Shown piece after piece: positions 1-64,000 of a DNA stretch of 64,000 nucleotides. The notes below the pieces were generated by a model. The model did not search any database. It was not told where the DNA came from and was given only the letters and a program-made list of their open reading frames with translations. The stretch comes from Peptococcaceae bacterium BRH_c4b (lineage in GTDB: Bacteria; Bacillota; Desulfotomaculia; Desulfotomaculales; Desulfocucumaceae), in assembly GCA_000961595.1 (NCBI GenBank), contig LADO01000025.1, positions 1-64,000 on the forward strand, written 5' to 3'. Position 1 is the stretch's first letter; every line of letters starts with the position of its first letter. The position numbers and the translations under genes are program-made.

Positions 1-20
1 TATGAAAGGATGGAAACATA

Positions 21-662
21 ATGGCACTGGTACACACTGATTATGTTAGCAGGCCCAACGTGGTTGGAGGAGCCTACAACACTTTCTGGGCCCCCGACGG
101 CACGGCCTTTACCCGGTTTGCCAGCACTTACACAACGCTTTCGGCTCCCGCCACCCCCAGCCCGCTGTGGCCCGCACCTGCCGCCCCCGCAGCAGACCTG
201 GCCCAGTTTATCTGGCGGGCAAGTCCACCCGCCACAGACTTTTCCGCCGGCGTGATCCTGCAGTTTGAACTGGTGGATCCGGTGGTATTTAACACCACCC
301 TGGGCATTGGTGCAACAGTTGATGCGGTGGTTTACGTGATGGCGGACAATGCCTTTAACATTGAAGTACAGTTCAGGAGAAGTGTGACCACAGCTACTCT
401 AACCCAGATATTTACCCTGAGCGACAATCCGCTGCCTATTAACACCCCGGTACCGTTTTCCCAACCCTTCGGCTGGCAAAACGTTTACATCTATTATTTG
501 ACTGATGTGTTCAACGGCGCTGTTCTTACCGGTGAAGACATCGATATAGACTTCCGGGGTAAAGTGTCCAACTATGCGCCGGGCGCCGCAGCGGCGGCTA
601 CCAACACAGCGGGGATTATGTTACGAATGGACGTGTTAAGCCTTGTCACAGCAAATGGGTAA
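21..662 (+). CDS. Tandem surface/coat-like protein, copy 1 (unknown family)
   Basis: A 213-residue protein of a family I do not recognise. It is the first of three tandem paralogues (copies 2 and 3 start at 903 and 1579). The most conserved parts are the N-terminus (VHTDYVSRPNV), the central 'VVYVMADNAF' segment, 'FGWQNVY', and the C-terminal 'DIDFRGKVSNYAP...NTAGI' block. I see no signal peptide, membrane segment or catalytic motif. It is rich in Ala, Thr, Pro and Phe with alternating hydrophobic strands, which suggests a beta-rich structural protein. GAAAGGATGG just upstream is the ribosome binding site, repeated before copies 2 and 3. A distant homologue at 39840 shares ADNAF, W-Q-(K/N)-x-Y and NTAG. 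A spore-coat, exosporium or cell-surface role is inferred only from the glycosylation genes that follow. Confidence 0.75.
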   Translation: MALVHTDYVSRPNVVGGAYNTFWAPDGTAFTRFASTYTTLSAPATPSPLWPAPAAPAADLAQFIWRASPPATDFSAGVILQFELVDPVVFNTTLGIGATVDAVVYVMADNAFNIEVQFRRSVTTATLTQIFTLSDNPLPINTPVPFSQPFGWQNVYIYYLTDVFNGAVLTGEDIDIDFRGKVSNYAPGAAAAATNTAGIMLRMDVLSLVTANG

Positions 663-739
663 CTGATGTTGGAGGACATGAGCAAATTGTTTGCGGCTGA
701 ACTGAATAAACTGCCTGTTTGGGAAAAGGAGTATTATTA

Positions 740-779
740 CGGCGGATAGCGGCAGGCATACTATCCGCCGGTTTTGTTT
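740..779 (+). terminator. Rho-independent terminator after copy 1
   Basis: A perfect 10-bp inverted repeat (CGGCGGATAG, 740-749, with CTATCCGCCG, 761-770) is followed by GTTTTGTTT. It ends the transcript of copy 1, so copies 2 and 3 probably need their own promoter in 780-880. Confidence 0.8.
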
Positions 780-902
780 GCTTCCACAAAGAAAATCAGA
801 TCATTTTTTGGCTTATGTGTCAATTTATGGTTTGTTTTTATACATTGTACCAGTGATGTATTCCTAAATTACTTATCATTATTATGAAAGGATGGAAACA
901 TA

Positions 903-1532
903 ATGGCACTGGTACACACTGATTATGTTAGCAGGCCCAACGTGGTTGGAGGAGCCTACAACACTTTCTGGGCCCCCGACGGCACGGCCTTTACCCGGTT
1001 TGCCAGCACTTACACAACGCTTTCGGCTCCCGCCACCCCCAGCCCGCTGTGGCCCGTACCCGCTGCCCCCGCAGCAGATCTGGCCCAGTTTATCTGGCGG
1101 GCAAGTCCACCCGCCACGGACTTTTCCGCCGGCGTGATCCTGCAGTTTGAGCTGGTGGATCCGGCGGTATTTAACACCACCCTGGTCGCTGGTGCAACAG
1201 TTGATGCGGTGGTTTACGTGATGGCGGACAACGCCTTTAACGTTGAAGTACAGTTCAGGAGAAGTGTGACCACAGCTACTCTAACCCAGATATTTACCCT
1301 GAGCGACAACCCGCTGCCTATCAACAGCCCGGTACCGCTTTCCCAGCCCTTCGGCTGACAAAACGTTTACACCTATTTCCTGCCGGACGTGTTCAACGGT
1401 GCTGCTCTTACCGGTCAAGACATCGACATAGACTTCCGGGGCAAAGTGTCCAACTATGCGCCGGGCGCCGCAGCGGCAGCAGCCAACACGGCGGGCCTCA
1501 TGTTCCGGGTGGACGTTTTAAGTCAAACTTAA
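903..1532 (+). pseudogene. Tandem surface/coat-like protein, copy 2, interrupted by TGA
   Basis: This is a near-identical duplicate of copy 1 over its first ~450 bases; the leader is duplicated too, at an offset of 882 bases. The reading frame is open from 903 to the TAA at 1530-1532 (209 codons) except for a single TGA at 1356-1358. That TGA sits in 'FG*QNVY', where copies 1 and 3 have TGG (Trp). The rest of the frame is intact and conserved, ending in a DIDFRGKVSNYAP/NTAG block like its paralogues. Without readthrough the product is a 151-residue fragment lacking the C-terminal third. The simplest reading is a recent TGG-to-TGA nonsense mutation. Confidence 0.75.
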
Positions 1533-1578
1533 TATTTAGGTAACAATTTTTATATTTAAACGAAAGGATGGGAAATTA

Positions 1579-2208
1579 ATGGCAACGCTTCACGCCAGCT
1601 ATGTCAGCCGGTCCAACCTTGCGGGCGCCCCGTACAATACTTTCTGGGCCGCAGACGGCACGGCCTTCACCAGGTTTACTTCCACTTATACCATGGCATC
1701 GGTGGAGGCCCCGGGCAGCCCCTTCTGGTATTACCCCAGCAGTCCCGCCACCGACCTGTCCAAATGGATATGGCATGATCTGGCACCACTCACGGATTTT
1801 ACTCTGGGTGCAATTTACCAGAACGAACTGGTGGATTTTGCTGTGTTCGGAACACCTGTAGCTCTGGGCGCAACGGTGGACGCCCTGGTTTATGTAATGG
1901 CGGACAATGCCTTCAGTATTGACGTGCAGTTCAGGAGAAGCGCCACCACCACTACCACCACGCCAGTTTTAACACTGAGTGACAACCCGCTGCCCATCGG
2001 CACTCCCCAGCCGGCGTCGTTCCCCTTTGGCTGGCAGAACGTTTACGTGTTCGACTTGCGTAATGTGTTTGGCGGTGCGGCTATTGGCGGCCAGGATATA
2101 GATATTGACTTTAGGGGCAGGGTTTCCAACTATGCACCCGCCCCAGGGGCAGCCGCAAGCAACACCGCCGGGATATTCTTCCGGGTGGATGTATTCAGTA
2201 ATGATTAA
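1579..2208 (+). CDS. Tandem surface/coat-like protein, copy 3 (unknown family)
   Basis: A 209-residue paralogue of copies 1 and 2, more diverged than they are from each other. It keeps the N-terminal 'SYVSRSNLAG', 'VYVMADNAF', 'FGWQNVY' and 'DIDFRGRVSNYAP' blocks. The Trp lost in copy 2 is present. GAAAGGATGG lies 8 bases before the ATG. Only 46 bases separate it from copy 2, so the two are probably cotranscribed up to the terminator at 2245. Function is unknown. No secretion signal is seen, which would suit a protein assembled around a forespore by the mother cell, but that is inference. Confidence 0.75.
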   Translation: MATLHASYVSRSNLAGAPYNTFWAADGTAFTRFTSTYTMASVEAPGSPFWYYPSSPATDLSKWIWHDLAPLTDFTLGAIYQNELVDFAVFGTPVALGATVDALVYVMADNAFSIDVQFRRSATTTTTTPVLTLSDNPLPIGTPQPASFPFGWQNVYVFDLRNVFGGAAIGGQDIDIDFRGRVSNYAPAPGAAASNTAGIFFRVDVFSND

Positions 2209-2244
2209 TTTATGACCGTTAATAATTACAACCAGCTAAATGAC

Positions 2245-2284
2245 AATGGGTGCAGCGTAACTGCACCCATTTATTGTCTTTTTT
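2245..2284 (+). terminator. Rho-independent terminator after copy 3
   Basis: An 11-bp perfect stem (AATGGGTGCAG / CTGCACCCATT) with a CGTAA loop, followed by TATTGTCTTTTTT. It closes the tandem array and separates it from the glycosyltransferase genes. Confidence 0.85.
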
Positions 2285-2440
2285 ACCCCCGCTTCTACAA
2301 TTGAGAGCTTTCCCGGCAAGAATCAATGTCCATCGGTCCTTGTTTTTGTAACATTATTACCTTTTTTGCCATAGTATGGAATATGTCTGTAGCCGCTTAT
2401 TCAGGTTTAAGCAGACACAATCCGCAGAAAGGACAATAAT

Positions 2441-3169
2441 ATGGAGACAGTGGCATTTATCAGTTGTGTAAATGATCAAAGCCTTTTTGACGCATGCTGC
2501 GGCTATATTCACGTACTGGATAAAACCGGGTTCCAGTTCGAGGTTGTACCGGTGCATAACAATTACAGTTTGCCTGCCGCCTACAATGAGGGCATGCGTA
2601 AATCCCGGGCAAAATACAAAATTTACCTGCACCAGGACACCTTTATTCTGGATGTGAACTTTCTCCACCATATCGACAATATCTTCAAAATAAACCCCGC
2701 TATAGGCATGATCGGGGTGATGGGCGGCAGGTACCTGCGTATTGACAGCAACCCCATGCTGGTGTGGGACTGCCAGGAAAGCTGGGGCTGCATTTATCAT
2801 TACGGCCATCACAGGATTGACCGGAGAATAAACCCCACGGGGGTTTACGACTGGGTGAATTTCATTGACGGCTGCATAATGGTGACCCAGTACGACATTC
2901 CCTGGCGGGAAGACATATTAAGAGGTTTTCATTTTTACGATTTGTCCCAGAGTGTTGAATTCTGGAAAAAAGGTTGCGCGGTGGTGGTGCCCAGGCAGAC
3001 GACGCCCTGGGTGGCGCATCTATCCGCTTCCGGCATAACCTATCCGGAGTATGAAAAGCTGCGCCGGGTTTTTGTAAGGGAGTATATTAACTATCTCGTG
3101 CGGCCCGGGCCCGGGGAAAACACAAAGAGTATAGTATTCAACGGAAAAAGGTATAAATTCAAGGTTTGA
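2441..3169 (+). CDS. StrF-like (Glyco_tranf_2_5) glycosyltransferase
   Basis: A 242-residue protein with the features of the StrF-like GT-A transferases: an N-terminal 'VAFISCVND' strand, 'LPAAYNEGM', and 'YKIYLHQDTFI', where the His-Gln-Asp probably fills the place of the metal-binding DxD. 'IGMIGVMGG' and 'FHFYDLSQSVEFW' follow. It is a close paralogue of the gene at 3204. It probably transfers a sugar to a surface glycan or protein in the cytosol. Donor and acceptor cannot be read from the sequence. It starts a co-directional run of transferases directly behind the tandem surface-protein genes. Confidence 0.8.
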   Translation: METVAFISCVNDQSLFDACCGYIHVLDKTGFQFEVVPVHNNYSLPAAYNEGMRKSRAKYKIYLHQDTFILDVNFLHHIDNIFKINPAIGMIGVMGGRYLRIDSNPMLVWDCQESWGCIYHYGHHRIDRRINPTGVYDWVNFIDGCIMVTQYDIPWREDILRGFHFYDLSQSVEFWKKGCAVVVPRQTTPWVAHLSASGITYPEYEKLRRVFVREYINYLVRPGPGENTKSIVFNGKRYKFKV

Positions 3170-3203
3170 TTTTTTCATCACCTTTTTTGAAAGGGTTGAA
3201 TTT

Positions 3204-3953
3204 ATGGTTTCTGTAGCTTTTATAACCTGTGTCAACAATCCTTCTGTATATGAAGAGTGCCTTGCCCATTTGCACCTGCTGGATAAACAGGGGTTTCAGG
3301 TGGAGGTGGTGCCGGTGCAGAGCGCTACAAGCATTGCCAGTGCTTACAACGAGGCCATGCATAAAAGCAAGGCCAAGTACAAGATATATTTGCACCAGGA
3401 CACATATATAACGGAGCCGATGTTTTTGCATTACATTCATAAAGTTTTTTCTGCGGATCCCGGCATCGGCATGATCGGTGTTTTGGGTGGCAGGACGCTG
3501 CCTCTGGACAATAAGAAGAAAACGTGGCTGTGGGATTGTGTGGAGGTTTTTGGAAATGTATTTTTACCAAGGATTAACCAGGCACTGGGGGGTAAGCTGA
3601 CCGACCAGCCCTACGAATGGGTAACCGTGGCAGACGGCTGTCTGATGGCAACCCAGTACGATATACCCTGGCGGGATGATATTATTGACGGTTTTCATTT
3701 TTATGATAATTCCCAGAGTCTTGAATTCTGGAAGAGGGATCTGAAGGTGATGGTACCCCGGCAGGAGGTGCCCTGGGTGTCCCATTTGTGTTTTCAGAAG
3801 TGCGATGACGAATATTTCCGGCTAAGGGATAAATTCGTGGCGGAATACAGGCAGTATCTGGCCACCAATGTGCGGAGCGGCAGGTACACTTTTGCCCATA
3901 ACAATAAAAAATACAGGTTCTCATTAAACATTACAGAAGGAGCTCCGGTGTAA
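3204..3953 (+). CDS. StrF-like glycosyltransferase, paralogue
   Basis: A 249-residue protein, paralogous along its whole length to the product at 2441 ('ASAYNEAMHKSKAKYKIYLHQDTYI', 'IGMIGVLGGR', 'CLMATQYDIPWRDDII', 'FHFYDNSQSLEFW'). The pair arose by tandem duplication and has diverged, so they probably use different acceptors or donors. The gene lies 34 bases after its paralogue and 1 base before the methyltransferase at 3955, which points to one operon. Confidence 0.8.
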   Translation: MVSVAFITCVNNPSVYEECLAHLHLLDKQGFQVEVVPVQSATSIASAYNEAMHKSKAKYKIYLHQDTYITEPMFLHYIHKVFSADPGIGMIGVLGGRTLPLDNKKKTWLWDCVEVFGNVFLPRINQALGGKLTDQPYEWVTVADGCLMATQYDIPWRDDIIDGFHFYDNSQSLEFWKRDLKVMVPRQEVPWVSHLCFQKCDDEYFRLRDKFVAEYRQYLATNVRSGRYTFAHNNKKYRFSLNITEGAPV

Positions 3954-3954
3954 T

Positions 3955-4524
3955 ATGTTGAGACTAAATATCGGCTGCGGCGGCAGTCTTATGGAAGGCT
4001 ATACCAATGTTGATTTGTATGTAGCGCATCCGGCAGTGCTCAATGCGTCTGCGGACAGCCTGCCGTATCCCGACAACAGCGTGGATGAAGTATTTTCTTC
4101 ACACTTGCTGGAGCATATATCGCATTTGCAGACGGAAAAAGTGCTTGCCGAGTGGTTCAGGGTGTTAAGGCCGGGCGGTATGCTACAGCTGGTTGTTCCC
4201 GACCTGGAATGGTGCCTGCGCAACTGGCTTGCTTTGCCTGAGAGCCAGAGGTGGGGATTTCCTCTGTGCACTTTGTTCGGGCTGCAAACCCATCCGGGCG
4301 AGTATCACTACACCGGGTTCACGGTGCCAAGGCTGACGCAGCTGCTGCAGGCCGTGGGGTTTGCCAGCGTGGCGGCGGAGAGCCGTTATGATCCGGTTCA
4401 TATTCAGAACAGCATTTGGGCCAGTGCCCTGAAGGGGGCCGCCGGGGCAGCGGCGCCGGGTCACGCCGTTTCGGGCAGGACCATGAAATTCGGGGGTAAA
4501 GTGTATAGATTTATCGGCAAGTGA
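3955..4524 (+). CDS. Class I SAM-dependent methyltransferase
   Basis: A 189-residue Methyltransf_11-type enzyme. 'LRLNIGCGG' at the N-terminus is the SAM-binding loop. 'LPYPDNSVDEVFSSHLLEHI' is motif II/III, and 'LRPGGMLQLVVPDLEW' the post-motif strand. It probably methylates a sugar or carries out glycan capping. It follows the glycosyltransferase at 3204 by 1 base, so translation is likely coupled. Confidence 0.85.
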   Translation: MLRLNIGCGGSLMEGYTNVDLYVAHPAVLNASADSLPYPDNSVDEVFSSHLLEHISHLQTEKVLAEWFRVLRPGGMLQLVVPDLEWCLRNWLALPESQRWGFPLCTLFGLQTHPGEYHYTGFTVPRLTQLLQAVGFASVAAESRYDPVHIQNSIWASALKGAAGAAAPGHAVSGRTMKFGGKVYRFIGK

Positions 4525-4565
4525 TTTTTTTGGTTATAATGGCCTTTTTAAGGGGTTGATAGAAT

Positions 4566-6020
4566 TTGGTTGCCAGAAAATTTACCCTGGACGGTGGCGG
4601 GGAAGATGAAAACCTTTCCGGCACTGCAAAAGATGACACTCCACAAACCAGTATAGTGATTGTGGCCTGGAACAACATAGAGTTAACCAAAATGTGCGTG
4701 GATAGCATTAGGAGATATACGGAGCCGGGAACTTACGAGATCATAATCGTGAACAACGGTTCCACAGACGGAACCGCTCAGTGGCTGAAGCAGCAAAAGG
4801 ATTTGAAAAGCATATCGAATGGGGATAACCTGGGTTTTGTCAGGGGCTGCAACCAGGGCATCAAGGAGGCCGGCGGGAGTGACGTGCTTTTGCTTAACAA
4901 CGACACTGTGGTAACCCGCAACTGGCTGGCCAATCTGCGGCGATGTCTATACAGTTCTCCGGATATAGGGGCCGTGGGGGCGGTAACCAATTATTGCAGC
5001 AACAGCCAGGCCATTCCGGTGGGCTATAAGTCTCTTGAGGAAATGCATGATTTTGCCAGGCAGAACAATAACAGCAATCCCCAAAGGTGGGAGGAGCGGC
5101 TGCGGCTGGTGGGTTACTGCCTACTGCTCAAGGGTGAGGCAGTTAAAAAGGTTGGACTGCTGGACGAACGGTTTAGCCCCGGAAATTATGAGGATGACGA
5201 TTACTCCTGCAGGCTTCTGCAGGCGGGCTACCAGCTGATGCTTTGCCACGACGTTTTCATTCACCATATTGGCAGCGCCACCTTTAGGGGGGACCCTGCC
5301 GCATATACAGCTTTGCTGAAAGAAAACGGTAAAAAGTTTGAGCAAAAATGGGGGTTTAATTCAACCTGGGCCACCTTGATCAGGCATGAAATTGTTCAAC
5401 TGATGAATGACCGCGGATGCGCCGGCATCAACGTGCTGGATATAGGGTGCGCCTGCGGGGCCACCCTGCTGTATATTAAAAATCTGTACAAAAATGCAGG
5501 GCTATACGGCGTGGAAATAAACAAAAACGCGGCGGAAATAGCCGGTTCGTTTGCCAAGGTGGCGGCGGGGGATGTGGAAAGCCTGGAACTTGACTACCAG
5601 GAGGGGTTTTTCGATTATATAATTTGCGCCGACGTGCTGGAGCAGTTGAAAGACCCCTGGCAGGTTCTAAAAAAGTTAGGCAAGTACCTAAAGCCCGGCG
5701 GCAGGCTGCTGGCCAGCCTGCTCAATGTGATGCACTACAGCGTGATCAGGAATTTGCTGTACGGCATGTGGACCTACCAGGACGGAGGAATTCCGGGTAT
5801 TAACCAGCTCAGGTTTTTTACCATCGGTGATATTATTAATATGTTTAACGGAGCGGGTTATGAGGTGCTGAATGTAGGCAGGATTTCCTCGCAGATATCC
5901 GGGGAGGACGAAGAATTTGTAAAAAAACTGACCGACATTACCGGCAGCAAGTTTGCCGACCAGTACGGGGCTTACCAGTACGTTGTCCGGGCCGGGGTAA
6001 AAAGAAATGTCCCCAATTAA
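4566..6020 (+). CDS. GT2 glycosyltransferase fused to SAM methyltransferase
   Basis: A 484-residue two-domain protein. Residues ~25-260 are a GT-A family 2 transferase of the rhamnosyltransferase type ('TSIVIVAWNN', 'IIIVNNGSTDGT', 'LLLNNDTVV', then 'ERFSPGNYEDDDYSCRL', the likely catalytic acid region). Residues ~285-480 are a class I methyltransferase ('VLDIGCACGATLLYI', 'DYIICADVLEQL', 'LKPGGRLLASL'). The start is TTG at 4566 with AAGGGG ~10 bases upstream. The fusion suggests that a sugar is added and methylated by one polypeptide. The GT2 part is related to the product at 38725. Confidence 0.85.
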   Translation: MVARKFTLDGGGEDENLSGTAKDDTPQTSIVIVAWNNIELTKMCVDSIRRYTEPGTYEIIIVNNGSTDGTAQWLKQQKDLKSISNGDNLGFVRGCNQGIKEAGGSDVLLLNNDTVVTRNWLANLRRCLYSSPDIGAVGAVTNYCSNSQAIPVGYKSLEEMHDFARQNNNSNPQRWEERLRLVGYCLLLKGEAVKKVGLLDERFSPGNYEDDDYSCRLLQAGYQLMLCHDVFIHHIGSATFRGDPAAYTALLKENGKKFEQKWGFNSTWATLIRHEIVQLMNDRGCAGINVLDIGCACGATLLYIKNLYKNAGLYGVEINKNAAEIAGSFAKVAAGDVESLELDYQEGFFDYIICADVLEQLKDPWQVLKKLGKYLKPGGRLLASLLNVMHYSVIRNLLYGMWTYQDGGIPGINQLRFFTIGDIINMFNGAGYEVLNVGRISSQISGEDEEFVKKLTDITGSKFADQYGAYQYVVRAGVKRNVPN

Positions 6021-6057
6021 TGTGTTTATTTACAATGGGCGATGGAAGTGGAGATAA

Positions 6058-6663
6058 ATGCATGCTAGTTCATATAAAAACATGGATAATTTTGTTGATA
6101 AATATCTGAGTATGTTTGAAAATAAAAATTTAGAAATTATTGATATTGGCAGCCAGGATGTTAATGGTTCGTATAAGCCGTTATTTTCTAATCAAAATTG
6201 GCATTATTGCGGCTGTGATATAGCAGTAGGTAAAAATGTAGATATTGTTTTAAACAATGTCTATGATTGGAGCAATATTGAATCAAGCTCTTTTGATGTG
6301 GTTATATCAGGACAGGCATTTGAGCACATAGAATACTTCTGGATTACAATTATGGAAATTGCCAGGATTCTAAAGGAAGGCGGCCTATGCTGCATTATTG
6401 CGCCTTCGGGAGGAGTTGAGCATGGCTATCCCGTTGATTGCTGGCGCTTTTATCCCAGTGGCTTTAAGGCTTTAGCCCGTTATTCCGGATTGGAGCTGCT
6501 GGAAGTATATACCCAATGGAATGAACAACTCTATCCAGACTATGATCCTGCATGGAAAGACACTGTTTTAATTTGCCAAAAACCTATTATGACAATGGAG
6601 CAAAAACAAAAATTTAATTTAAAAAACAAAATATCTAAAAGCATATTAACTTTGAATATTTAA
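6058..6663 (+). CDS. Class I SAM-dependent methyltransferase (AT-rich)
   Basis: A 201-residue methyltransferase with 'LEIIDIGSQDVNGSY' (SAM loop), 'FDVVISGQAFEHIEYFW' and 'LKEGGLCCIIAPSGG'. It has the 'HxYPVDCWRFYPSG' stretch typical of glycan-cluster methyltransferases, also present in the enzyme at 12710 ('HPWDFWRFTDSA'). Base composition is clearly more AT-rich than the genes before it, which suggests separate acquisition. The substrate is unknown. Confidence 0.8.
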   Translation: MHASSYKNMDNFVDKYLSMFENKNLEIIDIGSQDVNGSYKPLFSNQNWHYCGCDIAVGKNVDIVLNNVYDWSNIESSSFDVVISGQAFEHIEYFWITIMEIARILKEGGLCCIIAPSGGVEHGYPVDCWRFYPSGFKALARYSGLELLEVYTQWNEQLYPDYDPAWKDTVLICQKPIMTMEQKQKFNLKNKISKSILTLNI

Positions 6664-6834
6664 GTTCATGGAAGAACTAATCGTATGTAACTGGCTGGAA
6701 GGTTAAAATAACCGGACTGCGTGCGCAAAATGTTTGCTTTTTGGGATAGTGGATAAGGGCACGGTGGTGGCGCTGTACAACCGGGTGGAGTCTCTCCTGC
6801 ACTCCCGGATAAAAGAAATAGTGGGAGGTAACAT

Positions 6835-7044
6835 ATGAGTTACGAGGGCAAGGTCATAACGAGCGAAACCAATTCTGACAGGCGGGTGTACCTGGTAGAA
6901 AGTGGAGAAAAGAAATGAATACTATCTCCCTCGGAATTTCAAAGACTGGGTTTTCAAGGGAGCGACATCATTAGAGTTAGCGACGAGGAATTGGATGCAA
7001 TACCTACAAGTGATGACACTTTCTCGGCAGTTGACGAGGATTAA
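6835..7044 (+). pseudogene. Small glycan-cluster protein remnant, in-frame TGA
   Basis: The frame starts at ATG 6835 behind a good GGGAGG site and runs 69 codons to TAA 7042, broken only by TGA at 6916-6918. The part after the break ('ILSPSEFQRLGFQGSDIIRV' and 'SDEELDAIP') resembles a short motif I recall from proteins of bacterial glycan clusters, usually entered by Trp before the Ile, so the TGA probably replaces TGG. Upstream (6749-6838) lies another short open stretch ending in the overlapping ATGA, perhaps the tail of a further decayed gene. I treat the region as gene debris. Confidence 0.5.
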
Positions 7045-7725
7045 AAAAACGCCACGAAACAATATGGAAACCGCTGGCAACTTAGTAAAAAATATATTTC
7101 AGGCTGTGGCGTTGAGATCGGTGCGCTTCATAACCCCCTGCCTGTAACCAGTTCGGCCAAAGTCAGCTATGTCGATATACTTAGCGCCGAAGAGAACATT
7201 AAAAGATACCCTGGCCTTGAAGCCGGGAAAATCATTAAAGTAGATATAATTGATGACGGAGAAAGACTGGGGAAAATAGAGGATAATTCACTTGATTTTA
7301 TTATTGCAAACCACTTTTTGGAGCATTGCCAAAACACTTTGGGGACCATTAGAATACATGTGCAAAAAATAAAAAGGGAAGGCATTCTATTCTATTGTGT
7401 ACAAAACAGAGATTACACCTTTGACAAAGAAAGGCCGCTTACTACTTTTGAACATTTAACAAAAGATGATGGCGGGGAAAGTGAGCATTTGGATCATTAT
7501 AAGGATTTTGTTCATTTTGTAAATAAAAAATATGGAGAAGAGGCGAAAAAACACATAGAAAAACTTATTGAAACGGATAATCGCATTCACTTTCATGTTT
7601 GGGATGCGTATACATTAAGAGACTTTTTCGCCAGGGCGCAGCAACACCTGGATTATTCATTCAGCATTGAGTATTTTGCTGAAAGCGGGAACGAATGCGC
7701 GTTTATTATAAGAAAAGTGGTTTAA
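7045..7725 (+). pseudogene. SAM methyltransferase remnant lacking a start
   Basis: The frame after 7044 encodes 'SGCGVEIGALHNPLPV', 'SYVDILSAEENI', 'SLDFIIANHFLEHC' and 'HFHVWDAYTLRDFF'. It is homologous along its length to the intact methyltransferase at 34351 ('GIEIGALHKPFPI', 'HVHVWTYESFVEF'). No ATG, GTG or TTG with a ribosome binding site precedes the SAM-binding region. The first usable start, TTG 7318, would remove it. It therefore looks 5'-truncated, possibly by the same event that left the debris upstream. Homology between the two suggests duplication within the island. Confidence 0.6.
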
Positions 7726-7735
7726 GGCGGTGGCG

Positions 7736-8458
7736 CTAAACACCGACCCTAAATAATGCGGTGCATCCATATATACCGTAAAATTCAAAATTTTTATCAA
7801 GGCCATCGTTGACTGCCTGAAAAACGCCATAATCCTTTTCATCCGGATTTATGTTTCTGATATCGTTGTAGTCGTGAAACAGACAAAAGCCTCCAGGCGC
7901 AACTATGTGCTGCAACTCTTTGCACACCTCAAAAACTGGCTCATAGGCATGGGAGTGGTCAATAAAAATAAAGTCGAAATTTTTTCCCTCTTGAGCCAGC
8001 TGGCAAACATAATTTACTGCATCGTCTCTGATCACGCTTACTCTTTCCTGTAGTCCTTGGTTGCTCAGGGTTTGTTTGGTTGCCTCAACGGCTGTATTGT
8101 TTAAGTCTATAGACAGAATGTTTTTTTTAAAACCGGAATCGTAGTTTGCTTGAGATAGGATCGATGTTGAGAGGCCCTTGTAACAACCCAATTCCAAAAT
8201 GTCTCCCCGGGCAAAAAATGACATTTCATATAACTTAAGGGCATCTTGCCTTCTTAGCCAGCCATCAATACCCATATCTATTAAAACATCACTTTTGACC
8301 GGGCAGATGGAGTAATAAGCATGATTGTCATTTATAAACTGTCTTTTGTAGTCAAAGGTTGGTTGATATTCAGCATGCTTACCTAAATTGTTTAGGCTTA
8401 AGTACGTTTCTGGATGTTTTGTTGCCTGTGGTTTTACTTCTTTGAACTTTAAAGACAT
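7736..8458 (-). CDS. Class I methyltransferase (Methyltransf_24 type)
   Basis: A 240-residue enzyme with 'ILELGCYKGLSTSIL' as SAM loop, 'KNILSIDLNNTAVE' as the acidic ribose-binding strand, and 'FDFIFIDHSHAYEPV...LQHIVAPGGFCLFHDY'. The 'IDHSHAY' and 'FHDY' motifs are typical of cephalosporin-hydroxylase/Methyltransf_24-like enzymes. The same type opens the giant protein at 30036 ('IDGDHNWYTVYNEL'). It is transcribed against its neighbours, is AT-rich, and converges on the methyltransferase remnant at 7045. Confidence 0.75.
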   Translation of the reverse strand: MSLKFKEVKPQATKHPETYLSLNNLGKHAEYQPTFDYKRQFINDNHAYYSICPVKSDVLIDMGIDGWLRRQDALKLYEMSFFARGDILELGCYKGLSTSILSQANYDSGFKKNILSIDLNNTAVEATKQTLSNQGLQERVSVIRDDAVNYVCQLAQEGKNFDFIFIDHSHAYEPVFEVCKELQHIVAPGGFCLFHDYNDIRNINPDEKDYGVFQAVNDGLDKNFEFYGIYGCTALFRVGV

Positions 8459-8658
8459 GCATTTAACCCCCCATATTGGTATTAATACAAAAATATAAAA
8501 AATTTTATTTATTGTTTAATATTATATGGGGGCAACTCAGAAGTGCCAATAAAAATGCGGCGGGGAGGGAACGGCTGGATGCCCCACCGATTTTTTAACA
8601 GTTTTCCGGGATAGGCATATACTGTTTTAAAGTAATAAGGCGTATTCAGTCCCCAACT

Positions 8659-8913
8659 AATACTACAGCGTAATATTGCTTATTTCGCTATGCCCGCTAC
8701 GCCATGGGGACGGTTCCATCGCTTTCCCGATTAAGGTATGGGGACACACCTCTATTTAGGGCTAGACTTTGGGGTTGGAGGAATGTCCCCGATTCTACTT
8801 CGCTGCGCTTCGGAAGCATACGTTGGGGACATTCCCCGCAGGGGTGTGTCCCCGTACCTTATATCCGTCCCCATGGCTCCGCTAACTTTTAGTTTACGCT
8901 GTAGTACTAAAGT
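8659..8913. mobile_element. MITE-like element with inverted ends, copy A
   Basis: About 255 bases bounded by inverted ends TAATACTACAGCGTAA (8659-8674) and its complement TTACGCTGTAGTACTAA (8897-8913). Inside are GGGGACGGTTCC, GGGGACACACCTC and GGAATGTCCCC palindrome arms and a second inverted pair, CCATGGGGACGG (from 8702) and CCGTCCCCATGG (to 8878). It has no coding capacity; short ORFs through it are chance. A shorter copy lies in opposite orientation at 36963. It fills most of the gap 8459-8934; the rest (8459-8658) shows nothing I can name. Confidence 0.7.
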
Positions 8914-8934
8914 AATTTTAAACGAGGTTCGTGG

Positions 8935-10908
8935 ATGAGTGCAAAAATAAGTTTATGCGTGATTGCCAAAAACGAGGAGCAGAATATACGTCGCTGCCTT
9001 GATAGTGTTAAAAAAGCGGTGGACGAGATAATTGTGGTGGACACAGGATCCACCGATGATACAGCCAGTATAGCCCTGGCCTGCGGGGCAAAAGTTTACC
9101 ATTTCCCCTGGAACGGCAACTTCAGTGACGCCCGTAACGCTTCCCTGGACCACGCCGGCGGGGACTGGGTTCTTTACCTGGACGCGGATGAAGAGCTGGC
9201 GGGGGAAGAAAGCAGGGGCGGGTTGCGCAGGGCGGTGAAGGATGACTCCGTTGAGGGCTATTTTTTAAAAATAATCAATTATCTTGGCGCGGAGGGTCAC
9301 ATAGAATCTCATCAGGACGTGGTTTTCAGGCTTTTTAGAAACCGCAGGGAATACAGGTTTCAAGGGGCGATACACGAGCAGGTGGCAGAGGCCATAAAGG
9401 AAAAAAACGTTAGCGCCGTATTCCGCCTGGCCGAAGGAGTGCTGATAAACCATTACGGTTACCTGGACAGCAGTGTGGACAGCAGGGACAAAATCAACAG
9501 GAACCTGGGGATAATAGCAAAAGAAATGGAGCGGGAGCCTGGAAGCCGGGAGTTGAGGTTTTATTGCGGGGTGGAGCTATACCGGGCGGGAAGATATATT
9601 GAAGCCGCCCGGGAGCTTTCTGTGGCGGCGGAGGGCATAGACGTTGATACCATATACCTGCCCAAGCTGGTGCGTTATATTATCATGGCCTACCAAGCAG
9701 CCGGGGAGCCGGAAAAAGCGCTGCGGACAGCCCTGGGGAGTATGGACTTTTTTCCGTATTACGCGGATTTGTACTATTACGCCGGGCGCATGTATATGGA
9801 ATTAAAAAACTACGTATCCGCCCGGGATTATTTGCTAAAGAGCGTGTCCATGCCGGAGCAGCCTGCCCATTACGCATCCTTTAACGGTGTCAGGGGGTTC
9901 AGGTCTTATTACCACCTGGGTGAAATAATGGAGGAATTTTTTAACAGCAGCGAGGCATTGAAATTTTATTTGGCCAGCTTCCGCGACAACCCCGATTTCA
10001 CTCCGGCGCTAAGGAAAATTGTGCATTTGCTGGAACCCCGTAGAAATACGGAACGGGCCAGGAAGTACCTGCAACAGTTTTCTTTCTGTACTCCCCGGGC
10101 CAATATGCTGGCGGGTGAGCTATTGTTCCGGCAGGGGGCTTACGGCATCGCCCTGGAATATTTCCAAAAAGCCGGAGAAAACCAGGGGGCGACTTCAGAG
10201 CCGCAGTTATGGGTGGCAGCCTGCCATATTCAGGAACGGCGCTATAAAAAGTCGCTACGCATTCTGAAGTCGTTTAAACCGGGGAACCGGCTTTATCCCC
10301 GGGTTTTGATGAACAAAATACTTGCCTGCTGGCTGCATAGCGATGCCCGGCAGGTACAGGCTCTTGCAGAAGAAATGGCGGCTTGTGGGGTTTCGGAAGA
10401 CATGAAAAATGTAGCCGGCATATTGGCGTACGCGCCGGAAAAGGGGAATAGACTTAACCGGTTGCTTCCGGGGCAGGAAGGCAGGGAATTGTTGCTGGAC
10501 ATTGTAACAAGGCTCCTTGGCATGAATGAAACGGACAGGGCGTTGTGCCTGTTGTACAGTCTTGACCCCGCAAGCTTATCCGGGCTGCTGCTGGACATGG
10601 CCCGGATTTTTCATGAGTATGATCAGGGGGTCGGTGTAATAAATCTGTTAAAGCAAAAAACAACTGACAGCGAAGATGGGGAAACTCATTTCCTTATAGC
10701 TGAAATATTGCGGGAGGCCGGAAAGTGTCTGGAGGCCGGATTGCACTACCGCCGCGCCGGGGAGCTTGACCCGGGTGTTTCCCGCTATTACCTCCGGCAA
10801 AATCATTTGTACCGCCACCGGTGGGAACAGTTGCTGCAGGAGGCAAGGCATAAATATCCTGATGATGAGAATTTAAAAAAGCTGGGGGAGGGGGTGACGG
10901 CTCACTGA
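8935..10908 (+). CDS. GT2 glycosyltransferase with C-terminal TPR repeats
   Basis: A 657-residue protein. Residues 1-~230 form a family 2 GT-A domain of the SunS/WaaE-like type: 'ISLCVIAKNEEQNIRRCLDSV', 'EIIVVDTGSTDDT', 'VLYLDADEEL' (metal-binding DxD) and 'RFQGAIHEQV'. The rest (~240-650) is helical and TPR-like ('YAGRMYMELKNYVSARDYLL', 'YHLGEIMEEFFNSSEALKFYL'). Proteins of this build often glycosylate peptides or proteins, with the TPR part holding the acceptor; this is family knowledge. It overlaps its paralogue at 10908 by 1 base, indicating coupled translation. Confidence 0.85.
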   Translation: MSAKISLCVIAKNEEQNIRRCLDSVKKAVDEIIVVDTGSTDDTASIALACGAKVYHFPWNGNFSDARNASLDHAGGDWVLYLDADEELAGEESRGGLRRAVKDDSVEGYFLKIINYLGAEGHIESHQDVVFRLFRNRREYRFQGAIHEQVAEAIKEKNVSAVFRLAEGVLINHYGYLDSSVDSRDKINRNLGIIAKEMEREPGSRELRFYCGVELYRAGRYIEAARELSVAAEGIDVDTIYLPKLVRYIIMAYQAAGEPEKALRTALGSMDFFPYYADLYYYAGRMYMELKNYVSARDYLLKSVSMPEQPAHYASFNGVRGFRSYYHLGEIMEEFFNSSEALKFYLASFRDNPDFTPALRKIVHLLEPRRNTERARKYLQQFSFCTPRANMLAGELLFRQGAYGIALEYFQKAGENQGATSEPQLWVAACHIQERRYKKSLRILKSFKPGNRLYPRVLMNKILACWLHSDARQVQALAEEMAACGVSEDMKNVAGILAYAPEKGNRLNRLLPGQEGRELLLDIVTRLLGMNETDRALCLLYSLDPASLSGLLLDMARIFHEYDQGVGVINLLKQKTTDSEDGETHFLIAEILREAGKCLEAGLHYRRAGELDPGVSRYYLRQNHLYRHRWEQLLQEARHKYPDDENLKKLGEGVTAH

Positions 10909-12662
10909 TGGAAGCCGCCATTTCTCTGGTGATGATTGTTAAAAATGAGGCTGCCAATTTACCTGTCTGCCTGGACAGTGTAAATGGACAAGTGGATGAA
11001 ATAATTATCGTGGACACCGGCTCAATCGATGGTACTTGTGCTGCAGCAAGGCGCTACACGGATAAAATATATCATTTTGCCTGGTGCAACGACTTCAGCG
11101 CGGCCAAGAACTTTGCCATTGGTAAGGCAGCGGGAGAGTGGATACTGTCCTTGGATGCAGATGAGGAGTTAATCTCCGGCACCGGGGACCTGAGAGGTCT
11201 GGCCGCAGGGGCAGAGCACGGGGCATACCTGCTGCCCATGGACATACCCTCCATGGAAGGCTCCGGCGGGTACAATCGGTTGCTGGCGCTGAGATTTTTT
11301 AAAAACCGGGAGCGCTACCGGTATCGGGGCAGAATACACGAAGCCGTTCACGATTCGGAAAACGGACTGGTGGGAGTTGTCCAGGGGCCTTTAATCCGCC
11401 ACAAAATGGTGACTCTCCGGGAAGGTAACTGTAAAAGGGGCCGTAATCTGGCGCTGTTAAAAAAGGTGTGCGTTGAAGATCCGGATGATTATTTTTTGCA
11501 GTACTGCCTCGGGACGGAATGGATGGCCCTGGGCAAGCCTGAGCAGGCGTTGCCGCCTTTGCGGCAGGCCTGCCAAAACCTGGCCGGTAATAGCCCTTTA
11601 TACCATACCGCTGCTTTAAACCAGCTGATTAACTGCCTGAAAACCCTTGGCCGGCATGATGAAGCTTTGTATGTTTGCCGGGAAGGGATAAACTGTTATC
11701 CCGGGTATGCGGATTTGTATTACCACTGCGGTATGCTTTATATTGAAGAAAAGGATTACCGTAGAGCCCTGGAATGGTTTGAACAGGCCGTCAAGTGCGG
11801 AGCCCCGCCGGCTTTGCACAGTCACCAGGACGGAACCGAAAGCTTCCTTGCCCTGCACAGCATGGGCTATTGCCATGAGTTGCTGGGCTCCCCGGAGCAA
11901 GCCCTGCAGAGCTACCGGCAGGCTCTGGATGTAAACCCCGCTTATGCCTATCCCGCCAATAATCTGTGCATGCTTCTGTGCGCCGAATGCGGTCCCGGGC
12001 ACGCGCTGCAATATTTTATGGAAGAGGGGCTGCTGGGTAATAAAAGCATTGCCCTGACCGCCGGGAATCTGTTTTTTACCTGGGGATATCCCGGCCTGGC
12101 CCGGCGGTGTCTGGAAATATATTTAAACAGCTGGGAGGCCGATGAATATTTGCTGCTTAACCTGGGAAAGTACAGCACTTTTTCGGGGAAGCCCGTTGAT
12201 GGGATGAATTATTTCAACCTGATTCCCAAAGAGTGTGCTTTGTACCCAGATGCACGGCTGTACGGGACAATTGCCCTGCTGCTGGCCGGCCGCTATGAGG
12301 AGGCCAGGGGCCGGGCGCTGGGAATGTGGAAAAGCCGGGATAGACGCAGGGCGGTTCTGGCGCTAAAACTGGGTCGCTTTATGGAAAAAGGTGGGGATAT
12401 ATGCTGTCCCGGCGCTGTTGACGGGGCGGATACAGCGGACGCCGCCATGCAGTTATACGGCGAATGCTGTCTTTACCTGCCCGAAGGGTCCGATTATGCA
12501 AACCACAGTATTTTTATACTGCTGGCAGGGCTGGAGGTTGTTCTTAAAGGTTCTTCCCGGGGTTGTTTGTCTCTGATTGAATATTACCGCGGCAAATATC
12601 ACCAGGGGGAGCAGTTTTTTAACTATAAAATAAATTTAGGGCAGAAAATCCAGGCGGGGTGA
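10908..12662 (+). CDS. GT2 glycosyltransferase with TPR repeats, paralogue
   Basis: A 584-residue paralogue of the product at 8935. The GT-A domain has 'ISLVMIVKNEAANLPVCLDSV', 'EIIIVDTGSIDGT', 'ILSLDADEEL' and 'RYRGRIHEAV', followed by a long TPR-like tail ('YYHCGMLYIEEKDYRRALEWF', 'HSMGYCHELLGSPEQALQSY'). The ATG shares its A with the TGA of the preceding gene. The tandem pair may add successive sugars or act on different protein acceptors. Confidence 0.85.
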   Translation: MEAAISLVMIVKNEAANLPVCLDSVNGQVDEIIIVDTGSIDGTCAAARRYTDKIYHFAWCNDFSAAKNFAIGKAAGEWILSLDADEELISGTGDLRGLAAGAEHGAYLLPMDIPSMEGSGGYNRLLALRFFKNRERYRYRGRIHEAVHDSENGLVGVVQGPLIRHKMVTLREGNCKRGRNLALLKKVCVEDPDDYFLQYCLGTEWMALGKPEQALPPLRQACQNLAGNSPLYHTAALNQLINCLKTLGRHDEALYVCREGINCYPGYADLYYHCGMLYIEEKDYRRALEWFEQAVKCGAPPALHSHQDGTESFLALHSMGYCHELLGSPEQALQSYRQALDVNPAYAYPANNLCMLLCAECGPGHALQYFMEEGLLGNKSIALTAGNLFFTWGYPGLARRCLEIYLNSWEADEYLLLNLGKYSTFSGKPVDGMNYFNLIPKECALYPDARLYGTIALLLAGRYEEARGRALGMWKSRDRRRAVLALKLGRFMEKGGDICCPGAVDGADTADAAMQLYGECCLYLPEGSDYANHSIFILLAGLEVVLKGSSRGCLSLIEYYRGKYHQGEQFFNYKINLGQKIQAG

Positions 12663-12709
12663 TGTACCCCAACTCGTCCGGATGGAACATAATCAATTCA
12701 TTGTCGATA

Positions 12710-13669
12710 TTAAGCAGGGTAAATACCAGGCATAATATCTTTGACATTAATATCCCAGGTAAGATTTGTTGCCCCAATCTTCTTGGCGATAACGGCAGAA
12801 ATTTGAAAGCAATTGGCATTAGCACTATTTAATACAGTAACGTAATTAGGCAATTCAGGTACCAGGGCGGCGTTTTGTCCCATTGCAGTATCAATGACTT
12901 CGAAGCCTGTTGCTTTGTTAAATAAAACTCTCCATGCGCTATCTGTGAATCTCCAAAAATCCCAGGGGTGCATGTGAACTGCCCAACTTTGAGGTGCAGC
13001 TATATAACATAATCCACCTGGCTTCATTATGCTATTCATTTCCAATGCAACTTTCCATGGCATAGCGATATGCTCAAATACGCAAAGAGAAAAAACAGCA
13101 TCGAATTGTTCTGCCCTGAAGAATTTTGATAGTTCATGCGCATCCCCTACAACATTAACATTGTCTCCGTCTTTTATGTCAAAACCAATATAATTACTAG
13201 TATTATTAAACCATTTTTGGAATTTTCCATCGCCTCGCGAGCCTATTTCCAATACGTTAGGATTAACCATATTAGAAACAAGGTTAATAAATTTAACTGC
13301 CAATTGACGGTCTTTGTGCGAAACCTGACACAATGGTTCCCCGGGGTTATCCACTATGAAAAAGGTTCCGTCGGAAAGAGCGAATATTAACTTGCATAAA
13401 GTATAATCCTCGAGACTTACAGGTATTTCCAATGAAAACCTGCATTTTTTAGCTCTCTGGCCGTGCACTTGCGCCACATCCGGACTATTTAACCAATAGC
13501 CATCTTTTGTAAATATTACCGAAGATCCAATAGATATTCCCATTTTTGTTATGAATAACTGTTCTGAATATACCCATCCGTCGACAAAAAGTCGTTCCCG
13601 AAAAATAAAAAATCTTTCAACAGAATAATTTATTTTTCTACTGCTTTCCTCGTTTTCCATGTTACACAT
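12710..13669 (-). CDS. SAM methyltransferase with N-terminal beta domain
   Basis: A 319-residue protein. Residues ~1-125 form a non-catalytic, beta-rich domain ('RERLFVDGWVYSEQ', 'CRFSLEIPVSLEDY'). Residues ~135-300 are a class I methyltransferase ('NVLEIGSRGDGKF', 'QFDAVFSLCVFEHIAMPW', 'MKPGGLCYIAAPQSW', 'HPWDFWRFTDSAW'). The catalytic part is closest in style to the product at 6058. It is AT-rich, opposite in strand to its neighbours, and probably inserted as a unit. The beta domain may bind the glycan or a partner; that is a guess. Confidence 0.75.
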   Translation of the reverse strand: MCNMENEESSRKINYSVERFFIFRERLFVDGWVYSEQLFITKMGISIGSSVIFTKDGYWLNSPDVAQVHGQRAKKCRFSLEIPVSLEDYTLCKLIFALSDGTFFIVDNPGEPLCQVSHKDRQLAVKFINLVSNMVNPNVLEIGSRGDGKFQKWFNNTSNYIGFDIKDGDNVNVVGDAHELSKFFRAEQFDAVFSLCVFEHIAMPWKVALEMNSIMKPGGLCYIAAPQSWAVHMHPWDFWRFTDSAWRVLFNKATGFEVIDTAMGQNAALVPELPNYVTVLNSANANCFQISAVIAKKIGATNLTWDINVKDIMPGIYPA

Positions 13670-13772
13670 CCTTTTTTGTTTATGGATAAAGGAAAAATAC
13701 CGGCGGAATACTTCTATAATATTACAAGATTGTTAATTGATACTATGCTCCCTTTAAACATAATGTCACAGT

Positions 13773-13799
13773 GCGACAGGGGACGGTTCTCCGTGTCGC
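13773..13799. repeat. REP-like palindrome, GCGACA...TGTCGC type
   Basis: GCGACA (13773-13778) pairs with TGTCGC (13794-13799) around GGGGACGGTTCTCC. Similar units occur at 52368 and 53150. It lies in the 285-base gap between the methyltransferase at 12710 (minus) and rfbD; I found no convincing promoter in that gap. Confidence 0.7.
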
Positions 13800-13966
13800 A
13801 AAACGGTCTTCATACAATAATGCAATAATGCAAGCCTGACCCCATAGTTTTTATAGTTTTTAACAAATAATCAGTAAAAATTGTAACCCCAACCCTACTG
13901 AAAAACATAGAATGCATTATATTCTCAATAAATAATCAACCAGCCAGTGGGGGAGTGATAAATACT

Positions 13967-14821
13967 GTGATAGTTGCAGTTACCGGCGCCAGAGGTATGC
14001 TGGGTTCAGATATTGTGGCTGAAATGGACAATAGAGGACATGAAGTCCTGCCCCTGGGTAAAAAAGAACTGGATATTACCGATTTGACAAAGGTTAAAAA
14101 AATATTCCATCGGGAAAGGCCCGATGTGATCATTAACTGTGCCGCCTATACGGATGTTGACGGCTCGGAGGATAACCCGCACCTGGCCATGTCGGTTAAC
14201 GGCCTGGGGCCGAGGAACCTGGCCCTGGCCTGTAATGAATACGAAATCGATCTGGTTCATATCAGCACCGATTATGTCTTTGACGGACAGAAGGAGGAGG
14301 CTTACAGTATATTTGACAGTACATCCCCATTAAATACTTACGGCTTAAGCAAGGTGCTGGGCGAGCGGTATGTTACCTCTCTGCTGCACCGCTATTATTT
14401 GATCAGGACCAGCTGGCTTTTTGGCCTCAGCGGTGATAATTTTGTGGAAAAAATACTCCGGCTGTCCGAAGAGAGAAGTGAACTGCACATAGTGGAGGAT
14501 CAGGTGGGCAGTCCTACCTACACCGCCGATCTGGCCAGGCTGGTGGGAGATTTGATCAAAACACGCTGTTTTGGGGTTTACCACGCAACCAACCAGGGCT
14601 ATACCTCCTGGTACAGTTTTGCCCGGGAGATTGCAGCCCTGAATTATTTAAATGTAAATATAAAACCAGTAAGTTCGTCCGCTCGTAATTACGCTGCCAC
14701 AAGACCGTCAGATTCCAGGCTGGATCCCTTTCCCCTCAAAGAAACCGTGGGGTACCTCCTGGCCCCCTGGGAAGACGCCCTGAGCAGATATATGGATCAC
14801 AGGGCAGAGGTAGATCTGTGA
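13967..14821 (+). CDS. rfbD: dTDP-4-dehydrorhamnose reductase
   Basis: An SDR-type enzyme reducing dTDP-4-dehydro-L-rhamnose to dTDP-L-rhamnose, the last step of dTDP-rhamnose synthesis in the cytosol. 'VTGARGMLGSDIV' is the NADPH-binding Rossmann loop, 'NCAAYTDVDGSEDN' and 'HISTDYVFDG' are family signatures, and 'YGLSKVLGE' carries the catalytic Tyr-Lys. I place the start at GTG 13967, which gives the usual N-terminus and leaves 11 bases after GGGGGAG. GTG 13955 in frame overlaps that site and is less likely. It overlaps rfbB by 4 bases. No rmlC epimerase is in the window. Confidence 0.9.
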   Translation: MIVAVTGARGMLGSDIVAEMDNRGHEVLPLGKKELDITDLTKVKKIFHRERPDVIINCAAYTDVDGSEDNPHLAMSVNGLGPRNLALACNEYEIDLVHISTDYVFDGQKEEAYSIFDSTSPLNTYGLSKVLGERYVTSLLHRYYLIRTSWLFGLSGDNFVEKILRLSEERSELHIVEDQVGSPTYTADLARLVGDLIKTRCFGVYHATNQGYTSWYSFAREIAALNYLNVNIKPVSSSARNYAATRPSDSRLDPFPLKETVGYLLAPWEDALSRYMDHRAEVDL

Positions 14822-15789
14822 AACTTTTAGTGACCGGGGGAGCCGGTTTTATCGGCAGCAATTTTATAAAGTACGTTATTAATAAAAAATACAGTGTTGT
14901 AAACATCGATAAGCTGACTTATGCGGGTAATATTGATAGTTTAAAAGATATTAAGAACAGTGAACATTACCGGTTCATCCGGGGAGATATCGCTGGGCGC
15001 GAGTTGGTAGAATCTGTGGTGGGAGAGGATATAGACGCCATTGTCAATTTTGCTGCAGAATCCCACGTGGACAGAAGCATTTCCGATTCCTCCGTGTTTA
15101 TTAAAACAAATGTTGAGGGCACCAGGGTTTTGCTGGATGCCGCCTTAGACCACGGCATAAAGTTTATACAGATATCCACTGACGAGGTGTACGGGTCTCT
15201 GGGCGCCCACGGGCAGTTTACCGAGGAATCCCCCCTGTCTCCCAATAATCCCTATTCTGCCAGCAAGGCGGCTGCGGACTTGCTGGTGAGGGCGTATTTC
15301 AAAACTTACGGGTTGCCCGTCAATATTACCCGCTGCTCGAATAACTACGGGCCCTTTCAGCATCCGGAAAAATTGATACCGTTAACCATCACCAACGCTT
15401 TGCGGGATATACCGGTGCCGGTTTACGGCGACGGTTTGAATATACGGGACTGGCTTCACGTGGAGGACCACTGCCGGGCCATCGAAATGGTTTTGTTGCA
15501 GGGGGAGCCGGGAGAAGCGTACAACATCGGCAGCTGTAATGAAAAGACAAATATCGAATTGGTTGCAATGATTTTAAAGCTATTGAACAAACCGGAAAAA
15601 TTGATTTCTTACGTCAGCGACCGTCCCGGCCATGACCGGCGCTATGCCATTGACTCCACCAAAATAACCGCTAAGCTGGGCTGGAGCCCTTCTATAGATT
15701 TTGACAGGGGGCTTAGCGGGACCGTGAACTGGTATGTTGAAAATTCCTGGTGGTGGATGGGAGCGCCTGGCAGCGTTGTTAGCGTTTGA
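14818..15789 (+). CDS. rfbB: dTDP-glucose 4,6-dehydratase
   Basis: A 323-residue extended SDR enzyme converting dTDP-glucose to dTDP-4-keto-6-deoxyglucose. 'VTGGAGFIGSNFI' binds NAD, 'NFAAESHVDRSI' and 'ISTDEVYGSLG' are RmlB signatures, 'YSASKAAAD' holds the Tyr-Lys pair, and 'TRCSNNYGPFQHPEKLIP' binds the nucleotide sugar. It starts with GTG overlapping the rfbD stop (GTGA). With rfbD and the RmlA-like gene at 26983 it would supply deoxysugar donors for the island's transferases. Confidence 0.93.
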   Translation: MKLLVTGGAGFIGSNFIKYVINKKYSVVNIDKLTYAGNIDSLKDIKNSEHYRFIRGDIAGRELVESVVGEDIDAIVNFAAESHVDRSISDSSVFIKTNVEGTRVLLDAALDHGIKFIQISTDEVYGSLGAHGQFTEESPLSPNNPYSASKAAADLLVRAYFKTYGLPVNITRCSNNYGPFQHPEKLIPLTITNALRDIPVPVYGDGLNIRDWLHVEDHCRAIEMVLLQGEPGEAYNIGSCNEKTNIELVAMILKLLNKPEKLISYVSDRPGHDRRYAIDSTKITAKLGWSPSIDFDRGLSGTVNWYVENSWWWMGAPGSVVSV

Positions 15790-15834
15790 TTTTTGAACAA
15801 AACAGGCACCTGTGAGGCAGGCGCCTTAATAATC

Positions 15835-15866
15835 AAACCCGGGGCGCAGGCCCTGGGTTTTCAATT
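15835..15866 (+). terminator. Probable terminator after rfbB
   Basis: AAACCCGGGGC (15835-15845) pairs with GCCCTGGGTTT (15850-15860), with one G-U pair and a GCAG loop, followed by TTCAATT. The short T-run makes it moderate. Confidence 0.55.
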
Positions 15867-16068
15867 ACAGCCGGATGTCGCATTGATCCCTTGTGGTAAG
15901 GTGAAAAACAATTTTCAATTTGCTCCGGTACAGTAACACAGTGCAATACAATGGAATATTATAGAAAAAAAGGAAGGGTGAGGCACCAGGCACTGTAAAT
16001 GTTAACAACCCGCACGGGACCTCTCAGTGTAAAAACAGCAAGATTAAATTATATCGGAGGAATTTTGG

Positions 16069-16575
16069 ATGGAAACTAAAGATATTCTTTTGGAAGACAT
16101 ATGTAAAATTGCAAAAAAGATCAAACCTAATTCAAGAATGACACACGGCTACACTGATGGCGGTAGAGGCTTTGTGGAAGAAAGCCTTTTTGCTTTTACC
16201 AAGGCAGGATCATTCTGGGTCGTTGTACTTTGTGAAACAGGCAGAGTTGCTTTTAAAAAGGTAACGCCGGAGTGGATTCAGATATTTTCCAATTTAGTCC
16301 TCTCTTCTCCGGAAGTGTTTGTGGTATTTGACAGAAAGCACCATATCGTTGAATGGGCGGTTGCGCAGGATAAAGTCTGTCCTTTAATCAAGGATAAGTC
16401 CAAGGAAAAACCAAAAGAGCCACCCAATGACCACAAAGACCCCAAGGACCCCAAGGACCCCAAGGATCACAAAGACCCCAAAGACCACAAGGATCACAAA
16501 GACCCCAAAGACCCCAAAGACCCCAAAGACCACAAGGACTGCAAGGATCACAAGGACTGCAAGCTTCACAAATAA
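16069..16575 (+). CDS. Basic/acidic KDP/KDH-repeat protein
   Basis: A 168-residue protein in two parts. Residues 1-~110 form a compact domain with 'SFWVVVLCETGRVAFKKV', 'LSSPEVFVVFDRKHHIVEWAV'. The same fold is recognisable in the product at 41627 ('YWYIVTYTNEYAFKKV', 'SSKIFVAWNDKHRITYWLAV'). From residue ~121 to the end comes a strict triplet repeat, Lys-Asp-Pro or Lys-Asp-His, about 15 units, ending in KDCKDHKDCKLHK. Such a zwitterionic repeat, with His and Cys at the tip, could bind metal or crosslink in a coat; that is inference. The start is fixed by GGAGG at 16056-16060. I do not know the family. Confidence 0.8.
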   Translation: METKDILLEDICKIAKKIKPNSRMTHGYTDGGRGFVEESLFAFTKAGSFWVVVLCETGRVAFKKVTPEWIQIFSNLVLSSPEVFVVFDRKHHIVEWAVAQDKVCPLIKDKSKEKPKEPPNDHKDPKDPKDPKDHKDPKDHKDHKDPKDPKDPKDHKDCKDHKDCKLHK

Positions 16576-16653
16576 TATAACGGCTTTTAGGCATGCAAGC
16601 CTAATAATTAAGCAAACCCCGGGGACACAGATACTGTGGAACCGGGGTATTAG

Positions 16654-16705
16654 AAACACGGGGACGGTTCTATAAGAACCGTCCCCGTGTTTGACCGGGG
16701 TTTTT
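16654..16705 (+). terminator. Long hairpin with GGGGACGGTTCT arms, terminator
   Basis: A perfect 18-bp stem (16654-16671 with 16675-16692) and 3-base loop, built from two GGGGACGGTTCT repeat arms, followed shortly by GGGGTTTTTTAAAT. It probably terminates the KDP-repeat gene and shows how the repeat family can serve as a terminator. Confidence 0.7.
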
Positions 16706-16808
16706 TAAATACGCCGTGCACAGTTAACTGTCGATCTGAATACATTAATAAGAAATATCCAAATATTAGGTGGGGTTTTTATTTTTTTGTCAGATGGGAT
16801 AATGATAA

Positions 16809-17771
16809 ATGAGCGAAATAGGATTAATTGGCTGTGGTTCTTGGGGTTTTAATTACCTGAAAACACTGGTTTCAATTCCCGGAGCAACAATATTGTATGT
16901 ATGTGATTTAAAAGAGCAAATATTGGATAATGTCAAACTGTTGTATCCCCACCTGAGAGTCACTAACCGTTATCAGGATTTATTGGAAGACGACAAAGTA
17001 AGAGGCGTAATCATTGCTACTCCTCCAGAATCACATTTTTCCCTGGCGGCGAAATTTCTGGCCGGGAAAAAGGCTGTACTGGTGGAGAAACCGGTTACCT
17101 ACCGTTACCGGGAAGCGGAAGAACTGATTCAACTGGCCCGTAAGAACAATACTATTTTAATGGCGGGCCACCTTATGGAATACCACCCGGCGGTATTGAA
17201 ATTACAGGATTGCATAAGCAAAGGCCTGCTGGGTGATTTGAGGTACATCCTGCTGGAAAGGGCCAACCTGGGAAAAGTGCGTAATGATGTCAGTGTGCTC
17301 CGGGATCTGGCCGTACACGACCTTTCCATAGTAAGGCGACTGGTTGACCGGGAGCCCCTGTGGGTGTCCGCCCAGGGAGGATATTTCTTACAAGATGGCC
17401 TGTGTGATATGGCGACAATAACCATGGGTTTTACTGGAAATTTGTTGGCGCAGATCCATGTGAACTGGCTGTACCCGGTAAAAAAGAGGCAGGTGGCGGT
17501 GGCCGGGAATAGGATGATGGCCTTCTGGGACGACGCCGGGGTGGATGTTAAATTGCAGTTTGTATCCTACAATGAGGCCAGAATTATGACTGAAATTGAT
17601 AATACCCCTCCACTGACCTGCCAGTGCCTGCATTTTTTCAATTGTATCAATACCAAAACTGAGCCGCAAACCGGTTTGCATGATATTTCATGGGTTATGA
17701 AGGTTTTAGATTTAACCGAGCAATCTTTATTTAGCAACGGTGCAAGATTGTATTTTAGGCATGACAGGTGA
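16809..17771 (+). CDS. Gfo/Idh/MocA-family oxidoreductase (GnnA/WlbA-like candidate)
   Basis: A 320-residue NAD(P)-dependent sugar oxidoreductase: Rossmann loop 'IGLIGCGSWGFNYLKTL', 'GVIIATPPESHFSLA', the catalytic 'VLVEKPVTYRYREAEEL', and 'MAGHLMEYHPAV'. Enzymes of this class oxidise the 3-hydroxyl of UDP-GlcNAc (GnnA) or UDP-GlcNAcA (WbpB/WlbA) ahead of transamination. The DegT aminotransferase at 19633 in the same run makes such a role plausible, though substrate is not proven by sequence. It overlaps the next gene by 4 bases and begins an eight-gene co-directional run to 24300. Confidence 0.8.
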   Translation: MSEIGLIGCGSWGFNYLKTLVSIPGATILYVCDLKEQILDNVKLLYPHLRVTNRYQDLLEDDKVRGVIIATPPESHFSLAAKFLAGKKAVLVEKPVTYRYREAEELIQLARKNNTILMAGHLMEYHPAVLKLQDCISKGLLGDLRYILLERANLGKVRNDVSVLRDLAVHDLSIVRRLVDREPLWVSAQGGYFLQDGLCDMATITMGFTGNLLAQIHVNWLYPVKKRQVAVAGNRMMAFWDDAGVDVKLQFVSYNEARIMTEIDNTPPLTCQCLHFFNCINTKTEPQTGLHDISWVMKVLDLTEQSLFSNGARLYFRHDR

Positions 17772-18742
17772 CGACGGTGAAGGTGATAAATTATACTGAT
17801 TCAGATTTTGACCAATGGGATGAATTTGTGAGAAATTCCAGAAACGGCACCATTATGCAGGAACGCAGGTTTATCGGTTACCATGGTGCTGAACGGTTCG
17901 AGGACTGCTCTTTGATGTTTTACGATGCGCGGGATAAGCTGACGGCGGTAATGCCCGCAGCAGTGAAAAAAACAACGGAAAAAATTTTTTGTTCCCACCC
18001 GGGGCTCTCACACGGGGGAGTAGTAGTTAATCACGGTTTTGGTACCAGCGAGGCCCTATCGCTTGCCCAAACACTGGTCGAAAACTGCAGGTCCGGAGGT
18101 TTTAAAGCCATTGAGATTAAACCGGTACCCCGCATATACCAGCATTGGCCCTGTGACGAGATAGATTTTGCCTTAAGGTATTGTGGCTTTATGCCGGTTT
18201 ACACTGAACTGGCCACGGTACTTCCGCTTGGGGAGATAACGACGGAAAATTATTTTATGTCCAGGACAGCCAGAAGGAATGCCAAAAAAGCTGAAAACGC
18301 TGGAGTAAGAGTAAGGGAAAGTGTTGATTTTGCAACATACTGGAGCATACTTGAGGCAAATCTCGACCAGCGGCATGGCGCCAGGCCCACCCATACCCTG
18401 GAGGAAATAAAGGAGTTAACACGCAGGTACCCTGAGCATATCAAGCTTGTAGCTGCTTTTTACCAGGAGACAATGATTTCCGGGGTGGTGGTGTTTTTGC
18501 TCAACAGCAGGGTGAGCAATTGCTTTTATATTGCCCAGGATTACGACTACCAGCAGTTTCGGCCTTTAAACCTTGTTTTTTATCAGTTAATCAACTGGGG
18601 TATTAAAAAAGGTTACCATTATCTGGACTGGGGCATATCCACGGAAAATAAGGGTAAGTTGGTCAATTACGGACTGTTCAGATTTAAAGAGGAATTTGGC
18701 GGGCGAGGCGTGTTAAGGGAAACCTACAGGCTGGGATTATGA
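17768..18742 (+). CDS. GNAT/FemAB-like acyl- or aminoacyl-transferase
   Basis: A 324-residue protein of the BioF2/FemAB-like GNAT superfamily. 'FMSRTARRNAKKAENAGVRV' and 'CFYIAQDYDYQQFRPLNLVFY' followed by 'GYHYLDWGISTENKGKLVNY' match the C-terminal acyl-CoA or tRNA-binding half of the family. It could N-acylate an amino sugar or attach an amino acid. It starts at GTG overlapping the stop of the oxidoreductase gene, so the two are cotranslated. Placed between GnnA-like and LpxC-like genes, an amino-sugar N-acyltransferase is a reasonable inference. Confidence 0.7.
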   Translation: MTTVKVINYTDSDFDQWDEFVRNSRNGTIMQERRFIGYHGAERFEDCSLMFYDARDKLTAVMPAAVKKTTEKIFCSHPGLSHGGVVVNHGFGTSEALSLAQTLVENCRSGGFKAIEIKPVPRIYQHWPCDEIDFALRYCGFMPVYTELATVLPLGEITTENYFMSRTARRNAKKAENAGVRVRESVDFATYWSILEANLDQRHGARPTHTLEEIKELTRRYPEHIKLVAAFYQETMISGVVVFLLNSRVSNCFYIAQDYDYQQFRPLNLVFYQLINWGIKKGYHYLDWGISTENKGKLVNYGLFRFKEEFGGRGVLRETYRLGL

Positions 18743-18784
18743 TTATGCCGGGAGCGGTGGCATCAGGAGGGGTGGTGGTGATCC

Positions 18785-19618
18785 CTGCAAAAGACAATAA
18801 AAAAGCCGGTGAGCATTAGTGGTAGAGATATTACCGGTAAGGGCTATAGTAATGTAACTTTCATACCGGCCCCGCCAGGCAGCGGCATAATGTTTGTCCG
18901 GGACGACCTGCCCGGGCAGCCTCGTCTGGAATGCCGGCCGGAATACGCCCGGACGGACTTTCGCTGGACATCACTGATAAAGGACGGTATTCGCGTCGAC
19001 CATACGGAGCACATCCTGGCCGCAGTGGCAGGGCTGGGCATCGACAATATCACCATTCATGCAGATAGCCAGTACCTGCCGGTGGTTACCGGCTTCAGCA
19101 GCAAAGGATTTGTAGACGCCATCCTGGAGACGGAAACGGTAGGCCAGGAAAAGCCAAAGGATTATATTTCCATCAGGAGACCCTGCTGGGTGCTGGATTC
19201 ATTTACATTGGGAGCTGAACGCTATGACAGCATTCTACTGGCCTTGCCGGCTGGAGAATTGACACTGACCTATCTGCTGGATTATCCGGGCAGGCAAGCC
19301 TTTACACAAACGGCCTGCTTTACTTTTGACGGAAACGGTGATTTTGCGGTGGAACTGGCGCCTGCCCGGTCGTATGTCATGGATTTTGAATGCAGCAGCG
19401 TCAGGGAATTAATCGGCAGGGGCATGGAGGAGTGCCTGGTATTGTCCGAAGGGTCGTTGCCACTGCAGTGGGATAATGAACCGGCCAGGCACAAGCTGCT
19501 GGATATGCTGGGTGATTTGGCCACCCTTGGTCAGCCCGTAAAAGGTCATTTCATTGGCATAAGAACAGGGCATAGATCCAACATCCGGATGTGCAAAAAA
19601 CTGGCCAAAGAGTTGTAA
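18785..19618 (+). CDS. LpxC-like N-deacetylase (UDP-acyl-GlcNAc deacetylase homologue)
   Basis: About 277 residues, homologous along its length to LpxC, the zinc deacetylase of lipid A synthesis. 'DHTEHILAAVAGLGIDNITI' matches the Glu-His zinc/substrate motif, 'PARHKLLDMLGDLATLG' carries the other two zinc ligands (H and D of HKLLD), and 'RTGHRSN' matches the general-base His region. The LpxC-typical beginning 'KTIKKPVSISGRDITGKG' extends upstream of GTG 18809 to a CTG at 18785, 12 bases after GGAGGGG (18766-18772), so I place the start there; GTG 18809 is the alternative. It lies between an acyltransferase and an aminotransferase gene. No other lpx gene is visible. Confidence 0.82.
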   Translation: MQKTIKKPVSISGRDITGKGYSNVTFIPAPPGSGIMFVRDDLPGQPRLECRPEYARTDFRWTSLIKDGIRVDHTEHILAAVAGLGIDNITIHADSQYLPVVTGFSSKGFVDAILETETVGQEKPKDYISIRRPCWVLDSFTLGAERYDSILLALPAGELTLTYLLDYPGRQAFTQTACFTFDGNGDFAVELAPARSYVMDFECSSVRELIGRGMEECLVLSEGSLPLQWDNEPARHKLLDMLGDLATLGQPVKGHFIGIRTGHRSNIRMCKKLAKEL

Positions 19619-19632
19619 GGGAGGGCTGAATT

Positions 19633-20709
19633 TTGATCCCCCAGGTAAAGCCACAGTTAGGCAGGGAAGAGGAAGAGGCTGTTCTGGAGGTGTTGCGCAG
19701 CGGCATGCTGGCGGCGGGGCGGCAGGTGCGGGAATTTGAAGAAAAATTTTGCGCCTACAATAACTCCCGTTTTGCTGTTGCCACTTCCTCCGGGACAACG
19801 GCACTGCACGTAATGATGGAAGCGGTGGGCATAAGGCCCGGAGACAAGGTGTTTGTTACCCCCTATTCCTTTATTGCCTCGGCCAACGCCATATTATATA
19901 CCGGGGCCATCCCCGTTTTTGTGGATATAGATCCGGCTACCTTCAACCTGTCTTATCAAGAGTTGGAGCATGCCGCTAAAAAGCACCCCGATGCGAAAGC
20001 CATACTGGTTGTGCATCTTTTTGGGCTGCCTGCGGATATGTTGGAAATTGTAGAGCTGGCCCATAAACAGAACCTTATCCTGCTGGAGGACTGTGCCCAG
20101 GCTACGGGGGCTGCTTACCGCGGGGTGAAGGTGGGCAATTTCGGAAAGGCAGCGGCCTTCAGTTTTTATCCCACCAAAAATATGACTTCGGGGGAGGGCG
20201 GTATGGTGGTAACGGGTGATCCCGCCGCGGAAGAAAAGGCGAGGATACTGGTAAACCAGGGCCAGCGCCGCCGCTATGACCACGAAGTGGTGGGCTATAA
20301 TTACCGCCTGAGCAACATACATGCGGCCATTGGGCTGGCTCAACTGGGCAAGCTGGACGAATTTAACCGTATTAGGGTGGAAAACGCCATGTATTATCAG
20401 CAGCGGATTAATAACCCGGAGGTAATAAAACCAGGCCTGCCGGCGGACAGGACCCATGTTTTTAACCAGTATACCGTCAGGGTTAAAGACAGGGAAAAGT
20501 TTACCAGCTATTTGACCGCCAGAGATATAGGTTTCGGGATTTACTACCCCCAAATCATTCCGGCCCAAAAACCGTACCGGGACAATCATGCCGGCGCCTG
20601 GCCCGCTGCAGAAAAACTATCGGAAAGTTGCGTGTCCATACCTGTGCACCCGTCCCTGCGGCGGGATGAGGTTATGTTTATAGCTGATGCCATAAACAAT
20701 TATGGTTGA
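19633..20709 (+). CDS. DegT/DnrJ/EryC1 PLP aminotransferase (GnnB/WbpE-like candidate)
   Basis: A 358-residue sugar aminotransferase that would convert a keto-sugar nucleotide to an amino sugar with glutamate as donor. 'SGTTALHVMMEAVGI', 'FVTPYSFIASANAI', 'LEDCAQATGAAY' (Asp contacting PLP) and 'FSFYPTKNMTSGEGGMVVT' (Schiff-base Lys) are intact. It starts at TTG behind GGGAGGG. With the Gfo/Idh oxidoreductase at 16809 it forms the two-enzyme set known from 3-amino sugar synthesis (GnnA/GnnB or WbpB/WbpE). Position specificity is inferred. Confidence 0.87.
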   Translation: MIPQVKPQLGREEEEAVLEVLRSGMLAAGRQVREFEEKFCAYNNSRFAVATSSGTTALHVMMEAVGIRPGDKVFVTPYSFIASANAILYTGAIPVFVDIDPATFNLSYQELEHAAKKHPDAKAILVVHLFGLPADMLEIVELAHKQNLILLEDCAQATGAAYRGVKVGNFGKAAAFSFYPTKNMTSGEGGMVVTGDPAAEEKARILVNQGQRRRYDHEVVGYNYRLSNIHAAIGLAQLGKLDEFNRIRVENAMYYQQRINNPEVIKPGLPADRTHVFNQYTVRVKDREKFTSYLTARDIGFGIYYPQIIPAQKPYRDNHAGAWPAAEKLSESCVSIPVHPSLRRDEVMFIADAINNYG

Positions 20710-20733
20710 TTTTACAAGGAGGTTTAATGGTAT

Positions 20734-21423
20734 TTGATAATTTCCGGCCATCAACCGAACTACCTGCCCTGGCTGGGATATTTTCATAAAATGAAGTCCT
20801 GCGATCTCTTTGTAATCCTTGATGACGTGGTTCACTCCAGAAGAGCCATAACCAGCAGAAATAAAATCAAGGGGCCCGAAGGGGCAAGGCTTTTGAGTGT
20901 CCCCATGACCAGGAAAGATGTCACTATCAAGGATGTTGTTATGTTTAATGAGAGCAGGTGGTACAAAAAGCACTGGGGATCCTTGCAGGGATGTTATACC
21001 AGGGCTACATACTGGAAGGATTACAGGGACTGTTTTTACCATATGTATAATGCTCCGGGGGAAAAACTGGCCGATTTTAATTTAAGGCTGATTGAATTAA
21101 TCAGGGAAATTTTTGATATCAAGACGCCGGTGGTACGCTCATCGGAAACCCCCGGGATTACGGGTAAGAAGGGGACCAAGATTATTAACATTTGCAAATA
21201 TTTCGGTGCCGACACATATTTGTCGGGAAACGGTGCCCGCGTCTATAACGACGCAAGTGAATTTGCCAGGAACAACCTGCGCCTGGTTTACCAGGATTTC
21301 GAGCATCCCGTGTACCCCCAGTTATGGGGCAGTTTTGTACCTAACCTGTCTGCCGTGGATCTTATTTTCAACTGTGGCCCGGAAAGTAAAATATATTTAC
21401 CCAAACAGGTGGTTTATGAGTAA
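20734..21423 (+). CDS. WbqC-like family protein, copy 1
   Basis: A 229-residue protein of the WbqC-like family, found in glycan clusters but without a firmly known reaction. 'ISGHQPNYLPWLGYFHKM' and 'DLFVILDDVVHSRRAI' are the family signature, and 'NAPGEKLADFNLRLIELI' follows. The start is TTG 20734, 11 bases after AAGGAGG; an out-of-frame ATG lies at 20727. It overlaps the ATP-grasp gene at 21416 by 8 bases. A close paralogue lies at 23614. Confidence 0.82.
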   Translation: MIISGHQPNYLPWLGYFHKMKSCDLFVILDDVVHSRRAITSRNKIKGPEGARLLSVPMTRKDVTIKDVVMFNESRWYKKHWGSLQGCYTRATYWKDYRDCFYHMYNAPGEKLADFNLRLIELIREIFDIKTPVVRSSETPGITGKKGTKIINICKYFGADTYLSGNGARVYNDASEFARNNLRLVYQDFEHPVYPQLWGSFVPNLSAVDLIFNCGPESKIYLPKQVVYE

Positions 21424-22444
21424 GTTAAATGTTTTGATTACGGGGTCCGGCTCCCTTTACGGGGTGGCGCTAATTAAATCCCTGCTGCAGTCTGACCTGA
21501 GGCCGAAGCTGGTGGCCTGCGACGTGGAACCCCGCACCCTGGGCCTGTATCTTGCGCACCGGGGTTATATAGTGCCCCCGGCCGCTCCGGAAGAGCGCTA
21601 CTACAGCACTATAATCAATATTATGAGCAGGGAGAAAATTGACGCTGTATTTATCGCCTCCTCCCACGAAATAGAGTTTTACAGTAACCACCGGGGGGAG
21701 ATAGAGAGGACAACAGGAGCCAGGGTGTTTGTAAACCCACCCGCCGTGCTGAATATTTGTAACGACAAATGGCATACCGTAAATTTTTTAAAACAACATA
21801 ATTTCCATTATCCCCTCACTATACGCTATCCCGAAGACCGGCACCGGATAAACGATTTTGTCCGGGAGGCGGGATTTCCGGTAATAGTTAAACCCCGCCG
21901 GGGGGCCGGATCCATAGATCTGTACAGGGCGGACGACATGGCCGGACTGCGTGCAGTCGTGCGGGGCAGGGAAGGTTTTATCCTGCAGCAATACCTCCCG
22001 GAAGCGCACGGTGAATATACCACCGGCATTTGTGCGGGTTCCGGCGGCAGAGTCCTCTCCGGCATTACCCTGAAAAGGTTTCTCCGGGAGGGTATGACCA
22101 TGGCGGCAGTGGCGGATGACTTTCACGAAATTACAGATTACTGCAAGCAGGTGGCGGGAGTATTAAGGCCTTATGGGCCCTGTAATTTCCAGTTGCGCCT
22201 GCTGGACGGAAAGCCCTATATATTTGAAATCAACCCCCGTTTCAGCAGTAGTACGGGTATGCGGTGCCAGTTGGGTTTAAACGAGGCTGATATTCTACTG
22301 CGAGCTGAAATACTGGGGGAGAAAGTTAGCGGGCAAAAGATCCTGAAGGCCGGCATAATCAGGCAGTACAAAGATTATCTGGTATCCGTCGAGCAAATCG
22401 AGCAGATGGAAAGAGAGAAATTCCGCGTTAACAGGCAGGATTGA
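21416..22444 (+). CDS. ATP-grasp carboxylate-amine ligase-like enzyme
   Basis: A 342-residue ATP-grasp protein: 'VLITGSGSLYGVALIKSL' at the N-terminus (pre-ATP-grasp Rossmann), 'CNDKWHTVNFLKQHNF', 'FPVIVKPRRGAGSIDL' (ATP-binding Lys/Gly region), 'PCNFQLRLLDGKPYIFEINPRFSSSTGM' with the metal-binding Glu-Asn. It should ligate a carboxylate to an amine using ATP. With amino-sugar genes next to it, an amide or peptide decoration of a sugar is plausible. ATG 21416 overlaps the end of wbqC copy 1; the frame is open further upstream but lies inside that gene. Confidence 0.82.
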   Translation: MSKLNVLITGSGSLYGVALIKSLLQSDLRPKLVACDVEPRTLGLYLAHRGYIVPPAAPEERYYSTIINIMSREKIDAVFIASSHEIEFYSNHRGEIERTTGARVFVNPPAVLNICNDKWHTVNFLKQHNFHYPLTIRYPEDRHRINDFVREAGFPVIVKPRRGAGSIDLYRADDMAGLRAVVRGREGFILQQYLPEAHGEYTTGICAGSGGRVLSGITLKRFLREGMTMAAVADDFHEITDYCKQVAGVLRPYGPCNFQLRLLDGKPYIFEINPRFSSSTGMRCQLGLNEADILLRAEILGEKVSGQKILKAGIIRQYKDYLVSVEQIEQMEREKFRVNRQD

Positions 22445-22573
22445 CAGGATGAGTCAAAGGTCCAAAGTCCAAGGTCAAAAGTCATTTAAAAGGACTTTCG
22501 ACTTTAGATTCATGCTTGAGAAGATGCTGAACAGTTACTATCCAAGAAAAATAATCTGGGGAGTAAGTTTGCC

Positions 22574-23557
22574 ATGAAAATTATATTTATTGATTCCGAT
22601 CCTCAATATTTGCTCGGGTTACCCTGGGGCCTTAAAAAATTGGGCTGTAAGGTAAAAATTATAAAGGAGATTCAGGAAGACAGGCTGGCGGCAATTTTTA
22701 AAAAGTATCAGCCTGACCTTGTTTTTACCGCCGGCTGGACAAAAATACACACCAGGTCAAATCTTGAATTGCTGGGCAATTTGCTAAAGAAGTACAGGCT
22801 TAAACACGCCTACTGGGCTACGGAGGACCCCCGCTGGACAGACAGCTGGTCACTGCCTTTCATAAAATCCTCATGCCCGGACTACATTTTTACTATCCAC
22901 AGAGAATCGGTACCCATGTACAGGGATCTTGGCCACCGGGCCTATTATCTTCCCTGGGCCTGCAATCCCGATTTTCACCGCCCCGCTGCGCCGCAGCGGG
23001 AATATAGCTGCGACATTGCGCTGGTGGCCACGGCCGGGGTGACCTGGAGTTCTTACCGCAGGGACAGTGCCCGCATTTTACTGAAACCTTTGGTGGAAAG
23101 AAATTATAACGTTTTAATCTGGGGCAAGCGATGGGATAGGCTGGACCCAGGGATTGTCGGTTTTGACGTTGCGGCTGATCATTTGCGCGGCAGGCTACCC
23201 TACCAGGAAACCAACCGTGTATACGGATCCGCCAAAATAATGCTGGGTTTTCAAAACCTGACCACGGAACTGACGTCACGTAACTTTGAAATTCTGGGCG
23301 CCCGGGGGTTTATGCTGGTGCCGGCCACCGAAGCGCTTTTGCATGAATTCAGGCCGGGAAAACACCTGGTGGTTTCCCGATCCGAAGAGGAAACTCTGAG
23401 ACTGGTGGATTACTACCTGGAGCACGAGGAGGAAAGGAAGCAAATAGCCCTGCAGGGGCAGAGGGAAGTATACACGAGACACACATACAGACACAGGGCA
23501 TTGGAAGTGCTGAAAGCCATCAGTAAATTGAAATTTACGCCATCAACCCGCCTGTGA
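22574..23557 (+). CDS. CgeB-like glycosyltransferase
   Basis: A 327-residue GT-B-type protein like the CgeB/Glyco_trans_1_2 family. 'DLVFTAGWTKIH', 'KHAYWATEDPRWTDSW', 'LPWACNPDFHRP', 'TSRNFEILGARGFMLVP' and a C-terminal 'YTRHTYRHRALEVL' are typical. In Bacillus, CgeB is made late in sporulation and affects the outer spore surface; that is family knowledge. It sits between the ATP-grasp gene and a second wbqC-like gene, separated from the former by 129 bases containing short AAGTC/GTCAAA repeats. Confidence 0.85.
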   Translation: MKIIFIDSDPQYLLGLPWGLKKLGCKVKIIKEIQEDRLAAIFKKYQPDLVFTAGWTKIHTRSNLELLGNLLKKYRLKHAYWATEDPRWTDSWSLPFIKSSCPDYIFTIHRESVPMYRDLGHRAYYLPWACNPDFHRPAAPQREYSCDIALVATAGVTWSSYRRDSARILLKPLVERNYNVLIWGKRWDRLDPGIVGFDVAADHLRGRLPYQETNRVYGSAKIMLGFQNLTTELTSRNFEILGARGFMLVPATEALLHEFRPGKHLVVSRSEEETLRLVDYYLEHEEERKQIALQGQREVYTRHTYRHRALEVLKAISKLKFTPSTRL

Positions 23558-23613
23558 TAACCCCGGCAAAGAATGCCACGGTGGCAGCGGGTTAAAGAGG
23601 AGGTTTTCAACGG

Positions 23614-24300
23614 TTGATAATTTCCGGCCATCAACCAAACTACCTGCCCTGGCTGGGATATTTTCATAAAATGAAATCCTGCGACCTTTTTGTAATACTT
23701 GATGATGTTCTTCATTCCAGGGGAGCAATTACCAATAAAAACAAGATTAAGGGGCCGGAAGGCGCCAGGCTGTTAAGCGTTCCGCTGGCCCAAAAAAAAG
23801 TACAGATCAAGGATGTTACCATTCTGAACAACAACAGGTGGAATTCAAAGCACAGGAGTTCACTGCAGTCCTGTTACGCCAGGGCGCCTTACTGGAAGGA
23901 CTATAAGGATTTGTTTCTGACTGTCTATGACAGCCCCGGTGATTTGCTTGCCGAATTTAATCTGAGGTTGATTCAGGTAATCAGGAAAATATTAAATATA
24001 GATACGCCCATGGTGCGGTCTTCGGAAATTTCCGGGGTTACCGGCAAAAAGGGTACAAAGATAATCAACATATGCAGGCATTTTGGTGCAGATGTTTGCC
24101 TGTCGGGAACCGGAGCCCGTGATTACAATGATGAGGAAGAGTTCAAGAGGAATAATCTGAGGCTGGTTTACCAGGAGTTTAAAAATCCTCAATACCCCCA
24201 GCTGTGGGGTGACTTTATACCCAACCTGTCCGCAGTGGATTTGATTTTTAATTGCGGGCCCGCCAGTGTGAATTATCTCCCCAAACAGTTGATTAGATAG
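23614..24300 (+). CDS. WbqC-like family protein, copy 2
   Basis: A 228-residue paralogue of the product at 20734 with the same 'SGHQPNYLPWLGYFHKMKS' start and 'DAVDLIFNCG'-type ending. It starts at TTG 23614 behind GAGGAGG. It is the last gene of the co-directional run from 16809. The two copies flank the ATP-grasp and CgeB-like genes, so each may act on a different substrate in the same pathway. Confidence 0.82.
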   Translation: MIISGHQPNYLPWLGYFHKMKSCDLFVILDDVLHSRGAITNKNKIKGPEGARLLSVPLAQKKVQIKDVTILNNNRWNSKHRSSLQSCYARAPYWKDYKDLFLTVYDSPGDLLAEFNLRLIQVIRKILNIDTPMVRSSEISGVTGKKGTKIINICRHFGADVCLSGTGARDYNDEEEFKRNNLRLVYQEFKNPQYPQLWGDFIPNLSAVDLIFNCGPASVNYLPKQLIR

Positions 24301-24355
24301 GAGGCCGTTGAAAAACTGCGTCTGGCTTTGTCAGGCTCGCCACCCAGTACTAATT

Positions 24356-24386
24356 GGGGACATTCCTCCGAAGGAGGTGTGTCCCC
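24356..24386. repeat. Palindromic repeat GGGGACATTCCTCC / GGAGGTGTGTCCCC
   Basis: Two 14-base arms around GAA pair with two mismatches. This is the clearest short form of the repeat family seen also at 25436, 28114, 40715, 49456, 50871 and 57486. It sits in the 313-base gap 24301-24613 with the terminator at 24476. Confidence 0.8.
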
Positions 24387-24475
24387 TGACCTCTGACCTA
24401 TCAGTACGCTCCGCGCTGTCCGGCTTCTCCTTCCGCGCCATACTTGTTTTTGAACGGCCTCGTGCGGCTGGCTGA

Positions 24476-24521
24476 AAAAGGCCACCCCTTCCGGCTTAGC
24501 GCCGGAAAGGGTGGCCTTTAT
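24476..24521. terminator. Bidirectional terminator between convergent genes
   Basis: GGCCACCCCTTCCGGC (24480-24495) pairs with GCCGGAAAGGGTGGCC (24501-24516), with one mismatch, a TTAGC loop, an A-run before and TTTAT after. It serves the convergent genes at 23614 (plus) and 24614 (minus). Confidence 0.85.
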
Positions 24522-24613
24522 AATAACTCCAACCTTTTGAGTTGGAGAGATGCACACCTCCCATTTGTATATTTTGTTTTGCGTGGCGGATGCAGCCCGG
24601 CATTATTAGGCAG

Positions 24614-25363
24614 CTATTGGCCCGGGTTAACTTGCCGGTAGTATTTCCGTGGTGGTGCCATGCTGCCCCAGGCGAATTGGTTCTCTCCATCATGGATAAG
24701 AATGTTGTTAATGGCGTGCCCGAGATCAAGGCCAATCTTTCCGGAGTTCATGGCGGCTTCGGCAATTATCTTGGCGTTGGCGCCGGCGGCAATAAAGACA
24801 ACCTGGTAGTCAATTTTTGACATCTGCTGTAATACTATGTCCGTGTCCCAGTAATGGCGCAGGTTTAAAAAACCAGCGAGGTTTGTAAAACCATAGCGGT
24901 TTTTTAACACCGCTGCCAGTCTGGCCATAGGTTTTCCCACCAGCAGGACCCTGGCATGGCGGAAAATATCGTAAAAAAGCGGAATGGCCACCAGTTGGAA
25001 ATTTATAAAAGCGTAACAGGCCCGGGCAGGATTGATACCGTAGTGGTCAAATATTTTCTCTGTCATCGGGTACCAGCAGTAACAGTCGGTCTGGTGCAGG
25101 AAACCCACCACGGTGGCCCGGCGGACGGCGTCCAGAAGCCGGTCCCGGGCCTCAAGATTGGGGATGGCGATACCGGAATACCTGTTATCCGCCACAACGT
25201 TGTACATGTCTATGAGTTCCCGTGTTGTATGGATAGACTCCTGGGCCAGAATAAAATTTTCTCCGTCTCCTATGCGCACCAGGGAAAAGGGTTGTTTTGC
25301 CCGGTAATGTGCATGGATGATGTCCAACAATTCCCCGGCGGAATCAATGTTAAAAGTATACAT
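24614..25363 (-). CDS. GT-D fold (DUF1792-like) glycosyltransferase
   Basis: A 249-residue protein. 'PFSLVRIGDGENFILAQE' is the Asp-Gly-Glu signature of GT-D fold transferases, which use DxE instead of DxD. 'GIAIPNLEARDRLL', 'YAFINFQLVAIPLF' and 'VVFIAAGANAKIIAEAAMNSGKIGLDLGHAINN' complete the fold. It probably adds a hexose to a glycan or glycoprotein. It is transcribed with or next to the minus-strand genes at 25483-26775, from which it is separated by repeats. Confidence 0.75.
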   Translation of the reverse strand: MYTFNIDSAGELLDIIHAHYRAKQPFSLVRIGDGENFILAQESIHTTRELIDMYNVVADNRYSGIAIPNLEARDRLLDAVRRATVVGFLHQTDCYCWYPMTEKIFDHYGINPARACYAFINFQLVAIPLFYDIFRHARVLLVGKPMARLAAVLKNRYGFTNLAGFLNLRHYWDTDIVLQQMSKIDYQVVFIAAGANAKIIAEAAMNSGKIGLDLGHAINNILIHDGENQFAWGSMAPPRKYYRQVNPGQ

Positions 25364-25435
25364 AAGTTGGGGACATTCCTTCCTACTTTAATTAAAAAGA
25401 AGGAGTTTGGCCAGCATTAGAAGATGTTAGAGTTG

Positions 25436-25500
25436 GGGACATTCCTTTGTGAAACTGTTAAGGCGTTAGAATTTTAGATAACCTAAGAAGGTGTGTCCCC
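25436..25500. repeat. GGGGACATTCCTT ... AAGGTGTGTCCCC repeat, long-loop form
   Basis: Outer arms GGGGACATTCCTT and AAGGTGTGTCCCC flank ~40 bases. A single further arm lies at 25371. The end of the element supplies the final codons and stop of the minus-strand ORF at 25483. Confidence 0.75.
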
Positions 25501-25752
25501 TTTCCTTAATCCTCTTATGGCGTAGCGGGGTATTTTGATTTTTATCCGGGGTTTGAAATCAGGCTCCTGAATAGCCTTGTTAATCTTTGCCAGCAGGTTT
25601 TGTACCGGTAAGTTGTTCTGGCGGGCGAACTGCCCGACCGTTTGGTTTTTACTCCCTCACCCATAGCAATTATAGCCGTAAAAACTAAAAACTTTTTGTG
25701 TCGCCGGGTATTTATTCAGGATTTCGGTAATACTGTCGTTTTCGTTAATCAT
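25483..25752 (-). CDS. DUF1858-like redox-disulfide protein with in-frame TGA (Sec candidate)
   Basis: An 89-codon frame starting at ATG 25752 directly after the stop of the upstream glycosyltransferase gene, preceded by AGGGGG. The protein reads as the hybrid-cluster-associated redox-disulfide domain: 'ITEILNKYP', 'VFSFYGYNCYG', then TGA at codon 32 (25657-25659), then 'GSKNQTVGQFARQNNLPVQ' and 'LLAKINKAI'. The family has C-x-x-C here, so the frame reads C29-Y-G-TGA. Downstream of the TGA, CGGGC-AGTTC-GCCCG can form a 5-bp hairpin whose loop begins 26 bases after the TGA with G at its second base. That fits bacterial selenocysteine-insertion elements loosely. The alternative is a nonsense pseudogene. 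The last ~9 residues come from a repeat. Confidence 0.5.
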
Positions 25753-26775
25753 TTACATGAACCCCCTAACCCTCAGGTTTTTTTCCATAACCTCAATGGC
25801 CAGCCGGGCCCTGCTTTGCCAGGAGTTTTGACGGGCAATGTCAATACGTCTTTGGCGTTTTTCCGCTGTATCCTGGTACAGGGCATGGTGAATCTGTTTA
25901 TTGAATTCTTCCGGAGTGCCGCCTATTAATATTTCTTCTATATTTGTTACTTCCGGCAGGGGGGTGGATACCACGGGTTTACCGGAACTCAGATATTCAT
26001 ACATTTTTATGGGGTTGCAGCCGCAGGTCATGGAAGTGATTTTAAATGGTATCAGGCAAACATCGAAGCATTGCAGGTAATTCGGCAGATAGCGGTATTC
26101 TTTGTAACCGGTAACAATCATGTTGTTTTTCTGAAACGGTAGGCTGGTATTGTATAAAGGCCCGACGAAAACGAAATTAAAATCCGGGTTCTGATCGGTG
26201 ATATATTCAATTAGATCCCAGTCCAGCCATGTTGCCAAAGCACCAATGTAACCAATCACGGGCCTGCCATTATGCGGAAGATTCCTGGGGCGGATGAGTC
26301 CACCGCTTTGAGCCGGGGCAAAGTGTTCATAATCCACACCGTTGGGGCAGAGGTGAACTTCGGGGTGTCTTTTGCTGTTCTCCTGGAAGATCTTCAGCGA
26401 AGTGGCGAAAATAACGTCCGCTCTGTTTCTGACTTCTTCCACATAAGGCGCCCAACTGGCGAATTCTTCGCTGGGATCGTCAAGAGCATCGTATACCACC
26501 AGGTGCGGATGGTATCTCGCAATATGACGGACAAAAATAGGCGCGCTAATCCACAATATGCGCGGCTCCTGGTGGGGAATAGCCAGCGGATCTGATTTTG
26601 TACAGATGTACAAGTTGTCTGACAGTTTTTTTACCGAACAGGGTTCCTTTTTGCCGCCCGGGCTGCAGAATATTGACTGGTAGCCCTGCTGGGCAAACTG
26701 GTTAAACATCTGTTGAGGTCTTTGAAACATCCATCTGAACTTTAAAGAAGGCGGGTGTATAATTACAGGCAACAA
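25753..26775 (-). CDS. GT4-like glycosyltransferase (TuaH-like)
   Basis: A 340-residue GT-B transferase: 'LKFRWMFQRPQQMFNQFAQQG' (typical TuaH/GlfT-like start), 'PHLVVYDALDDPSEEFASW', 'VHLCPNGVDYEHF', 'PVIGYIGALATWLDWDLIEY', and 'NPIKMYEYLSSGKPVVSTPLPEV', where the E of the EY-GKPVV block binds the donor nucleotide. It probably acts in a surface polysaccharide. Its stop codon abuts the ATG of the DUF1858-like ORF. It diverges from the nucleotidyltransferase gene at 26983 across a large hairpin. Confidence 0.82.
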   Translation of the reverse strand: MLPVIIHPPSLKFRWMFQRPQQMFNQFAQQGYQSIFCSPGGKKEPCSVKKLSDNLYICTKSDPLAIPHQEPRILWISAPIFVRHIARYHPHLVVYDALDDPSEEFASWAPYVEEVRNRADVIFATSLKIFQENSKRHPEVHLCPNGVDYEHFAPAQSGGLIRPRNLPHNGRPVIGYIGALATWLDWDLIEYITDQNPDFNFVFVGPLYNTSLPFQKNNMIVTGYKEYRYLPNYLQCFDVCLIPFKITSMTCGCNPIKMYEYLSSGKPVVSTPLPEVTNIEEILIGGTPEEFNKQIHHALYQDTAEKRQRRIDIARQNSWQSRARLAIEVMEKNLRVRGFM

Positions 26776-26861
26776 AACTCCCCCTTGAAAGCATTAGCCA
26801 AGTTTTACCTAAAGCAATATATTCAGCTATAATTGTTTTTGTGATTTTGGTGCCGATTTTG

Positions 26862-26920
26862 GTGCCGGTTGTTGATTGTTGAATTACTCTTGAGCAATTC
26901 AACAATTCAACAACCGGCAC
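26862..26920. repeat. Large hairpin between divergent genes
   Basis: 24 bases (26862-26885, GTGCCGGTTGTTGATTGTTG...) pair with 26896-26920 except for one bulged base; the loop is ~10 bases. It lies between the divergent genes at 26775 and 26983 and resembles no other repeat in the window. The role is unknown; it could be an operator, an insulator or a small mobile remnant. Confidence 0.75.
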
Positions 26921-26982
26921 GTAACATTTTTTTTATTTTCTCATATCCTGGATTAACAGATGCTGTAATCGGGGGATATGTG

Positions 26983-28131
26983 ATGAAGGCGAAGCCATTG
27001 CTCAAGGCCCTGGTATTATCGGGAGGAGAGGGTACAAGAATGCGCCCTCTTACGCATACCATTCCAAAACAACTTATTCCGGTGGCAAATAAACCGACTA
27101 TTTTTTATATAATGGAGCAAATCTCCTCGCTGGGCATTAAAGATGTGGGTGTGGTGATCTCCCCGCGCACCGGTGAATTGGTAAAAAAGTCCCTGGGTGA
27201 CGGTGGGCGCTGGCATTTTAACATCACTTATATTCTTCAAGATAAACCGGCAGGGCTGGCCCACGCCGTATGGGTAGCCGGGGATTTTCTGGGTAACCAC
27301 CCGTTTCTGATGTTTTTGGGCGATAATTTGGTTAAGCCTGGTTTTGAGGAGATGCTCGGTACATTTGCTGACGGTAGGTGTGACGCCGGCGTTTTAATTA
27401 AACCTGTGAGCGAGCCGGAGCGCTTTGGGGTGGCGATTGTGGATAAACATTTTAATATCCTGCGGCTAGTGGAAAAGCCCAGGGACCCGGCCAGCAATTA
27501 TGCCCTGGTAGGTGTTTACCTGTTTAATGAAAACATACATAAGGCCATTCGGGAAATAACTCCTTCTGCCAGGGGTGAATTGGAAATAACTGACGCCATC
27601 CAGCGTCTGCTGGAAACAGGGGGGAATGTTACTGCCAGAGTGCAAGAGGGATGGTGGTTCGACACCGGTTGCAAGGAGGATCTGCTGGAGGCCAACAGTG
27701 TTTTGCTGGATGAGCGGTGCACAAGGCGTATTGAGGGCGGGGTGGACGATAAAAGCCATGTGGAGGGACGGGTGGAAACAGGACTTGGGAGCAGCATTTA
27801 CGATAGTGTGGTGCTGGGGCCGGTGGTGTTAGGCGAAGGGGTAACGGTGAAAAATTCCCACATAGGTCCGTATTGTTCCATCGGAAAAAACTGTACCCTG
27901 GAAGAGGTCAGGGTGGAAAACTCGATAATCCTGGACGACAGCGTTTTCGGCATGGTTTATCTCAAGGAAAGTCTGGTGGGAAGACACTGCCGTATTAAGG
28001 GAAACAGCGCAATAGAAGCGGCGGTCACGTTAAACCTGGGAGACTGGTCGGAAATAGGGCCGGCCGTGGTCAGTCACAGGAATACGGGTTTGACGAAAGG
28101 GGGGCAGCGGTCAGGGGACACACCTTCTTGA
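26983..28131 (+). CDS. Sugar-1-phosphate nucleotidyltransferase (long RmlA-like)
   Basis: A 382-residue enzyme activating a sugar-1-phosphate with NTP. 'ALVLSGGEGTRMRPLTHTIPKQLIPVANKP' (nucleotide-binding G-x-G-T-R-x-x-P and Lys) and 'FLMFLGDNL' (metal-binding Asp) form the pyrophosphorylase domain to ~residue 240. A left-handed beta-helix follows (~270-365, 'IGPYCSIGKNCTLEEVRV'), as in the long RmlA/GlmU-like forms. ATG 26983 lies behind GGGGGAT. The last residues (RSGDTPS) are encoded by a GGGGACACACC repeat, so the native C-terminus was replaced. It probably supplies dTDP-glucose to rfbB, but substrate is not certain. Confidence 0.85.
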   Translation: MKAKPLLKALVLSGGEGTRMRPLTHTIPKQLIPVANKPTIFYIMEQISSLGIKDVGVVISPRTGELVKKSLGDGGRWHFNITYILQDKPAGLAHAVWVAGDFLGNHPFLMFLGDNLVKPGFEEMLGTFADGRCDAGVLIKPVSEPERFGVAIVDKHFNILRLVEKPRDPASNYALVGVYLFNENIHKAIREITPSARGELEITDAIQRLLETGGNVTARVQEGWWFDTGCKEDLLEANSVLLDERCTRRIEGGVDDKSHVEGRVETGLGSSIYDSVVLGPVVLGEGVTVKNSHIGPYCSIGKNCTLEEVRVENSIILDDSVFGMVYLKESLVGRHCRIKGNSAIEAAVTLNLGDWSEIGPAVVSHRNTGLTKGGQRSGDTPS

Positions 28132-28205
28132 GTTATCTTAAAATCATAACGTCTTAACAATTTCACGAAGGAATGTCCCCAACTTATTCACGAAGGAATG
28201 TCCCC
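28114..28205. repeat. GGGGACACACCTTC ... GGAATGTCCCC repeat with duplicated arm
   Basis: The inverse orientation of the repeat at 25436, ending in two direct copies of TTCACGAAGGAATGTCCCCAA. It overlaps the end of the nucleotidyltransferase gene. Confidence 0.75.
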
Positions 28206-28242
28206 AACTTATCAGCGGCAGCAAAAAGAAGAGGCGAAGCTG

Positions 28243-28827
28243 ATGTCACAAACTATTTTTACCTATGAATCTATTTTCGCGGATACCTTTGTGCAACTGG
28301 TGTCCCATCCCCTGCCCGAGGGCATATCCGGCAGTGTTTCGACTCTGGATTTTAGCGACGGCGTACGGGACGCGGAGAACCTGTCGGTCAAGCCGCTGCT
28401 TGGTGTTCCGGGATTCTCCATGGTGGAATTCAGATTACAGGTTCCCTTTAAAGCAAGGCTTTCCTCACCCGGCGGAGATAAATCTGAATTGGATGGCCAT
28501 ATCCCGGACATTCATGTGAAAGTTGTGATTTATACTCCCCTGGCCAGGCAGGATGCACTCCCCGACTTGAAAGTAGATAGCCGCTGCCAAATACTGGTTG
28601 ACCCTTCCATAGCGGGAGGGTTGCTGCAGTTTGCGGTAAACGTCAACATTGTACTCAGGTGTTCTGACAAACACCAGCTAAACATTCCTTCTTCATTAAG
28701 CAACAAGGAGCACAGGGATTCACCGGCGTTGCAGGCTTCCTGGGTTGAAGCCTGCGAAAAATTTGCTGATCCCCAAAGAACCTTATTCCCTGAAGACTTT
28801 TTTCCTGCCCCCAGGGGAGAGACGTAA
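28243..28827 (+). CDS. Hypothetical protein, 194 aa, possibly coat-related
   Basis: An unrecognised protein starting at ATG 28243 (AGAGGCGAAG upstream; the frame is open further back only through repeat sequence). It is soluble, beta-rich and without signal peptide: 'MVEFRLQVPFKARLSS', 'PDIHVKVVIYTPL', 'SRCQILVDPSIAGGLLQFAVNVNIVL'. The alternation of strands recalls SPOCS/DUF3794-type spore-coat domains, but I cannot make a firm match. It is isolated between repeats. Confidence 0.6.
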   Translation: MSQTIFTYESIFADTFVQLVSHPLPEGISGSVSTLDFSDGVRDAENLSVKPLLGVPGFSMVEFRLQVPFKARLSSPGGDKSELDGHIPDIHVKVVIYTPLARQDALPDLKVDSRCQILVDPSIAGGLLQFAVNVNIVLRCSDKHQLNIPSSLSNKEHRDSPALQASWVEACEKFADPQRTLFPEDFFPAPRGET

Positions 28828-28830
28828 AAT

Positions 28831-28999
28831 GTCAGTAGTCAGTAGTCAGTAGTCAGTAGTCAGTAGTCAGTAGTCAGCAGGGAAGCACGAGAACCGTCCC
28901 CTTGCTTCCCTAAAAACAACAGAAATTAGGAGTCAGCATGAGAGAACGGTTTATCGTCTAAAAATATTCTGAATTCTGACTACTGACTCCTGACTACTG
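28831..28999. repeat. Tandem GTCAGTA array with inverted GACTACTGA tail
   Basis: Seven 7-base units (GTCAGTA x6, GTCAGCA; 28831-28879) are followed by an AGAACCGTCCCC arm (28889-28901) and, ~70 bases on, by TTCTGACTACTGACTCCTGACTACTGG, which is complementary to the tandem units. A related arrangement lies at 48431. It occupies most of the 283-base gap before 29111. Confidence 0.75.
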
Positions 29000-29110
29000 G
29001 TACCATAATTTACCTTTCCTATGTGAAAATGTTAGGGCAGGATATTAAAGTAATTTGTTGAATTACTTTAATGACCCAAAAAACTTTATCAGCATAGGGA
29101 GGTTGTCACT

Positions 29111-29818
29111 TTGTTTAATGGACTGAAAAAAATTTTTAGTGCAGCATGTATTTCCGCAGGTATCCTTTGCGCCTCTGTATTTTATTTGTCTCCCGCAGAT
29201 GCCGCTATAATTAAGCTAATCCCTAATGGAAGCGGCGGTTATGATTACAAAATAGTGGATCAGTCCTCCAGTTCTCCTTCCACTGGAACCACCGGCAGCA
29301 ACAGGGTGAGGATCACCCTGCCCGGGATACCCACAGCTCCAGCTCCAGCTCCTGCGCCGACACCAACCCCGGCGCCGACACCGGACCCGTCACCTGCCCC
29401 GGCTCCCGCTCCAGCCCCTGCTCCCACGGCGGGCCTGACATCTGCCGAGCAGACCTTGGTGAATTTAATTAACCGGGACAGGGCGGCCAATGGACTGCCC
29501 GCCCTGCAGGTGGACATGCAACTGGTGCAACTGGCCCAAATGAAGTCCCAGGATATGATCAACAAAAACTATTTCAGCCATACATCGCCCACTTATGGAA
29601 CACCCAGTCAGATGCTGGCCAAATACGGGGTGCAATACAGGACCATGGGCGAAAACATAGCAGGCAACCAAACCGTGGAAAGGGCACATACCTCCCTGAT
29701 GAACAGTCCCGGTCACCGGGCGAATATACTGAATTCCGGTTATAACTACGTGGGAGTAGGGGTGGTGGACGGTGGTCCATACGGCTTGATGATTACCGAA
29801 ATTTTTGTGGGCAGATAA
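29111..29818 (+). CDS. Secreted CAP-domain (YkwD/SCP-like) protein
   Basis: A 235-residue protein with a signal peptide (residues 1-~31, ending SPADA-A), a short beta segment, a Pro/Ala/Thr linker (~72-105, PAPAP/PTPTP) and a CAP domain (~110-235): 'LVNLINRDRAANGLPALQVD', 'YFSHTSPTYG', 'MGENIAGN', 'LMNSPGHRANILNSGYNYVGVG'. The two His and Glu of the CAP cleft are present. In Firmicutes such proteins are secreted or spore-associated; the biochemical role is unclear. Starts at TTG 29111 after GGGAGG. Confidence 0.88.
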   Translation: MFNGLKKIFSAACISAGILCASVFYLSPADAAIIKLIPNGSGGYDYKIVDQSSSSPSTGTTGSNRVRITLPGIPTAPAPAPAPTPTPAPTPDPSPAPAPAPAPAPTAGLTSAEQTLVNLINRDRAANGLPALQVDMQLVQLAQMKSQDMINKNYFSHTSPTYGTPSQMLAKYGVQYRTMGENIAGNQTVERAHTSLMNSPGHRANILNSGYNYVGVGVVDGGPYGLMITEIFVGR

Positions 29819-29877
29819 ATTACTCTAAAATACATCACATAGTCTATAACATCAGATCCGCATCAATTTATTGATAT

Positions 29878-29910
29878 AAAAGCCGGTGACTTGCACCGGC
29901 TTTTTATTAT
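29878..29910 (+). terminator. Rho-independent terminator after CAP protein
   Basis: AAAAGCCGGTG (29878-29888) pairs perfectly with CACCGGCTTTT (29894-29904); ACTTG loop, then TATTATT. Confidence 0.88.
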
Positions 29911-30035
29911 TATTTAAAGCGATTATATTCATGCAAATGGCAAATGTTCTGAACTTAATTCCCTTCAGATTAATATGATGGTAATAACCCAATCTATCCC
30001 AAGGCATAAAATATCTGCAGAAAGGATCAATAGCA

Positions 30036-33000
30036 ATGCACCGTTTTTGGGACACCATCATTGAACCGGTCCTGGAAATAATAAAGCCTGGCGCCATAGT
30101 GGAAATAGGTTGTTTCAGGGGCTTAAACACCAGAAATATCGTTGAATATTGTAGCCGTTGCGGGGGAGTTCTCCATGCCATTGATCCGGAACCGGAATTT
30201 GACGTGGAAGAATGGCAGGAGAAATACGGCAATACCCTGGTTTTCTATAAAACAGTTAGCCTCCACGTCCTTCCGAAAATAGAAAAATTTGATGTCGTGT
30301 TCATTGATGGGGATCACAACTGGTATACGGTTTATAACGAGTTGAAAATCATTGAGCAACGGTGCAGGCAAAATGGTCGACCCTTTCCTCTGGTAATGCT
30401 TCATGATACAGGCTGGCCATATGCCAGGAGAGATATGTATTATAACCCTGAAACCATTCCCCTGACCTATAGAAAACCATACGAACAAAAGGGGATACGA
30501 CCTGGATCACCAGAGTTGCAGGAAAAGGGAGGTCTTAATGCCTCGTTATTTAACGCCATTTACGAGGGCAACTTGCAAAATGGTGTTCTTACCGCTGTCG
30601 AAGACTTTATTAAAACATCCAATAATACTTTAGAATTAATTAAAATCCCGGGTCTTCATGGGCTTGGAATTATATGTCCTGCCCAACTCAATGAACAAAA
30701 CAAAAAGCTTTATACTTTTATTAATAATTTGATTCCTTCGCCGGTTCTAGAACAGTATATTAAATTATTAGAAGGTTTTCGAATTAATTCGGTAATTCTA
30801 GGAAAAGAAAATTACGAAACATTAAAGGCTAAGGAAAGCCAGTTTGCAGAACTGGAGCAGCGGCTGGCGGACACAGAAAAGACACTTTCTGAAACCCGGA
30901 CAAAACAAAAAGAAGAGGTTGAGCATCTTCAGGATGAGGTACGGCAATTTACCACAGCCTTGCGAGTTCAGAAAGCTCAGGTGGCACAGCTAGAGCAGCG
31001 CTTATCGGGAGCTGAGAAGGTGGTTTCAGAAAAAGATCAACAGCTTTCAGTGCTTAATAGCGTACTAAGGCAGCGAAATCAAGATGTGGAAAAATATGCG
31101 AGAAAGGTTGAGCAAATAAAATTCCATGGTTGGCAGAAAGGATATAAAAATGATACAAGTAGGATTAAATGTGCTGATTATGATTATAAATTGTATAACA
31201 AAAATACTAATTTACCTTCTGCCCAACCAGCTTCTACTTGCCTAATACCAGAATCTTTGATGGTTGACATTGTTATTTGTGTTCATAACGCCCTTGATGA
31301 CGTTAGAGCTTGTTTAGAGTCAATAATAAAAAACGCTTCGAGAAAATTTACTTTATATATTGTTAATGATGGTTCTGACGAGCCCACAACAAATTATTTG
31401 CAACAATTTTCGTCTACTAAAGAAAACATAGTTCTTCTTGAAAATAGTTTAGCGCAAGGCTATACTTGTGCTGCGAACAAGGGTTTGCGTGCTTCTGCCG
31501 CAGATTATGTAATCTTGCTAAACAGTGATACTATTGTTCCTCCAAAATGGCTGGATAAAATTTTAGAGTGTGGGGAGAGCGATCCTGGAATTGGCATTAT
31601 CGGCCCCCTGTCAAATGCTGCCAGCTGGCAATCCGTTCCTGAGCTTTTTGATAAAAGCGGTGATTGGGCAATAAATGTCTTACCCGATGGCTTCACTGTA
31701 GAAGACATGGATAATATTGTAGGATTAGTATCCAAAAAGCAATTTCCGCGAGTACCTTTTATAAATGGTTTTTGTTTTGCCATTAAAAGGAATGTAATTG
31801 AAACCATTGGACGTCTTGATGAAGAAGCCTTTCCGTACGGCTATGGTGAAGAAAATGACTATTGCCTGCGGGCTTCTTATAAAGGGATACAGATGGCCAT
31901 AGCCGATCATTTGTATGTATTCCATGCTAAAAGCAAAAGTTTTGGTCATGAGCAGCGGTTGCAGCTATCCACTAAGGGAAATAGTGTTTTAGCTGGAAAA
32001 CACGGTAAAGAACGAATAAACAAGCTGGTTGCTCAGATTAAGAATGATTTAATTCTTAATGGAATACGCCGAAACATTAGGAAGCGTCTGCAAGCCTTGT
32101 CAGGTAAAGTCAACCCGACTCTTTTTGACTTGCGGATTCTATTCTTGCTTCCTGTTCCCGGTACCGGGGGGGGGATCCACTCAGTTGTTCAGGAAGTCAG
32201 CGGTATGCGCAGACTGGGTATCCATGCCCGGATCGCAATTAAAAAAGAAGATGTTTACGGGTATTACCGTAACTACAATTCTATTTCAGAGTGTCATGAG
32301 TTATTCATTCCATTTGCAACGGCTGAATCACTTATTGATGTGGCGGAATCTTTCAACGTAGTGGTTGCTACTATTTACAATTCATGTAAATTAATAAGCA
32401 TGATAGTGGATCGTCATCCCCACATCCTTCCTGCCTATTACGTGCAGGATTATGAGCCGTTTTTCTTTGCAGAAAATGGTGGAGAATGGCAGGAAGCCTT
32501 TAACTCCTATACGCTTATTCCAAATTGTGTCCTCTTCGCCAAGACCGATTGGCTGGTCAAGGTGGTCGAGGATAAGCATGGTATTCCTGTTTATAGGGTG
32601 TGCCCGAGTTTAGACCATGATATCTATTATCCTGATCTACATTCCGGTAGGCTTATGGATACGATCAGGGTGGTGGCAATGATTAGGCCGAATACTCCCC
32701 GCAGGGGCCCTGGTCGTACGATGCGGGTTTTAAAACGCCTTAGCCGGGAGTTCGGCGACCATATCAAAATCGAAATTTTTGGTTGCACTAACGATGACAA
32801 GGGTTTTGTTACCCTTGACCGGGATCTCGTTTTTTGTAATCATGGCATATTGGTACGGGAAGAGGTAGCTGAACTTCTACGTCAGGCGGATATATTCCTT
32901 GATCTTTCCGACTACCAGGCATTCGGTCGCACTGGCGTGGAAGCAATGGCATGTGGTTGCGCGGTGGTATTGCCGGTTACTGGTGGCGTGCATGAGTATG

Positions 33001-34340
33001 CAGTCCACCGGCATAACGCATTGCTAGTAGATACCCACGATGAAGAAGCGACTTATAATGCAGTTAGAGAGCTGGTAATTAGCAGTGCGTTACGTAGTAC
33101 TCTCCAAAGAAAAGGGCTAGCCGCTGCTGCGAATTATTCCATTCATAGGGCTGCAATGTCGATACTCCAGGTTTTAGCAACCCAACGTGAAAAAAATATT
33201 AGCCGGCGAGCACACATCTTTCACAGTAGTTCTATTACTTCCAAAGTATACACTAGGCCAGAGCCTGGTCCACTCCGGGTTGCTGCGCTGGTTGCACGAA
33301 GAGGTGATGGTAAGCCTGCCGGCTCAGGCAATATTCGTATCATCCAGCCATTAACGCATCCATCGATTCGAGAAAAATTAGAGCTTAAGGTTTGTTTGCA
33401 AAATGAACTGATGGATACGGATGCCGATATAATAGTGGTTCAACGCAACATGATTTCCAATATCGGGTTTGCTAAAAGTATTATTGAGAGATGTCAGCGT
33501 GATAGCATTAAGTTGGTTTTGGAGGTTGATGATGACTTATTTGATGTTCATGGTTATCGCCTGAGGGTTGGGTATGCTCCTTCGCCTGTATTGCTCGAAA
33601 CATTAGCGCTATTGGCTAATAAAGCGGATGCGGTGATCACATCGTCACCGCCTTTACAACAGACTTTAAGAGAGTTTAATCCACGAGTCTACAGCTTGCC
33701 CAATGCTTTAGATGAAGAGGTTTGGGCTCTCAATGAATCTCCGCCGGAATTATCTCAGGCTTTCACAGTTGGGGAAGATAAATTCCGTATCCTCTATATG
33801 GGAACTTTCACACACATGTATGATTTGGCCCTGGTTGAAACTGCTGCTGATGGTATTGTGTCGGAGTATCCGGGGAGAGTTGTATTTGAGATGGTAGGTG
33901 GCCTGCCCAATGGCAAGCAATTATTCGGTAAACAGATATTTCCCCAAGAAAAGTCAGCAACTGATGACTATCAGGGTTTTGTAAAGTGGTTGCGAAAGCG
34001 CTGCAATTGGGACTTTGGAATCATTCCACTCGATGTTGACGATTTCAATCGCAAGAAGAGTTATATCAAGTTTTTGGATTATTCTGCTCTCGGTATAGCG
34101 TCTATATGTACGGATATTGAGCCATACCGTGCTGTGGTTAAGCATGGTGTTAACGGTTTACTGGTTCCCAATACTGCTGAGGCATGGTATGCGGCTATGA
34201 AAGGTCTAATTGATGATCGTTTATATCGACATAACCTTGCTGTTAATGCATATCGTGATCTTCTGGGGTCGCATACGTTAGCAGTCCGGGCAAATGACTA
34301 TCTTCGCGTCTATCAGGAAATCACTAAAATTAGGAAGTGA
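30036..34340 (+). CDS. Giant four-module methyltransferase/glycosyltransferase
   Basis: A 1,434-residue protein. Residues 1-~170: Methyltransf_24-type methyltransferase ('IVEIGCFRGLNTRNI', 'DVVFIDGDHNWYTV', 'VMLHDTGW'). ~258-370: coiled coil ('ELEQRLADTEKTLSET'). ~404-660: GT2 ('VDIVICVHNALDDVRACLESI', 'LYIVNDGSDEPT', 'ILLNSDTIVPPKW', 'FPYGYGEENDYCLR'). ~705-1050: GT4/WsaF-like ('FLLPVPGTGGGIHSVVQEV', 'YQAFGRTGVEAMACGCAVVLP'). ~1085-1430: a third GT4-like module ('LVLEVDDDLFDV', 'ILYMGTFTHMYDL'). All modules keep their motifs. Such proteins polymerise and cap O-glycans in one chain, by analogy with WbdA/WbdD or WsaE; this is inference. AT-rich; followed closely by two methyltransferase genes. 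Confidence 0.85.
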   Translation: MHRFWDTIIEPVLEIIKPGAIVEIGCFRGLNTRNIVEYCSRCGGVLHAIDPEPEFDVEEWQEKYGNTLVFYKTVSLHVLPKIEKFDVVFIDGDHNWYTVYNELKIIEQRCRQNGRPFPLVMLHDTGWPYARRDMYYNPETIPLTYRKPYEQKGIRPGSPELQEKGGLNASLFNAIYEGNLQNGVLTAVEDFIKTSNNTLELIKIPGLHGLGIICPAQLNEQNKKLYTFINNLIPSPVLEQYIKLLEGFRINSVILGKENYETLKAKESQFAELEQRLADTEKTLSETRTKQKEEVEHLQDEVRQFTTALRVQKAQVAQLEQRLSGAEKVVSEKDQQLSVLNSVLRQRNQDVEKYARKVEQIKFHGWQKGYKNDTSRIKCADYDYKLYNKNTNLPSAQPASTCLIPESLMVDIVICVHNALDDVRACLESIIKNASRKFTLYIVNDGSDEPTTNYLQQFSSTKENIVLLENSLAQGYTCAANKGLRASAADYVILLNSDTIVPPKWLDKILECGESDPGIGIIGPLSNAASWQSVPELFDKSGDWAINVLPDGFTVEDMDNIVGLVSKKQFPRVPFINGFCFAIKRNVIETIGRLDEEAFPYGYGEENDYCLRASYKGIQMAIADHLYVFHAKSKSFGHEQRLQLSTKGNSVLAGKHGKERINKLVAQIKNDLILNGIRRNIRKRLQALSGKVNPTLFDLRILFLLPVPGTGGGIHSVVQEVSGMRRLGIHARIAIKKEDVYGYYRNYNSISECHELFIPFATAESLIDVAESFNVVVATIYNSCKLISMIVDRHPHILPAYYVQDYEPFFFAENGGEWQEAFNSYTLIPNCVLFAKTDWLVKVVEDKHGIPVYRVCPSLDHDIYYPDLHSGRLMDTIRVVAMIRPNTPRRGPGRTMRVLKRLSREFGDHIKIEIFGCTNDDKGFVTLDRDLVFCNHGILVREEVAELLRQADIFLDLSDYQAFGRTGVEAMACGCAVVLPVTGGVHEYAVHRHNALLVDTHDEEATYNAVRELVISSALRSTLQRKGLAAAANYSIHRAAMSILQVLATQREKNISRRAHIFHSSSITSKVYTRPEPGPLRVAALVARRGDGKPAGSGNIRIIQPLTHPSIREKLELKVCLQNELMDTDADIIVVQRNMISNIGFAKSIIERCQRDSIKLVLEVDDDLFDVHGYRLRVGYAPSPVLLETLALLANKADAVITSSPPLQQTLREFNPRVYSLPNALDEEVWALNESPPELSQAFTVGEDKFRILYMGTFTHMYDLALVETAADGIVSEYPGRVVFEMVGGLPNGKQLFGKQIFPQEKSATDDYQGFVKWLRKRCNWDFGIIPLDVDDFNRKKSYIKFLDYSALGIASICTDIEPYRAVVKHGVNGLLVPNTAEAWYAAMKGLIDDRLYRHNLAVNAYRDLLGSHTLAVRANDYLRVYQEITKIRK

Positions 34341-34350
34341 TTACTGTCGA

Positions 34351-35052
34351 ATGACTAACTTCACATTTATCAGAGAATCATTAAAAATAGGAAATGATTA
34401 CAGAAAATATATTGAGGAAAATTTAGAGGGTATTGGTATTGAGATTGGTGCATTGCATAAGCCTTTCCCAATAAATGAAAAGACTAAAATGACATACGTC
34501 GACTACCTTAGAACGGAAGATTTAAAACAAAAATATAAAAGTGATGACAATGTGCCAATAGAAAACATTGTTAACGTTGACTATGTAAGCAAGCATATGC
34601 TGCCCATGTTTAAAGATGGAACTGTAGATTTTATTTGTAGTTCTCATGTATTAGAGCATTTACCTAACCCAGGACGCGCAATTGAAGAGTGGTTGAGAGT
34701 TACAAAAACAGGGGGAATCGTTTATGTTGTTTTGCCGGATAAAAGAGAATGTTTTGACAGAAATAGGCAAATTATCCCATTAGACCATCTAATCTCTGAC
34801 TATGATGAAAACGTTACAGGGATTGAGTATGCACATTACAGTGATTATTTAATGAATGTCCATGGCTGTTTGAATGAAGAAACAATAGTTAGTGCATTTA
34901 ATAATCAAGGTGAAATACATGTACATGTGTGGACTTATGAATCATTTGTGGAATTTATTGCATGGCTAAGAATCACTCTTGGTAATTTTGATGTGCAAGA
35001 TTCCCAAAAAATTGGTTTAAATATTATTGTTGTATTGCAAAAAACCAGATAA
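34351..35052 (+). CDS. SAM-dependent methyltransferase
   Basis: A 233-residue enzyme: 'GIGIEIGALHKPFPI' is an unusual SAM loop, followed by 'MTYVDYL', 'TVDFICSSHVLEHLPNPGRAIEEW' and 'TKTGGIVYVVLPDKRECFDRNR'. I place the start at ATG 34351, 10 bases after the stop of the giant gene; the frame is open into that gene but has no better start. It is the intact relative of the remnant at 7045. AT-rich. Confidence 0.8.
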   Translation: MTNFTFIRESLKIGNDYRKYIEENLEGIGIEIGALHKPFPINEKTKMTYVDYLRTEDLKQKYKSDDNVPIENIVNVDYVSKHMLPMFKDGTVDFICSSHVLEHLPNPGRAIEEWLRVTKTGGIVYVVLPDKRECFDRNRQIIPLDHLISDYDENVTGIEYAHYSDYLMNVHGCLNEETIVSAFNNQGEIHVHVWTYESFVEFIAWLRITLGNFDVQDSQKIGLNIIVVLQKTR

Positions 35053-35101
35053 GGTCAGAAGAGAGTGGAAAATTAAAATAATTAACAAGGATAGACATTT
35101 T

Positions 35102-35821
35102 ATGAAGGACCAAATATTAAAAGAATATGATTTTATTGATTTTGGATGTAGTAATGGCGGGTCGATAGAATATGCCTGCATGAAATTTGCTGCAAGTAAA
35201 GGCATAGGAATAGATATTGATCCTAATAAGGTCGAAAAAGCCAAGGCAAAGGGATATCATGCAATATTAGCCGATGTAACAAAACTAAATATAAATGAAT
35301 GCGCGAAGGTTGTTAGTTTTATTACGATGATTCATTTTCTGGAACACCTGCAAGGATTTGATCTGGCTGAAAAATGCATTAACTCTGCTGTAAATTTGGC
35401 AAGAGATTTTATTTATATTAAGCAACCATTTTTTGATGCAGATACTTACCTCTTTACTAAAGGCTTTAAATTTTATTGGTCTGATTGGAATGGACATAAG
35501 TATAATATGACTTCTTTTGACATGTTCAGGATATTAAATCGCTTAAAATTGCAATCACAATTAAAAAGGTTTGTTTTCTATGGCGATAGCCAGGTAATTT
35601 CCAGTGCTGATTTGCAAATACACCCACTGTTATCGCCAGTTGATCAGTTTCATTATGACGCTAATAAACATCTTAATAAAAATGAAGAGATTAATTTCAA
35701 TGAGGCTGTTTATAGTCAATTGGAGGTATTTATAGCAATAGAAGATAATAAGACAATTGATTATTGTGTCCAGAAGATGGGCACTAGAGGAGTTAAATTG
35801 TATGACAGTATGGAAATATAA
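35102..35821 (+). CDS. SAM-dependent methyltransferase
   Basis: A 239-residue class I methyltransferase: 'YDFIDFGCSNGGSIEYA' (SAM loop), 'GIGIDIDPNKVEKA', 'VVSFITMIHFLEHLQGFDL', then 'DFIYIKQPFFDADTYL' where the usual LxPGG is replaced. Chosen start ATG 35102, behind AAGGAT. Third methyltransferase module in a row after the giant protein, in the same AT-rich segment. Confidence 0.75.
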   Translation: MKDQILKEYDFIDFGCSNGGSIEYACMKFAASKGIGIDIDPNKVEKAKAKGYHAILADVTKLNINECAKVVSFITMIHFLEHLQGFDLAEKCINSAVNLARDFIYIKQPFFDADTYLFTKGFKFYWSDWNGHKYNMTSFDMFRILNRLKLQSQLKRFVFYGDSQVISSADLQIHPLLSPVDQFHYDANKHLNKNEEINFNEAVYSQLEVFIAIEDNKTIDYCVQKMGTRGVKLYDSMEI

Positions 35822-35851
35822 CCTGCCCTATATAGAATTAAATCAACAGTG

Positions 35852-36979
35852 ATGGAGAGAGCAGGCAATAAAATTGTAATATATACTGCCGTTACCAATG
35901 GCTACGATCAATTATTCGATCCGCTTTATATAAATAATGAGTGTGATTATATTTGCTATGCCGACTGGGCCGGTATTTACACCGGCATATGGAGCCTGAG
36001 GCCCATTGGTGATCACCCTGCCGATAATGTGAGAAGAGCCAGGAAATATAAAATATTGCCGCATTTGTTTTTCCCGGAGTACGAGTACAGTGTCTGGGTG
36101 GATGGAAATATAAGTATTATTGGTAATATGAATGAATTTATAACTGTGAACCTGAAAAATTCACCAATGGCTTGTTTAAAACATCCTGGCAGGAGCTGTG
36201 CTTATCAGGAAGCACAGGCCTGCATTTATCTGAACAAGGATGATCATTGCGTCATCAGGCGGCAGATGTGCCGCTACAGGGAGTGCGGCTACCCGGAAAA
36301 AAGCGGGCTTATCCAAAGCAATGTGATCATAAGAAGGCATAATGATGGAAATTTAATAAAAGTAATGGAGGATTGGTGGTCAAATGTTGAGAGATACAGC
36401 AAGAGGGATCAATTGAGTTTTAATTATGTGGCCTGGAAAAATAGTTTTAATCATGATGAAATGGATATAGATGTCAGTCAAAACAAATACTTTGTTATAA
36501 GGCCTCATGTACGGGCAAAAGCATCCTGTGCTTATTATATCCATTCATTCGGATTGCTTCCCGATATAAAGCATGTCAGGCCGGCAGGTGACTCTGCTTT
36601 TATTAAGCAGTATTTCAGGTCGCCGCTGGCCGGCCTGTCAGGAGTGAAAGTATTGCTGTCCGCTGCCGGCCGGAGGAATCTGCCTTTATATCAGTTTTTG
36701 CTGGCTGAAGCCGAAGGGAATAACGTTGTTAGGTCAGTAAATTTACATTTATCAATGTTATTGGACAACAGATTTTTACATGTCGGATTTAAACCCGTTA
36801 CCGATTCAAAAAACAAAGCATATTATTTTACCATCAATCCCATGGCTCATTCAGTACAAAATCCGATTGCTTTTCCTCTGAGTCTGTCTCATAACAGCAA
36901 ACAGCACCGCCTGGATTTATATGATGATAGGTCCACTGTTTTTCAGTTAATATATGAACCTGTTAGTACTACAGCGTAA
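35852..36979 (+). CDS. DUF616 glycosyltransferase-like protein
   Basis: A 375-residue protein of the DUF616 (TOD1/MUCI70-like) family: 'IVIYTAVTNGYDQLFDP', 'DYICYADW', 'RRARKYKILPHLFFPEYEYSVWVDGNISI' (DG-N metal-binding equivalent) and 'ACLKHPGRSCAYQEAQACI'. Members are putative glycosyltransferases. The C-terminal ~110 residues are less typical. Its last codons (PVSTTA-stop) are formed by the left end of the MITE-like copy B at 36963, so the natural end was overwritten. Start ATG 35852 or the GTG just before it. Confidence 0.75.
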   Translation: MERAGNKIVIYTAVTNGYDQLFDPLYINNECDYICYADWAGIYTGIWSLRPIGDHPADNVRRARKYKILPHLFFPEYEYSVWVDGNISIIGNMNEFITVNLKNSPMACLKHPGRSCAYQEAQACIYLNKDDHCVIRRQMCRYRECGYPEKSGLIQSNVIIRRHNDGNLIKVMEDWWSNVERYSKRDQLSFNYVAWKNSFNHDEMDIDVSQNKYFVIRPHVRAKASCAYYIHSFGLLPDIKHVRPAGDSAFIKQYFRSPLAGLSGVKVLLSAAGRRNLPLYQFLLAEAEGNNVVRSVNLHLSMLLDNRFLHVGFKPVTDSKNKAYYFTINPMAHSVQNPIAFPLSLSHNSKQHRLDLYDDRSTVFQLIYEPVSTTA

Positions 36980-37140
36980 TTTAAAGGTTAGCGGAGCCAT
37001 GGGGACGGTTATAAGGTACGGGGACACACCTCCCTTTGGAGCCAGGCTTTGGGGTCGGAGGAATGTCCCCATGTCCCCGAAGCGCAGCGAAGGGCCGAAG
37101 GGAAGACGATGGAACCGTCCCGTGGCGTAGCGGGCATATA
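36963..37140. mobile_element. MITE-like element, copy B (inverted to copy A)
   Basis: Begins TTAGTACTACAGCGTAA, continues GGTTAGCGGAGCCATGGGGACGG, and ends GGCGTAGCGGGCATA. These are the reverse complements of the right and left flanks of copy A (8659), in the matching order. It contains GGGGACACACCTCC and GGAGGAATGTCCCC arms. It fills the gap between the DUF616 gene and the minus-strand dehydrogenase. Confidence 0.7.
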
Positions 37141-37154
37141 TACCGTTTCCGGTA

Positions 37155-38516
37155 TCAGCAACCAACTCCCATATACTTGAATCCGTTTTTTATCAATGTT
37201 TTTGGGTTTAATGCATTGCGTCCGTCGATTATTAGCTTCTGCTTCATATTATTGCCCAGTTTTTCGTAGTCCAGATGGCTAAAGACATCCCACTCTGTTA
37301 TCAGTACCAGAGCATCACAGTTTTTGGCCGCTTCCTCGGCATTGTTAACATAGATTACCGTCAAATCCGGGTGATTCCTACGGCAGGAGGGGATGGCCAC
37401 CGGGTCAAATGCTTTCACTACGGCCCCCAGTTCGATTAAACGCCTGGCAATGGCAATAAAGGGGGCCTCGCGGACATCATCGGTGCCCGGCTTAAAGGAT
37501 ATACCCAGGATTCCGATGGTGGTTCCCCTGAGTACCTTTAGCTCGGATTGCAGTTTTTTAATTATGGATTCCTGTTGGCGCAGGTTCGCCTTAACGGTTG
37601 CTTCAAGCATATACATATCATAATTGAATTGCCGGGCCGTATGCAGTATGGCGCTTATGTCCTTACCGAAACAGCTGCCGCCCCAGCCAGCCCCGGCCAT
37701 TAAATAGCACCTGCCGATCCGTTCGTCAAGGCCGATGCCTCTGGCTACTTCTGTGATGTCGGCTCCCACGTGCTCCGCAAGCCCTGCGAATTCGTTAATA
37801 AAGGATATTTTCATAGCCAAAAAAGCGTTTGCAGCATATTTAATCAATTCCGCACTGTCAGGCGTGGTGGTAAAGAATACAGGCAATTTGTAGTTCTGTG
37901 GGCGGGGTACTGGTGCCGGCGGCTTAAAAGTCTGCTCCAGTATTGAAGTGAACATCTGGCGCAAAGTGTCTACTGCAAGTTCGTTGTTGGCGCCCACAAC
38001 GATCCGGTCCGGGTAAAACATATCGTAGAGGGCGGTACCTTCCCTGAGAAATTCCGGGTTTGATGCAATTGACAGATTTGTGCTTATGCCCCGGGTTTCC
38101 AGAGTTGCTGAAATAATCGCCTCAACCCGGCGGGCTGTTCCGGGAGGAACGGTGGATTTGACAACCACAACGGTATTTGCTCTTTTGTCAATGCGTCTAC
38201 CGATTTCTTCCGCAACGGTTTCCACATAACTGAGGTTAGCATCACCACCGGGATTGCCGGGAGTTGCCACGGCAATGAATATGGCGTCTGCCAGTGGATC
38301 AAAAATTTCCCAGCCGCCGAAGGATAAAAGCAGTCCGTCTGCCAGGAGTTCCTTCAGCCCGGGTTCATGAAATGGAGCACGTCCACAGGAAAGGCTGTAT
38401 AAAACTTCAGGGTTCCTGTCGATGCAACTGACCGTATGGCCTGTATACGCCAGGGCTGCCGCAGTGGTCAAACCTACGTAGCCTGCCCCGATTATTGTTA
38501 CCCTCGTAAAAATCAC
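37155..38516 (-). CDS. UDP-glucose/UDP-sugar 6-dehydrogenase
   Basis: A 453-residue enzyme of the UDP-glucose/GDP-mannose dehydrogenase family, oxidising a nucleotide sugar twice to the uronic acid with NAD. 'VTIIGAGYVGLTTAAAL' is the NAD loop, 'VVKSTVPPGTA' and 'SNPEFLREGTALYD' hold catalytic Thr and Glu, 'GAGWGGSCFGKDI' the catalytic Cys, and 'GISFKPGTDDVREAP' the UDP-sugar site. A uronic acid from this enzyme could feed the 3-amino-sugar genes at 16809-20709. It diverges from the glycosyltransferase at 38725. Confidence 0.92.
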   Translation of the reverse strand: MIFTRVTIIGAGYVGLTTAAALAYTGHTVSCIDRNPEVLYSLSCGRAPFHEPGLKELLADGLLLSFGGWEIFDPLADAIFIAVATPGNPGGDANLSYVETVAEEIGRRIDKRANTVVVVKSTVPPGTARRVEAIISATLETRGISTNLSIASNPEFLREGTALYDMFYPDRIVVGANNELAVDTLRQMFTSILEQTFKPPAPVPRPQNYKLPVFFTTTPDSAELIKYAANAFLAMKISFINEFAGLAEHVGADITEVARGIGLDERIGRCYLMAGAGWGGSCFGKDISAILHTARQFNYDMYMLEATVKANLRQQESIIKKLQSELKVLRGTTIGILGISFKPGTDDVREAPFIAIARRLIELGAVVKAFDPVAIPSCRRNHPDLTVIYVNNAEEAAKNCDALVLITEWDVFSHLDYEKLGNNMKQKLIIDGRNALNPKTLIKNGFKYMGVGC

Positions 38517-38724
38517 TCCATATCAGGCAAAACATTGTTTCAAGTATGCTGAGTACAAGGAAAAGTGCTGGTTGGATGAGTTGCAGTTAAGGCATTATAT
38601 GTTTCAAGCCCTGATCATGGTGCCATAGGTTATCCACTGGTTGCAGCGGCCTTTTTTGACTTCAATAAGTGTCAAAATTATTCCGCAGCACATAGATTAG
38701 TAAAAATGATCGGGTGGGAAAAAT

Positions 38725-39459
38725 GTGTACGCACTGACTTCAATAATCATCCTTACCTTGAACGGAATACAGTACACCAGGCAGTGTATAGAAAGCATCA
38801 GGATTTATACTGAGGTTCCTTATGAACTGGTGCTGGTTGACAACGGCTCCCGGGACGGCACCCTGCAATTTTTAACATCCCTGCAGGGGGCCAGGGTCGT
38901 ACTGAATTCAACCAACCGTGGCTTTGCCGCAGGATGCAATCAGGGACTGGCAGTTGCGGTGGGCGAGAACATTCTTTTATTGAACAACGACACAGTGGTG
39001 ACCCCAAACTGGCTGGCAAATATGCTGGGCTGCCTGTACAGCCGGGAAGACATCGGGCTGGTGGGACCCTGTTCCAACCATGTGGGGTCGGGCAACCAGG
39101 TGGAAGTAAAATATAACAATATGCATGAAATGATCAGGTTTGCCCGCAGCTTTAATGTCTCTGACCCCTCCAGGCGGCGCCGGCACGAGAGCTACTGGCT
39201 ATCCGGTTTTTGCCTCCTGGGCAAAAAGTCGGTGTTTGACCGGGTGGGACCGCTGGATGAAAGGTTCCAGACCGGTTCCTGGGAAGATGTGGACTATTCT
39301 GTGCGTGTCACCGCAGCCGGGTACAGCCTGTATGTTGCGGGAGATGTGTTTATTCACCACTACGGCGGGTGCTCCTTTAAGGGCAACAATATCTCCCGGA
39401 GCGCCGTGCAGGCAAAGAATGCCGGGCTGTTTGAAAGCAAATGGGGTACGGCATTTTAG
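38725..39459 (+). CDS. GT2 glycosyltransferase (rhamnosyltransferase-like)
   Basis: A 244-residue GT-A protein: 'TSIIILTLNGIQYTRQCIESI', 'ELVLVDNGSRDGT', 'NILLLNNDTVVTPNWL', 'ERFQTGSWEDVDYSVRV', 'FIHHYGGCSF'. It matches the N-terminal half of the fusion at 4566, without the methyltransferase. Start GTG 38725; an overlapping out-of-frame ATG at 38723 stops after four codons. It is the last glycosyltransferase gene of the island. Confidence 0.87.
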   Translation: MYALTSIIILTLNGIQYTRQCIESIRIYTEVPYELVLVDNGSRDGTLQFLTSLQGARVVLNSTNRGFAAGCNQGLAVAVGENILLLNNDTVVTPNWLANMLGCLYSREDIGLVGPCSNHVGSGNQVEVKYNNMHEMIRFARSFNVSDPSRRRRHESYWLSGFCLLGKKSVFDRVGPLDERFQTGSWEDVDYSVRVTAAGYSLYVAGDVFIHHYGGCSFKGNNISRSAVQAKNAGLFESKWGTAF

Positions 39460-39496
39460 TGAAATGTCAGGGGAAAAGCATGGCAGGGGTTCTCAG

Positions 39497-39526
39497 TTGA
39501 CTTTTATAAATGGAATGAGTTATAAT
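39497..39526 (+). promoter_or_regulatory. Sigma-A promoter of tRNA-Gly
   Basis: TTGACT (39497-39502), 18-base spacer, TATAAT (39521-39526), 13 bases before the tRNA. Confidence 0.8.
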
Positions 39527-39538
39527 TTCATTTACCGG

Positions 39539-39613
39539 GCGGGTGTAGCTCAATGGTAGAGCATCAGCTTCCCAAGCTGAGGGTTGAGGGTTCGATCCCC
39601 TTCACCCGCTCCA
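39539..39613 (+). tRNA. tRNA-Gly (CCC)
   Basis: Acceptor stem GCGGGTG/CACCCGC, D-arm AGCTCAATGGTAGAGC, anticodon stem TCAGC/GCTGA with loop TTCCCAA (anticodon CCC), T-arm GAGGGTTCGATCCCCTT, and encoded CCA at 39611-39613. It reads GGG codons. Confidence 0.95.
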
Positions 39614-39636
39614 AATTAAACAAAAGATGGACAGAA

Positions 39637-39674
39637 AAAACCTCTCTGATGCAGTGCAACAGAGGGGTTTTTGT
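39637..39674 (+). terminator. Terminator after tRNA-Gly
   Basis: AAAACCTCTCTG (39637-39648) pairs with CAGAGGGGTTTT (39660-39671), one mismatch, and continues TTG. Confidence 0.75.
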
Positions 39675-39729
39675 TTCCCATCAAAAAATATGATTAAAAA
39701 AATTAACAAAAAAGCAAATATGTGCATAC

Positions 39730-39738
39730 CATACATTA
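39730..39738 (+). promoter_or_regulatory. Possible mother-cell sigma (E/K) -10 element
   Basis: CATACATTA fits the CATANNNTA (sigma K) and CATACANT (sigma E) -10 patterns, ~100 bases before the gene at 39840. No good -35 partner is visible, so this is weak. Confidence 0.25.
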
Positions 39739-39839
39739 AGGAAGGCTAATGTTGCTTATGAGATCCTGTCAATACAGTCTTTTGCGCATTTGCTGCCCCA
39801 GGGTTTCGTGTTAAAAAGTATACGAAGGAGGATTATAGT

Positions 39840-40499
39840 ATGCCCATTGTAAGATTAGCGAGTGTTCCGGGCAATACCTTTTTCCGGCTGGGTGCGCCGC
39901 CATACTTGGCGGCTAATGTCGCGGTGCCGGTGGGAATTCAATTTCCCTTCTGGCCGCAGATAGCCGATGTGTCTTCAGTAAGCGCCGGGGACCTGGGCGT
40001 TGCTCAGTATCTCTGGTACCTCAATGCAGTTAATCCAGCCCTGGTGGCCACCGGGGAAACGATTTTCTTCGCCCGGGAGGTAAATATTGTTGTTCCAATA
40101 TTGGCAGTAGCCATTACCAACACCATTAGCGTGAAAATAGCCACGGATAATGCTTTCCAGGCCAGAATGACCGTCACCCCGACTCCTGTTGGAGCGCCTG
40201 TAATCTTTAATTTCAACGATGGCATTACGGCCCAGAATTTTGCCGATCCGGGACCACCCTTTAACTGGCAGAAGATCTACAACTTCACTGTGGAAATGCC
40301 CCTGGCAATTGGAGCAACCGGCTTTAATCTTGAGTTCGAGGTCAAGACGGTTAATTACGCCCAGACCGGCGGCACCCAGTTTACCAACACCGCCGGACTA
40401 ATTTATGACATTGAAATTGGTGGTTTCCTGGCTGCTCCCATTCTCCCCCCCACTTTAGCCGAGGTTCAACCGCCAACCATCACGAACCCGCTGGCTTAA
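39840..40499 (+). CDS. Surface/coat-like protein, distant homologue of the 5' tandem family
   Basis: A 219-residue protein sharing the architecture of the three products at 21-2208: 'KIATDNAFQARM' (ADNAF block), 'FNWQKIYNFTVEM' (FGWQNVY block), 'LEFEVKTVNYAQ...FTNTAGLIYDIEI' (DFRGKVSNYA...NTAG block). Overall identity is low but order and spacing are kept. No signal peptide; a Pro-rich tail follows. AAGGAGG at 39825-39831 fixes the ATG. It is flanked by tRNA-Gly and a Cys/Thr/Pro-rich protein, outside the glycosyltransferase run. I infer a structural role in an outer layer. Confidence 0.75.
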   Translation: MPIVRLASVPGNTFFRLGAPPYLAANVAVPVGIQFPFWPQIADVSSVSAGDLGVAQYLWYLNAVNPALVATGETIFFAREVNIVVPILAVAITNTISVKIATDNAFQARMTVTPTPVGAPVIFNFNDGITAQNFADPGPPFNWQKIYNFTVEMPLAIGATGFNLEFEVKTVNYAQTGGTQFTNTAGLIYDIEIGGFLAAPILPPTLAEVQPPTITNPLA

Positions 40500-40522
40500 A
40501 ATGTATACAAGTTAATAGTTTT

Positions 40523-40550
40523 AACCCCTTGCAGAGCAAGGGGTTTTTAT
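40523..40550 (+). terminator. Rho-independent terminator
   Basis: AACCCCTTGC (40523-40532) pairs perfectly with GCAAGGGGTT (40536-40545), then TTTAT. The rest of the 307-base gap to 40807 holds the sigma-K-like site at 40630 and the repeat at 40715. Confidence 0.88.
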
Positions 40551-40629
40551 TTGGGTTTGTTTCTACCTTTTTTATTGCTGCCTCAGTTTATCTGTAATTA
40601 TAATATTTTCATTTTCCGGCGCGACATTA

Positions 40630-40657
40630 ACAATAATGGTGCACTTTACATATTATA
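40630..40657 (+). promoter_or_regulatory. Sigma-K-like promoter
   Basis: AC (40630-40631), 17 bases, CATATTATA (40649-40657), matching the AC-N16/17-CATANNNTA pattern. It lies ~150 bases before the Cys/Thr/Pro-rich protein gene, with a repeat in the leader. Confidence 0.35.
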
Positions 40658-40714
40658 CACAAATAGGTTAATGATTTTAGTCGGCTACCGGCATTCTATT
40701 CCAAATTAAGGAAG

Positions 40715-40781
40715 GGGGACACATCTTCTTGTGTTGGCTAAAGCCCTTATTTCTTGAACAATTTCAAGAAGGAATGCCCCC
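40715..40781. repeat. GGGGGACACATCTTC ... GAAGGAATGCCCC repeat
   Basis: A diverged long-loop copy of the palindromic family, with arms ~40 bases apart and an inner TTCTTGAA palindrome, just upstream of the ribosome binding site at 40807. Confidence 0.7.
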
Positions 40782-40806
40782 AAATTATTGTAAGGAGTGA
40801 CATGTA

Positions 40807-41526
40807 ATGGCAAATAGTACCGACCTCGTTGTTTTTGAGCAGTGTGTGCAGAAGTTGGCGGAGGCGCGGATTACCATCGCGGCGATAAATGATGTAACCG
40901 GCCTGGGCATCACTGTAAATCCGGTTACCGGTGAGGTAACCGCAGTGGTTGGAGGGGTTGTTGTTCCGATTGACTTTGAATTTTGCTGCGTGGTTAACAG
41001 AGCAGTTTTCAGCCCTACCCTGCTTACGGGTAAGATTATCAACTGCGGCTGGGTTAACGGAGCTATTCTGATCAGGAATCTGGATACCGGCATGGTCCTT
41101 ACCTGCCTGAATGTCGCGCTTACTTTCCAGGATGAGGTGGTGGCCGTAAGCGTGTTACCCAGCGACACAATTACCGAGCAGGTTGCCGGTGATGAGGGTT
41201 CGGCCATTTGTATAGTATTTAGTACCAATACCTTTACCGCTATAACTGAACCTGTACTGATAGTTAAGTGTGTTATACTGGTCTTGATAACAGTGATGCG
41301 CGGCGTATCAGTTATCTGCCCGACCACCCAATGTCCGACGACCTGTCCGCCAACCACCCAAGCTCCGACCACTTGTCCACCAACTTGTCCTCCGACCACC
41401 ATGGCGCCGACTACTTGTTGTCCTCCGACCACTATGGCGCCGATTTCTTGTCCGCCCACCTGCCTTACTGCACAGACCCAAAGCTCGTGCACAGCTGGTT
41501 CCAGTACGGTTAAAATTTTCCTGTAG
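40807..41526 (+). CDS. Cys/Thr/Pro-rich tail protein (coat-like)
   Basis: A 239-residue protein of unknown family. Residues 1-~170 are hydrophobic and beta-rich with scattered Cys ('GVVVPIDFEFCCVVNRAVF', 'IINCGWVNGAILIRNL', 'LIVKCVILVLITVMRG'). From ~172 comes a low-complexity tail of CPPTT/TCPPT/APTT units carrying about a dozen Cys, then 'SSCTAGSSTVKIFL'. The Thr-rich tail is a likely O-glycosylation site and the Cys a likely crosslinking site, as in exosporium or coat proteins; this is inference. AAGGAG 40792-40797 fixes the start. Confidence 0.75.
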   Translation: MANSTDLVVFEQCVQKLAEARITIAAINDVTGLGITVNPVTGEVTAVVGGVVVPIDFEFCCVVNRAVFSPTLLTGKIINCGWVNGAILIRNLDTGMVLTCLNVALTFQDEVVAVSVLPSDTITEQVAGDEGSAICIVFSTNTFTAITEPVLIVKCVILVLITVMRGVSVICPTTQCPTTCPPTTQAPTTCPPTCPPTTMAPTTCCPPTTMAPISCPPTCLTAQTQSSCTAGSSTVKIFL

Positions 41527-41575
41527 CAACTGGGTTGGTTAATGATTCCGCACGGCGCCAGGATATCAAATTGGA

Positions 41576-41608
41576 CGAAAACCCAGGGTTTTTGGCCCTG
41601 GGTTTTCG
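41576..41608. terminator. Bidirectional terminator between convergent genes
   Basis: CGAAAACCCAGGG (41576-41588) pairs perfectly with CCCTGGGTTTTCG (41596-41608). It serves the genes at 40807 (plus) and 41627 (minus). Confidence 0.88.
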
Positions 41609-41626
41609 TTACGGCAAATTATTTTA

Positions 41627-41980
41627 TTAATTGCTCTGCTGTTTTAATTTTTTTATCTGGTTTCCTTTCTTTACCGAGCCGGGTTTCATGTTGCCCGGTT
41701 CGGCCTTTCCCTGGACTGCCAGCCAGTAAGTTATCCTGTGTTTATCGTTCCAGGCAACAAAAATTTTAGAAGAATTTATAAGCAGCCTGGCATTTGATTC
41801 AAGCCAGTCAAAATTTACTTTTTTAAACGCGTATTCGTTGGTGTAGGTAACGATATACCAGTAGGTGCTTTCTTCGTCGCTGAAGAAAAAGCTCTGGTTT
41901 GCCCAGCCACTGCCTGCTGAATTATTGTGGGAAACCTGCAGGTTGGGCAGAGCTTTATTCAATATATTAAAGAAGGACAT
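41627..41980 (-). CDS. Small protein related to the KDP-repeat protein
   Basis: A 117-residue protein starting at ATG 41980 behind GGAGGGG. 'YWYIVTYTNEYAFKKVNFDWL' and 'LINSSKIFVAWNDKHRITYWLAVQ' match the N-terminal domain of the product at 16069 in order and spacing. Instead of the KDP/KDH repeat it ends in a basic Lys-rich tail (VKKGNQIKKLKQQSN). A good sigma-K-like promoter lies upstream (42074-42100). I do not know the family; the shared domain with different charged tails suggests a structural module. Confidence 0.75.
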   Translation of the reverse strand: MSFFNILNKALPNLQVSHNNSAGSGWANQSFFFSDEESTYWYIVTYTNEYAFKKVNFDWLESNARLLINSSKIFVAWNDKHRITYWLAVQGKAEPGNMKPGSVKKGNQIKKLKQQSN

Positions 41981-42073
41981 ATTATCCCCTCCGGAATTCA
42001 TTTTAGGAAAACCCGTTTTATATGAAAAAGGTCTTTAAACCGGTAAAAGTCATGGTAAATATTAATTATAATA

Positions 42074-42100
42074 TAAAATATGTAAGAAAAATTAATCTGT
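42074..42100 (-). promoter_or_regulatory. Sigma-K-like promoter of the 41627 gene
   Basis: On the minus strand AC (42100-42099), 16 bases, CATATTTTA (42082-42074): a full match to AC-N16-CATANNNTA, ~94 bases before the ATG. The region is AT-rich, so chance is possible. Confidence 0.4.
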
Positions 42101-42245
42101 TCCAGCGCTGGCAGGAAAAACGGAGATATTTCGTAGTCATTAGGCTAGGCCTTCCTTGATGCTAAAGTGCCATAATGGAAAAGGAGGGAATTGAGGGTAG
42201 ATATTTCCTGGGCAGAAAGGAATTTTCAAATGCTTAACGAAAATA

Positions 42246-42275
42246 TTGACATAAATTAAGAAATAATCGAGTAAT
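42246..42275 (+). promoter_or_regulatory. Candidate sigma-A promoter of the cyclase gene
   Basis: TTGACA (42246-42251), 18 bases, AGTAAT (42270-42275), ~70 bases before ATG 42346. The gap 42002-42345 otherwise holds the divergent sigma-K-like site and nothing else I can name. Confidence 0.4.
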
Positions 42276-42345
42276 TTTGCATGATTTTGTAGCAGTAAAC
42301 GGTGGATAATTAAAGCGTGACGCATATCCGGGGGGAGTTATAAAC

Positions 42346-44232
42346 ATGTTGAATCCGTTATCTGTATCCCTGAGAAAAGCCAGGGGGTTTTTTCTTGGAA
42401 AAACTGTCTGGTTGATACCTCTGGCTCTTTTTACTCTAATTGAATTGATGGCGCTAGCGGGGTTGTTTACCCGTCCGGAGTTGTCCCTTTACGACGCCTG
42501 GTTCAGGCTGAACGGGGAGCATAACCCGGGGGACCGGGTGGTGGTGGTGGCCATGGACGAGGCTTCCATCAACGAGCTAGGGCCGCTGGCCTGGCCCCGG
42601 ACCATGCACGCCCAGCTGTTGGAAAAGCTCAAAGAGTCCCGGGCGGTGGGCTTCGACCTGGTCTTTGACTCCCCCACCGCAGAGGCCGATGATCAGTTTT
42701 TTACCGATGCACTGGCCAGGCACGGGCGGGTGGTGCTGGCCACTCAGTTTTCCTTTGAGCAGGGCCAGGAGGGGGAAGTGAAGCAGGTATTTCGCGTCCC
42801 CCTGCCGGAATTGTTGCAGGGGGTGGCAGGCCTGGGGTTTGCGAACATGCCCACAGATGTAGATGGCGTGGTACGGCGCATTACCACCGTGGACGTGAAC
42901 ACCTTCGAGATTCCTTTTCCCACCCTGAGCCTGGCGGTTGCCATGCTGGCCGAAGGTACGGACCCCACCGCTTTGAAGCTCGAGCCGGGGCAGTTGAGGG
43001 TGGGGGACAGGGTAATTCCCGTGGACAGGATCAACAGGGCCATGATTGATTTCTGGGGGCCTCAGGGAACCTTTAAGACATACAGTTATGCCGATGTGCT
43101 CCGGGGTAAATACCCTGAGGGCGAGTTTAAAGATAAAATTGTATTGGTGGGGGTGACAAACGCCGCCTCCCACGACGAAGAAGCCACTCCCTATACTACT
43201 TCAAACCTTATCCTGAGCGGCAATCTGGCGACTCCCGGGGTGGAAATACATGCCTCCGCAGTACAGAGCTTTCTGGATGAACGCTGGTACAGGCCGGTAC
43301 CTCCTCTGGTCAATGTGGCCTTTCTGCTCCTGTCGGGATTGTTGACTGCCGCTGCGGTGGGAGGTCGTGGACCCTGGCGGGGCCTGGTCGGGGCGCTTCT
43401 GGTGGTGGCCTTGGCCGGTGGACTGGCCTTTGGCCTCTGGTGGCACTACCGTCTTTGGATTTATTTTGCCGGGCCCCTGGTCTTGATCCTGCTTACTTAT
43501 GTGGTGGTCACCGCGGCGGACTTTTTGACGGCGGAAATGGCCCGGCGGAAAACCAGGGCTGCATTCAGCCGCTACGTGTCCCCGGCGGTGGTGGAAGAAC
43601 TGATGAGCAATCCCGACAGCGTTTCCCTGGGTGGCCAGCGCCGGGATCTGACCATTATATTTGTGGATATCCGCGGCTTTACCGCCTACAGTGAGAATAA
43701 GGCGCCGGAGCAGGTGGTGAGCCGCCTTAATGAATATCTCACCGCCATGACCGGGGTAATCTTCCGCTATGGCGGAACGCTGGACAAATACCTGGGTGAC
43801 GGGCTGATGGCCATCTTCGGCGCCCCGGTGTTTTTCCCGGACCACGTGCAGAGGGCTATTCAGGCAGCGATAGAAATACAGGAAGTGATTGATGAATTAA
43901 ACCGCTCCTGGACAGAGAAAAATGAGCCCCCCCTGAAAATTGGCGTGGGCATAAACACCGGCAGCGTGCTGGTGGGCAACGTGGGCAGCCCGGAGCGGAT
44001 GGACTACACGGTGATAGGTGAGGATGTCAACCTGGCCTCCCGGGTAGAAGGGCTGACCAAAACCTTCGGCACCCTGGTGATCATCAGCGAGCGCTCGGTG
44101 CACACCCTGGAGGGAGCGGGGGATTTGCCCTGGGAACTGAAATATCTCGGGGAGGCCGAGGTGAAGGGCTTTACCCTGCCTGTGGGGGTGTACACTGTTT
44201 TGGACAAAAAGACAGGGGGTCTGTACACTTAG
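42346..44232 (+). CDS. CHASE2-domain adenylate/guanylate cyclase
   Basis: A 628-residue membrane enzyme making cyclic nucleotide from NTP. Layout: TM helix ~20-42, extracytoplasmic CHASE2 sensor ~45-320 ('RVVVVAMDEASINELGPLAWPR', 'GVEIHASAVQSFLDERWYR'), TM helices ~325-405, class III cyclase ~435-610. Metal-binding residues are present in 'IIFVDIRGFTAYSE' and 'YLGDGLMAIFGAP', and 'DYTVIGEDVNLASRVEGL' holds the transition-state Asn/Arg. It senses an external or periplasm-like signal through CHASE2. It stands alone between a coat-like gene and the SCIFF locus. Confidence 0.9.
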   Translation: MLNPLSVSLRKARGFFLGKTVWLIPLALFTLIELMALAGLFTRPELSLYDAWFRLNGEHNPGDRVVVVAMDEASINELGPLAWPRTMHAQLLEKLKESRAVGFDLVFDSPTAEADDQFFTDALARHGRVVLATQFSFEQGQEGEVKQVFRVPLPELLQGVAGLGFANMPTDVDGVVRRITTVDVNTFEIPFPTLSLAVAMLAEGTDPTALKLEPGQLRVGDRVIPVDRINRAMIDFWGPQGTFKTYSYADVLRGKYPEGEFKDKIVLVGVTNAASHDEEATPYTTSNLILSGNLATPGVEIHASAVQSFLDERWYRPVPPLVNVAFLLLSGLLTAAAVGGRGPWRGLVGALLVVALAGGLAFGLWWHYRLWIYFAGPLVLILLTYVVVTAADFLTAEMARRKTRAAFSRYVSPAVVEELMSNPDSVSLGGQRRDLTIIFVDIRGFTAYSENKAPEQVVSRLNEYLTAMTGVIFRYGGTLDKYLGDGLMAIFGAPVFFPDHVQRAIQAAIEIQEVIDELNRSWTEKNEPPLKIGVGINTGSVLVGNVGSPERMDYTVIGEDVNLASRVEGLTKTFGTLVIISERSVHTLEGAGDLPWELKYLGEAEVKGFTLPVGVYTVLDKKTGGLYT

Positions 44233-44267
44233 CATTAATATTGTTAATCCAATTCGCATAAATTATA

Positions 44268-44296
44268 TTGCGCCGGTTGGGCCCCTTTAATATAAT
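44268..44296 (+). promoter_or_regulatory. Sigma-A promoter of the SCIFF gene
   Basis: TTGCGC (44268-44273), exact 17-base spacer, perfect TATAAT (44291-44296), 30 bases before GTG 44327. Confidence 0.6.
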
Positions 44297-44326
44297 GGTT
44301 GGTGGATAATATAAAGGAGGGATAAT

Positions 44327-44476
44327 GTGGGAAAACATATACATACCGTAAATAAAGGCAGCCTGAAGTCAACCTTGAGCGGACGAGGCTGTGGCGAGTG
44401 CCAGACATCTTGCCAATCGGCCTGCAAAACATCCTGCACAGTGGGCAATCAGGTCTGCATAAAGGAAAGTAAATAG
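44327..44476 (+). CDS. SCIFF peptide precursor (six-cysteine RiPP)
   Basis: A 49-residue peptide starting at GTG 44327 (AAAGGAGG at 44313-44320; the overlapping ATG 44325 stops after eight codons). Six Cys at residues 22, 25, 29, 33, 37 and 44 in 'GCGECQTSCQSACKTSCTVG' identify it as SCIFF, the 'six cysteines in forty-five residues' peptide found almost universally in Clostridia. The downstream radical SAM enzyme forms a thioether between a Cys and a Thr. The function of the mature peptide is unknown. A terminator separates it from the maturase gene, so the peptide should be made in excess. Confidence 0.95.
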   Translation: MGKHIHTVNKGSLKSTLSGRGCGECQTSCQSACKTSCTVGNQVCIKESK

Positions 44477-44485
44477 CTTTGCTGT

Positions 44486-44516
44486 AAACCTGATCCCCCA
44501 GGGATTGGGTTTTTCA
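44486..44516 (+). terminator. Attenuating terminator between SCIFF and its maturase
   Basis: AAACCTGATCCC (44486-44497) pairs with GGGATTGGGTTT (44501-44512) with two G-U pairs, CCA loop and a T-run. No separate promoter is seen before the maturase, so partial readthrough is likely. Confidence 0.75.
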
Positions 44517-44530
44517 TTTGAGGTGAAAAT

Positions 44531-45883
44531 ATGCTGCATAAATTTATCATTAACAAAACCCGCGTGGTGCTGGATGTGCACAGTGGAGCGGTGCACCGGG
44601 TAGATCCGGTGACCTGGGATATACTAGAGGATTATGAAAAACTGCCCGAGGGCATGCTGACGGAAAAGCTTGCCGCCCGCTATCCCCGCCGGGAGGTGGA
44701 GGAAGCCCTGGCGGAGGTTGAGGAGCTGGCAAGGGAAGGACTGCTGTTTAGCCCGGACCCCCTGGACGGGGCATATACCCCTCCCAACCGGAGGATTGTC
44801 AAGGCTCTTTGTCTGCATCTGGCCCACGACTGCAATCTGGCCTGTCGCTATTGCTTTGCCGGTCAGGGTAAATTTGGGGGAACTGCCGGGCTGATGTCCC
44901 TTGGGGTGGGCAAAGCAGCCCTGGATTTTTTGATCGATGCGTCCGGTTCCCGCCGCCATGTGGAAGTGGATTTTTTCGGCGGAGAGCCATTGTTAAATAA
45001 AAAAGTGTTGTACGAACTAGTGGACTACGGCAGGAAACGGGGCACGGAAAGCGGAAAAGAGATAAAGTTTACCCTTACCACCAATGCACTGTTGCTGGAC
45101 GCTGAAACGGGTAAATTTTTAAATGATCACAACATGAGCGTGGTATTAAGCCTGGACGGCAGGCCGGAAGTGCATGACGCCATGCGCCCATTCCCCGGGG
45201 GGGCGGGTTCCTACCAGATCATAGCCGATAAAATAATGGACTTCCTGGAGAGCCGGAAACACACCAATTATTACGTGCGGGGCACTTATACCAGGCACAA
45301 TACCGATTTTTCCAGGGATGTGCTGCATATGGCGGATCTGGGCATCAAAGAAATTTCTGTTGAGCCGGTGGTGGCTGACCCGGATGAGGATTATGCCCTC
45401 ACGAAGGAGCAAATACCGGCCCTTTTTGAGGAATATGAGCGTCTTACGATAGCCTTGCTGGAACGTACCAAAGCAGGCCACCCGTTTAATTTTTTTCATT
45501 TCAATATAGACCTGGAAGGCGGGCCCTGCCTGCCCAAAAGGCTATCCGGTTGCGGGGCGGGCAATGAATACCTGGCGGTGGATCCTGAAGGCAACCTTTA
45601 CCCCTGCCACCAATTTGTTGGGCAGGAAGAGTATCTTTTAGGGGATATCTATGCAGGCATAAAAAACAGGGAACTTGCCACCACTTTTGCTGGCGCCCAT
45701 GTTTACAACAAAGAGGGCTGTGCAGATTGCTGGGCCAAATTTCACTGCAGTGGTGGCTGCCATGCCAGTGCCAGGGCCTACAGTGGTTCCATATTTAAGC
45801 CCGCTCCATTAAGCTGCGCCCTGATGAAGAAAAGGCTGGAATGCGCCCTGTATTTAAAAATCGCAGCGGATCGTAATGATTAA
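44531..45883 (+). CDS. SCIFF maturase, radical SAM/SPASM
   Basis: A 450-residue enzyme cleaving SAM reductively to form Cys-Thr thioether crosslinks in SCIFF (CteB-type). Residues 1-~85 are the RiPP recognition element ('VHSGAVHRVDPVTWDILEDYEKL'). C101, C105 and C108 ('CNLACRYCFAG') bind the catalytic 4Fe-4S cluster. 'VDFFGGEPLLN' is the GGE SAM-binding motif. The C-terminal SPASM domain carries Cys in 'GCGAGNEYLAVDPEGNLYPC' and 'GCADCWAKFHCSGGC' for auxiliary clusters. It lies 54 bases after the peptide gene. Confidence 0.95.
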   Translation: MLHKFIINKTRVVLDVHSGAVHRVDPVTWDILEDYEKLPEGMLTEKLAARYPRREVEEALAEVEELAREGLLFSPDPLDGAYTPPNRRIVKALCLHLAHDCNLACRYCFAGQGKFGGTAGLMSLGVGKAALDFLIDASGSRRHVEVDFFGGEPLLNKKVLYELVDYGRKRGTESGKEIKFTLTTNALLLDAETGKFLNDHNMSVVLSLDGRPEVHDAMRPFPGGAGSYQIIADKIMDFLESRKHTNYYVRGTYTRHNTDFSRDVLHMADLGIKEISVEPVVADPDEDYALTKEQIPALFEEYERLTIALLERTKAGHPFNFFHFNIDLEGGPCLPKRLSGCGAGNEYLAVDPEGNLYPCHQFVGQEEYLLGDIYAGIKNRELATTFAGAHVYNKEGCADCWAKFHCSGGCHASARAYSGSIFKPAPLSCALMKKRLECALYLKIAADRND

Positions 45884-46153
45884 AATCAACCCGGTGCATC
45901 GCCGGATGCCAGGGCGAAGCCATTTTTTTTGATGGAACTGACAACTTGTAGTGACATAAAAGAGTGTTTATTAAAATATGGTGTAATAGAGAGATTGCGG
46001 GACAAATGAAGAGAAATACGGGAATATTTGGGTCGGCAGGCATTTTCCCGGAGAACCGCCTTGTGTTATAATAACCTTGCTAATATGAGCCGATTCGGCA
46101 TTTTCTCCAAATTTTATTGATAGATAAAAAATTACATAACAGAGGTGGTGTGT

Positions 46154-47551
46154 TTGCCTTCATTGCCAACAGGGAAATTTAGTGTAAATGGTCGAACCAT
46201 AAAACAAAAACTGATTAATTACATAAATACCCCCAGGCCACCAGCTATGATCATATCCATTGCTTTGTACACGGTACTCATTATGTTTATTACCGGGGTA
46301 ATTGACAGTGGCTACATGGTTTGGGCCGTTCAGGTAAACGGCAAAACGGTGGCTTTGGTGAGCGACCCGGTTAGCGCCCGGAAAGCCGTTAGGGAATTGG
46401 TAGCCGAAAAATCCAGGCTTACCGGCTGCAAGCTTTCCGTATCGGGAAATCTCCGCTATACCAGGACTTACCCCGGCGATGCGAAATATTTAAATGGCGC
46501 TGAGTTGAAGACCGCCCTGGCAGAAAAGCTGTTTTTTAGCACCAATGCTGCTGCGCTGGTGGTGGACGGACAAATCAGGCTGGCACTTGAAGACAGGAAA
46601 GAGGCTCAGTCCCTGCTGAACAGGATGAAGGCCTCCTACCGGACTCCTGGCGCTGATGTGGCCTTTGCCGAAGATGTAAGGATCGAGGATGTAAAGGTTG
46701 ACTCCAGCGAATTAACCCGTCTTGACGAGGCTTTGGATAAAATCAGAAAAGGCACCAAGGAAGTCGAAACTTACCGGGTAAAAGATGGGGACACCCTCTG
46801 GGATATAGCGTCTCTGGCTGGTATGTCTACGGAAGAGCTGATTGCGGCCAACCCGGACATGAATCCAGACAGGATCAGCATTGGTCAGAAACTTAACCTC
46901 ACTGCAGTTAAACCCATCATCAATGTGCTGGCGGTATCCAGGCAAACATCCCTGGAGCAGGTGGCCTTTGATGTCGAGGAAAAGAAAGACAACAAAATAT
47001 ACTTTGGTGACGTGAAAGTATTGCAGCAGGGCAAGCCGGGCAAGAAATCCGTTACCTATCAGCTTACCAGGCGGAACGGGGTTGTGGTTGAACGCAAGGT
47101 GTTAAGCGAGGATGTGTTGGAACAACCCCAGACCAAGATTGTTGCCAAGGGTTCCAGGATGCTGCTGGCCTCCCGTTCCGGGGCATCAGGCAGGCTGGCC
47201 TGGCCCACCGTGGGCTCGGTGATCTCGCCCTTCGGTATGAGGGGCGGGCGTATGCATGAGGGAGTTGATATCAGTGGTTCCACTGGCAACCCGGTGGCCG
47301 CCTCCGCCTCGGGTACAGTGGTAAGAGCCGGCTGGTATGGGGGATACGGTAAATGCGTGGATATTTCCCACGGCGATGGCGTGATAACCCGCTACGGGCA
47401 TCTTTCCAGGATATCAGTCAGTACAGGTCAGAAGGTGGATAGGGGACAGCTCATCGGCAGGGTTGGCAGCACCGGAAGATCTACCGGGCCGCACCTTCAC
47501 TTTGAACTTATTGTCAACGGTCAGCACAGAAACCCCACCAGATATTTATAG
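46154..47551 (+). CDS. LysM/G5-like M23 metallopeptidase
   Basis: About 465 residues: membrane anchor ~30-52, a linker region, LysM ~215-262 ('YRVKDGDTLWDIASLAGMSTEELIAANP'), a G5-like segment ~265-345, and M23 peptidase ~355-465 ('SPFGMRGGRMHEGVDISG', 'RYGHLSRISVSTGQ', 'GPHLHFELIVNG') with the zinc ligands and catalytic His. It should cut peptidoglycan crosslinks outside the membrane. Start TTG 46154, 6 bases after AGAGGTGG; GTG 46145 and 46148 lie inside that site. The 270-base gap before it holds only weak hairpins after the SCIFF maturase. Confidence 0.9.
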   Translation: MPSLPTGKFSVNGRTIKQKLINYINTPRPPAMIISIALYTVLIMFITGVIDSGYMVWAVQVNGKTVALVSDPVSARKAVRELVAEKSRLTGCKLSVSGNLRYTRTYPGDAKYLNGAELKTALAEKLFFSTNAAALVVDGQIRLALEDRKEAQSLLNRMKASYRTPGADVAFAEDVRIEDVKVDSSELTRLDEALDKIRKGTKEVETYRVKDGDTLWDIASLAGMSTEELIAANPDMNPDRISIGQKLNLTAVKPIINVLAVSRQTSLEQVAFDVEEKKDNKIYFGDVKVLQQGKPGKKSVTYQLTRRNGVVVERKVLSEDVLEQPQTKIVAKGSRMLLASRSGASGRLAWPTVGSVISPFGMRGGRMHEGVDISGSTGNPVAASASGTVVRAGWYGGYGKCVDISHGDGVITRYGHLSRISVSTGQKVDRGQLIGRVGSTGRSTGPHLHFELIVNGQHRNPTRYL

Positions 47552-47569
47552 GCTCCGGCCATAATTAAA

Positions 47570-47600
47570 GAATAGACCCGATGCGGGTCTATTCTTTTTT
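47570..47600 (+). terminator. Rho-independent terminator after the M23 peptidase
   Basis: GAATAGACCCG (47570-47580) pairs perfectly with CGGGTCTATTC (47584-47594), ATG loop, then TTTTTT. Confidence 0.92.
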
Positions 47601-47704
47601 GCAAATGATACAATTTGTTTTCATCTGGTTAAGTTTGACTACCGGAATATTATGGAACCACCGCTCCCACTACTGAATAATATGTTGAAAAGTGGGGTGA
47701 GAAA

Positions 47705-48430
47705 ATGGCGCTGGATGTTGTCGACATTAATTTCTGGCTGGGGATTCTAAGGGACCATACTATCTTTATATATGACAGCCTTGGCCCGTCAGAGAAGGAA
47801 GCCGCCCGGCGGGCTGAAAGCCTGCGCTACGTATTTGAAAACTTAATGAAGAATCCCGGTGGGGCTGCTGCCGGAGATGCTGCCAGGGCTACCAGGGAGT
47901 TAATAATGTTTAAAACCGACCTACTGGCACGATGCTTACATTGCCAGGTGGTTATCCATTTGAATCCATCGGACCTAAATGTGATGATTAACGAAGCTCT
48001 GGAATTTTTAAGGATTTTGGGGGAACTACCGCCACTGCCGCAGGACCGCGCGGCTCGTTTGCTGCACTTAATGAGACTGTGGATACCCGATGCGGCCACC
48101 CATTCGGCCATGCTGTACCGGGTACTTGATCCGGATGAGCACAAATTGTTGCAGGAACTGCAGAATTACGAATGGAACTTTAACCTTATGTTCTTGAAAA
48201 CAATATTAAAAACACAGATGTATGAAAAACTTGCCACTGATTTTCCCAGCCTGTATGAAATGATTCCTGAAGCCCGCCAGTCAGTAGAATCGCATATAGC
48301 TCTGTTAAATGCAATGGCAAGAAGGCTGGAGAGCTGTACTGTTGAAAATACGGGCAGTCTTCTGATGGCCGATCACATGCTGCGGGAGGAAAGGTATTTT
48401 CTTAATCAATTGACTCAGCTTATAGCTTAG
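47705..48430 (+). CDS. DUF2935 family helical protein
   Basis: A 241-residue all-helical protein of the DUF2935 type: 'FWLGILRDHTIFIYDSLGPSEKEAARRAE' and, later, 'ATHSAMLYRVLDPDEHKLLQELQNYEWNF' with conserved His/Glu that suggest a ferritin- or hemerythrin-like bundle. Members are common in spore formers; function is unknown. It follows a terminator and has its own leader. The repeat at 48431 begins at its stop codon. Confidence 0.8.
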   Translation: MALDVVDINFWLGILRDHTIFIYDSLGPSEKEAARRAESLRYVFENLMKNPGGAAAGDAARATRELIMFKTDLLARCLHCQVVIHLNPSDLNVMINEALEFLRILGELPPLPQDRAARLLHLMRLWIPDAATHSAMLYRVLDPDEHKLLQELQNYEWNFNLMFLKTILKTQMYEKLATDFPSLYEMIPEARQSVESHIALLNAMARRLESCTVENTGSLLMADHMLREERYFLNQLTQLIA

Positions 48431-48600
48431 GAGTCAGGAGTCAGGAGTCAGAATAAGAGAACCGGCGAAAACACTTGAAGATACGGTGATGTTTCGAAAT
48501 AAAACTTCTCTTGCAAGAGGTTAGTAAATTGCTGGAAGCATATTCTCGGGGAATTCTGAATTCTGACTACTGAATTCTGAATACCTGAATAGTAGCCGGT
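48431..48600. repeat. GAGTCAG tandem units with GAATTCTGACTACTGAATTCTGAA tail
   Basis: Three GAGTCAG units (48431-48451), an AGAGAACCGG stretch and, ~110 bases on, GAATTCTGAATTCTGACTACTGAATTC. The layout parallels 28831-28999. The remainder of the 327-base gap to 48758 shows nothing else. Confidence 0.6.
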
Positions 48601-48757
48601 TATATAATCGTCGGTTTGAGTTGGATTTCGACTGTGCCGGCGGTTTTTGTTTATTGCGGTCGAAAAGTTCCAGGCGAAAATGTTTAACTAAGATATTATC
48701 TGGTGATATAATATTTCAGGTGATGATTCACTGCTGGTTAAAGGAGAGTGGTATCGT

Positions 48758-49363
48758 ATGAAATATAAGCAAATGAGTCGCAGGGACAGGAGGAAGCTGC
48801 ATCAGAGGATCCTGTTCGGCGCAGTGGTGGCAGTGTTGTCTGTCGGCCTCCTGGCTTCTTCTCTGGCGCTGCCTTTCAACAATTTATTTACCGACGGACA
48901 GGCCCAGGCACCCGGTCAGACGGAGCAGCCGGAGCAGCAACAAACTACTGCCGATTTGGAGAAGAAGGTGCAGGAAAACCCCAAGGACCCGGAGTTGCTG
49001 GCCAAGCTGGCGGCGGCCTATCTGCAGGAGGGCAACCAGGAAAAATCGGTCCAGACCTATGAAAAGGTACTATCTATTAAGCCGGATGACAGCAGCTCCA
49101 GGATGAACCTGGCCCTGACCTATTTTTTGATGGGCAACAATGACCGGGCTGTGGCCAGCCTCCAGTATGAAATTAAAAACAATCCGTCAAACAAGGAGGC
49201 CCATTACTACCTGGGACAGGTTCTGGCCTACGGAAAAAACGACTATATTGGCGGCATTCAGGAATTAAAAGAATATATAGAATCGGCAAAGACCGGCACG
49301 GACGTGGTAAAAGCCAAGCAAATGGTGGATGAGTGGCAGGCACAGCTGGATAAAAACAAATAA
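48758..49363 (+). CDS. Membrane-anchored TPR protein
   Basis: A 201-residue protein: basic N-terminus (MSRRDRRKLHQR), one TM segment ~20-42, a Gln/Pro-rich linker ~50-66, then TPR repeats ('PELLAKLAAAYLQEGNQEKSVQTYEKVLSIKPDD', 'SRMNLALTYFLMGNNDRAVASL', 'EAHYYLGQVLAYGKNDYIGGI'). It probably scaffolds protein contacts on the outer membrane face. It precedes the peptidase-MA-like gene; together they may act in envelope maintenance. Confidence 0.8.
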   Translation: MKYKQMSRRDRRKLHQRILFGAVVAVLSVGLLASSLALPFNNLFTDGQAQAPGQTEQPEQQQTTADLEKKVQENPKDPELLAKLAAAYLQEGNQEKSVQTYEKVLSIKPDDSSSRMNLALTYFLMGNNDRAVASLQYEIKNNPSNKEAHYYLGQVLAYGKNDYIGGIQELKEYIESAKTGTDVVKAKQMVDEWQAQLDKNK

Positions 49364-49455
49364 TGTTGGGCAGACAAGGGGACGGTTTTTTTAAGAGATA
49401 GGGAATTGTCCAAGTGGATAATTCCCTGAGGGGATGGTAAGGGGGAGTCCCCCTT

Positions 49456-49575
49456 ACACAAGTTGGGGACATTCCTCCGACCCCAGAGACAGGCATAAGT
49501 TGGGGACATTCCTCCGGCCCTATAGTCGGCTCCAAATGGAGGTGTGTCCCCTGACCTTTTTAGAGGTGTGTCCCC
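49456..49575. repeat. Cluster of GGGGACATTCCTCC / AGGTGTGTCCCC arms
   Basis: Two direct GTTGGGGACATTCCTCCG arms are followed by two GGTGTGTCCCC arms, so several alternative hairpins are possible. A GGGGACGG arm lies at 49379. Together they make up the 382-base gap 49364-49745, which holds no gene. Confidence 0.8.
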
Positions 49576-49745
49576 TTTCCTTAGAGCGGGGTGAGGGACT
49601 GATAGTCCCGAGGGGCGGCAGCCCCTTTTTAAATTAAGATAGGGCCGAAGGCCTTTTTTTGGTTCTAATATTTACCTGTAGGAAAGGCCGCGAAGGGATG
49701 GGATAATTAAACCGTCAATTAATCGGTTAGACAGGATGTGATCAT

Positions 49746-50666
49746 ATGCTGCCAGCGGCCAGCAGTTCCTCCGGACTGTCCCAAGGAAATTCTCGCGTAC
49801 TGCTTATGACGGCTAAAGTGGTTTCCCTGCTGGCTGCGGTTTTCGCCATGTTGGTTTTTTGTCTGCCTGGACTGATCCGGGGTCAGGCTTATGCCGCTTT
49901 CCGGGAGGTGTCCCGGGCAGGGCTTCTCCTGCGCACCTACGACATGAACAGCCGGGAAAGCGAGCATTTTGTGGTACGATACCAGCCGGAGGACAGCAAA
50001 TATGTACGGCTGGTGCTGGATACCGCCGAACATTTTTATACTCCGGTGGCCGGCAGATTCAATTTTACCGCTCATCACAAAATACCGGTGATAATTTACC
50101 CGACAGGGTCGGAACTGAACGCCAGTTTTGGCTGGAGTGCCAGCGAAAGCACCATGGGGGTATACTGGGCCGGGGCCATCAGGGTGCTTTCCCCTGCCGC
50201 CTGGGTGATGGACAGGGAGTCCGCTGGGATGCGGGAGACCTTCATCAGTTCCGGACCCATGGCCCATGAATTGACTCACCTGGCGGTGGACTACGCCACC
50301 AGAGGAAACTGCCCCCGCTGGCTGACCGAAGGTCTGGCCCAGTACGAAGACTACCGCCTTACCGGTTTCAGGTTTGACACTCCGCTGCCGGCAATCTCCG
50401 ATTTATACCCTCTGGCCAGGCTGGACGGGGATTTTGACAGCATGAAGAACCAGTCAGTAGCCTATTACCAGTCCTTATCCGCAGTGGAATATATAGTGGC
50501 GGTGTACGGCGAGGGCGCCCTTGACAGGATGATTAAGGATTTGGGCCAGGGCAGGCCCATCAGCAGGGTTATGCAGGACATCCTTAATGTAAATTTAGAA
50601 CAATTTGAACAAAGCTGGCATGGGTGGCTGAAAAATGTCGAAAACCATTCGGGAAGGCAAAAATAA
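49746..50666 (+). CDS. Peptidase MA-like metallohydrolase
   Basis: A 306-residue zinc metallopeptidase with N-terminal signal/TM (~20-48). 'MAHELTHLAVDYA' (His174-Glu-x-x-His178) with downstream 'RWLTEGLAQYEDY' (Glu as third ligand) is the gluzincin-like signature of the peptidase MA family. 'RTYDMNSRESEHFVVRYQPED' is the usual family start. It acts outside the membrane; substrate unknown. It lies between the TPR protein and murA, separated from both by repeats. Confidence 0.88.
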   Translation: MLPAASSSSGLSQGNSRVLLMTAKVVSLLAAVFAMLVFCLPGLIRGQAYAAFREVSRAGLLLRTYDMNSRESEHFVVRYQPEDSKYVRLVLDTAEHFYTPVAGRFNFTAHHKIPVIIYPTGSELNASFGWSASESTMGVYWAGAIRVLSPAAWVMDRESAGMRETFISSGPMAHELTHLAVDYATRGNCPRWLTEGLAQYEDYRLTGFRFDTPLPAISDLYPLARLDGDFDSMKNQSVAYYQSLSAVEYIVAVYGEGALDRMIKDLGQGRPISRVMQDILNVNLEQFEQSWHGWLKNVENHSGRQK

Positions 50667-50870
50667 TAATAGTATCGCAGGCTCATTTTCGCTGAGACAA
50701 AAGTAACAATTGTTTGTCGTTTTAACCCGTGGGACTTAATATTTAAACGGTTTTGCACGGACTAGGCAGGAATTTATAAAGCAGGGTAGAACTTACCCAT
50801 GTAATGTGATTTTTAAAAGTAATGTACTTTTATGAAATTAATTGTTTTATTTTGCCGTAGTAATACTAGT

Positions 50871-50991
50871 TGGGGACATTCCTCCGACCCCAGAGCCATT
50901 CCAATTAGGGGACATTCCTCTGACCTCCAGAGATAAGCTCTAAAGAGAGGTGTGTCCCCTTTCCTTTGTAAGAGAGGTGTGTCCCCTTTCA
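50871..50991. repeat. GGGGACATTCCTC ... GAGGTGTGTCCCC repeat cluster
   Basis: Two left arms (from 50874 and 50909) and two right arms (GAGAGGTGTGTCCCCTTTC twice, from 50944 and 50974) give a nested or alternative hairpin. It occupies much of the 424-base gap before murA. No clear promoter was found there. Confidence 0.8.
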
Positions 50992-51090
50992 CTAGCATGC
51001 CTTTTTATATGTTTGGTGTAGGACAGAATTACAGTACCCTTTAAGTCGGGGTTTTTGATTATACCAGGAAAGGCAGGAAAATGCCGAGTA

Positions 51091-52365
51091 ATGAACACAG
51101 ATGTGGTGACGAGGGAAAAGATAATTATAAACGGCAAGTCCGTTTTAAAAGGGAAAATAAAAATAGGCGGTGCCAAGAACTCTGCCCTGGCCCTGATCTG
51201 TGCGGCTGTCATGGCCGACGGAGAGGTGGTGCTGGAAAAGGTTCCCGAGATAAATGATGTTATGGTGATGTTGGACATCATATCTTCACTGGGGGCCAAG
51301 GTGACCTGGCAGGAGAGTGAAACCATAAAGATAAATCCCCCGGAGAAGATTACCTCCCACCCGCCCTATAGCATGGTGAAAAAGCTTCGGGCGTCAAATC
51401 TGTTGCTGGGCCCCATGCTGGCCCGCTACGGCAGCGCCAAGGTAGCCTTGCCCGGTGGGTGTAATATCGGCACCAGGCCGATGGATCTCCATTTTAAGGG
51501 ATTGACCGGACTGGGTGCGCAGCTAAGACTGGAGCGCGGCTGTATCCTGGCGGAGGCCGGCAGGCTAAAGGGCTCCAGGATTTATCTGGATTTTCCCAGC
51601 GTGGGGGCCACCGAGAACCTCATGATAGCCGCCTGCCTGGCTGAGGGGCAAACTATTATCGAGAATGTGGCCAAAGAACCCGAGATAGTGGATCTGGCCA
51701 ATTTTCTCAATTGCATGGGTGCTAAGGTACGTGGAGCGGGTACCGACGTGATTAAAATACAGGGTGTCGAGCGGCTCTCCGGCTGCTCCAGGTACTGCGT
51801 AATCCCTGACCGGATCGAGGCAGGCACCTTTATGGTAGCAGCTGCGGCCACCGGGGGAGACATAACCCTGGAAAACGTCATCAGTACCCACCTGGAGCCC
51901 GTCAGCGCCAAGCTGCGGGAAGCCAATGTAGAAATAATCGAAGGCGAGGACAGCATCAGGGTAATTGCCGACAAACCGCTTACACCCATCGATATAAAAA
52001 CCATGCCTTATCCCGGCTTTCCCACTGATTTGCAGTCCCAGATGATGGGCATGTTATCCACCGTTGCCGGCACCAGCATTATTATAGAAAATATTTTTGA
52101 GAACAGATTCCAGGTGGCCGACGAGCTGAAGAGAATGGGAGCCAACATCAAGGTTGAAGGTAGGCTGGCGGTCATTGAAGGGGTGGAAGCCCTGCAGGGT
52201 ACCCAGGTCAAGGCCACGGACCTGCGGGCAGGAGCTGCGCTGGTGGTGGCGGCCCTGATGGCCAACGGCAGGACGGAGATATACCACCCGGATTACATAT
52301 ACCGGGGCTACCACGATTTTGAAGACAAACTGAGGGAACTGGGAGCAGACATAACAAGCGTTTGA
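51091..52365 (+). CDS. murA: UDP-N-acetylglucosamine 1-carboxyvinyltransferase
   Basis: A 424-residue EPSP-synthase-family enzyme transferring enolpyruvate from PEP to UDP-GlcNAc, the first committed step of peptidoglycan synthesis. 'KIGGAKNSALALICAAVMADG' binds UDP-GlcNAc, 'ALPGGCNIGTRPMDLHF' carries the catalytic Cys, 'PDRIEAGTFMVAAAATGG' and 'YPGFPTDLQSQMM' are family blocks. I choose ATG 51091; TTG 51055 in frame has no ribosome binding site. The Cys implies fosfomycin sensitivity of the target. Confidence 0.95.
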   Translation: MNTDVVTREKIIINGKSVLKGKIKIGGAKNSALALICAAVMADGEVVLEKVPEINDVMVMLDIISSLGAKVTWQESETIKINPPEKITSHPPYSMVKKLRASNLLLGPMLARYGSAKVALPGGCNIGTRPMDLHFKGLTGLGAQLRLERGCILAEAGRLKGSRIYLDFPSVGATENLMIAACLAEGQTIIENVAKEPEIVDLANFLNCMGAKVRGAGTDVIKIQGVERLSGCSRYCVIPDRIEAGTFMVAAAATGGDITLENVISTHLEPVSAKLREANVEIIEGEDSIRVIADKPLTPIDIKTMPYPGFPTDLQSQMMGMLSTVAGTSIIIENIFENRFQVADELKRMGANIKVEGRLAVIEGVEALQGTQVKATDLRAGAALVVAALMANGRTEIYHPDYIYRGYHDFEDKLRELGADITSV

Positions 52366-52367
52366 TT

Positions 52368-52398
52368 TTGCGACAAGGGGACGGTTCTCTTGTCGCAA
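52368..52398. repeat. REP-like palindrome TTGCGACAAG ... CTTGTCGCAA
   Basis: Ten-base arms around GGGACGGTTCT, starting 2 bases after the murA stop. The 303-base gap to rlmH otherwise appears empty; its last ~100 bases are open in the rlmH frame but precede the true start. Confidence 0.75.
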
Positions 52399-52668
52399 GA
52401 AAGACAGCATCAGCATATCGGGCAGCTAACTAGAGAGTGATAAAAGACATCCTTACCAATAGCGCCGTTCATTATGGTGGCATGAAGGTCAGTCTGGATA
52501 ATGGGATATTGGCAGGGTTTAGGAAGTTGTCGAGTGATCTTTTTGTATCGTTTATAGAATAATAGGCAAATGAATGATTTAAAAATACCCCCTAGTTGGC
52601 TGGCGCAGGGGGTATTTGGCATGGTGTTTATGGAAAATAAAACTACATCTGTAATCGGAGGTTTGAAT

Positions 52669-53148
52669 TTGCACATATCAATACTGGCGGTGGGCCGCCT
52701 CAAGGAAAGATATCTGGCAGAGGCCCAGCAGGAATATATGAAGCGGCTAAAGTCCTATGCAAAGGTTGTCATAACGGAAGTTGTTGACGAGGGCTATGCC
52801 GAGCGAATTTCCCCTGCCCGGGAGGAAGAGGTAAAGGAAAAAGAAACCCAGCGGCTGCAAAAGCATATTAAACAAGGAACATACACCATAGCCCTGGACA
52901 GGGAGGGCAGACAGCTATCCTCCGAGGAACTGGCCAGCATGCTGGACTCCTTGGCCCTGCAGGGCAAAAGTGATGTTACCTTTCTCATCGGCGGCTCCCT
53001 GGGACTGTCTCGGGAAATAATTGCCCGGGCCGACTACCGCCTGTCTTTCTCTCAACTCACTTTCCCCCACCAACTTATGAGGGTTATTCTTTTGGAGCAG
53101 ATTTACAGGGCGTTTAAGATTATTAAGGGTGAACCGTACCACAAGTAA
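52669..53148 (+). CDS. rlmH: 23S rRNA pseudouridine-1915 N3-methyltransferase
   Basis: A 159-residue SPOUT methyltransferase modifying pseudouridine 1915 of 23S rRNA. 'ISILAVGRLKERYLAEAQQEY', 'YTIALDREGRQLSSEELA', 'VTFLIGGSLGLSREI' (SAM knot), 'LSFSQLTFPHQLMRVILLEQIYRAFKI' and the invariant C-terminal 'GEPYHK' are all present. Start TTG 52669, 7 bases after GGAGG, gives exactly the usual length; an upstream ATG at 52570 would add 33 unrelated residues. Confidence 0.96.
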   Translation: MHISILAVGRLKERYLAEAQQEYMKRLKSYAKVVITEVVDEGYAERISPAREEEVKEKETQRLQKHIKQGTYTIALDREGRQLSSEELASMLDSLALQGKSDVTFLIGGSLGLSREIIARADYRLSFSQLTFPHQLMRVILLEQIYRAFKIIKGEPYHK

Positions 53149-53149
53149 A

Positions 53150-53180
53150 GGCGACAAGGAGGACGGTTCTCGGTGTCGCC
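53150..53180. repeat. REP-like palindrome GGCGACA ... TGTCGCC
   Basis: Seven-base arms around AGGAGGACGGTTCTCGG, starting 1 base after the rlmH stop and 13 bases before the end of the convergent DJ-1-like gene. Confidence 0.75.
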
Positions 53181-53193
53181 AATTTTCTGGTGA

Positions 53194-53739
53194 TTAGGCC
53201 AGCATTGCTGTCCTAATCTTTTCTGCTGTATCTTTATCTTTTAAAATTTCCACTAATTTAAAACTGAACTCCAGGGAAGTACCCGGTCCTTTGGAAGTAA
53301 TAAAGTTTTGTGTCTGTACAACCCTTTCTGTTGCGATTTCCGCTCCATCTAAATTTTTTTCAAATCCGGGATAGCATATAGCAGCTTTTCCTTTCAACAA
53401 TCCCATTTGTCCATATACAATAGGAGCCGCGCAAATAGCCGCCAAATACTTACCTTGGTTTGCAAATTGACTAATCCTTTGTTTCAATCCTTCGTGAGCC
53501 GCCAAATTGGTGCTTCCCGGCATGCCTCCCGGCAACACAATCATATCAACATTTTCATAATCAACATCTTCAAATAATATATCCGCTAAAACCGTAAGCC
53601 CGTGGACACTTGTTACATTCATTTCTTTTGTCATAGAAACCATAAGCACCGCGATATCCGCCCTTCTTAAAACATCCAACATGGTAATTGCTTCCAATTC
53701 TTCAAATCCAGTTGCTAAATGCACGCATACTTTCGCCAT
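53194..53739 (-). CDS. DJ-1/PfpI family protein
   Basis: A 181-residue DJ-1-like protein: 'LATGFEELEAITMLDVLRRA' with the conserved Glu, 'MIVLPGGMPGSTNLA', and 'LAAICAAPIVYGQMGLLKGK' with the reactive Cys. Relatives act in protein or nucleotide deglycation or as chaperones; substrate here is unknown. AAAAAAGGAGAATG precedes the start. It is more AT-rich than murA and rlmH, suggesting separate origin. Confidence 0.88.
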   Translation of the reverse strand: MAKVCVHLATGFEELEAITMLDVLRRADIAVLMVSMTKEMNVTSVHGLTVLADILFEDVDYENVDMIVLPGGMPGSTNLAAHEGLKQRISQFANQGKYLAAICAAPIVYGQMGLLKGKAAICYPGFEKNLDGAEIATERVVQTQNFITSKGPGTSLEFSFKLVEILKDKDTAEKIRTAMLA

Positions 53740-54005
53740 TTTTCATTCTCCTTTTTTTAATATTTTTAACGTAATTAAATCTTTCGGCCTGTTTTAAGTT
53801 GTCTTAAGTTTTGACTGGAAATAGTGTGTCGCGCAAACCGCAGCCAGCGGGTTGTGTCCTGTTACCCGGTCTTTTACTGCCAGGAGTGATTGGAGCAACG
53901 GAATGCTTTGTAAACAGGGTGTCATGTCCAACGCAAAGTTCAGGGAGGACGTTTAACTCAAGTTTACCATAATCACAGCCATCTTATCCAGTTAGGCAAA
54001 TAGTA

Positions 54006-54240
54006 GGCAAATAGGGACGGTTCTTGTCTTGCCATAGGCAAAATGTGGCAATATAAAGGTGAGGTAAAAAAATGCCATGGCAAGCAAGGATCAAAGGAGA
54101 GTTTTCAAACAGATTGGAGAGTTGTTTGGGGGTATAAGTGAATCCATGGCGAGCAGGATTTTGACAAAAGGCTGATGGGCAAGCAAGAACCGTCCCCGCT
54201 TGCCTCGCTTGCCTCCAAGAACCGTCCCCGCTTGCCTCCA
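54006..54240 (+). mobile_element. Internally deleted RAYT element, derivative 1
   Basis: Begins GGGACGGTTCTTGTCTTGCC like the intact element at 56258, then ATG 54072 reads 'MPWQARIKGEFS' (start of the transposase) and jumps at ...TTTTC/AAACAGATTGG... directly to the transposase end ('QIGELFGGISES', stop 54173). The right end GGGCAAGCAAGAACCGTCCCC is followed by a second AAGAACCGTCCCCGCTTGCC. About 700 internal bases are missing. It sits in the 590-base region 53740-54329, the first part of which shows nothing. Confidence 0.8.
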
Positions 54241-54329
54241 TGGCGGCTAATGGCCCTAATACAATGCTGACCAGGGAACCAGGTTTAAGAAGAAATTTAC
54301 AGGAATTAAATATATAATGACGAATTGTA

Positions 54330-56257
54330 GGGTTTAAAGTTGATATAACTAACCGTAAAAAGGCCGAGGAGGCCCTGCGGAAAAGCGAGGAGTTGTTCAG
54401 GGCCACTTTTGAGGGGGCAGCTATTGGCATATTGCTTTCGGATGATAGCGGGCGTGTTTTCAAAAGCAATACGACTTTTCAGGAGATGCTGGGTTACAGC
54501 GGTGAAGAACTTGACAGAATGACTGTTTTTGATTTTACTCATGCGGAGTACATTGACTATGAGAGGAATCTTTATCAAGAAGTACTCAGCGGGGAACGAA
54601 CATTTTCAGATTGAAAAACGCTATATACGTAAAGATGGGAGCTTTGTATGGGGCCGGCTCAATGTTTCTCCGATCCTGGATGGTTAGGGAAGACCGCTTT
54701 TTGCCACAGGAATGGTTGAAGATATCACGGAGCGAAAATTAACGGAAGAAGTTTTAACAAAGAGACTGGCCTATGAGAAGATGACATCCGAGATATCACT
54801 GCTTGGTGTGATGGTGGAAAATATCAATGAATTCCAGGAAAAATGCCTGGAGATTATGGGGAAATTTTTAGACGTAAGCGAGATATATATTTATGAATAT
54901 ATCCATAAGACGGAATTATTTATAAATACTTTTTTTTGGGCATCACCGGATATGGTTTCCAAACTTAACAGATGTGCAAGCGTTGCTTGTAGAGATTCCC
55001 TGGCTAATGCAGATGATTAAAGACAACAAGATAATAAATTATAAAGATATTAAAGATATTCCCGGTGCAGGGGAGAAAAAAATACTCGGGTTCCTTGATC
55101 TAGAATCTGCTCTCATTTTACCGGTTTATACCGGGAAAAAGTTTTACGGTTTGATAGTTTTTCATGAGTGCAGATACCATCGGAAATGGCCTGTAGAGGA
55201 TGTTACCCTGCTAAATACTATTGTGCAAATAATCAGCGGAGCGATTGAGCGCAAACAATCGGAAAATGCGCTCAGAAAAAGTGAGGCTAAATACCGTTCC
55301 TATTTCGAAAATTCTCAGGATATTGTTTTTATAAATTCCGGGGATTCTTTTATAGACGTTCATTATTGGATATGTAATAGTATTCAGAGATATTACCGAA
55401 CAAAGGAAAATGGAGGAACAGGCGGCCCTTTCTCAAAAGATGGAGTCCATAGGGCAACTGGCTGCCGGGATAGCGCATGAGATAAATACCCCGATGCAGT
55501 ATATTGGCGACAACACCAAATTCATGGAGGATTCTTTCAAATCCATGCTGGATTATGTAGAGAGCTTTAAAAAATCCGTTAAAGCTATGGAAAAGGAACG
55601 GACTTTCGCCGCCATGGACAGATTAAAAGACCTTGAGGATGAGTATGATGTAGATTATCTGATTGAGGAGGTTCCAAAAGCCATAGAGCAGACACTGGAA
55701 GGAATAGAGCGGGTGAGTAAACTGGTGCTGGCAATGAAAGAATTCTCCCACCCGGGTAAAAAAGAAAAAGCTTTAGCGGATATCAACAAGGCCATTGATA
55801 ATACGGTGATCATCTCAAAAAATGAGTGGAAATACGTAGCGGATTTGAAAACAGACCTTGATCAGAGATTGCCTTTGATTTACTGCGATATCGATCAGAT
55901 TAACCAGGTAGTTTTAAATATGATTGTGAATGCTGCCCAGGCTATAAGTGAGGAAGTAGAGGAAGGAACTTCACAAAAAGGTGAAATATTGATAACAACA
56001 CAGATACAAGAAAAATATCTGCAGATTATCATAAGCGATACCGGAGCAGGGATTCCGGAATCTGCCTTAAGATTTTTGATCTCTTCTTTACAACAAAGGA
56101 GGTCGGTAAAGGTACGGGGCAAGGACTTGCCATTGCTCATGACATTATTGTAAATAAACATAAGGGAAGTATATATGTTGATTCGGAGATGGGCAAGGGC
56201 ACAAAGTTTACCATCAGTCTGCCGTTAAACGCATCAGGAGAAATGGAAGCAGCAAGT
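54330..56257 (+). pseudogene. Degraded PAS/GAF sensor histidine kinase
   Basis: Successive frames encode one protein. PAS: 'AEEALRKSEELFRATFEGAAIG'. Then a frameshift near 54610 to 'RYIRKDGSFVWGRL', a TAG at ~54687 after 'PILDG', and 'MVEDITERKLTEE'. A GAF domain ('NINEFQEKCLEIMGKFLDV') breaks near 55010 and continues as 'GFLDLESALILPVYTGKKF'. A second PAS is broken near 55370. HisKA 'GQLAAGIAHEINTPMQYI' keeps the phospho-acceptor His. HATPase 'QVVLNMIVNAAQA' and 'DTGAGIPESAL' shifts near 56075 before 'GQGLAIAHDII...GTKFTISLPLN'. At least four lesions make it non-functional as a full-length kinase. The RAYT element abuts its 3' end. Confidence 0.85.
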
Positions 56258-57162
56258 GGGGACGGTTCTTGTCTTGCCAGGCAAAATGTGGTAATATAAA
56301 GGTGAGGTGAAAAAAATGCCAAGGCAAGCAAGGATCAAAGGAGAGTTTTCAGTTTACCACATAATCCAGAGGGGAAACGAGAGAAAAAACCTGTTTTTTT
56401 CCGACGATGACAGGTTAAGCTTTGTTGAAACAATTGAAAGGACAAAGAAAAAGTATAACTTTCTGCTTTATGCATACTGCCTGATGGATAATCACGTGCA
56501 CCTTTTGATAGACGATAACGGAAACGACATATCCAGGTTAGTTAAAAGTATAAACATAAGCTATGCATATTATTTCAACCGGACCTACAGGAGGTGCGGG
56601 CACCTGTTCCAGGACAGGTTCAGGAGCGAGTTGGTAGATAATGACGGGTATCTGCTTGAGGTGAGCAGGTACATACATAACAATCCGGTCAGAGCCGGGA
56701 TCGTGAAAGAGCCGCCCGAATACCGTTGGAGCAGTTATAATATTTATACCAGCAGGCTAAATGACAAAAACGCGCTTATTGATAAAGGCAGGATTTTATG
56801 CATCTTTTCAAACAACCAGGTAAAAGCGGTTCAAGAATATATTGATTATGTATACAAAGAAGAGGGTAAGCAAGTAAATATCATGGACGTTGAAGAATCA
56901 ATTTCGGATGATGGTTATAATAGTGACTATATCTGTTCTCTGGAGCAGGCCCGGTTAAAAATAAGAGAAGCTACGGAAAGTAAAGAAATACTTTGCGAAG
57001 ATTTGAAAAACCACATTGATTTTCGTAATGAGTTGATAAGACAAATAAGAAGGAATTCTTCCCTTACATTAAAACAGATTGGAGAGTTGTTTGGGGGAAT
57101 AAGTGAATCCAGGGTGAGCAGGATTTTGACAAAAGGCTGATGGGCAAGCAAGAACCGTCCCC
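56258..57162 (+). mobile_element. RAYT transposon-like unit with REP ends
   Basis: About 905 bases. Left end GGGGACGGTTCTTGTCTTGCC (56258-56278) and right end GGCAAGCAAGAACCGTCCCC (57143-57162) are imperfect inverted repeats. The interior holds one intact transposase gene. The same ends bound the deleted derivatives at 54006 and 58974. Confidence 0.85.
56316..57140 (+). CDS. REP-associated tyrosine transposase (Y1_Tnp/RAYT)
   Basis: A 274-residue single-strand transposase. His60-x-His62 in 'LMDNHVHLLI' binds the metal and Tyr121 in 'EVSRYIHNNPVRAG' is the nucleophile; both are intact. A C-terminal HTH (~225-272, 'RNSSLTLKQIGELFGGISES') resembles DnaA/ParB-type DNA binding and is added to the core Y1 domain. 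ATG 56316 has GGTGAGGTG 6 bases upstream; GTG 56307 is inside that site. It is predicted to cut and move the flanking GGGGACGGTTC palindromes. Confidence 0.92.
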   Translation: MPRQARIKGEFSVYHIIQRGNERKNLFFSDDDRLSFVETIERTKKKYNFLLYAYCLMDNHVHLLIDDNGNDISRLVKSINISYAYYFNRTYRRCGHLFQDRFRSELVDNDGYLLEVSRYIHNNPVRAGIVKEPPEYRWSSYNIYTSRLNDKNALIDKGRILCIFSNNQVKAVQEYIDYVYKEEGKQVNIMDVEESISDDGYNSDYICSLEQARLKIREATESKEILCEDLKNHIDFRNELIRQIRRNSSLTLKQIGELFGGISESRVSRILTKG

Positions 57163-57234
57163 ACTTGCCTGCTTGCCTTGACAGTTTAAAATGTTTACTA
57201 TATCATTCTAATTGAATAATTTTCATATTTTAAT

Positions 57235-57390
57235 TTACAGGTGCCCGCAAGGGAGAATAGGGAATCAGGTGAGATTCCTGGACGGACCCGCCACTGTAAG
57301 GGGAAGCTGTTGCTAATGCCACTCCGTTTAGGGGGAAGGGGCAATGAAGCGATGAACCTGAGTCAGGAGACCTGCCTGTAGAATTACCAT
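57235..57390 (+). promoter_or_regulatory. Cobalamin riboswitch
   Basis: 'ACAGGTGCCCGCAAGGG' with 'AATAGGGAATCAGGTG' (57238-57271), 'GGACCCGCCACTGTAAGGGG', and the B12 box 'AGTCAGGAGACCTGCCTG' (57361-57378) are the conserved segments of adenosylcobalamin riboswitches. High cobalamin should favour the terminator at 57431. The next gene is the NCS1 permease at 57576, then cobS and cobT. The region starts ~75 bases after the RAYT element. Confidence 0.95.
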
Positions 57391-57430
57391 GCTGCCTCGA
57401 GTATAGGCTAGCTTAGGTGAGGATGATGGT

Positions 57431-57470
57431 AAAATCCACACCCCATTGGGTTGTGGATTTTTTTGTTTTT
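57431..57470 (+). terminator. Riboswitch-controlled terminator
   Basis: AAAATCCACACCC (57431-57443) pairs with GGGTTGTGGATTTT (57448-57461) with one bulge, followed by a T-rich run. It forms the off state of the riboswitch expression platform. Confidence 0.88.
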
Positions 57471-57485
57471 TTAATTAATATTAAT

Positions 57486-57552
57486 TGGGGACATTCCTTC
57501 TCGAATTTGATAATAAGTTAGGAATTTGGCTAACCCAAGAAGGTGTGTCCCC
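57486..57552. repeat. GGGGACATTCCTTC ... AAGAAGGTGTGTCCCC repeat in the riboswitch leader
   Basis: A long-loop copy lying between the riboswitch terminator and the ribosome binding site of the permease gene. It can form a hairpin in the leader RNA. Confidence 0.8.
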
Positions 57553-57575
57553 AAACCTTAGAAGGAGGGAAAACT

Positions 57576-58934
57576 ATGAAAGAAACTGCGTATCAGGAAA
57601 AAGTTTTAGAAGTGGAGCCTTATGGCGTTGAACCTATCCCCAAAGAGGAACGGCACGGCCGGCCAGGGCAAATGTTTACCATCTGGTTTGCCATCAATCT
57701 GAACGTGGTTACCTGGTTTACCGGTTTTTTGGGGATTGAATTCGGGTTATCCTTAAAGTACGCCATCCTGGCAATTATTATCGGCAATATTATCGGAGCG
57801 GCTTTCCTGGCCTTAAGTTCTTCCATTGGTGCTGAATTGGGTCAGCCTCTGATTCCCGCCAGTAAAAGGGCGTTCGGGAAGACGGGAGTATTCGGATTAT
57901 CATTTTTAAATTTAGTGAATAATATTGGCTGGCTGGGAGTTAACCTGGCCCTTGCCGTTATGGCTTTGCAAAAGATTTTGCCTTTGAGCTATCATTCTTC
58001 TTTATTGTTGATCGCCGCCGTTACTTTGCTTGTTGCCGTGTACGGCTATAACTTCATCCACGTCTTTGCCCAGTGGATGTCAGTGATTATGGGCGTGCTT
58101 TTTCTCGCCATGTTTGTGATAACCGTGCATAACCTGCCTGCAATTATGAGCCATACCGCTCCAGGATCAGGTGGGTTTAATTTGGGGATGTTTATTCTTG
58201 CCATTGCCGTCGCGTTTTCTTACCAGATTAGCTATTGTCCCATCGGCACGGATTATGCCCGGTATCTTCCGGAAAATACCCCGAAGAAAAAACTCTGGCA
58301 GTTTTCTTTTTGGGGAGCCGTTTCTGTTTGTATCTGGCTGGAAATTCTGGGCGCTTTGACAGCGACATTAGGCATGCATACAGGACCTATGGATTTCATT
58401 GCCAGGCTCATGGGCGTGTTCACCATACCGGCCCTGATCACTGTAATTTTCAGTATTCTGCCGAATAATGTAATAGCCATTTATAGCGGGGGACTGGCGG
58501 CTCTGGCCATGGGCCTTCCCCTGAAACGGTGGGCTTCAGCACTTCTAACCGCCGGCCTGGGCGTGCTGATCATATCTTTCGGGAGCGGTAAACTGGCCCA
58601 TACCTATACCAATTTCCTTCTTCTGCTCTCGTACTGGATCGCTCCCTGGCTGGGTGTGGTGCTGAGCGACTTTTATTATCACAAGGCCAACCCTTGGCGT
58701 AAAGACGAGCCCAAAGGATGGATTGGAATTGTTTCATTTCTTTGCGGTGTGTTAATCTCAATCCCTCTTATGAATTCGGTTCTTTACGTTGGACCTGTCG
58801 CTAAAAACTACCTGGGGGGAGCGGACATCAGCTATTTCCTGAGTCTTTTGGTGAGTGTGCTGATTTACCATGTGGCAGTAAAAATAAAACAGGTACCTCT
58901 TGCAGCCAAGCCTTCTGCCGAAGTCAAGAACTAA
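57576..58934 (+). CDS. NCS1 family nucleobase/cation permease under riboswitch control
   Basis: A 452-residue, ~12-TM permease of the NCS1 (cytosine/purine/HMP) family. 'QMFTIWFAINLNVVTWFTGFLG' (TM1), 'IIGAAFLALSSSIGAELGQPLIPASKRAFG', 'LNLVNNIGWLGVNLAL' (TM3) and 'FSYQISYCPIGTDYARYLPEN' match the family. ATG 57576 follows AAGGAGGG. Its place behind a cobalamin riboswitch and before cobS, cobT and bza-like genes suggests uptake of a cobamide precursor such as a benzimidazole or purine-like base, not simple cytosine uptake; this is inference. Confidence 0.87.
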   Translation: MKETAYQEKVLEVEPYGVEPIPKEERHGRPGQMFTIWFAINLNVVTWFTGFLGIEFGLSLKYAILAIIIGNIIGAAFLALSSSIGAELGQPLIPASKRAFGKTGVFGLSFLNLVNNIGWLGVNLALAVMALQKILPLSYHSSLLLIAAVTLLVAVYGYNFIHVFAQWMSVIMGVLFLAMFVITVHNLPAIMSHTAPGSGGFNLGMFILAIAVAFSYQISYCPIGTDYARYLPENTPKKKLWQFSFWGAVSVCIWLEILGALTATLGMHTGPMDFIARLMGVFTIPALITVIFSILPNNVIAIYSGGLAALAMGLPLKRWASALLTAGLGVLIISFGSGKLAHTYTNFLLLLSYWIAPWLGVVLSDFYYHKANPWRKDEPKGWIGIVSFLCGVLISIPLMNSVLYVGPVAKNYLGGADISYFLSLLVSVLIYHVAVKIKQVPLAAKPSAEVKN

Positions 58935-58973
58935 TTACTGGGGACATTCCTTCCCTGACATGTAAGGGCAAAT

Positions 58974-59190
58974 AGGGACGGTTCTTGTTTTGCCAGGTAA
59001 AATGTGGTAGTTTTAATATTTAAACCAGCAAAAAAACCACATTGATTTTCGTAATGAGTTGATAAGACAAATAAGAAGGAATTCTTCCCTTGTTTTAAAG
59101 TAGATCGGAGAGTTGTTTGGGGGTATAAGTGAATTCAGGGTGAGCAGGATTTTGACAAATGATGGGCAAGCAAGAACCGTCCCCACTTGC
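58974..59190 (+). mobile_element. Internally deleted RAYT element, derivative 2
   Basis: Left end GGGACGGTTCTTGTTTTGCC, then a jump to the last ~150 bases of the transposase gene (from AAAAACCACATTGATTTTCG, frame destroyed by TAG and small changes) and right end GGGCAAGCAAGAACCGTCCCC. A GGGGACATTCCTTCC arm lies just upstream (58941). It fills the 281-base gap between permease and cobS. Confidence 0.8.
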
Positions 59191-59215
59191 CCTGAAAAGG
59201 TGAGGTAGTACAACC

Positions 59216-60022
59216 TTGGAATTTTTACTGGCAGTTCAATTTCTAACGAAAATACCGGTTACCGTCCGGGGGAGTGTGGATGAAAAAAGGATGGCCCGCT
59301 CTATGGCATTTTTTTCTCTGGTCGGGTTACTGCTGGGAGCCTGCGCTGCTGCTTTACATGCGTTAGCTTCTTATGTTTTTGCGCCTCCGGTGTGCAACCT
59401 TGTTGCTTTGGCATTTCTGATTGTAATAACCGGGAATTTGCACGGGGACGGTTTGATGGATGCCGCCGACGGGCTATTCAGCGGGAGACCCCGGGAACGC
59501 ATGCTGGAAATAATGAGGGACAGCCGGGTCGGTTCTCACGGAGTTACCGCAGGCGTCTTAGTGGTACTGGCAAAATTCGTGCTGTTGGGACAAATGCCCG
59601 CGGCCATGCAGGGAGTGGCATTAATCCTGGCCACTACGTTGGGCCGCTGGTCCCAGGTCTATGGCGCGGCCTTTTATCCGTATGCCCGCCCCACCGGGGG
59701 AACCGGTGGCTTTACAGCCCATGTGGGTTTTCGTGAAATGTTTTATAACTCGTTAACCGTTGTGCTATTAACTTTATATTTGCTCAGGTTTCATGGATTG
59801 ATCCTGCTGATTGCCGTTCTGGCCGGAACAGCGTTGCTGGAATGGTATGTTGCCAGAAAAATAGGGGGTATAACGGGAGACACCCTGGGGGCTGCCAGTG
59901 AATGTATTGAAGTGTTAACACTGGCGGTGCTGCTGGTCATATTCACGAAATCTGACTTGATAATAATAAATACATCTATTTTACAGGAGGTCTTAAAATG
60001 GGTTCCGAATTTTATAAAGTGA
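59216..60022 (+). CDS. cobS: Adenosylcobinamide-GDP ribazoletransferase
   Basis: A 268-residue membrane enzyme joining adenosylcobinamide-GDP to alpha-ribazole (phosphate), the last step of cobamide assembly. 'FLLAVQFLTKIPV', 'HGDGLMDAADGLFSGRPRERMLEIMRDSRVGSHG' (Asp-rich metal site) and 'GGITGDTLGAASECIEV' are family signatures, with several TM helices. TTG 59216 follows AAAAGGTGAGG. The 3' end overlaps cobT by 25 bases, so the two are cotranscribed. Confidence 0.95.
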   Translation: MEFLLAVQFLTKIPVTVRGSVDEKRMARSMAFFSLVGLLLGACAAALHALASYVFAPPVCNLVALAFLIVITGNLHGDGLMDAADGLFSGRPRERMLEIMRDSRVGSHGVTAGVLVVLAKFVLLGQMPAAMQGVALILATTLGRWSQVYGAAFYPYARPTGGTGGFTAHVGFREMFYNSLTVVLLTLYLLRFHGLILLIAVLAGTALLEWYVARKIGGITGDTLGAASECIEVLTLAVLLVIFTKSDLIIINTSILQEVLKWVPNFIK

Positions 60023-61068
60023 TTCCTGATATCAAACCGGTAAGCCGGGAATGGCGCCAAAAAGCCAAAGACTATTTAAATCGGCTGGCGATTCCCCGGG
60101 GAAGCCTGGGCGAACTCCTGGTTCTTGCGGAACAGCTGTCAGGCATCAGAGAAACCCTAAAGCCTTCCGTAAAAAGGAAAGTAGTGGTTACTATGGCGGG
60201 GGATCACGGTATTGTCCGTGAAGGGGTAAGCGCCTTTCCCCAGGAGGTTACTCCCCAGATGGTGCATAACTTTGTGCTGGGTGGAGCCGCCATCAACGTA
60301 CTTGCAGCAGTGGCCGGGGCCCGGGTGGTGGTGGTGGATATGGGAGTCGCCGCTGATCTGAGTAAACTGGTGAATGAGGAAAAAATCCTTTCCTATAAAA
60401 TAGACTGCGGAACCCGCAATATGGCCCAGGGGCCGGCGATGACCCGTGAGCAGGCCCAGCGGGCACTGGAGAGCGGCATTGAGATCGCGGGCAACCTGGT
60501 TCGTGACGGCGTCGAACTCTTGGCCACAGGTGATATGGGGATTGGCAATACCACTCCCAGTAGCGCTATTTTGGCCGTACTAGCGGGACGCCCGGTTCGC
60601 GAGGTAACCGGCAGAGGAACAGGAATCAGCGACGAAGCTCTTGAAAACAAAATCCGGGCCATTGAAAAAGCCATTGACATTAACCGGCCGGACGCCAAGG
60701 ATCCTGTGGATGTACTGGCCAAGGTGGGGGGCTTTGAGATCGGCGGCATCGCAGGGGTCATCCTGGGTGCGGCTTATCACAAAGTGCCTGTAGTGGTTGA
60801 CGGGTTTATTTCCACTGCCGGGGCGTTGCTGGCGAAGGCATTAGCGCCCAGTTCCGTTGAGTATATGATTGCGGCGCACCGCTCCCTGGAATACGGGCAC
60901 CAATTTATGCTGGAAGAATTGGGGCTCAATCCTTTGCTGAATTTAAACCTTCGCCTGGGCGAAGGCACCGGGGCAGCGCTGGCGATGAATATTGTGGAAT
61001 CGGCGGCACAAGTCATTGGTAAAATGCTTACCTTCGAAGACGCCGGAGTAAACGGCCCGGGAATGTAA
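59998..61068 (+). CDS. cobT: Nicotinate-nucleotide-base phosphoribosyltransferase
   Basis: A 356-residue enzyme moving phosphoribose from nicotinate mononucleotide to the lower-ligand base, giving alpha-ribazole phosphate for CobS. 'RGSLGELLVLAEQLSGI', 'VVTMAGDHGIVREGVSAFPQEVTPQMV', 'GDMGIGNTTPSSAI' and 'LRLGEGTGAAL' with the catalytic Glu are intact. AGGAGG lies 10 bases before ATG 59998, inside cobS. It stands 16 bases before the bzaC-like gene, the order known from anaerobic bza operons. Confidence 0.97.
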   Translation: MGSEFYKVIPDIKPVSREWRQKAKDYLNRLAIPRGSLGELLVLAEQLSGIRETLKPSVKRKVVVTMAGDHGIVREGVSAFPQEVTPQMVHNFVLGGAAINVLAAVAGARVVVVDMGVAADLSKLVNEEKILSYKIDCGTRNMAQGPAMTREQAQRALESGIEIAGNLVRDGVELLATGDMGIGNTTPSSAILAVLAGRPVREVTGRGTGISDEALENKIRAIEKAIDINRPDAKDPVDVLAKVGGFEIGGIAGVILGAAYHKVPVVVDGFISTAGALLAKALAPSSVEYMIAAHRSLEYGHQFMLEELGLNPLLNLNLRLGEGTGAALAMNIVESAAQVIGKMLTFEDAGVNGPGM

Positions 61069-61084
61069 AGGAAGTGTCTGAGCA

Positions 61085-62638
61085 GTGAGATCTTTGTCGT
61101 ATCTGAACCATGAGCCCCAGGAAAACGGCCCTCAATACCTCGAAGATTTGGCCACTGGCTATTGGTACTCGGAGGCCCTCTTCACCGCTGTGGAACTGGG
61201 GATTTTTACCTTGCTGGAGCCAGGGGGGAAAACACCGGAGGAAATCTCCAGGGCGTTAGATATAAATCCGGAAGGACTGATGCGATTCTTACAGGCCCTC
61301 TGTGCTCTGGGGCTGCTCGGCCGGCATGGCGAAATCTACTTTAACACAAAAATATCAAGTAAGTTCCTGGTAAAGGATGTGGAAGATTACCAGGGAGATT
61401 CCATTCTGTGGAGAAATAATCTTTTTTCCAACTGGCGGAGTCTTGGAAGCTGCCTCAGGAAGGGTGGAAGGGTAAATTTTGCCCGGCGGAACGAAGATCC
61501 GGAAGGGTTAATCCGGCGCATGCGTAAATACAGCCGGGCTATGGACTCTGTAGCCAGAACCAAGGTCAAAGAGATATTGCCTTTTTTTGCGGACGTTTCC
61601 CTTTCAGGAGAAATGCTGGATGTCGGGTCGGGCACCGGTGCCGTTTCAGCAGGATTTTTAGAATATTTTCCAGGGTTGCGGGCGACTTTGATAGACCTTC
61701 TGGAAGTGCTTGATTATGCCGGAGAGGTGCTTCAGGAAAAGGGTTATCATGACCGGTTCCACTATTGTCCCGCCAATATACTGGACCCCTGGCCTGTGCA
61801 GGAAGATCACTATGACTTGATAATCCTTTCGAATATTGTTCACGCCTATTCAGAAACGGAGATTTCGGTACTTCTGGATAGGGCAGCGGCATGCCTTAAG
61901 AAAGACGGATTGCTGCTAATCCATGACTTTTTTTTCGAACATTGCCCGGAAAAAGCTGCTCTGTTCGATTTAAATATGTTTGTCAATACATTTAACGGTA
62001 AAGTTTATTCGGCCAAGTGGCTCGAAGAGCAGCTAACTCAGCGAAAACTGTACATAACGGAACTGCTGCCCCTGGCCTCGGATACTGCTTTGATATTTGC
62101 CGGAAAAAGCCCGGAAAGCCTGCAAAACCTTTGTCTGGATCACAAAGCCCGGCTTGTTTATAAAATAAAAGACATGGGCTTTCAGAATGTTTGCCCCATT
62201 CCGGTGGAGATGGTGCACGTTCCGGAATGGGCCGATTTGCGCTGCAGGTTTGGCTGCGGCAACTACGGAAAACCCCACTGCCGGCCGGACAGCCTTACAC
62301 CTCAAAAAACCAGGGCAATGCTCCGGGACTATACCTATTGCCTGCTCCTGGAAGGGGTTCCACCCACCAGGGATTTTCAGCGCCGTATGCTGAAGGCGGA
62401 GCAAGAGGCCTTTAAAGCAGGCTTTTACAAAGCATTTGCCTTTTGGGCAGGGCCGTGCACCCTCTGTGACACCTGCGTTGTAGATGGGAGCTGTCGCAAC
62501 ACGAAGGATTCCAGGCCTTCTATGGAAGGGTCGGGGATTGATGTGTTTGAAACGGTGAAACGGGCAGGGCTTGCCCTGCGGACACTGGCAGGCGAAGGGG
62601 ATTTTATCAAATACTTCGGGATTTTATTGTTGGAGTGA
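61085..62638 (+). CDS. BzaC-like methyltransferase fused to DUF2284
   Basis: A 517-residue fusion. Residues ~15-100: winged-helix dimerisation domain of O-methyltransferases ('WYSEALFTAVELGIFTLLEPGGKTPEEI'). ~160-350: SAM domain ('EMLDVGSGTGAVSAGFLEYFPGLRATLIDL', 'YDLIILSNIVHAYSE', 'DGLLLIHDFFFEH'). ~370-515: DUF2284 metal-binding domain ('CRFGCGNYGKPHCRPDSLTP', 'GPCTLCDTCVVDGSC'), Cys-rich and probably binding an Fe-S cluster. In anaerobic lower-ligand synthesis BzaC O-methylates 5-hydroxybenzimidazole; the assignment rests on position after cobT and before a BzaD-like gene. Start GTG 61085; overlaps the next gene by 1 base or lies 5 bases before it. Confidence 0.82.
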   Translation: MRSLSYLNHEPQENGPQYLEDLATGYWYSEALFTAVELGIFTLLEPGGKTPEEISRALDINPEGLMRFLQALCALGLLGRHGEIYFNTKISSKFLVKDVEDYQGDSILWRNNLFSNWRSLGSCLRKGGRVNFARRNEDPEGLIRRMRKYSRAMDSVARTKVKEILPFFADVSLSGEMLDVGSGTGAVSAGFLEYFPGLRATLIDLLEVLDYAGEVLQEKGYHDRFHYCPANILDPWPVQEDHYDLIILSNIVHAYSETEISVLLDRAAACLKKDGLLLIHDFFFEHCPEKAALFDLNMFVNTFNGKVYSAKWLEEQLTQRKLYITELLPLASDTALIFAGKSPESLQNLCLDHKARLVYKIKDMGFQNVCPIPVEMVHVPEWADLRCRFGCGNYGKPHCRPDSLTPQKTRAMLRDYTYCLLLEGVPPTRDFQRRMLKAEQEAFKAGFYKAFAFWAGPCTLCDTCVVDGSCRNTKDSRPSMEGSGIDVFETVKRAGLALRTLAGEGDFIKYFGILLLE

Positions 62639-63969
62639 TGGCGATGCGGGTGCTTATGGTTCAAACCCCTTCGGTAGAAGGGTTTTCCCAGGAAAAAGTT
62701 TATCCCATTGGAATCGTCACCTTGGCTACCCATCTGAAAATGGCCGGCCATGTAGTTGAACTGCTGGACATGAATATTGAAGTAGACTCCTTTGGCTCAT
62801 TAAAGGACAAGTTGTTGGCCTACCGGCCGGAAGTGGTGGGTTTGTCATTGCGCAATATCGACCCTCTGGCCAATAAGACCAGTTCTCTTGTGCCGCCTTT
62901 TGTCATCACGGTGCGGCTGGTTGCGGCGCTGCTGCCCCGGGTCTGGATCGTGGCCGGGGGAACGGGCTTTTCACTCTTTCCCGAACGTCTCATGAGTGAA
63001 CTGCCGGAAATTCATTATGGCATTGTCGGCGAAGCCGAAACATCCTTTCCGGCCCTGCTTGCTTCTTTGGATAATCCGCCCGACTTAAAAGGACTGTGTT
63101 ACAGGAAGGGCGAAAAAGTGCTGATCAACCCGCCTTCGAGGGATTACGATATGACCCGGTACGTGGTTCCTTCAAGAGAGTTGCTTGCAACCAAACTTTA
63201 CGAAGGAATCAATAATTACGTTCCTGCCATCGGGATTGAAACCAAACGGGGCTGTCCCCTGAATTGCACTTATTGCGTTTATCCCCAACTCCAGGGTAAA
63301 AAATTGCGCTGCCGCCAAACTGACGGGGTAGTGGATGAAATAGAATTCTTGCATAAAGAGTACGGTATAAAAGATTTTCATTTCAATGACCCGGTGGTGA
63401 ACATTCCTTCCGGTCACCTGGAGGAAATTTGCCGGGAAATACTTCGCCGGAAGCTCAGAATCGCCTGGAGCGGCTTTTTCCGGGAAGACCATATGGATGA
63501 GCGCAATATCCGCCTCTTTGAGGAGGCCGGATGCAACTGTTTTTCCTTTTCTCCGGACGGTCTTTGCGATGAATCGCTGCAGGTTCTGGGCAAAAATCTT
63601 ACTGAAGACGATATTTTAATGGCGGCAACCCTTGCCGCCCGGACGGACGTAGTCACCATGTACCACTTTATGGTCAACGTGCCCGGAGAAAACAGTGAAA
63701 CCATCGGCAAGGGGCTGCGCCTGCTGGAGCGTCTCTATGAATTGCATAGCCTGAAGAGAAATCTGGGAACGGTGGTATTGAACAATATCCGCATCTTGCC
63801 CGGGACTCCCATTGCGGAGATAGCCGGAAAAGAAGGGGTAATCCGGCCCGAAACGGACCTGCTTTATCCTGTATATTACAACCCATGCCCATATGAAACC
63901 CTGCGCTACCGGCTGGAAACCCATCATCTTCACAAAAATGTATTCATGTGGCAGAAAGTGGGGGAGTGA
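62638..63969 (+). CDS. BzaD-like B12-binding radical SAM methyltransferase
   Basis: About 443 residues. ~1-140: cobalamin-binding domain ('VLMVQTPSVEGFSQEKVYPIGIVTLATHLKMAGH', 'DLKDKLLAYRPEVVGLSL'-like region, 'VAGGTGFSLFP'). ~200-400: radical SAM barrel with CxxxCxxC in 'KRGCPLNCTYCVYPQ'. This class methylates unactivated carbons using methylcobalamin and SAM. In bza operons BzaD and BzaE add the C-methyl groups of the benzimidazole. ATG 62638 overlaps the previous stop; ATG 62644, 8 bases after GGAG, is an alternative start. Confidence 0.82.
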   Translation: MAMRVLMVQTPSVEGFSQEKVYPIGIVTLATHLKMAGHVVELLDMNIEVDSFGSLKDKLLAYRPEVVGLSLRNIDPLANKTSSLVPPFVITVRLVAALLPRVWIVAGGTGFSLFPERLMSELPEIHYGIVGEAETSFPALLASLDNPPDLKGLCYRKGEKVLINPPSRDYDMTRYVVPSRELLATKLYEGINNYVPAIGIETKRGCPLNCTYCVYPQLQGKKLRCRQTDGVVDEIEFLHKEYGIKDFHFNDPVVNIPSGHLEEICREILRRKLRIAWSGFFREDHMDERNIRLFEEAGCNCFSFSPDGLCDESLQVLGKNLTEDDILMAATLAARTDVVTMYHFMVNVPGENSETIGKGLRLLERLYELHSLKRNLGTVVLNNIRILPGTPIAEIAGKEGVIRPETDLLYPVYYNPCPYETLRYRLETHHLHKNVFMWQKVGE

Positions 63970-63970
63970 A

Positions 63971-64000
63971 ATGAAAATTCTTTTGCTGGAACATCCGCGC
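63971..64000 (+). CDS. Start of a further gene, cut by the window end
   Basis: ATG 63971 lies 1 base after the stop of the BzaD-like gene, behind GGGGAG, and encodes MKILLLEHPR to the window edge. Such a start fits another B12-binding radical SAM protein, perhaps BzaE, but ten residues cannot prove it. Confidence 0.5.
   Translation, partial: MKILLLEHPR

Follow-up and report, generated by a model that had tools for sequence, protein, structure and literature searches.

LpxC, the UDP-3-O-acyl-GlcNAc deacetylase of lipid A synthesis (PF03331, TIGR00325), belongs to the lipid A enzymes, as do LpxB, LpxD, and LpxK; it is read as a marker of a lipopolysaccharide (LPS) outer membrane and is also an antibiotic target. 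In bacteria with amide-linked lipid A, e.g., Mesorhizobium, GnnA and GnnB convert UDP-GlcNAc to UDP-GlcNAc3N. In the bacillithiol pathway (BshA, the deacetylase BshB, and the ligase BshC), GlcNAc is N-deacetylated and an amide is then formed on the amine, with BshC joining cysteine to the deacetylated glucosamine (PMC5372718). An lpxC gene can also occur as a singleton in bacteria without LPS, and Choi et al. 2024 noted an “lpxC2” paralog in Desulfotomaculum acetoxidans and strain DCMF, which their main text treats as a possible remnant and for which that text gives no operon, promoter, or pathway (PMC11448272).

Here, we analyzed a window of 64,000 nucleotides, i.e., the whole stretch of DNA under study, from the 100%-complete genome of Peptococcaceae bacterium BRH_c4b (GCA_000961595.1; contig LADO01000025.1, positions 1 to 64,000), in which the same gene lies in a seven-gene operon. 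All of its genes are on the forward strand. It begins with a Gfo/Idh/MocA oxidoreductase (16809..17771; PF01408, 3.3e-19), a predicted UDP-GlcNAc-type 3-dehydrogenase with a GnnA-like role, followed by a FemAB-type GNAT transferase that is a predicted N-(amino)acyltransferase (17768..18742; PF02388, 1.6e-9; PF13480, 3.8e-9), the LpxC-family zinc deacetylase LpxC2 (18785..19618; PF03331, 2.4e-54), and a DegT/DnrJ/EryC1 aminotransferase with a TTG start and a putative GnnB-like role (19633..20709; PF01041, 2.8e-113). A preliminary description had assigned these four identities, which Pfam bears out, and had placed the genes in one overlapping run; they are co-directional, but the only overlap among them is the 4 bp shared by Gfo and FemAB, with gaps of 42 nt between FemAB and LpxC2 and of 14 nt between LpxC2 and DegT. 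The four-gene block is widely conserved in relatives and forms part of a larger unit that also includes a WbqC family protein (20734..21423; PF08889, 3.2e-71), an ATP-grasp protein (21416..22444) that is carbamoyl-phosphate-synthase-like (PRK12767) and a predicted amide ligase (NF009402, 303.8 bits, cut-off 218), and a glycosyltransferase with DUF3880 and Glyco_trans_1_2 domains (22574..23557; PF13524, 9.3e-30; PF12996, 6.3e-16), which in most relatives is found between FemAB and LpxC2. A second WbqC copy (23614..24300; PF08889, 9.6e-74), 73% identical to the first, follows here and also occurs in Desulfocucumis.

LpxC2 is longer at its N-terminus than the first GTG (18809) implies, because the conserved start of its relatives, “MQKTIKxx”, maps onto a CTG at 18785, the probable start codon; Desulfocucumis also has a CTG, and most relatives have an ATG. 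As previously claimed, the zinc and general-base residues of this protein are intact (E75, H76, H236, D240, and H263). In canonical LpxC numbering, the zinc ligands H79, H238, and D242, the catalytic E78, H265, and K239, and also D246 are retained in 22/22 LpxC2 sequences. The AF2 model (pLDDT 92.8) has the same fold as LpxC (TM 0.89 against the Pseudomonas aeruginosa enzyme), and the PF03331 gathering score is clearly passed (185 bits versus 27), whereas the score against the curated equivalog TIGR00325 lies under its cut-off (125.9 versus 187.25 bits). LpxC2 further differs from canonical LpxC by an xITG-type motif in place of GLH[ST]G and by a Ser at position 191 in all 22 sequences, where the 29 canonical ones all have Thr. 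The acyl tunnel is also altered throughout the 22 LpxC2 sequences, with C/A63 replaced by Trp, a deletion in the 205–207 region that removes residues 206 and 207, and G210 replaced by K/N/E/R/Q. The residues known to line the fatty-acyl tunnel of LpxC (I198, C207, and G210-S211-F212; PMC11472313) are not conserved, which makes a lipid-A-like acylated substrate unlikely.

Genome-wide family searches for LpxB, LpxD, LpxK, and Omp85 detected none of the four, consistent with the earlier remark that the gene run holds no lpxB or lpxD, and this LpxC2 is the sole LpxC homolog of the genome. We therefore rejected lipid A or a Negativicutes-type outer membrane in this organism. The evidence supports a monoderm-type Bacillota host with an LpxC2 pathway that stands alone, outside lipid A, much as had been suggested. 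The likeness of Gfo and DegT to the GnnA/GnnB pair is likewise supported by the sequences, with the activity itself predicted. The best NCBIfam model for every operon Gfo tested is NF040723 (UDP-GlcNAc 3-dehydrogenase), at 149 bits here with a cut-off of 450. In Bacillus, Gfo and DegT were replaced jointly by a divergent pair with 23% and 37% identity to those of the other lineages, and the divergent Gfo still best matches NF040723 (191–207 bits). The solved relatives of DegT include the C3-aminotransferases QdtB and WbpE. Several Clostridium operons have lost DegT, and a search for a replacement in them yielded just paralogs of at most 46% identity and, in two genomes (G121 and G123), fragments resembling its last 27 residues; amination may therefore be supplied by a paralog or not always be required.

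The remaining partners point to the formation of amides. The profile of the FemAB-type protein matches an aminoacyl-tRNA-dependent peptide synthase (9wqw, 8e-6). The AF2 model of WbqC (pLDDT 90.3) has a predicted BshC/class-I aaRS-like (HUP) fold, with BshC as its best structural match (4wbd; Z 14.0, rmsd 3.4, 220/229 residues), LysRS as the second (Z 12.3), and all others at 8.9 or below. A Foldseek search with WbqC gave no significant match, a sequence search of the PDB found no solved relative, profile–profile comparison with BshC revealed no significant similarity (hhalign probability 0.3%), and our literature search found no publication on WbqC function. A profile search of the PDB found no solved relative of the DUF3880 glycosyltransferase.

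The seven-gene operon was found in Desulfotomaculales, Sporomusa/Propionispora, Clostridium, Formimonas, Anaerosolibacter, and Bacillus/Neobacillus, i.e., in endospore formers, most of which have no LPS outer membrane; of the Desulfotomaculales loci, nine are stand-alone and two rearranged. Both D. acetoxidans and strain DCMF (Candidatus Formimonas warabiya) are operon carriers. The preliminary description knew of no such pathway in Firmicutes, and our literature search found no publication on a spore LpxC, on the LpxC2 operon, or on its sporulation link or function, but the gene itself is not wholly unreported, as it is the one noted by Choi et al. 2024. The original observation is real yet too narrow and missed the spread among spore-formers and the sporulation-type promoter.

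This promoter element, AC-N17-AATACATTA, lies on the forward strand at 16720..16747, 89 to 62 nt upstream of the Gfo start codon, and resembles sigma-K promoters, of which AC is the −35 mark (PMC3789822). The arrangement AC-N17-nATAnnnTA recurs ahead of the operon in lineages of Bacillus, Sporomusaceae, Desulforamulus, Desulfotomaculales (f5 and f6), and Clostridium, in 25/38 operon upstream regions versus 13/268 control genes, although the 38 regions are related and the counts not independent. Enrichment peaks solely at a spacing of 17, and a scan across every dinucleotide and spacing recovered AC at 17 in 16/21 cases (null maximum 7). Within the −10, ATAnnnTA is conserved, whereas the first base is usually A or T (mostly A) where the consensus has C, so that strict CATAnnnTA occurs in only one of the 38 regions. 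SigK-like sigma factors are encoded by all 14 carriers tested. A sigma-G-type promoter (TGAATA near the Clostridium elements) was rejected by eye, its −10 spacing being too long and the motif missing from other lineages. Another sigma-K-like element, AC-N17-AATATTATA (15936..15963, forward strand), precedes a repeat-rich ORF at 16069–16575, and Desulfocucumis has the same element ahead of a homologous ORF.

Given that a relative of LpxC is grouped here with enzymes for sugar modification and amide formation, and that the promoter is of a sporulation type, the operon probably builds an unusual spore-surface amino sugar. Our best explanation, for which we see an even chance, is a dedicated mother-cell sporulation operon, controlled by sigma-K or a closely related factor, whose products make an N-acylated 2,3-diamino sugar and transfer it to a spore-surface glycan. 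What the computation itself shows is the operon with its conservation, the LpxC2 clade, the catalytic residues retained beside a changed tunnel, the lack of those lipid A and outer-membrane genes that were searched for, and the conserved promoter element. We infer the scheme that follows, from its substrates and the order of its steps to its control by sigma-K and its destination at the spore surface. Gfo would oxidize UDP-GlcNAc at C3 and DegT would aminate the product to UDP-2-acetamido-3-amino-glucose. The FemAB-type enzyme is the most likely candidate for then placing a non-fatty acyl or aminoacyl group on the 3-amine, and LpxC2 would remove the 2-N-acetyl group by the ordinary LpxC zinc mechanism. 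The freed amine would be re-acylated by the BshC-like WbqC, the ATP-grasp enzyme, or both, after which the DUF3880 glycosyltransferase would transfer the sugar. We are somewhat more tentative, at a little under even confidence, about the wider proposal of an undescribed Bacillota-wide sporulation pathway, in which amination of the GnnA/GnnB type, LpxC chemistry employed beyond lipid A, and WbqC acting as a BshC-like ligase would together decorate the spore surface with a 2,3-diamino sugar carrying an aminoacyl group.

The modified amino sugar might instead belong to a vegetative surface polymer, such as an S-layer glycan, capsule, or teichoic-acid-like polymer. In the window, as in Propionispora, the operon sits in a glycan island with glycosyltransferases and dTDP-rhamnose-type genes, and the sampled lineages commonly form spores, so that co-occurrence with sporulation is by itself weak; most operon copies, however, stand alone outside polysaccharide loci, and the promoter element is conserved across lineages, which makes a vegetative role rather unlikely. 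We give still less credence to the idea that sporulating cells make a small, diffusible conjugate of an amino sugar, akin to bacillithiol or an antibiotic, in place of a decoration on a polymer. A deacetylase and a BshC-like protein do parallel bacillithiol synthesis, and together with the ATP-grasp enzyme and one glycosyltransferase they form a compact biosynthetic set with no flippase or polymerase in the operon, but the conserved gene set includes no export or resistance gene either, and DUF3880/Glyco_trans_1_2 enzymes are commonly associated with surface glycosylation.

A vestigial lpxC, left over in monoderm Bacillota from an ancestral LPS outer membrane as put forward in the main text of Choi et al. 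2024, would agree with their singleton genes (PMC11448272), with the missing LpxB, LpxD, LpxK, and Omp85 described above, and with one genome (G056) that holds just decayed fragments of the operon. It is nevertheless highly improbable, since LpxC2 forms a single, deep clade separate from canonical LpxC (support 100/99), occurs alongside the latter in Sporomusa and Propionispora and is present in Bacillus too, retains all its catalytic residues, and co-diverges with its operon partners (r = 0.91–0.97 for five core genes in 14 genomes). A pseudogene or remnant was rejected on conservation and synteny.

If the LpxC2 clade is functional and tied to sporulation, a lone lpxC in Bacillota would by itself be no evidence for LPS or for outer-membrane loss. 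The preferred reading, a sporulation operon for a spore-surface sugar, would put LpxC chemistry to use outside lipid A, indicate a new spore-surface sugar, and give the uncharacterized WbqC family its first predicted activity, that of a ligase. The question is testable, since some carriers can be grown in culture, namely Desulforamulus aeronauticus, Neobacillus cucumis, Sporomusa, and Clostridium spp.

Compared with the known systems, LpxC2 combines every zinc and general-base residue of LpxC with a shorter acyl-tunnel segment, and its monoderm carriers lack LpxB, LpxD, and LpxK. The operon has the Gfo/Idh and DegT pairing of GnnA/GnnB, and UDP-GlcNAc 3-dehydrogenase as nearest model, yet scores below the equivalog cut-offs and has FemAB, WbqC, and ATP-grasp partners with no LpxA or LpxD acyltransferase close by. 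With bacillithiol synthesis it shares the logic of deacetylation followed by amide formation and a BshC-like structure, but its deacetylase is LpxC-type rather than BshB, its WbqC has far fewer residues than BshC, and it comprises seven genes behind a sporulation-type promoter. To our knowledge, the sps and cge operons of Bacillus subtilis, which are sigma-K-dependent spore surface glycan genes, contain no LpxC, FemAB, or WbqC genes; the LpxC2 operon likewise has a sporulation-type promoter, and CgeB, like the glycosyltransferase of the LpxC2 operon, is a DUF3880/Glyco_trans_1_2 enzyme.

The four genes named in the preliminary description were found at the place it gave by coordinates: a Gfo/Idh oxidoreductase (16809-17771), a FemAB-type GNAT transferase (17768-18742), an LpxC homologue (LpxC2, 18785-19618) and a DegT aminotransferase (19633-20709). 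They are followed by genes for WbqC (20734-21423), ATP-grasp (21416-22444) and DUF3880/Glyco_trans_1_2 glycosyltransferase (22574-23557) proteins and for another WbqC copy (23614-24300), an arrangement with downstream-shifted glycosyltransferase and duplicated WbqC that is shared with Desulfocucumis. The 5′ end of lpxC2 was set by aligning N-termini: LQKTIKKPVS, which aligns with all relatives, starts at CTG 18785, 24 nt ahead of the first GTG, and this position is CTG in Desulfocucumis palustris too and ATG, GTG or TTG in other relatives. The CTG is probably the start codon in both this genome and D. palustris.

LpxC2 had been proposed to act outside lipid A synthesis, and the host genome, 100% complete at 3.62 Mb in 66 contigs, encodes one LpxC and, according to Pfam searches for these four families to which control genomes reacted as expected, no LpxB, LpxD, LpxK or Omp85. 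A tree of 51 LpxC sequences places the 22 operon-encoded ones on one side of a branch with support 100/99, and by this phylogeny LpxC2 is a clade distinct from other LpxC. Canonical LpxC and LpxC2 occur together in Sporomusa and Propionispora, in whose class only 5 of 150 genomes have LpxC2; in a phylum-wide sample, most LpxC matches outside the order of the window score far higher, like canonical LpxC. Residues E78, H79, H238, K239, D242, D246 and H265 (E. coli numbering), among them the zinc and general-base residues previously described as intact, are kept in all 22 LpxC2 sequences, all of which carry Ser at the T191 position. The acyl-tunnel region, as defined from PMC11472313, is altered by deletion of the 205–207 stretch, replacement of G210 by K/N/E/R/Q, Trp at residue 63 and mostly Tyr or other residues at I198. 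The AlphaFold2 model (pLDDT 92.8) matches solved LpxC with a TM of 0.89. We infer that LpxC2 would be a working N-deacetylase whose substrate carries a 3-substituent other than a long fatty acid.

LpxC scored above the cut-off in 11 of 113 genomes of the order, and a twelfth (G056) holds operon fragments. The block is a seven-gene rather than a four-gene unit: Gfo-FemAB-GT-LpxC-DegT-WbqC-ATPgrasp stands alone in 9 of the 11, amid otherwise unrelated genes. At the G056 locus (L023) the entire operon has decayed, leaving fragments of Gfo, glycosyltransferase, LpxC and ATP-grasp; a carrier closely related to G056 has the operon intact. A FemAB profile run over 84,980 species gave 33 loci, nearly all with the complete gene set, from Desulfotomaculales, Sporomusa, Propionispora, Candidatus Formimonas, Clostridium, Anaerosolibacter, Bacillus/Neobacillus, some Clostridia MAGs and one Calditrichales-labelled record. 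The operon and promoter of that record (L039, Calditrichales bacterium MX18-03) are Clostridia-like, probably reflecting a wrong label or horizontal transfer. Pairwise distances of LpxC, FemAB, glycosyltransferase, WbqC and ATP-grasp correlate at 0.91–0.97 (14 genomes), so these genes evolve together. Bacillus has Gfo and DegT jointly swapped for a divergently transcribed pair (23% and 37% identity to the others), the best model for the replacement Gfo again being UDP-GlcNAc 3-dehydrogenase. DegT is missing from six Clostridium operons; among the genomes concerned, G121 and G123 retain a 27-residue stretch 93–96% like the DegT C-terminus.

Upstream of the first operon gene, a conserved AC-N17-nATAnnnTA element, first spotted by eye and then counted, is present in 25 of 38 operon upstream regions, which are related sequences, versus 13 of 268 controls drawn from these loci; the count peaks at spacing 17 only. 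An unbiased scan of all dinucleotides and spacings found AC at spacing 17 in 16 of 21 representatives (shuffled maximum 7). Sigma-E and sigma-K have a common −10 and differ at −35, ATA versus AC (PMC3789822). Assignment of the promoter to sigma-K is probable, not proven, because the first −10 base is usually A, not C, and the regions are related. SigK-like genes are present in all 14 carriers tested. The host has two (G000:C63:29000-35000, L144; G000:C50:9385-10038), of which one is whole (334 bits) and the other is divided in halves by a ~3.2-kb skin-like element encoding a 489-aa protein resembling a large serine recombinase. A split sigK is seen in several other carriers, too.

Sigma-K-like elements also precede 16069, 39840 and 40807 in the window, which suggests a wider surface island expressed in sporulation. 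The ORF at 16069-16575, just 5′ of the operon, has a C-terminal DHKDPKDPKDH repeat and a homologue at the same place in Desulfocucumis. Proteins encoded at 21-2208, 39840-40499 and 40807-41526 (tandem near-copies MALVHTDYV..., MPIVRLAS..., MANSTD...) lack Pfam matches where tested; the latter two, with AC-N17-CATAnnnTA upstream, may be spore-surface proteins. The same element lies at operon-neighbour genes in two Desulfotomaculales (L015:2928-3533, L019:3569-4195, L019:4338-5357), possibly further sporulation genes.

In the proposed pathway, family resemblance and the Bacillus pair replacement would assign amination to Gfo and DegT, conserved catalytic residues would assign deacetylation to LpxC2, and the family chemistry of FemAB, WbqC and ATP-grasp points to acylation; the promoter and the spore-forming lineages of the carriers suggest the spore as target.

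In the main text of Choi et al. 2024 (PMC11448272), the singleton lpxC genes of D. acetoxidans and strain DCMF are read as what may be left of a paralogous lpxC2 region; our literature search, which covered that text, did not find the operon, its spread to Clostridium/Bacillus, the promoter, the tunnel changes or the WbqC–BshC resemblance. The closest structural match to the WbqC model (pLDDT 90.3) is BshC (Z 14.0, rmsd 3.4, 220/229 residues), ahead of class I LysRS (Z 12.3) and all others (≤8.9). Because Foldseek alone gave no significant match and aligning profiles against 23 BshC proteins yielded no sequence signal, the modelled likeness is counted as fold resemblance. BshC acts on a deacetylated glucosamine conjugate, to whose amine it joins cysteine (PMC5372718), a chemistry that fits a deacetylase as the partner of WbqC.
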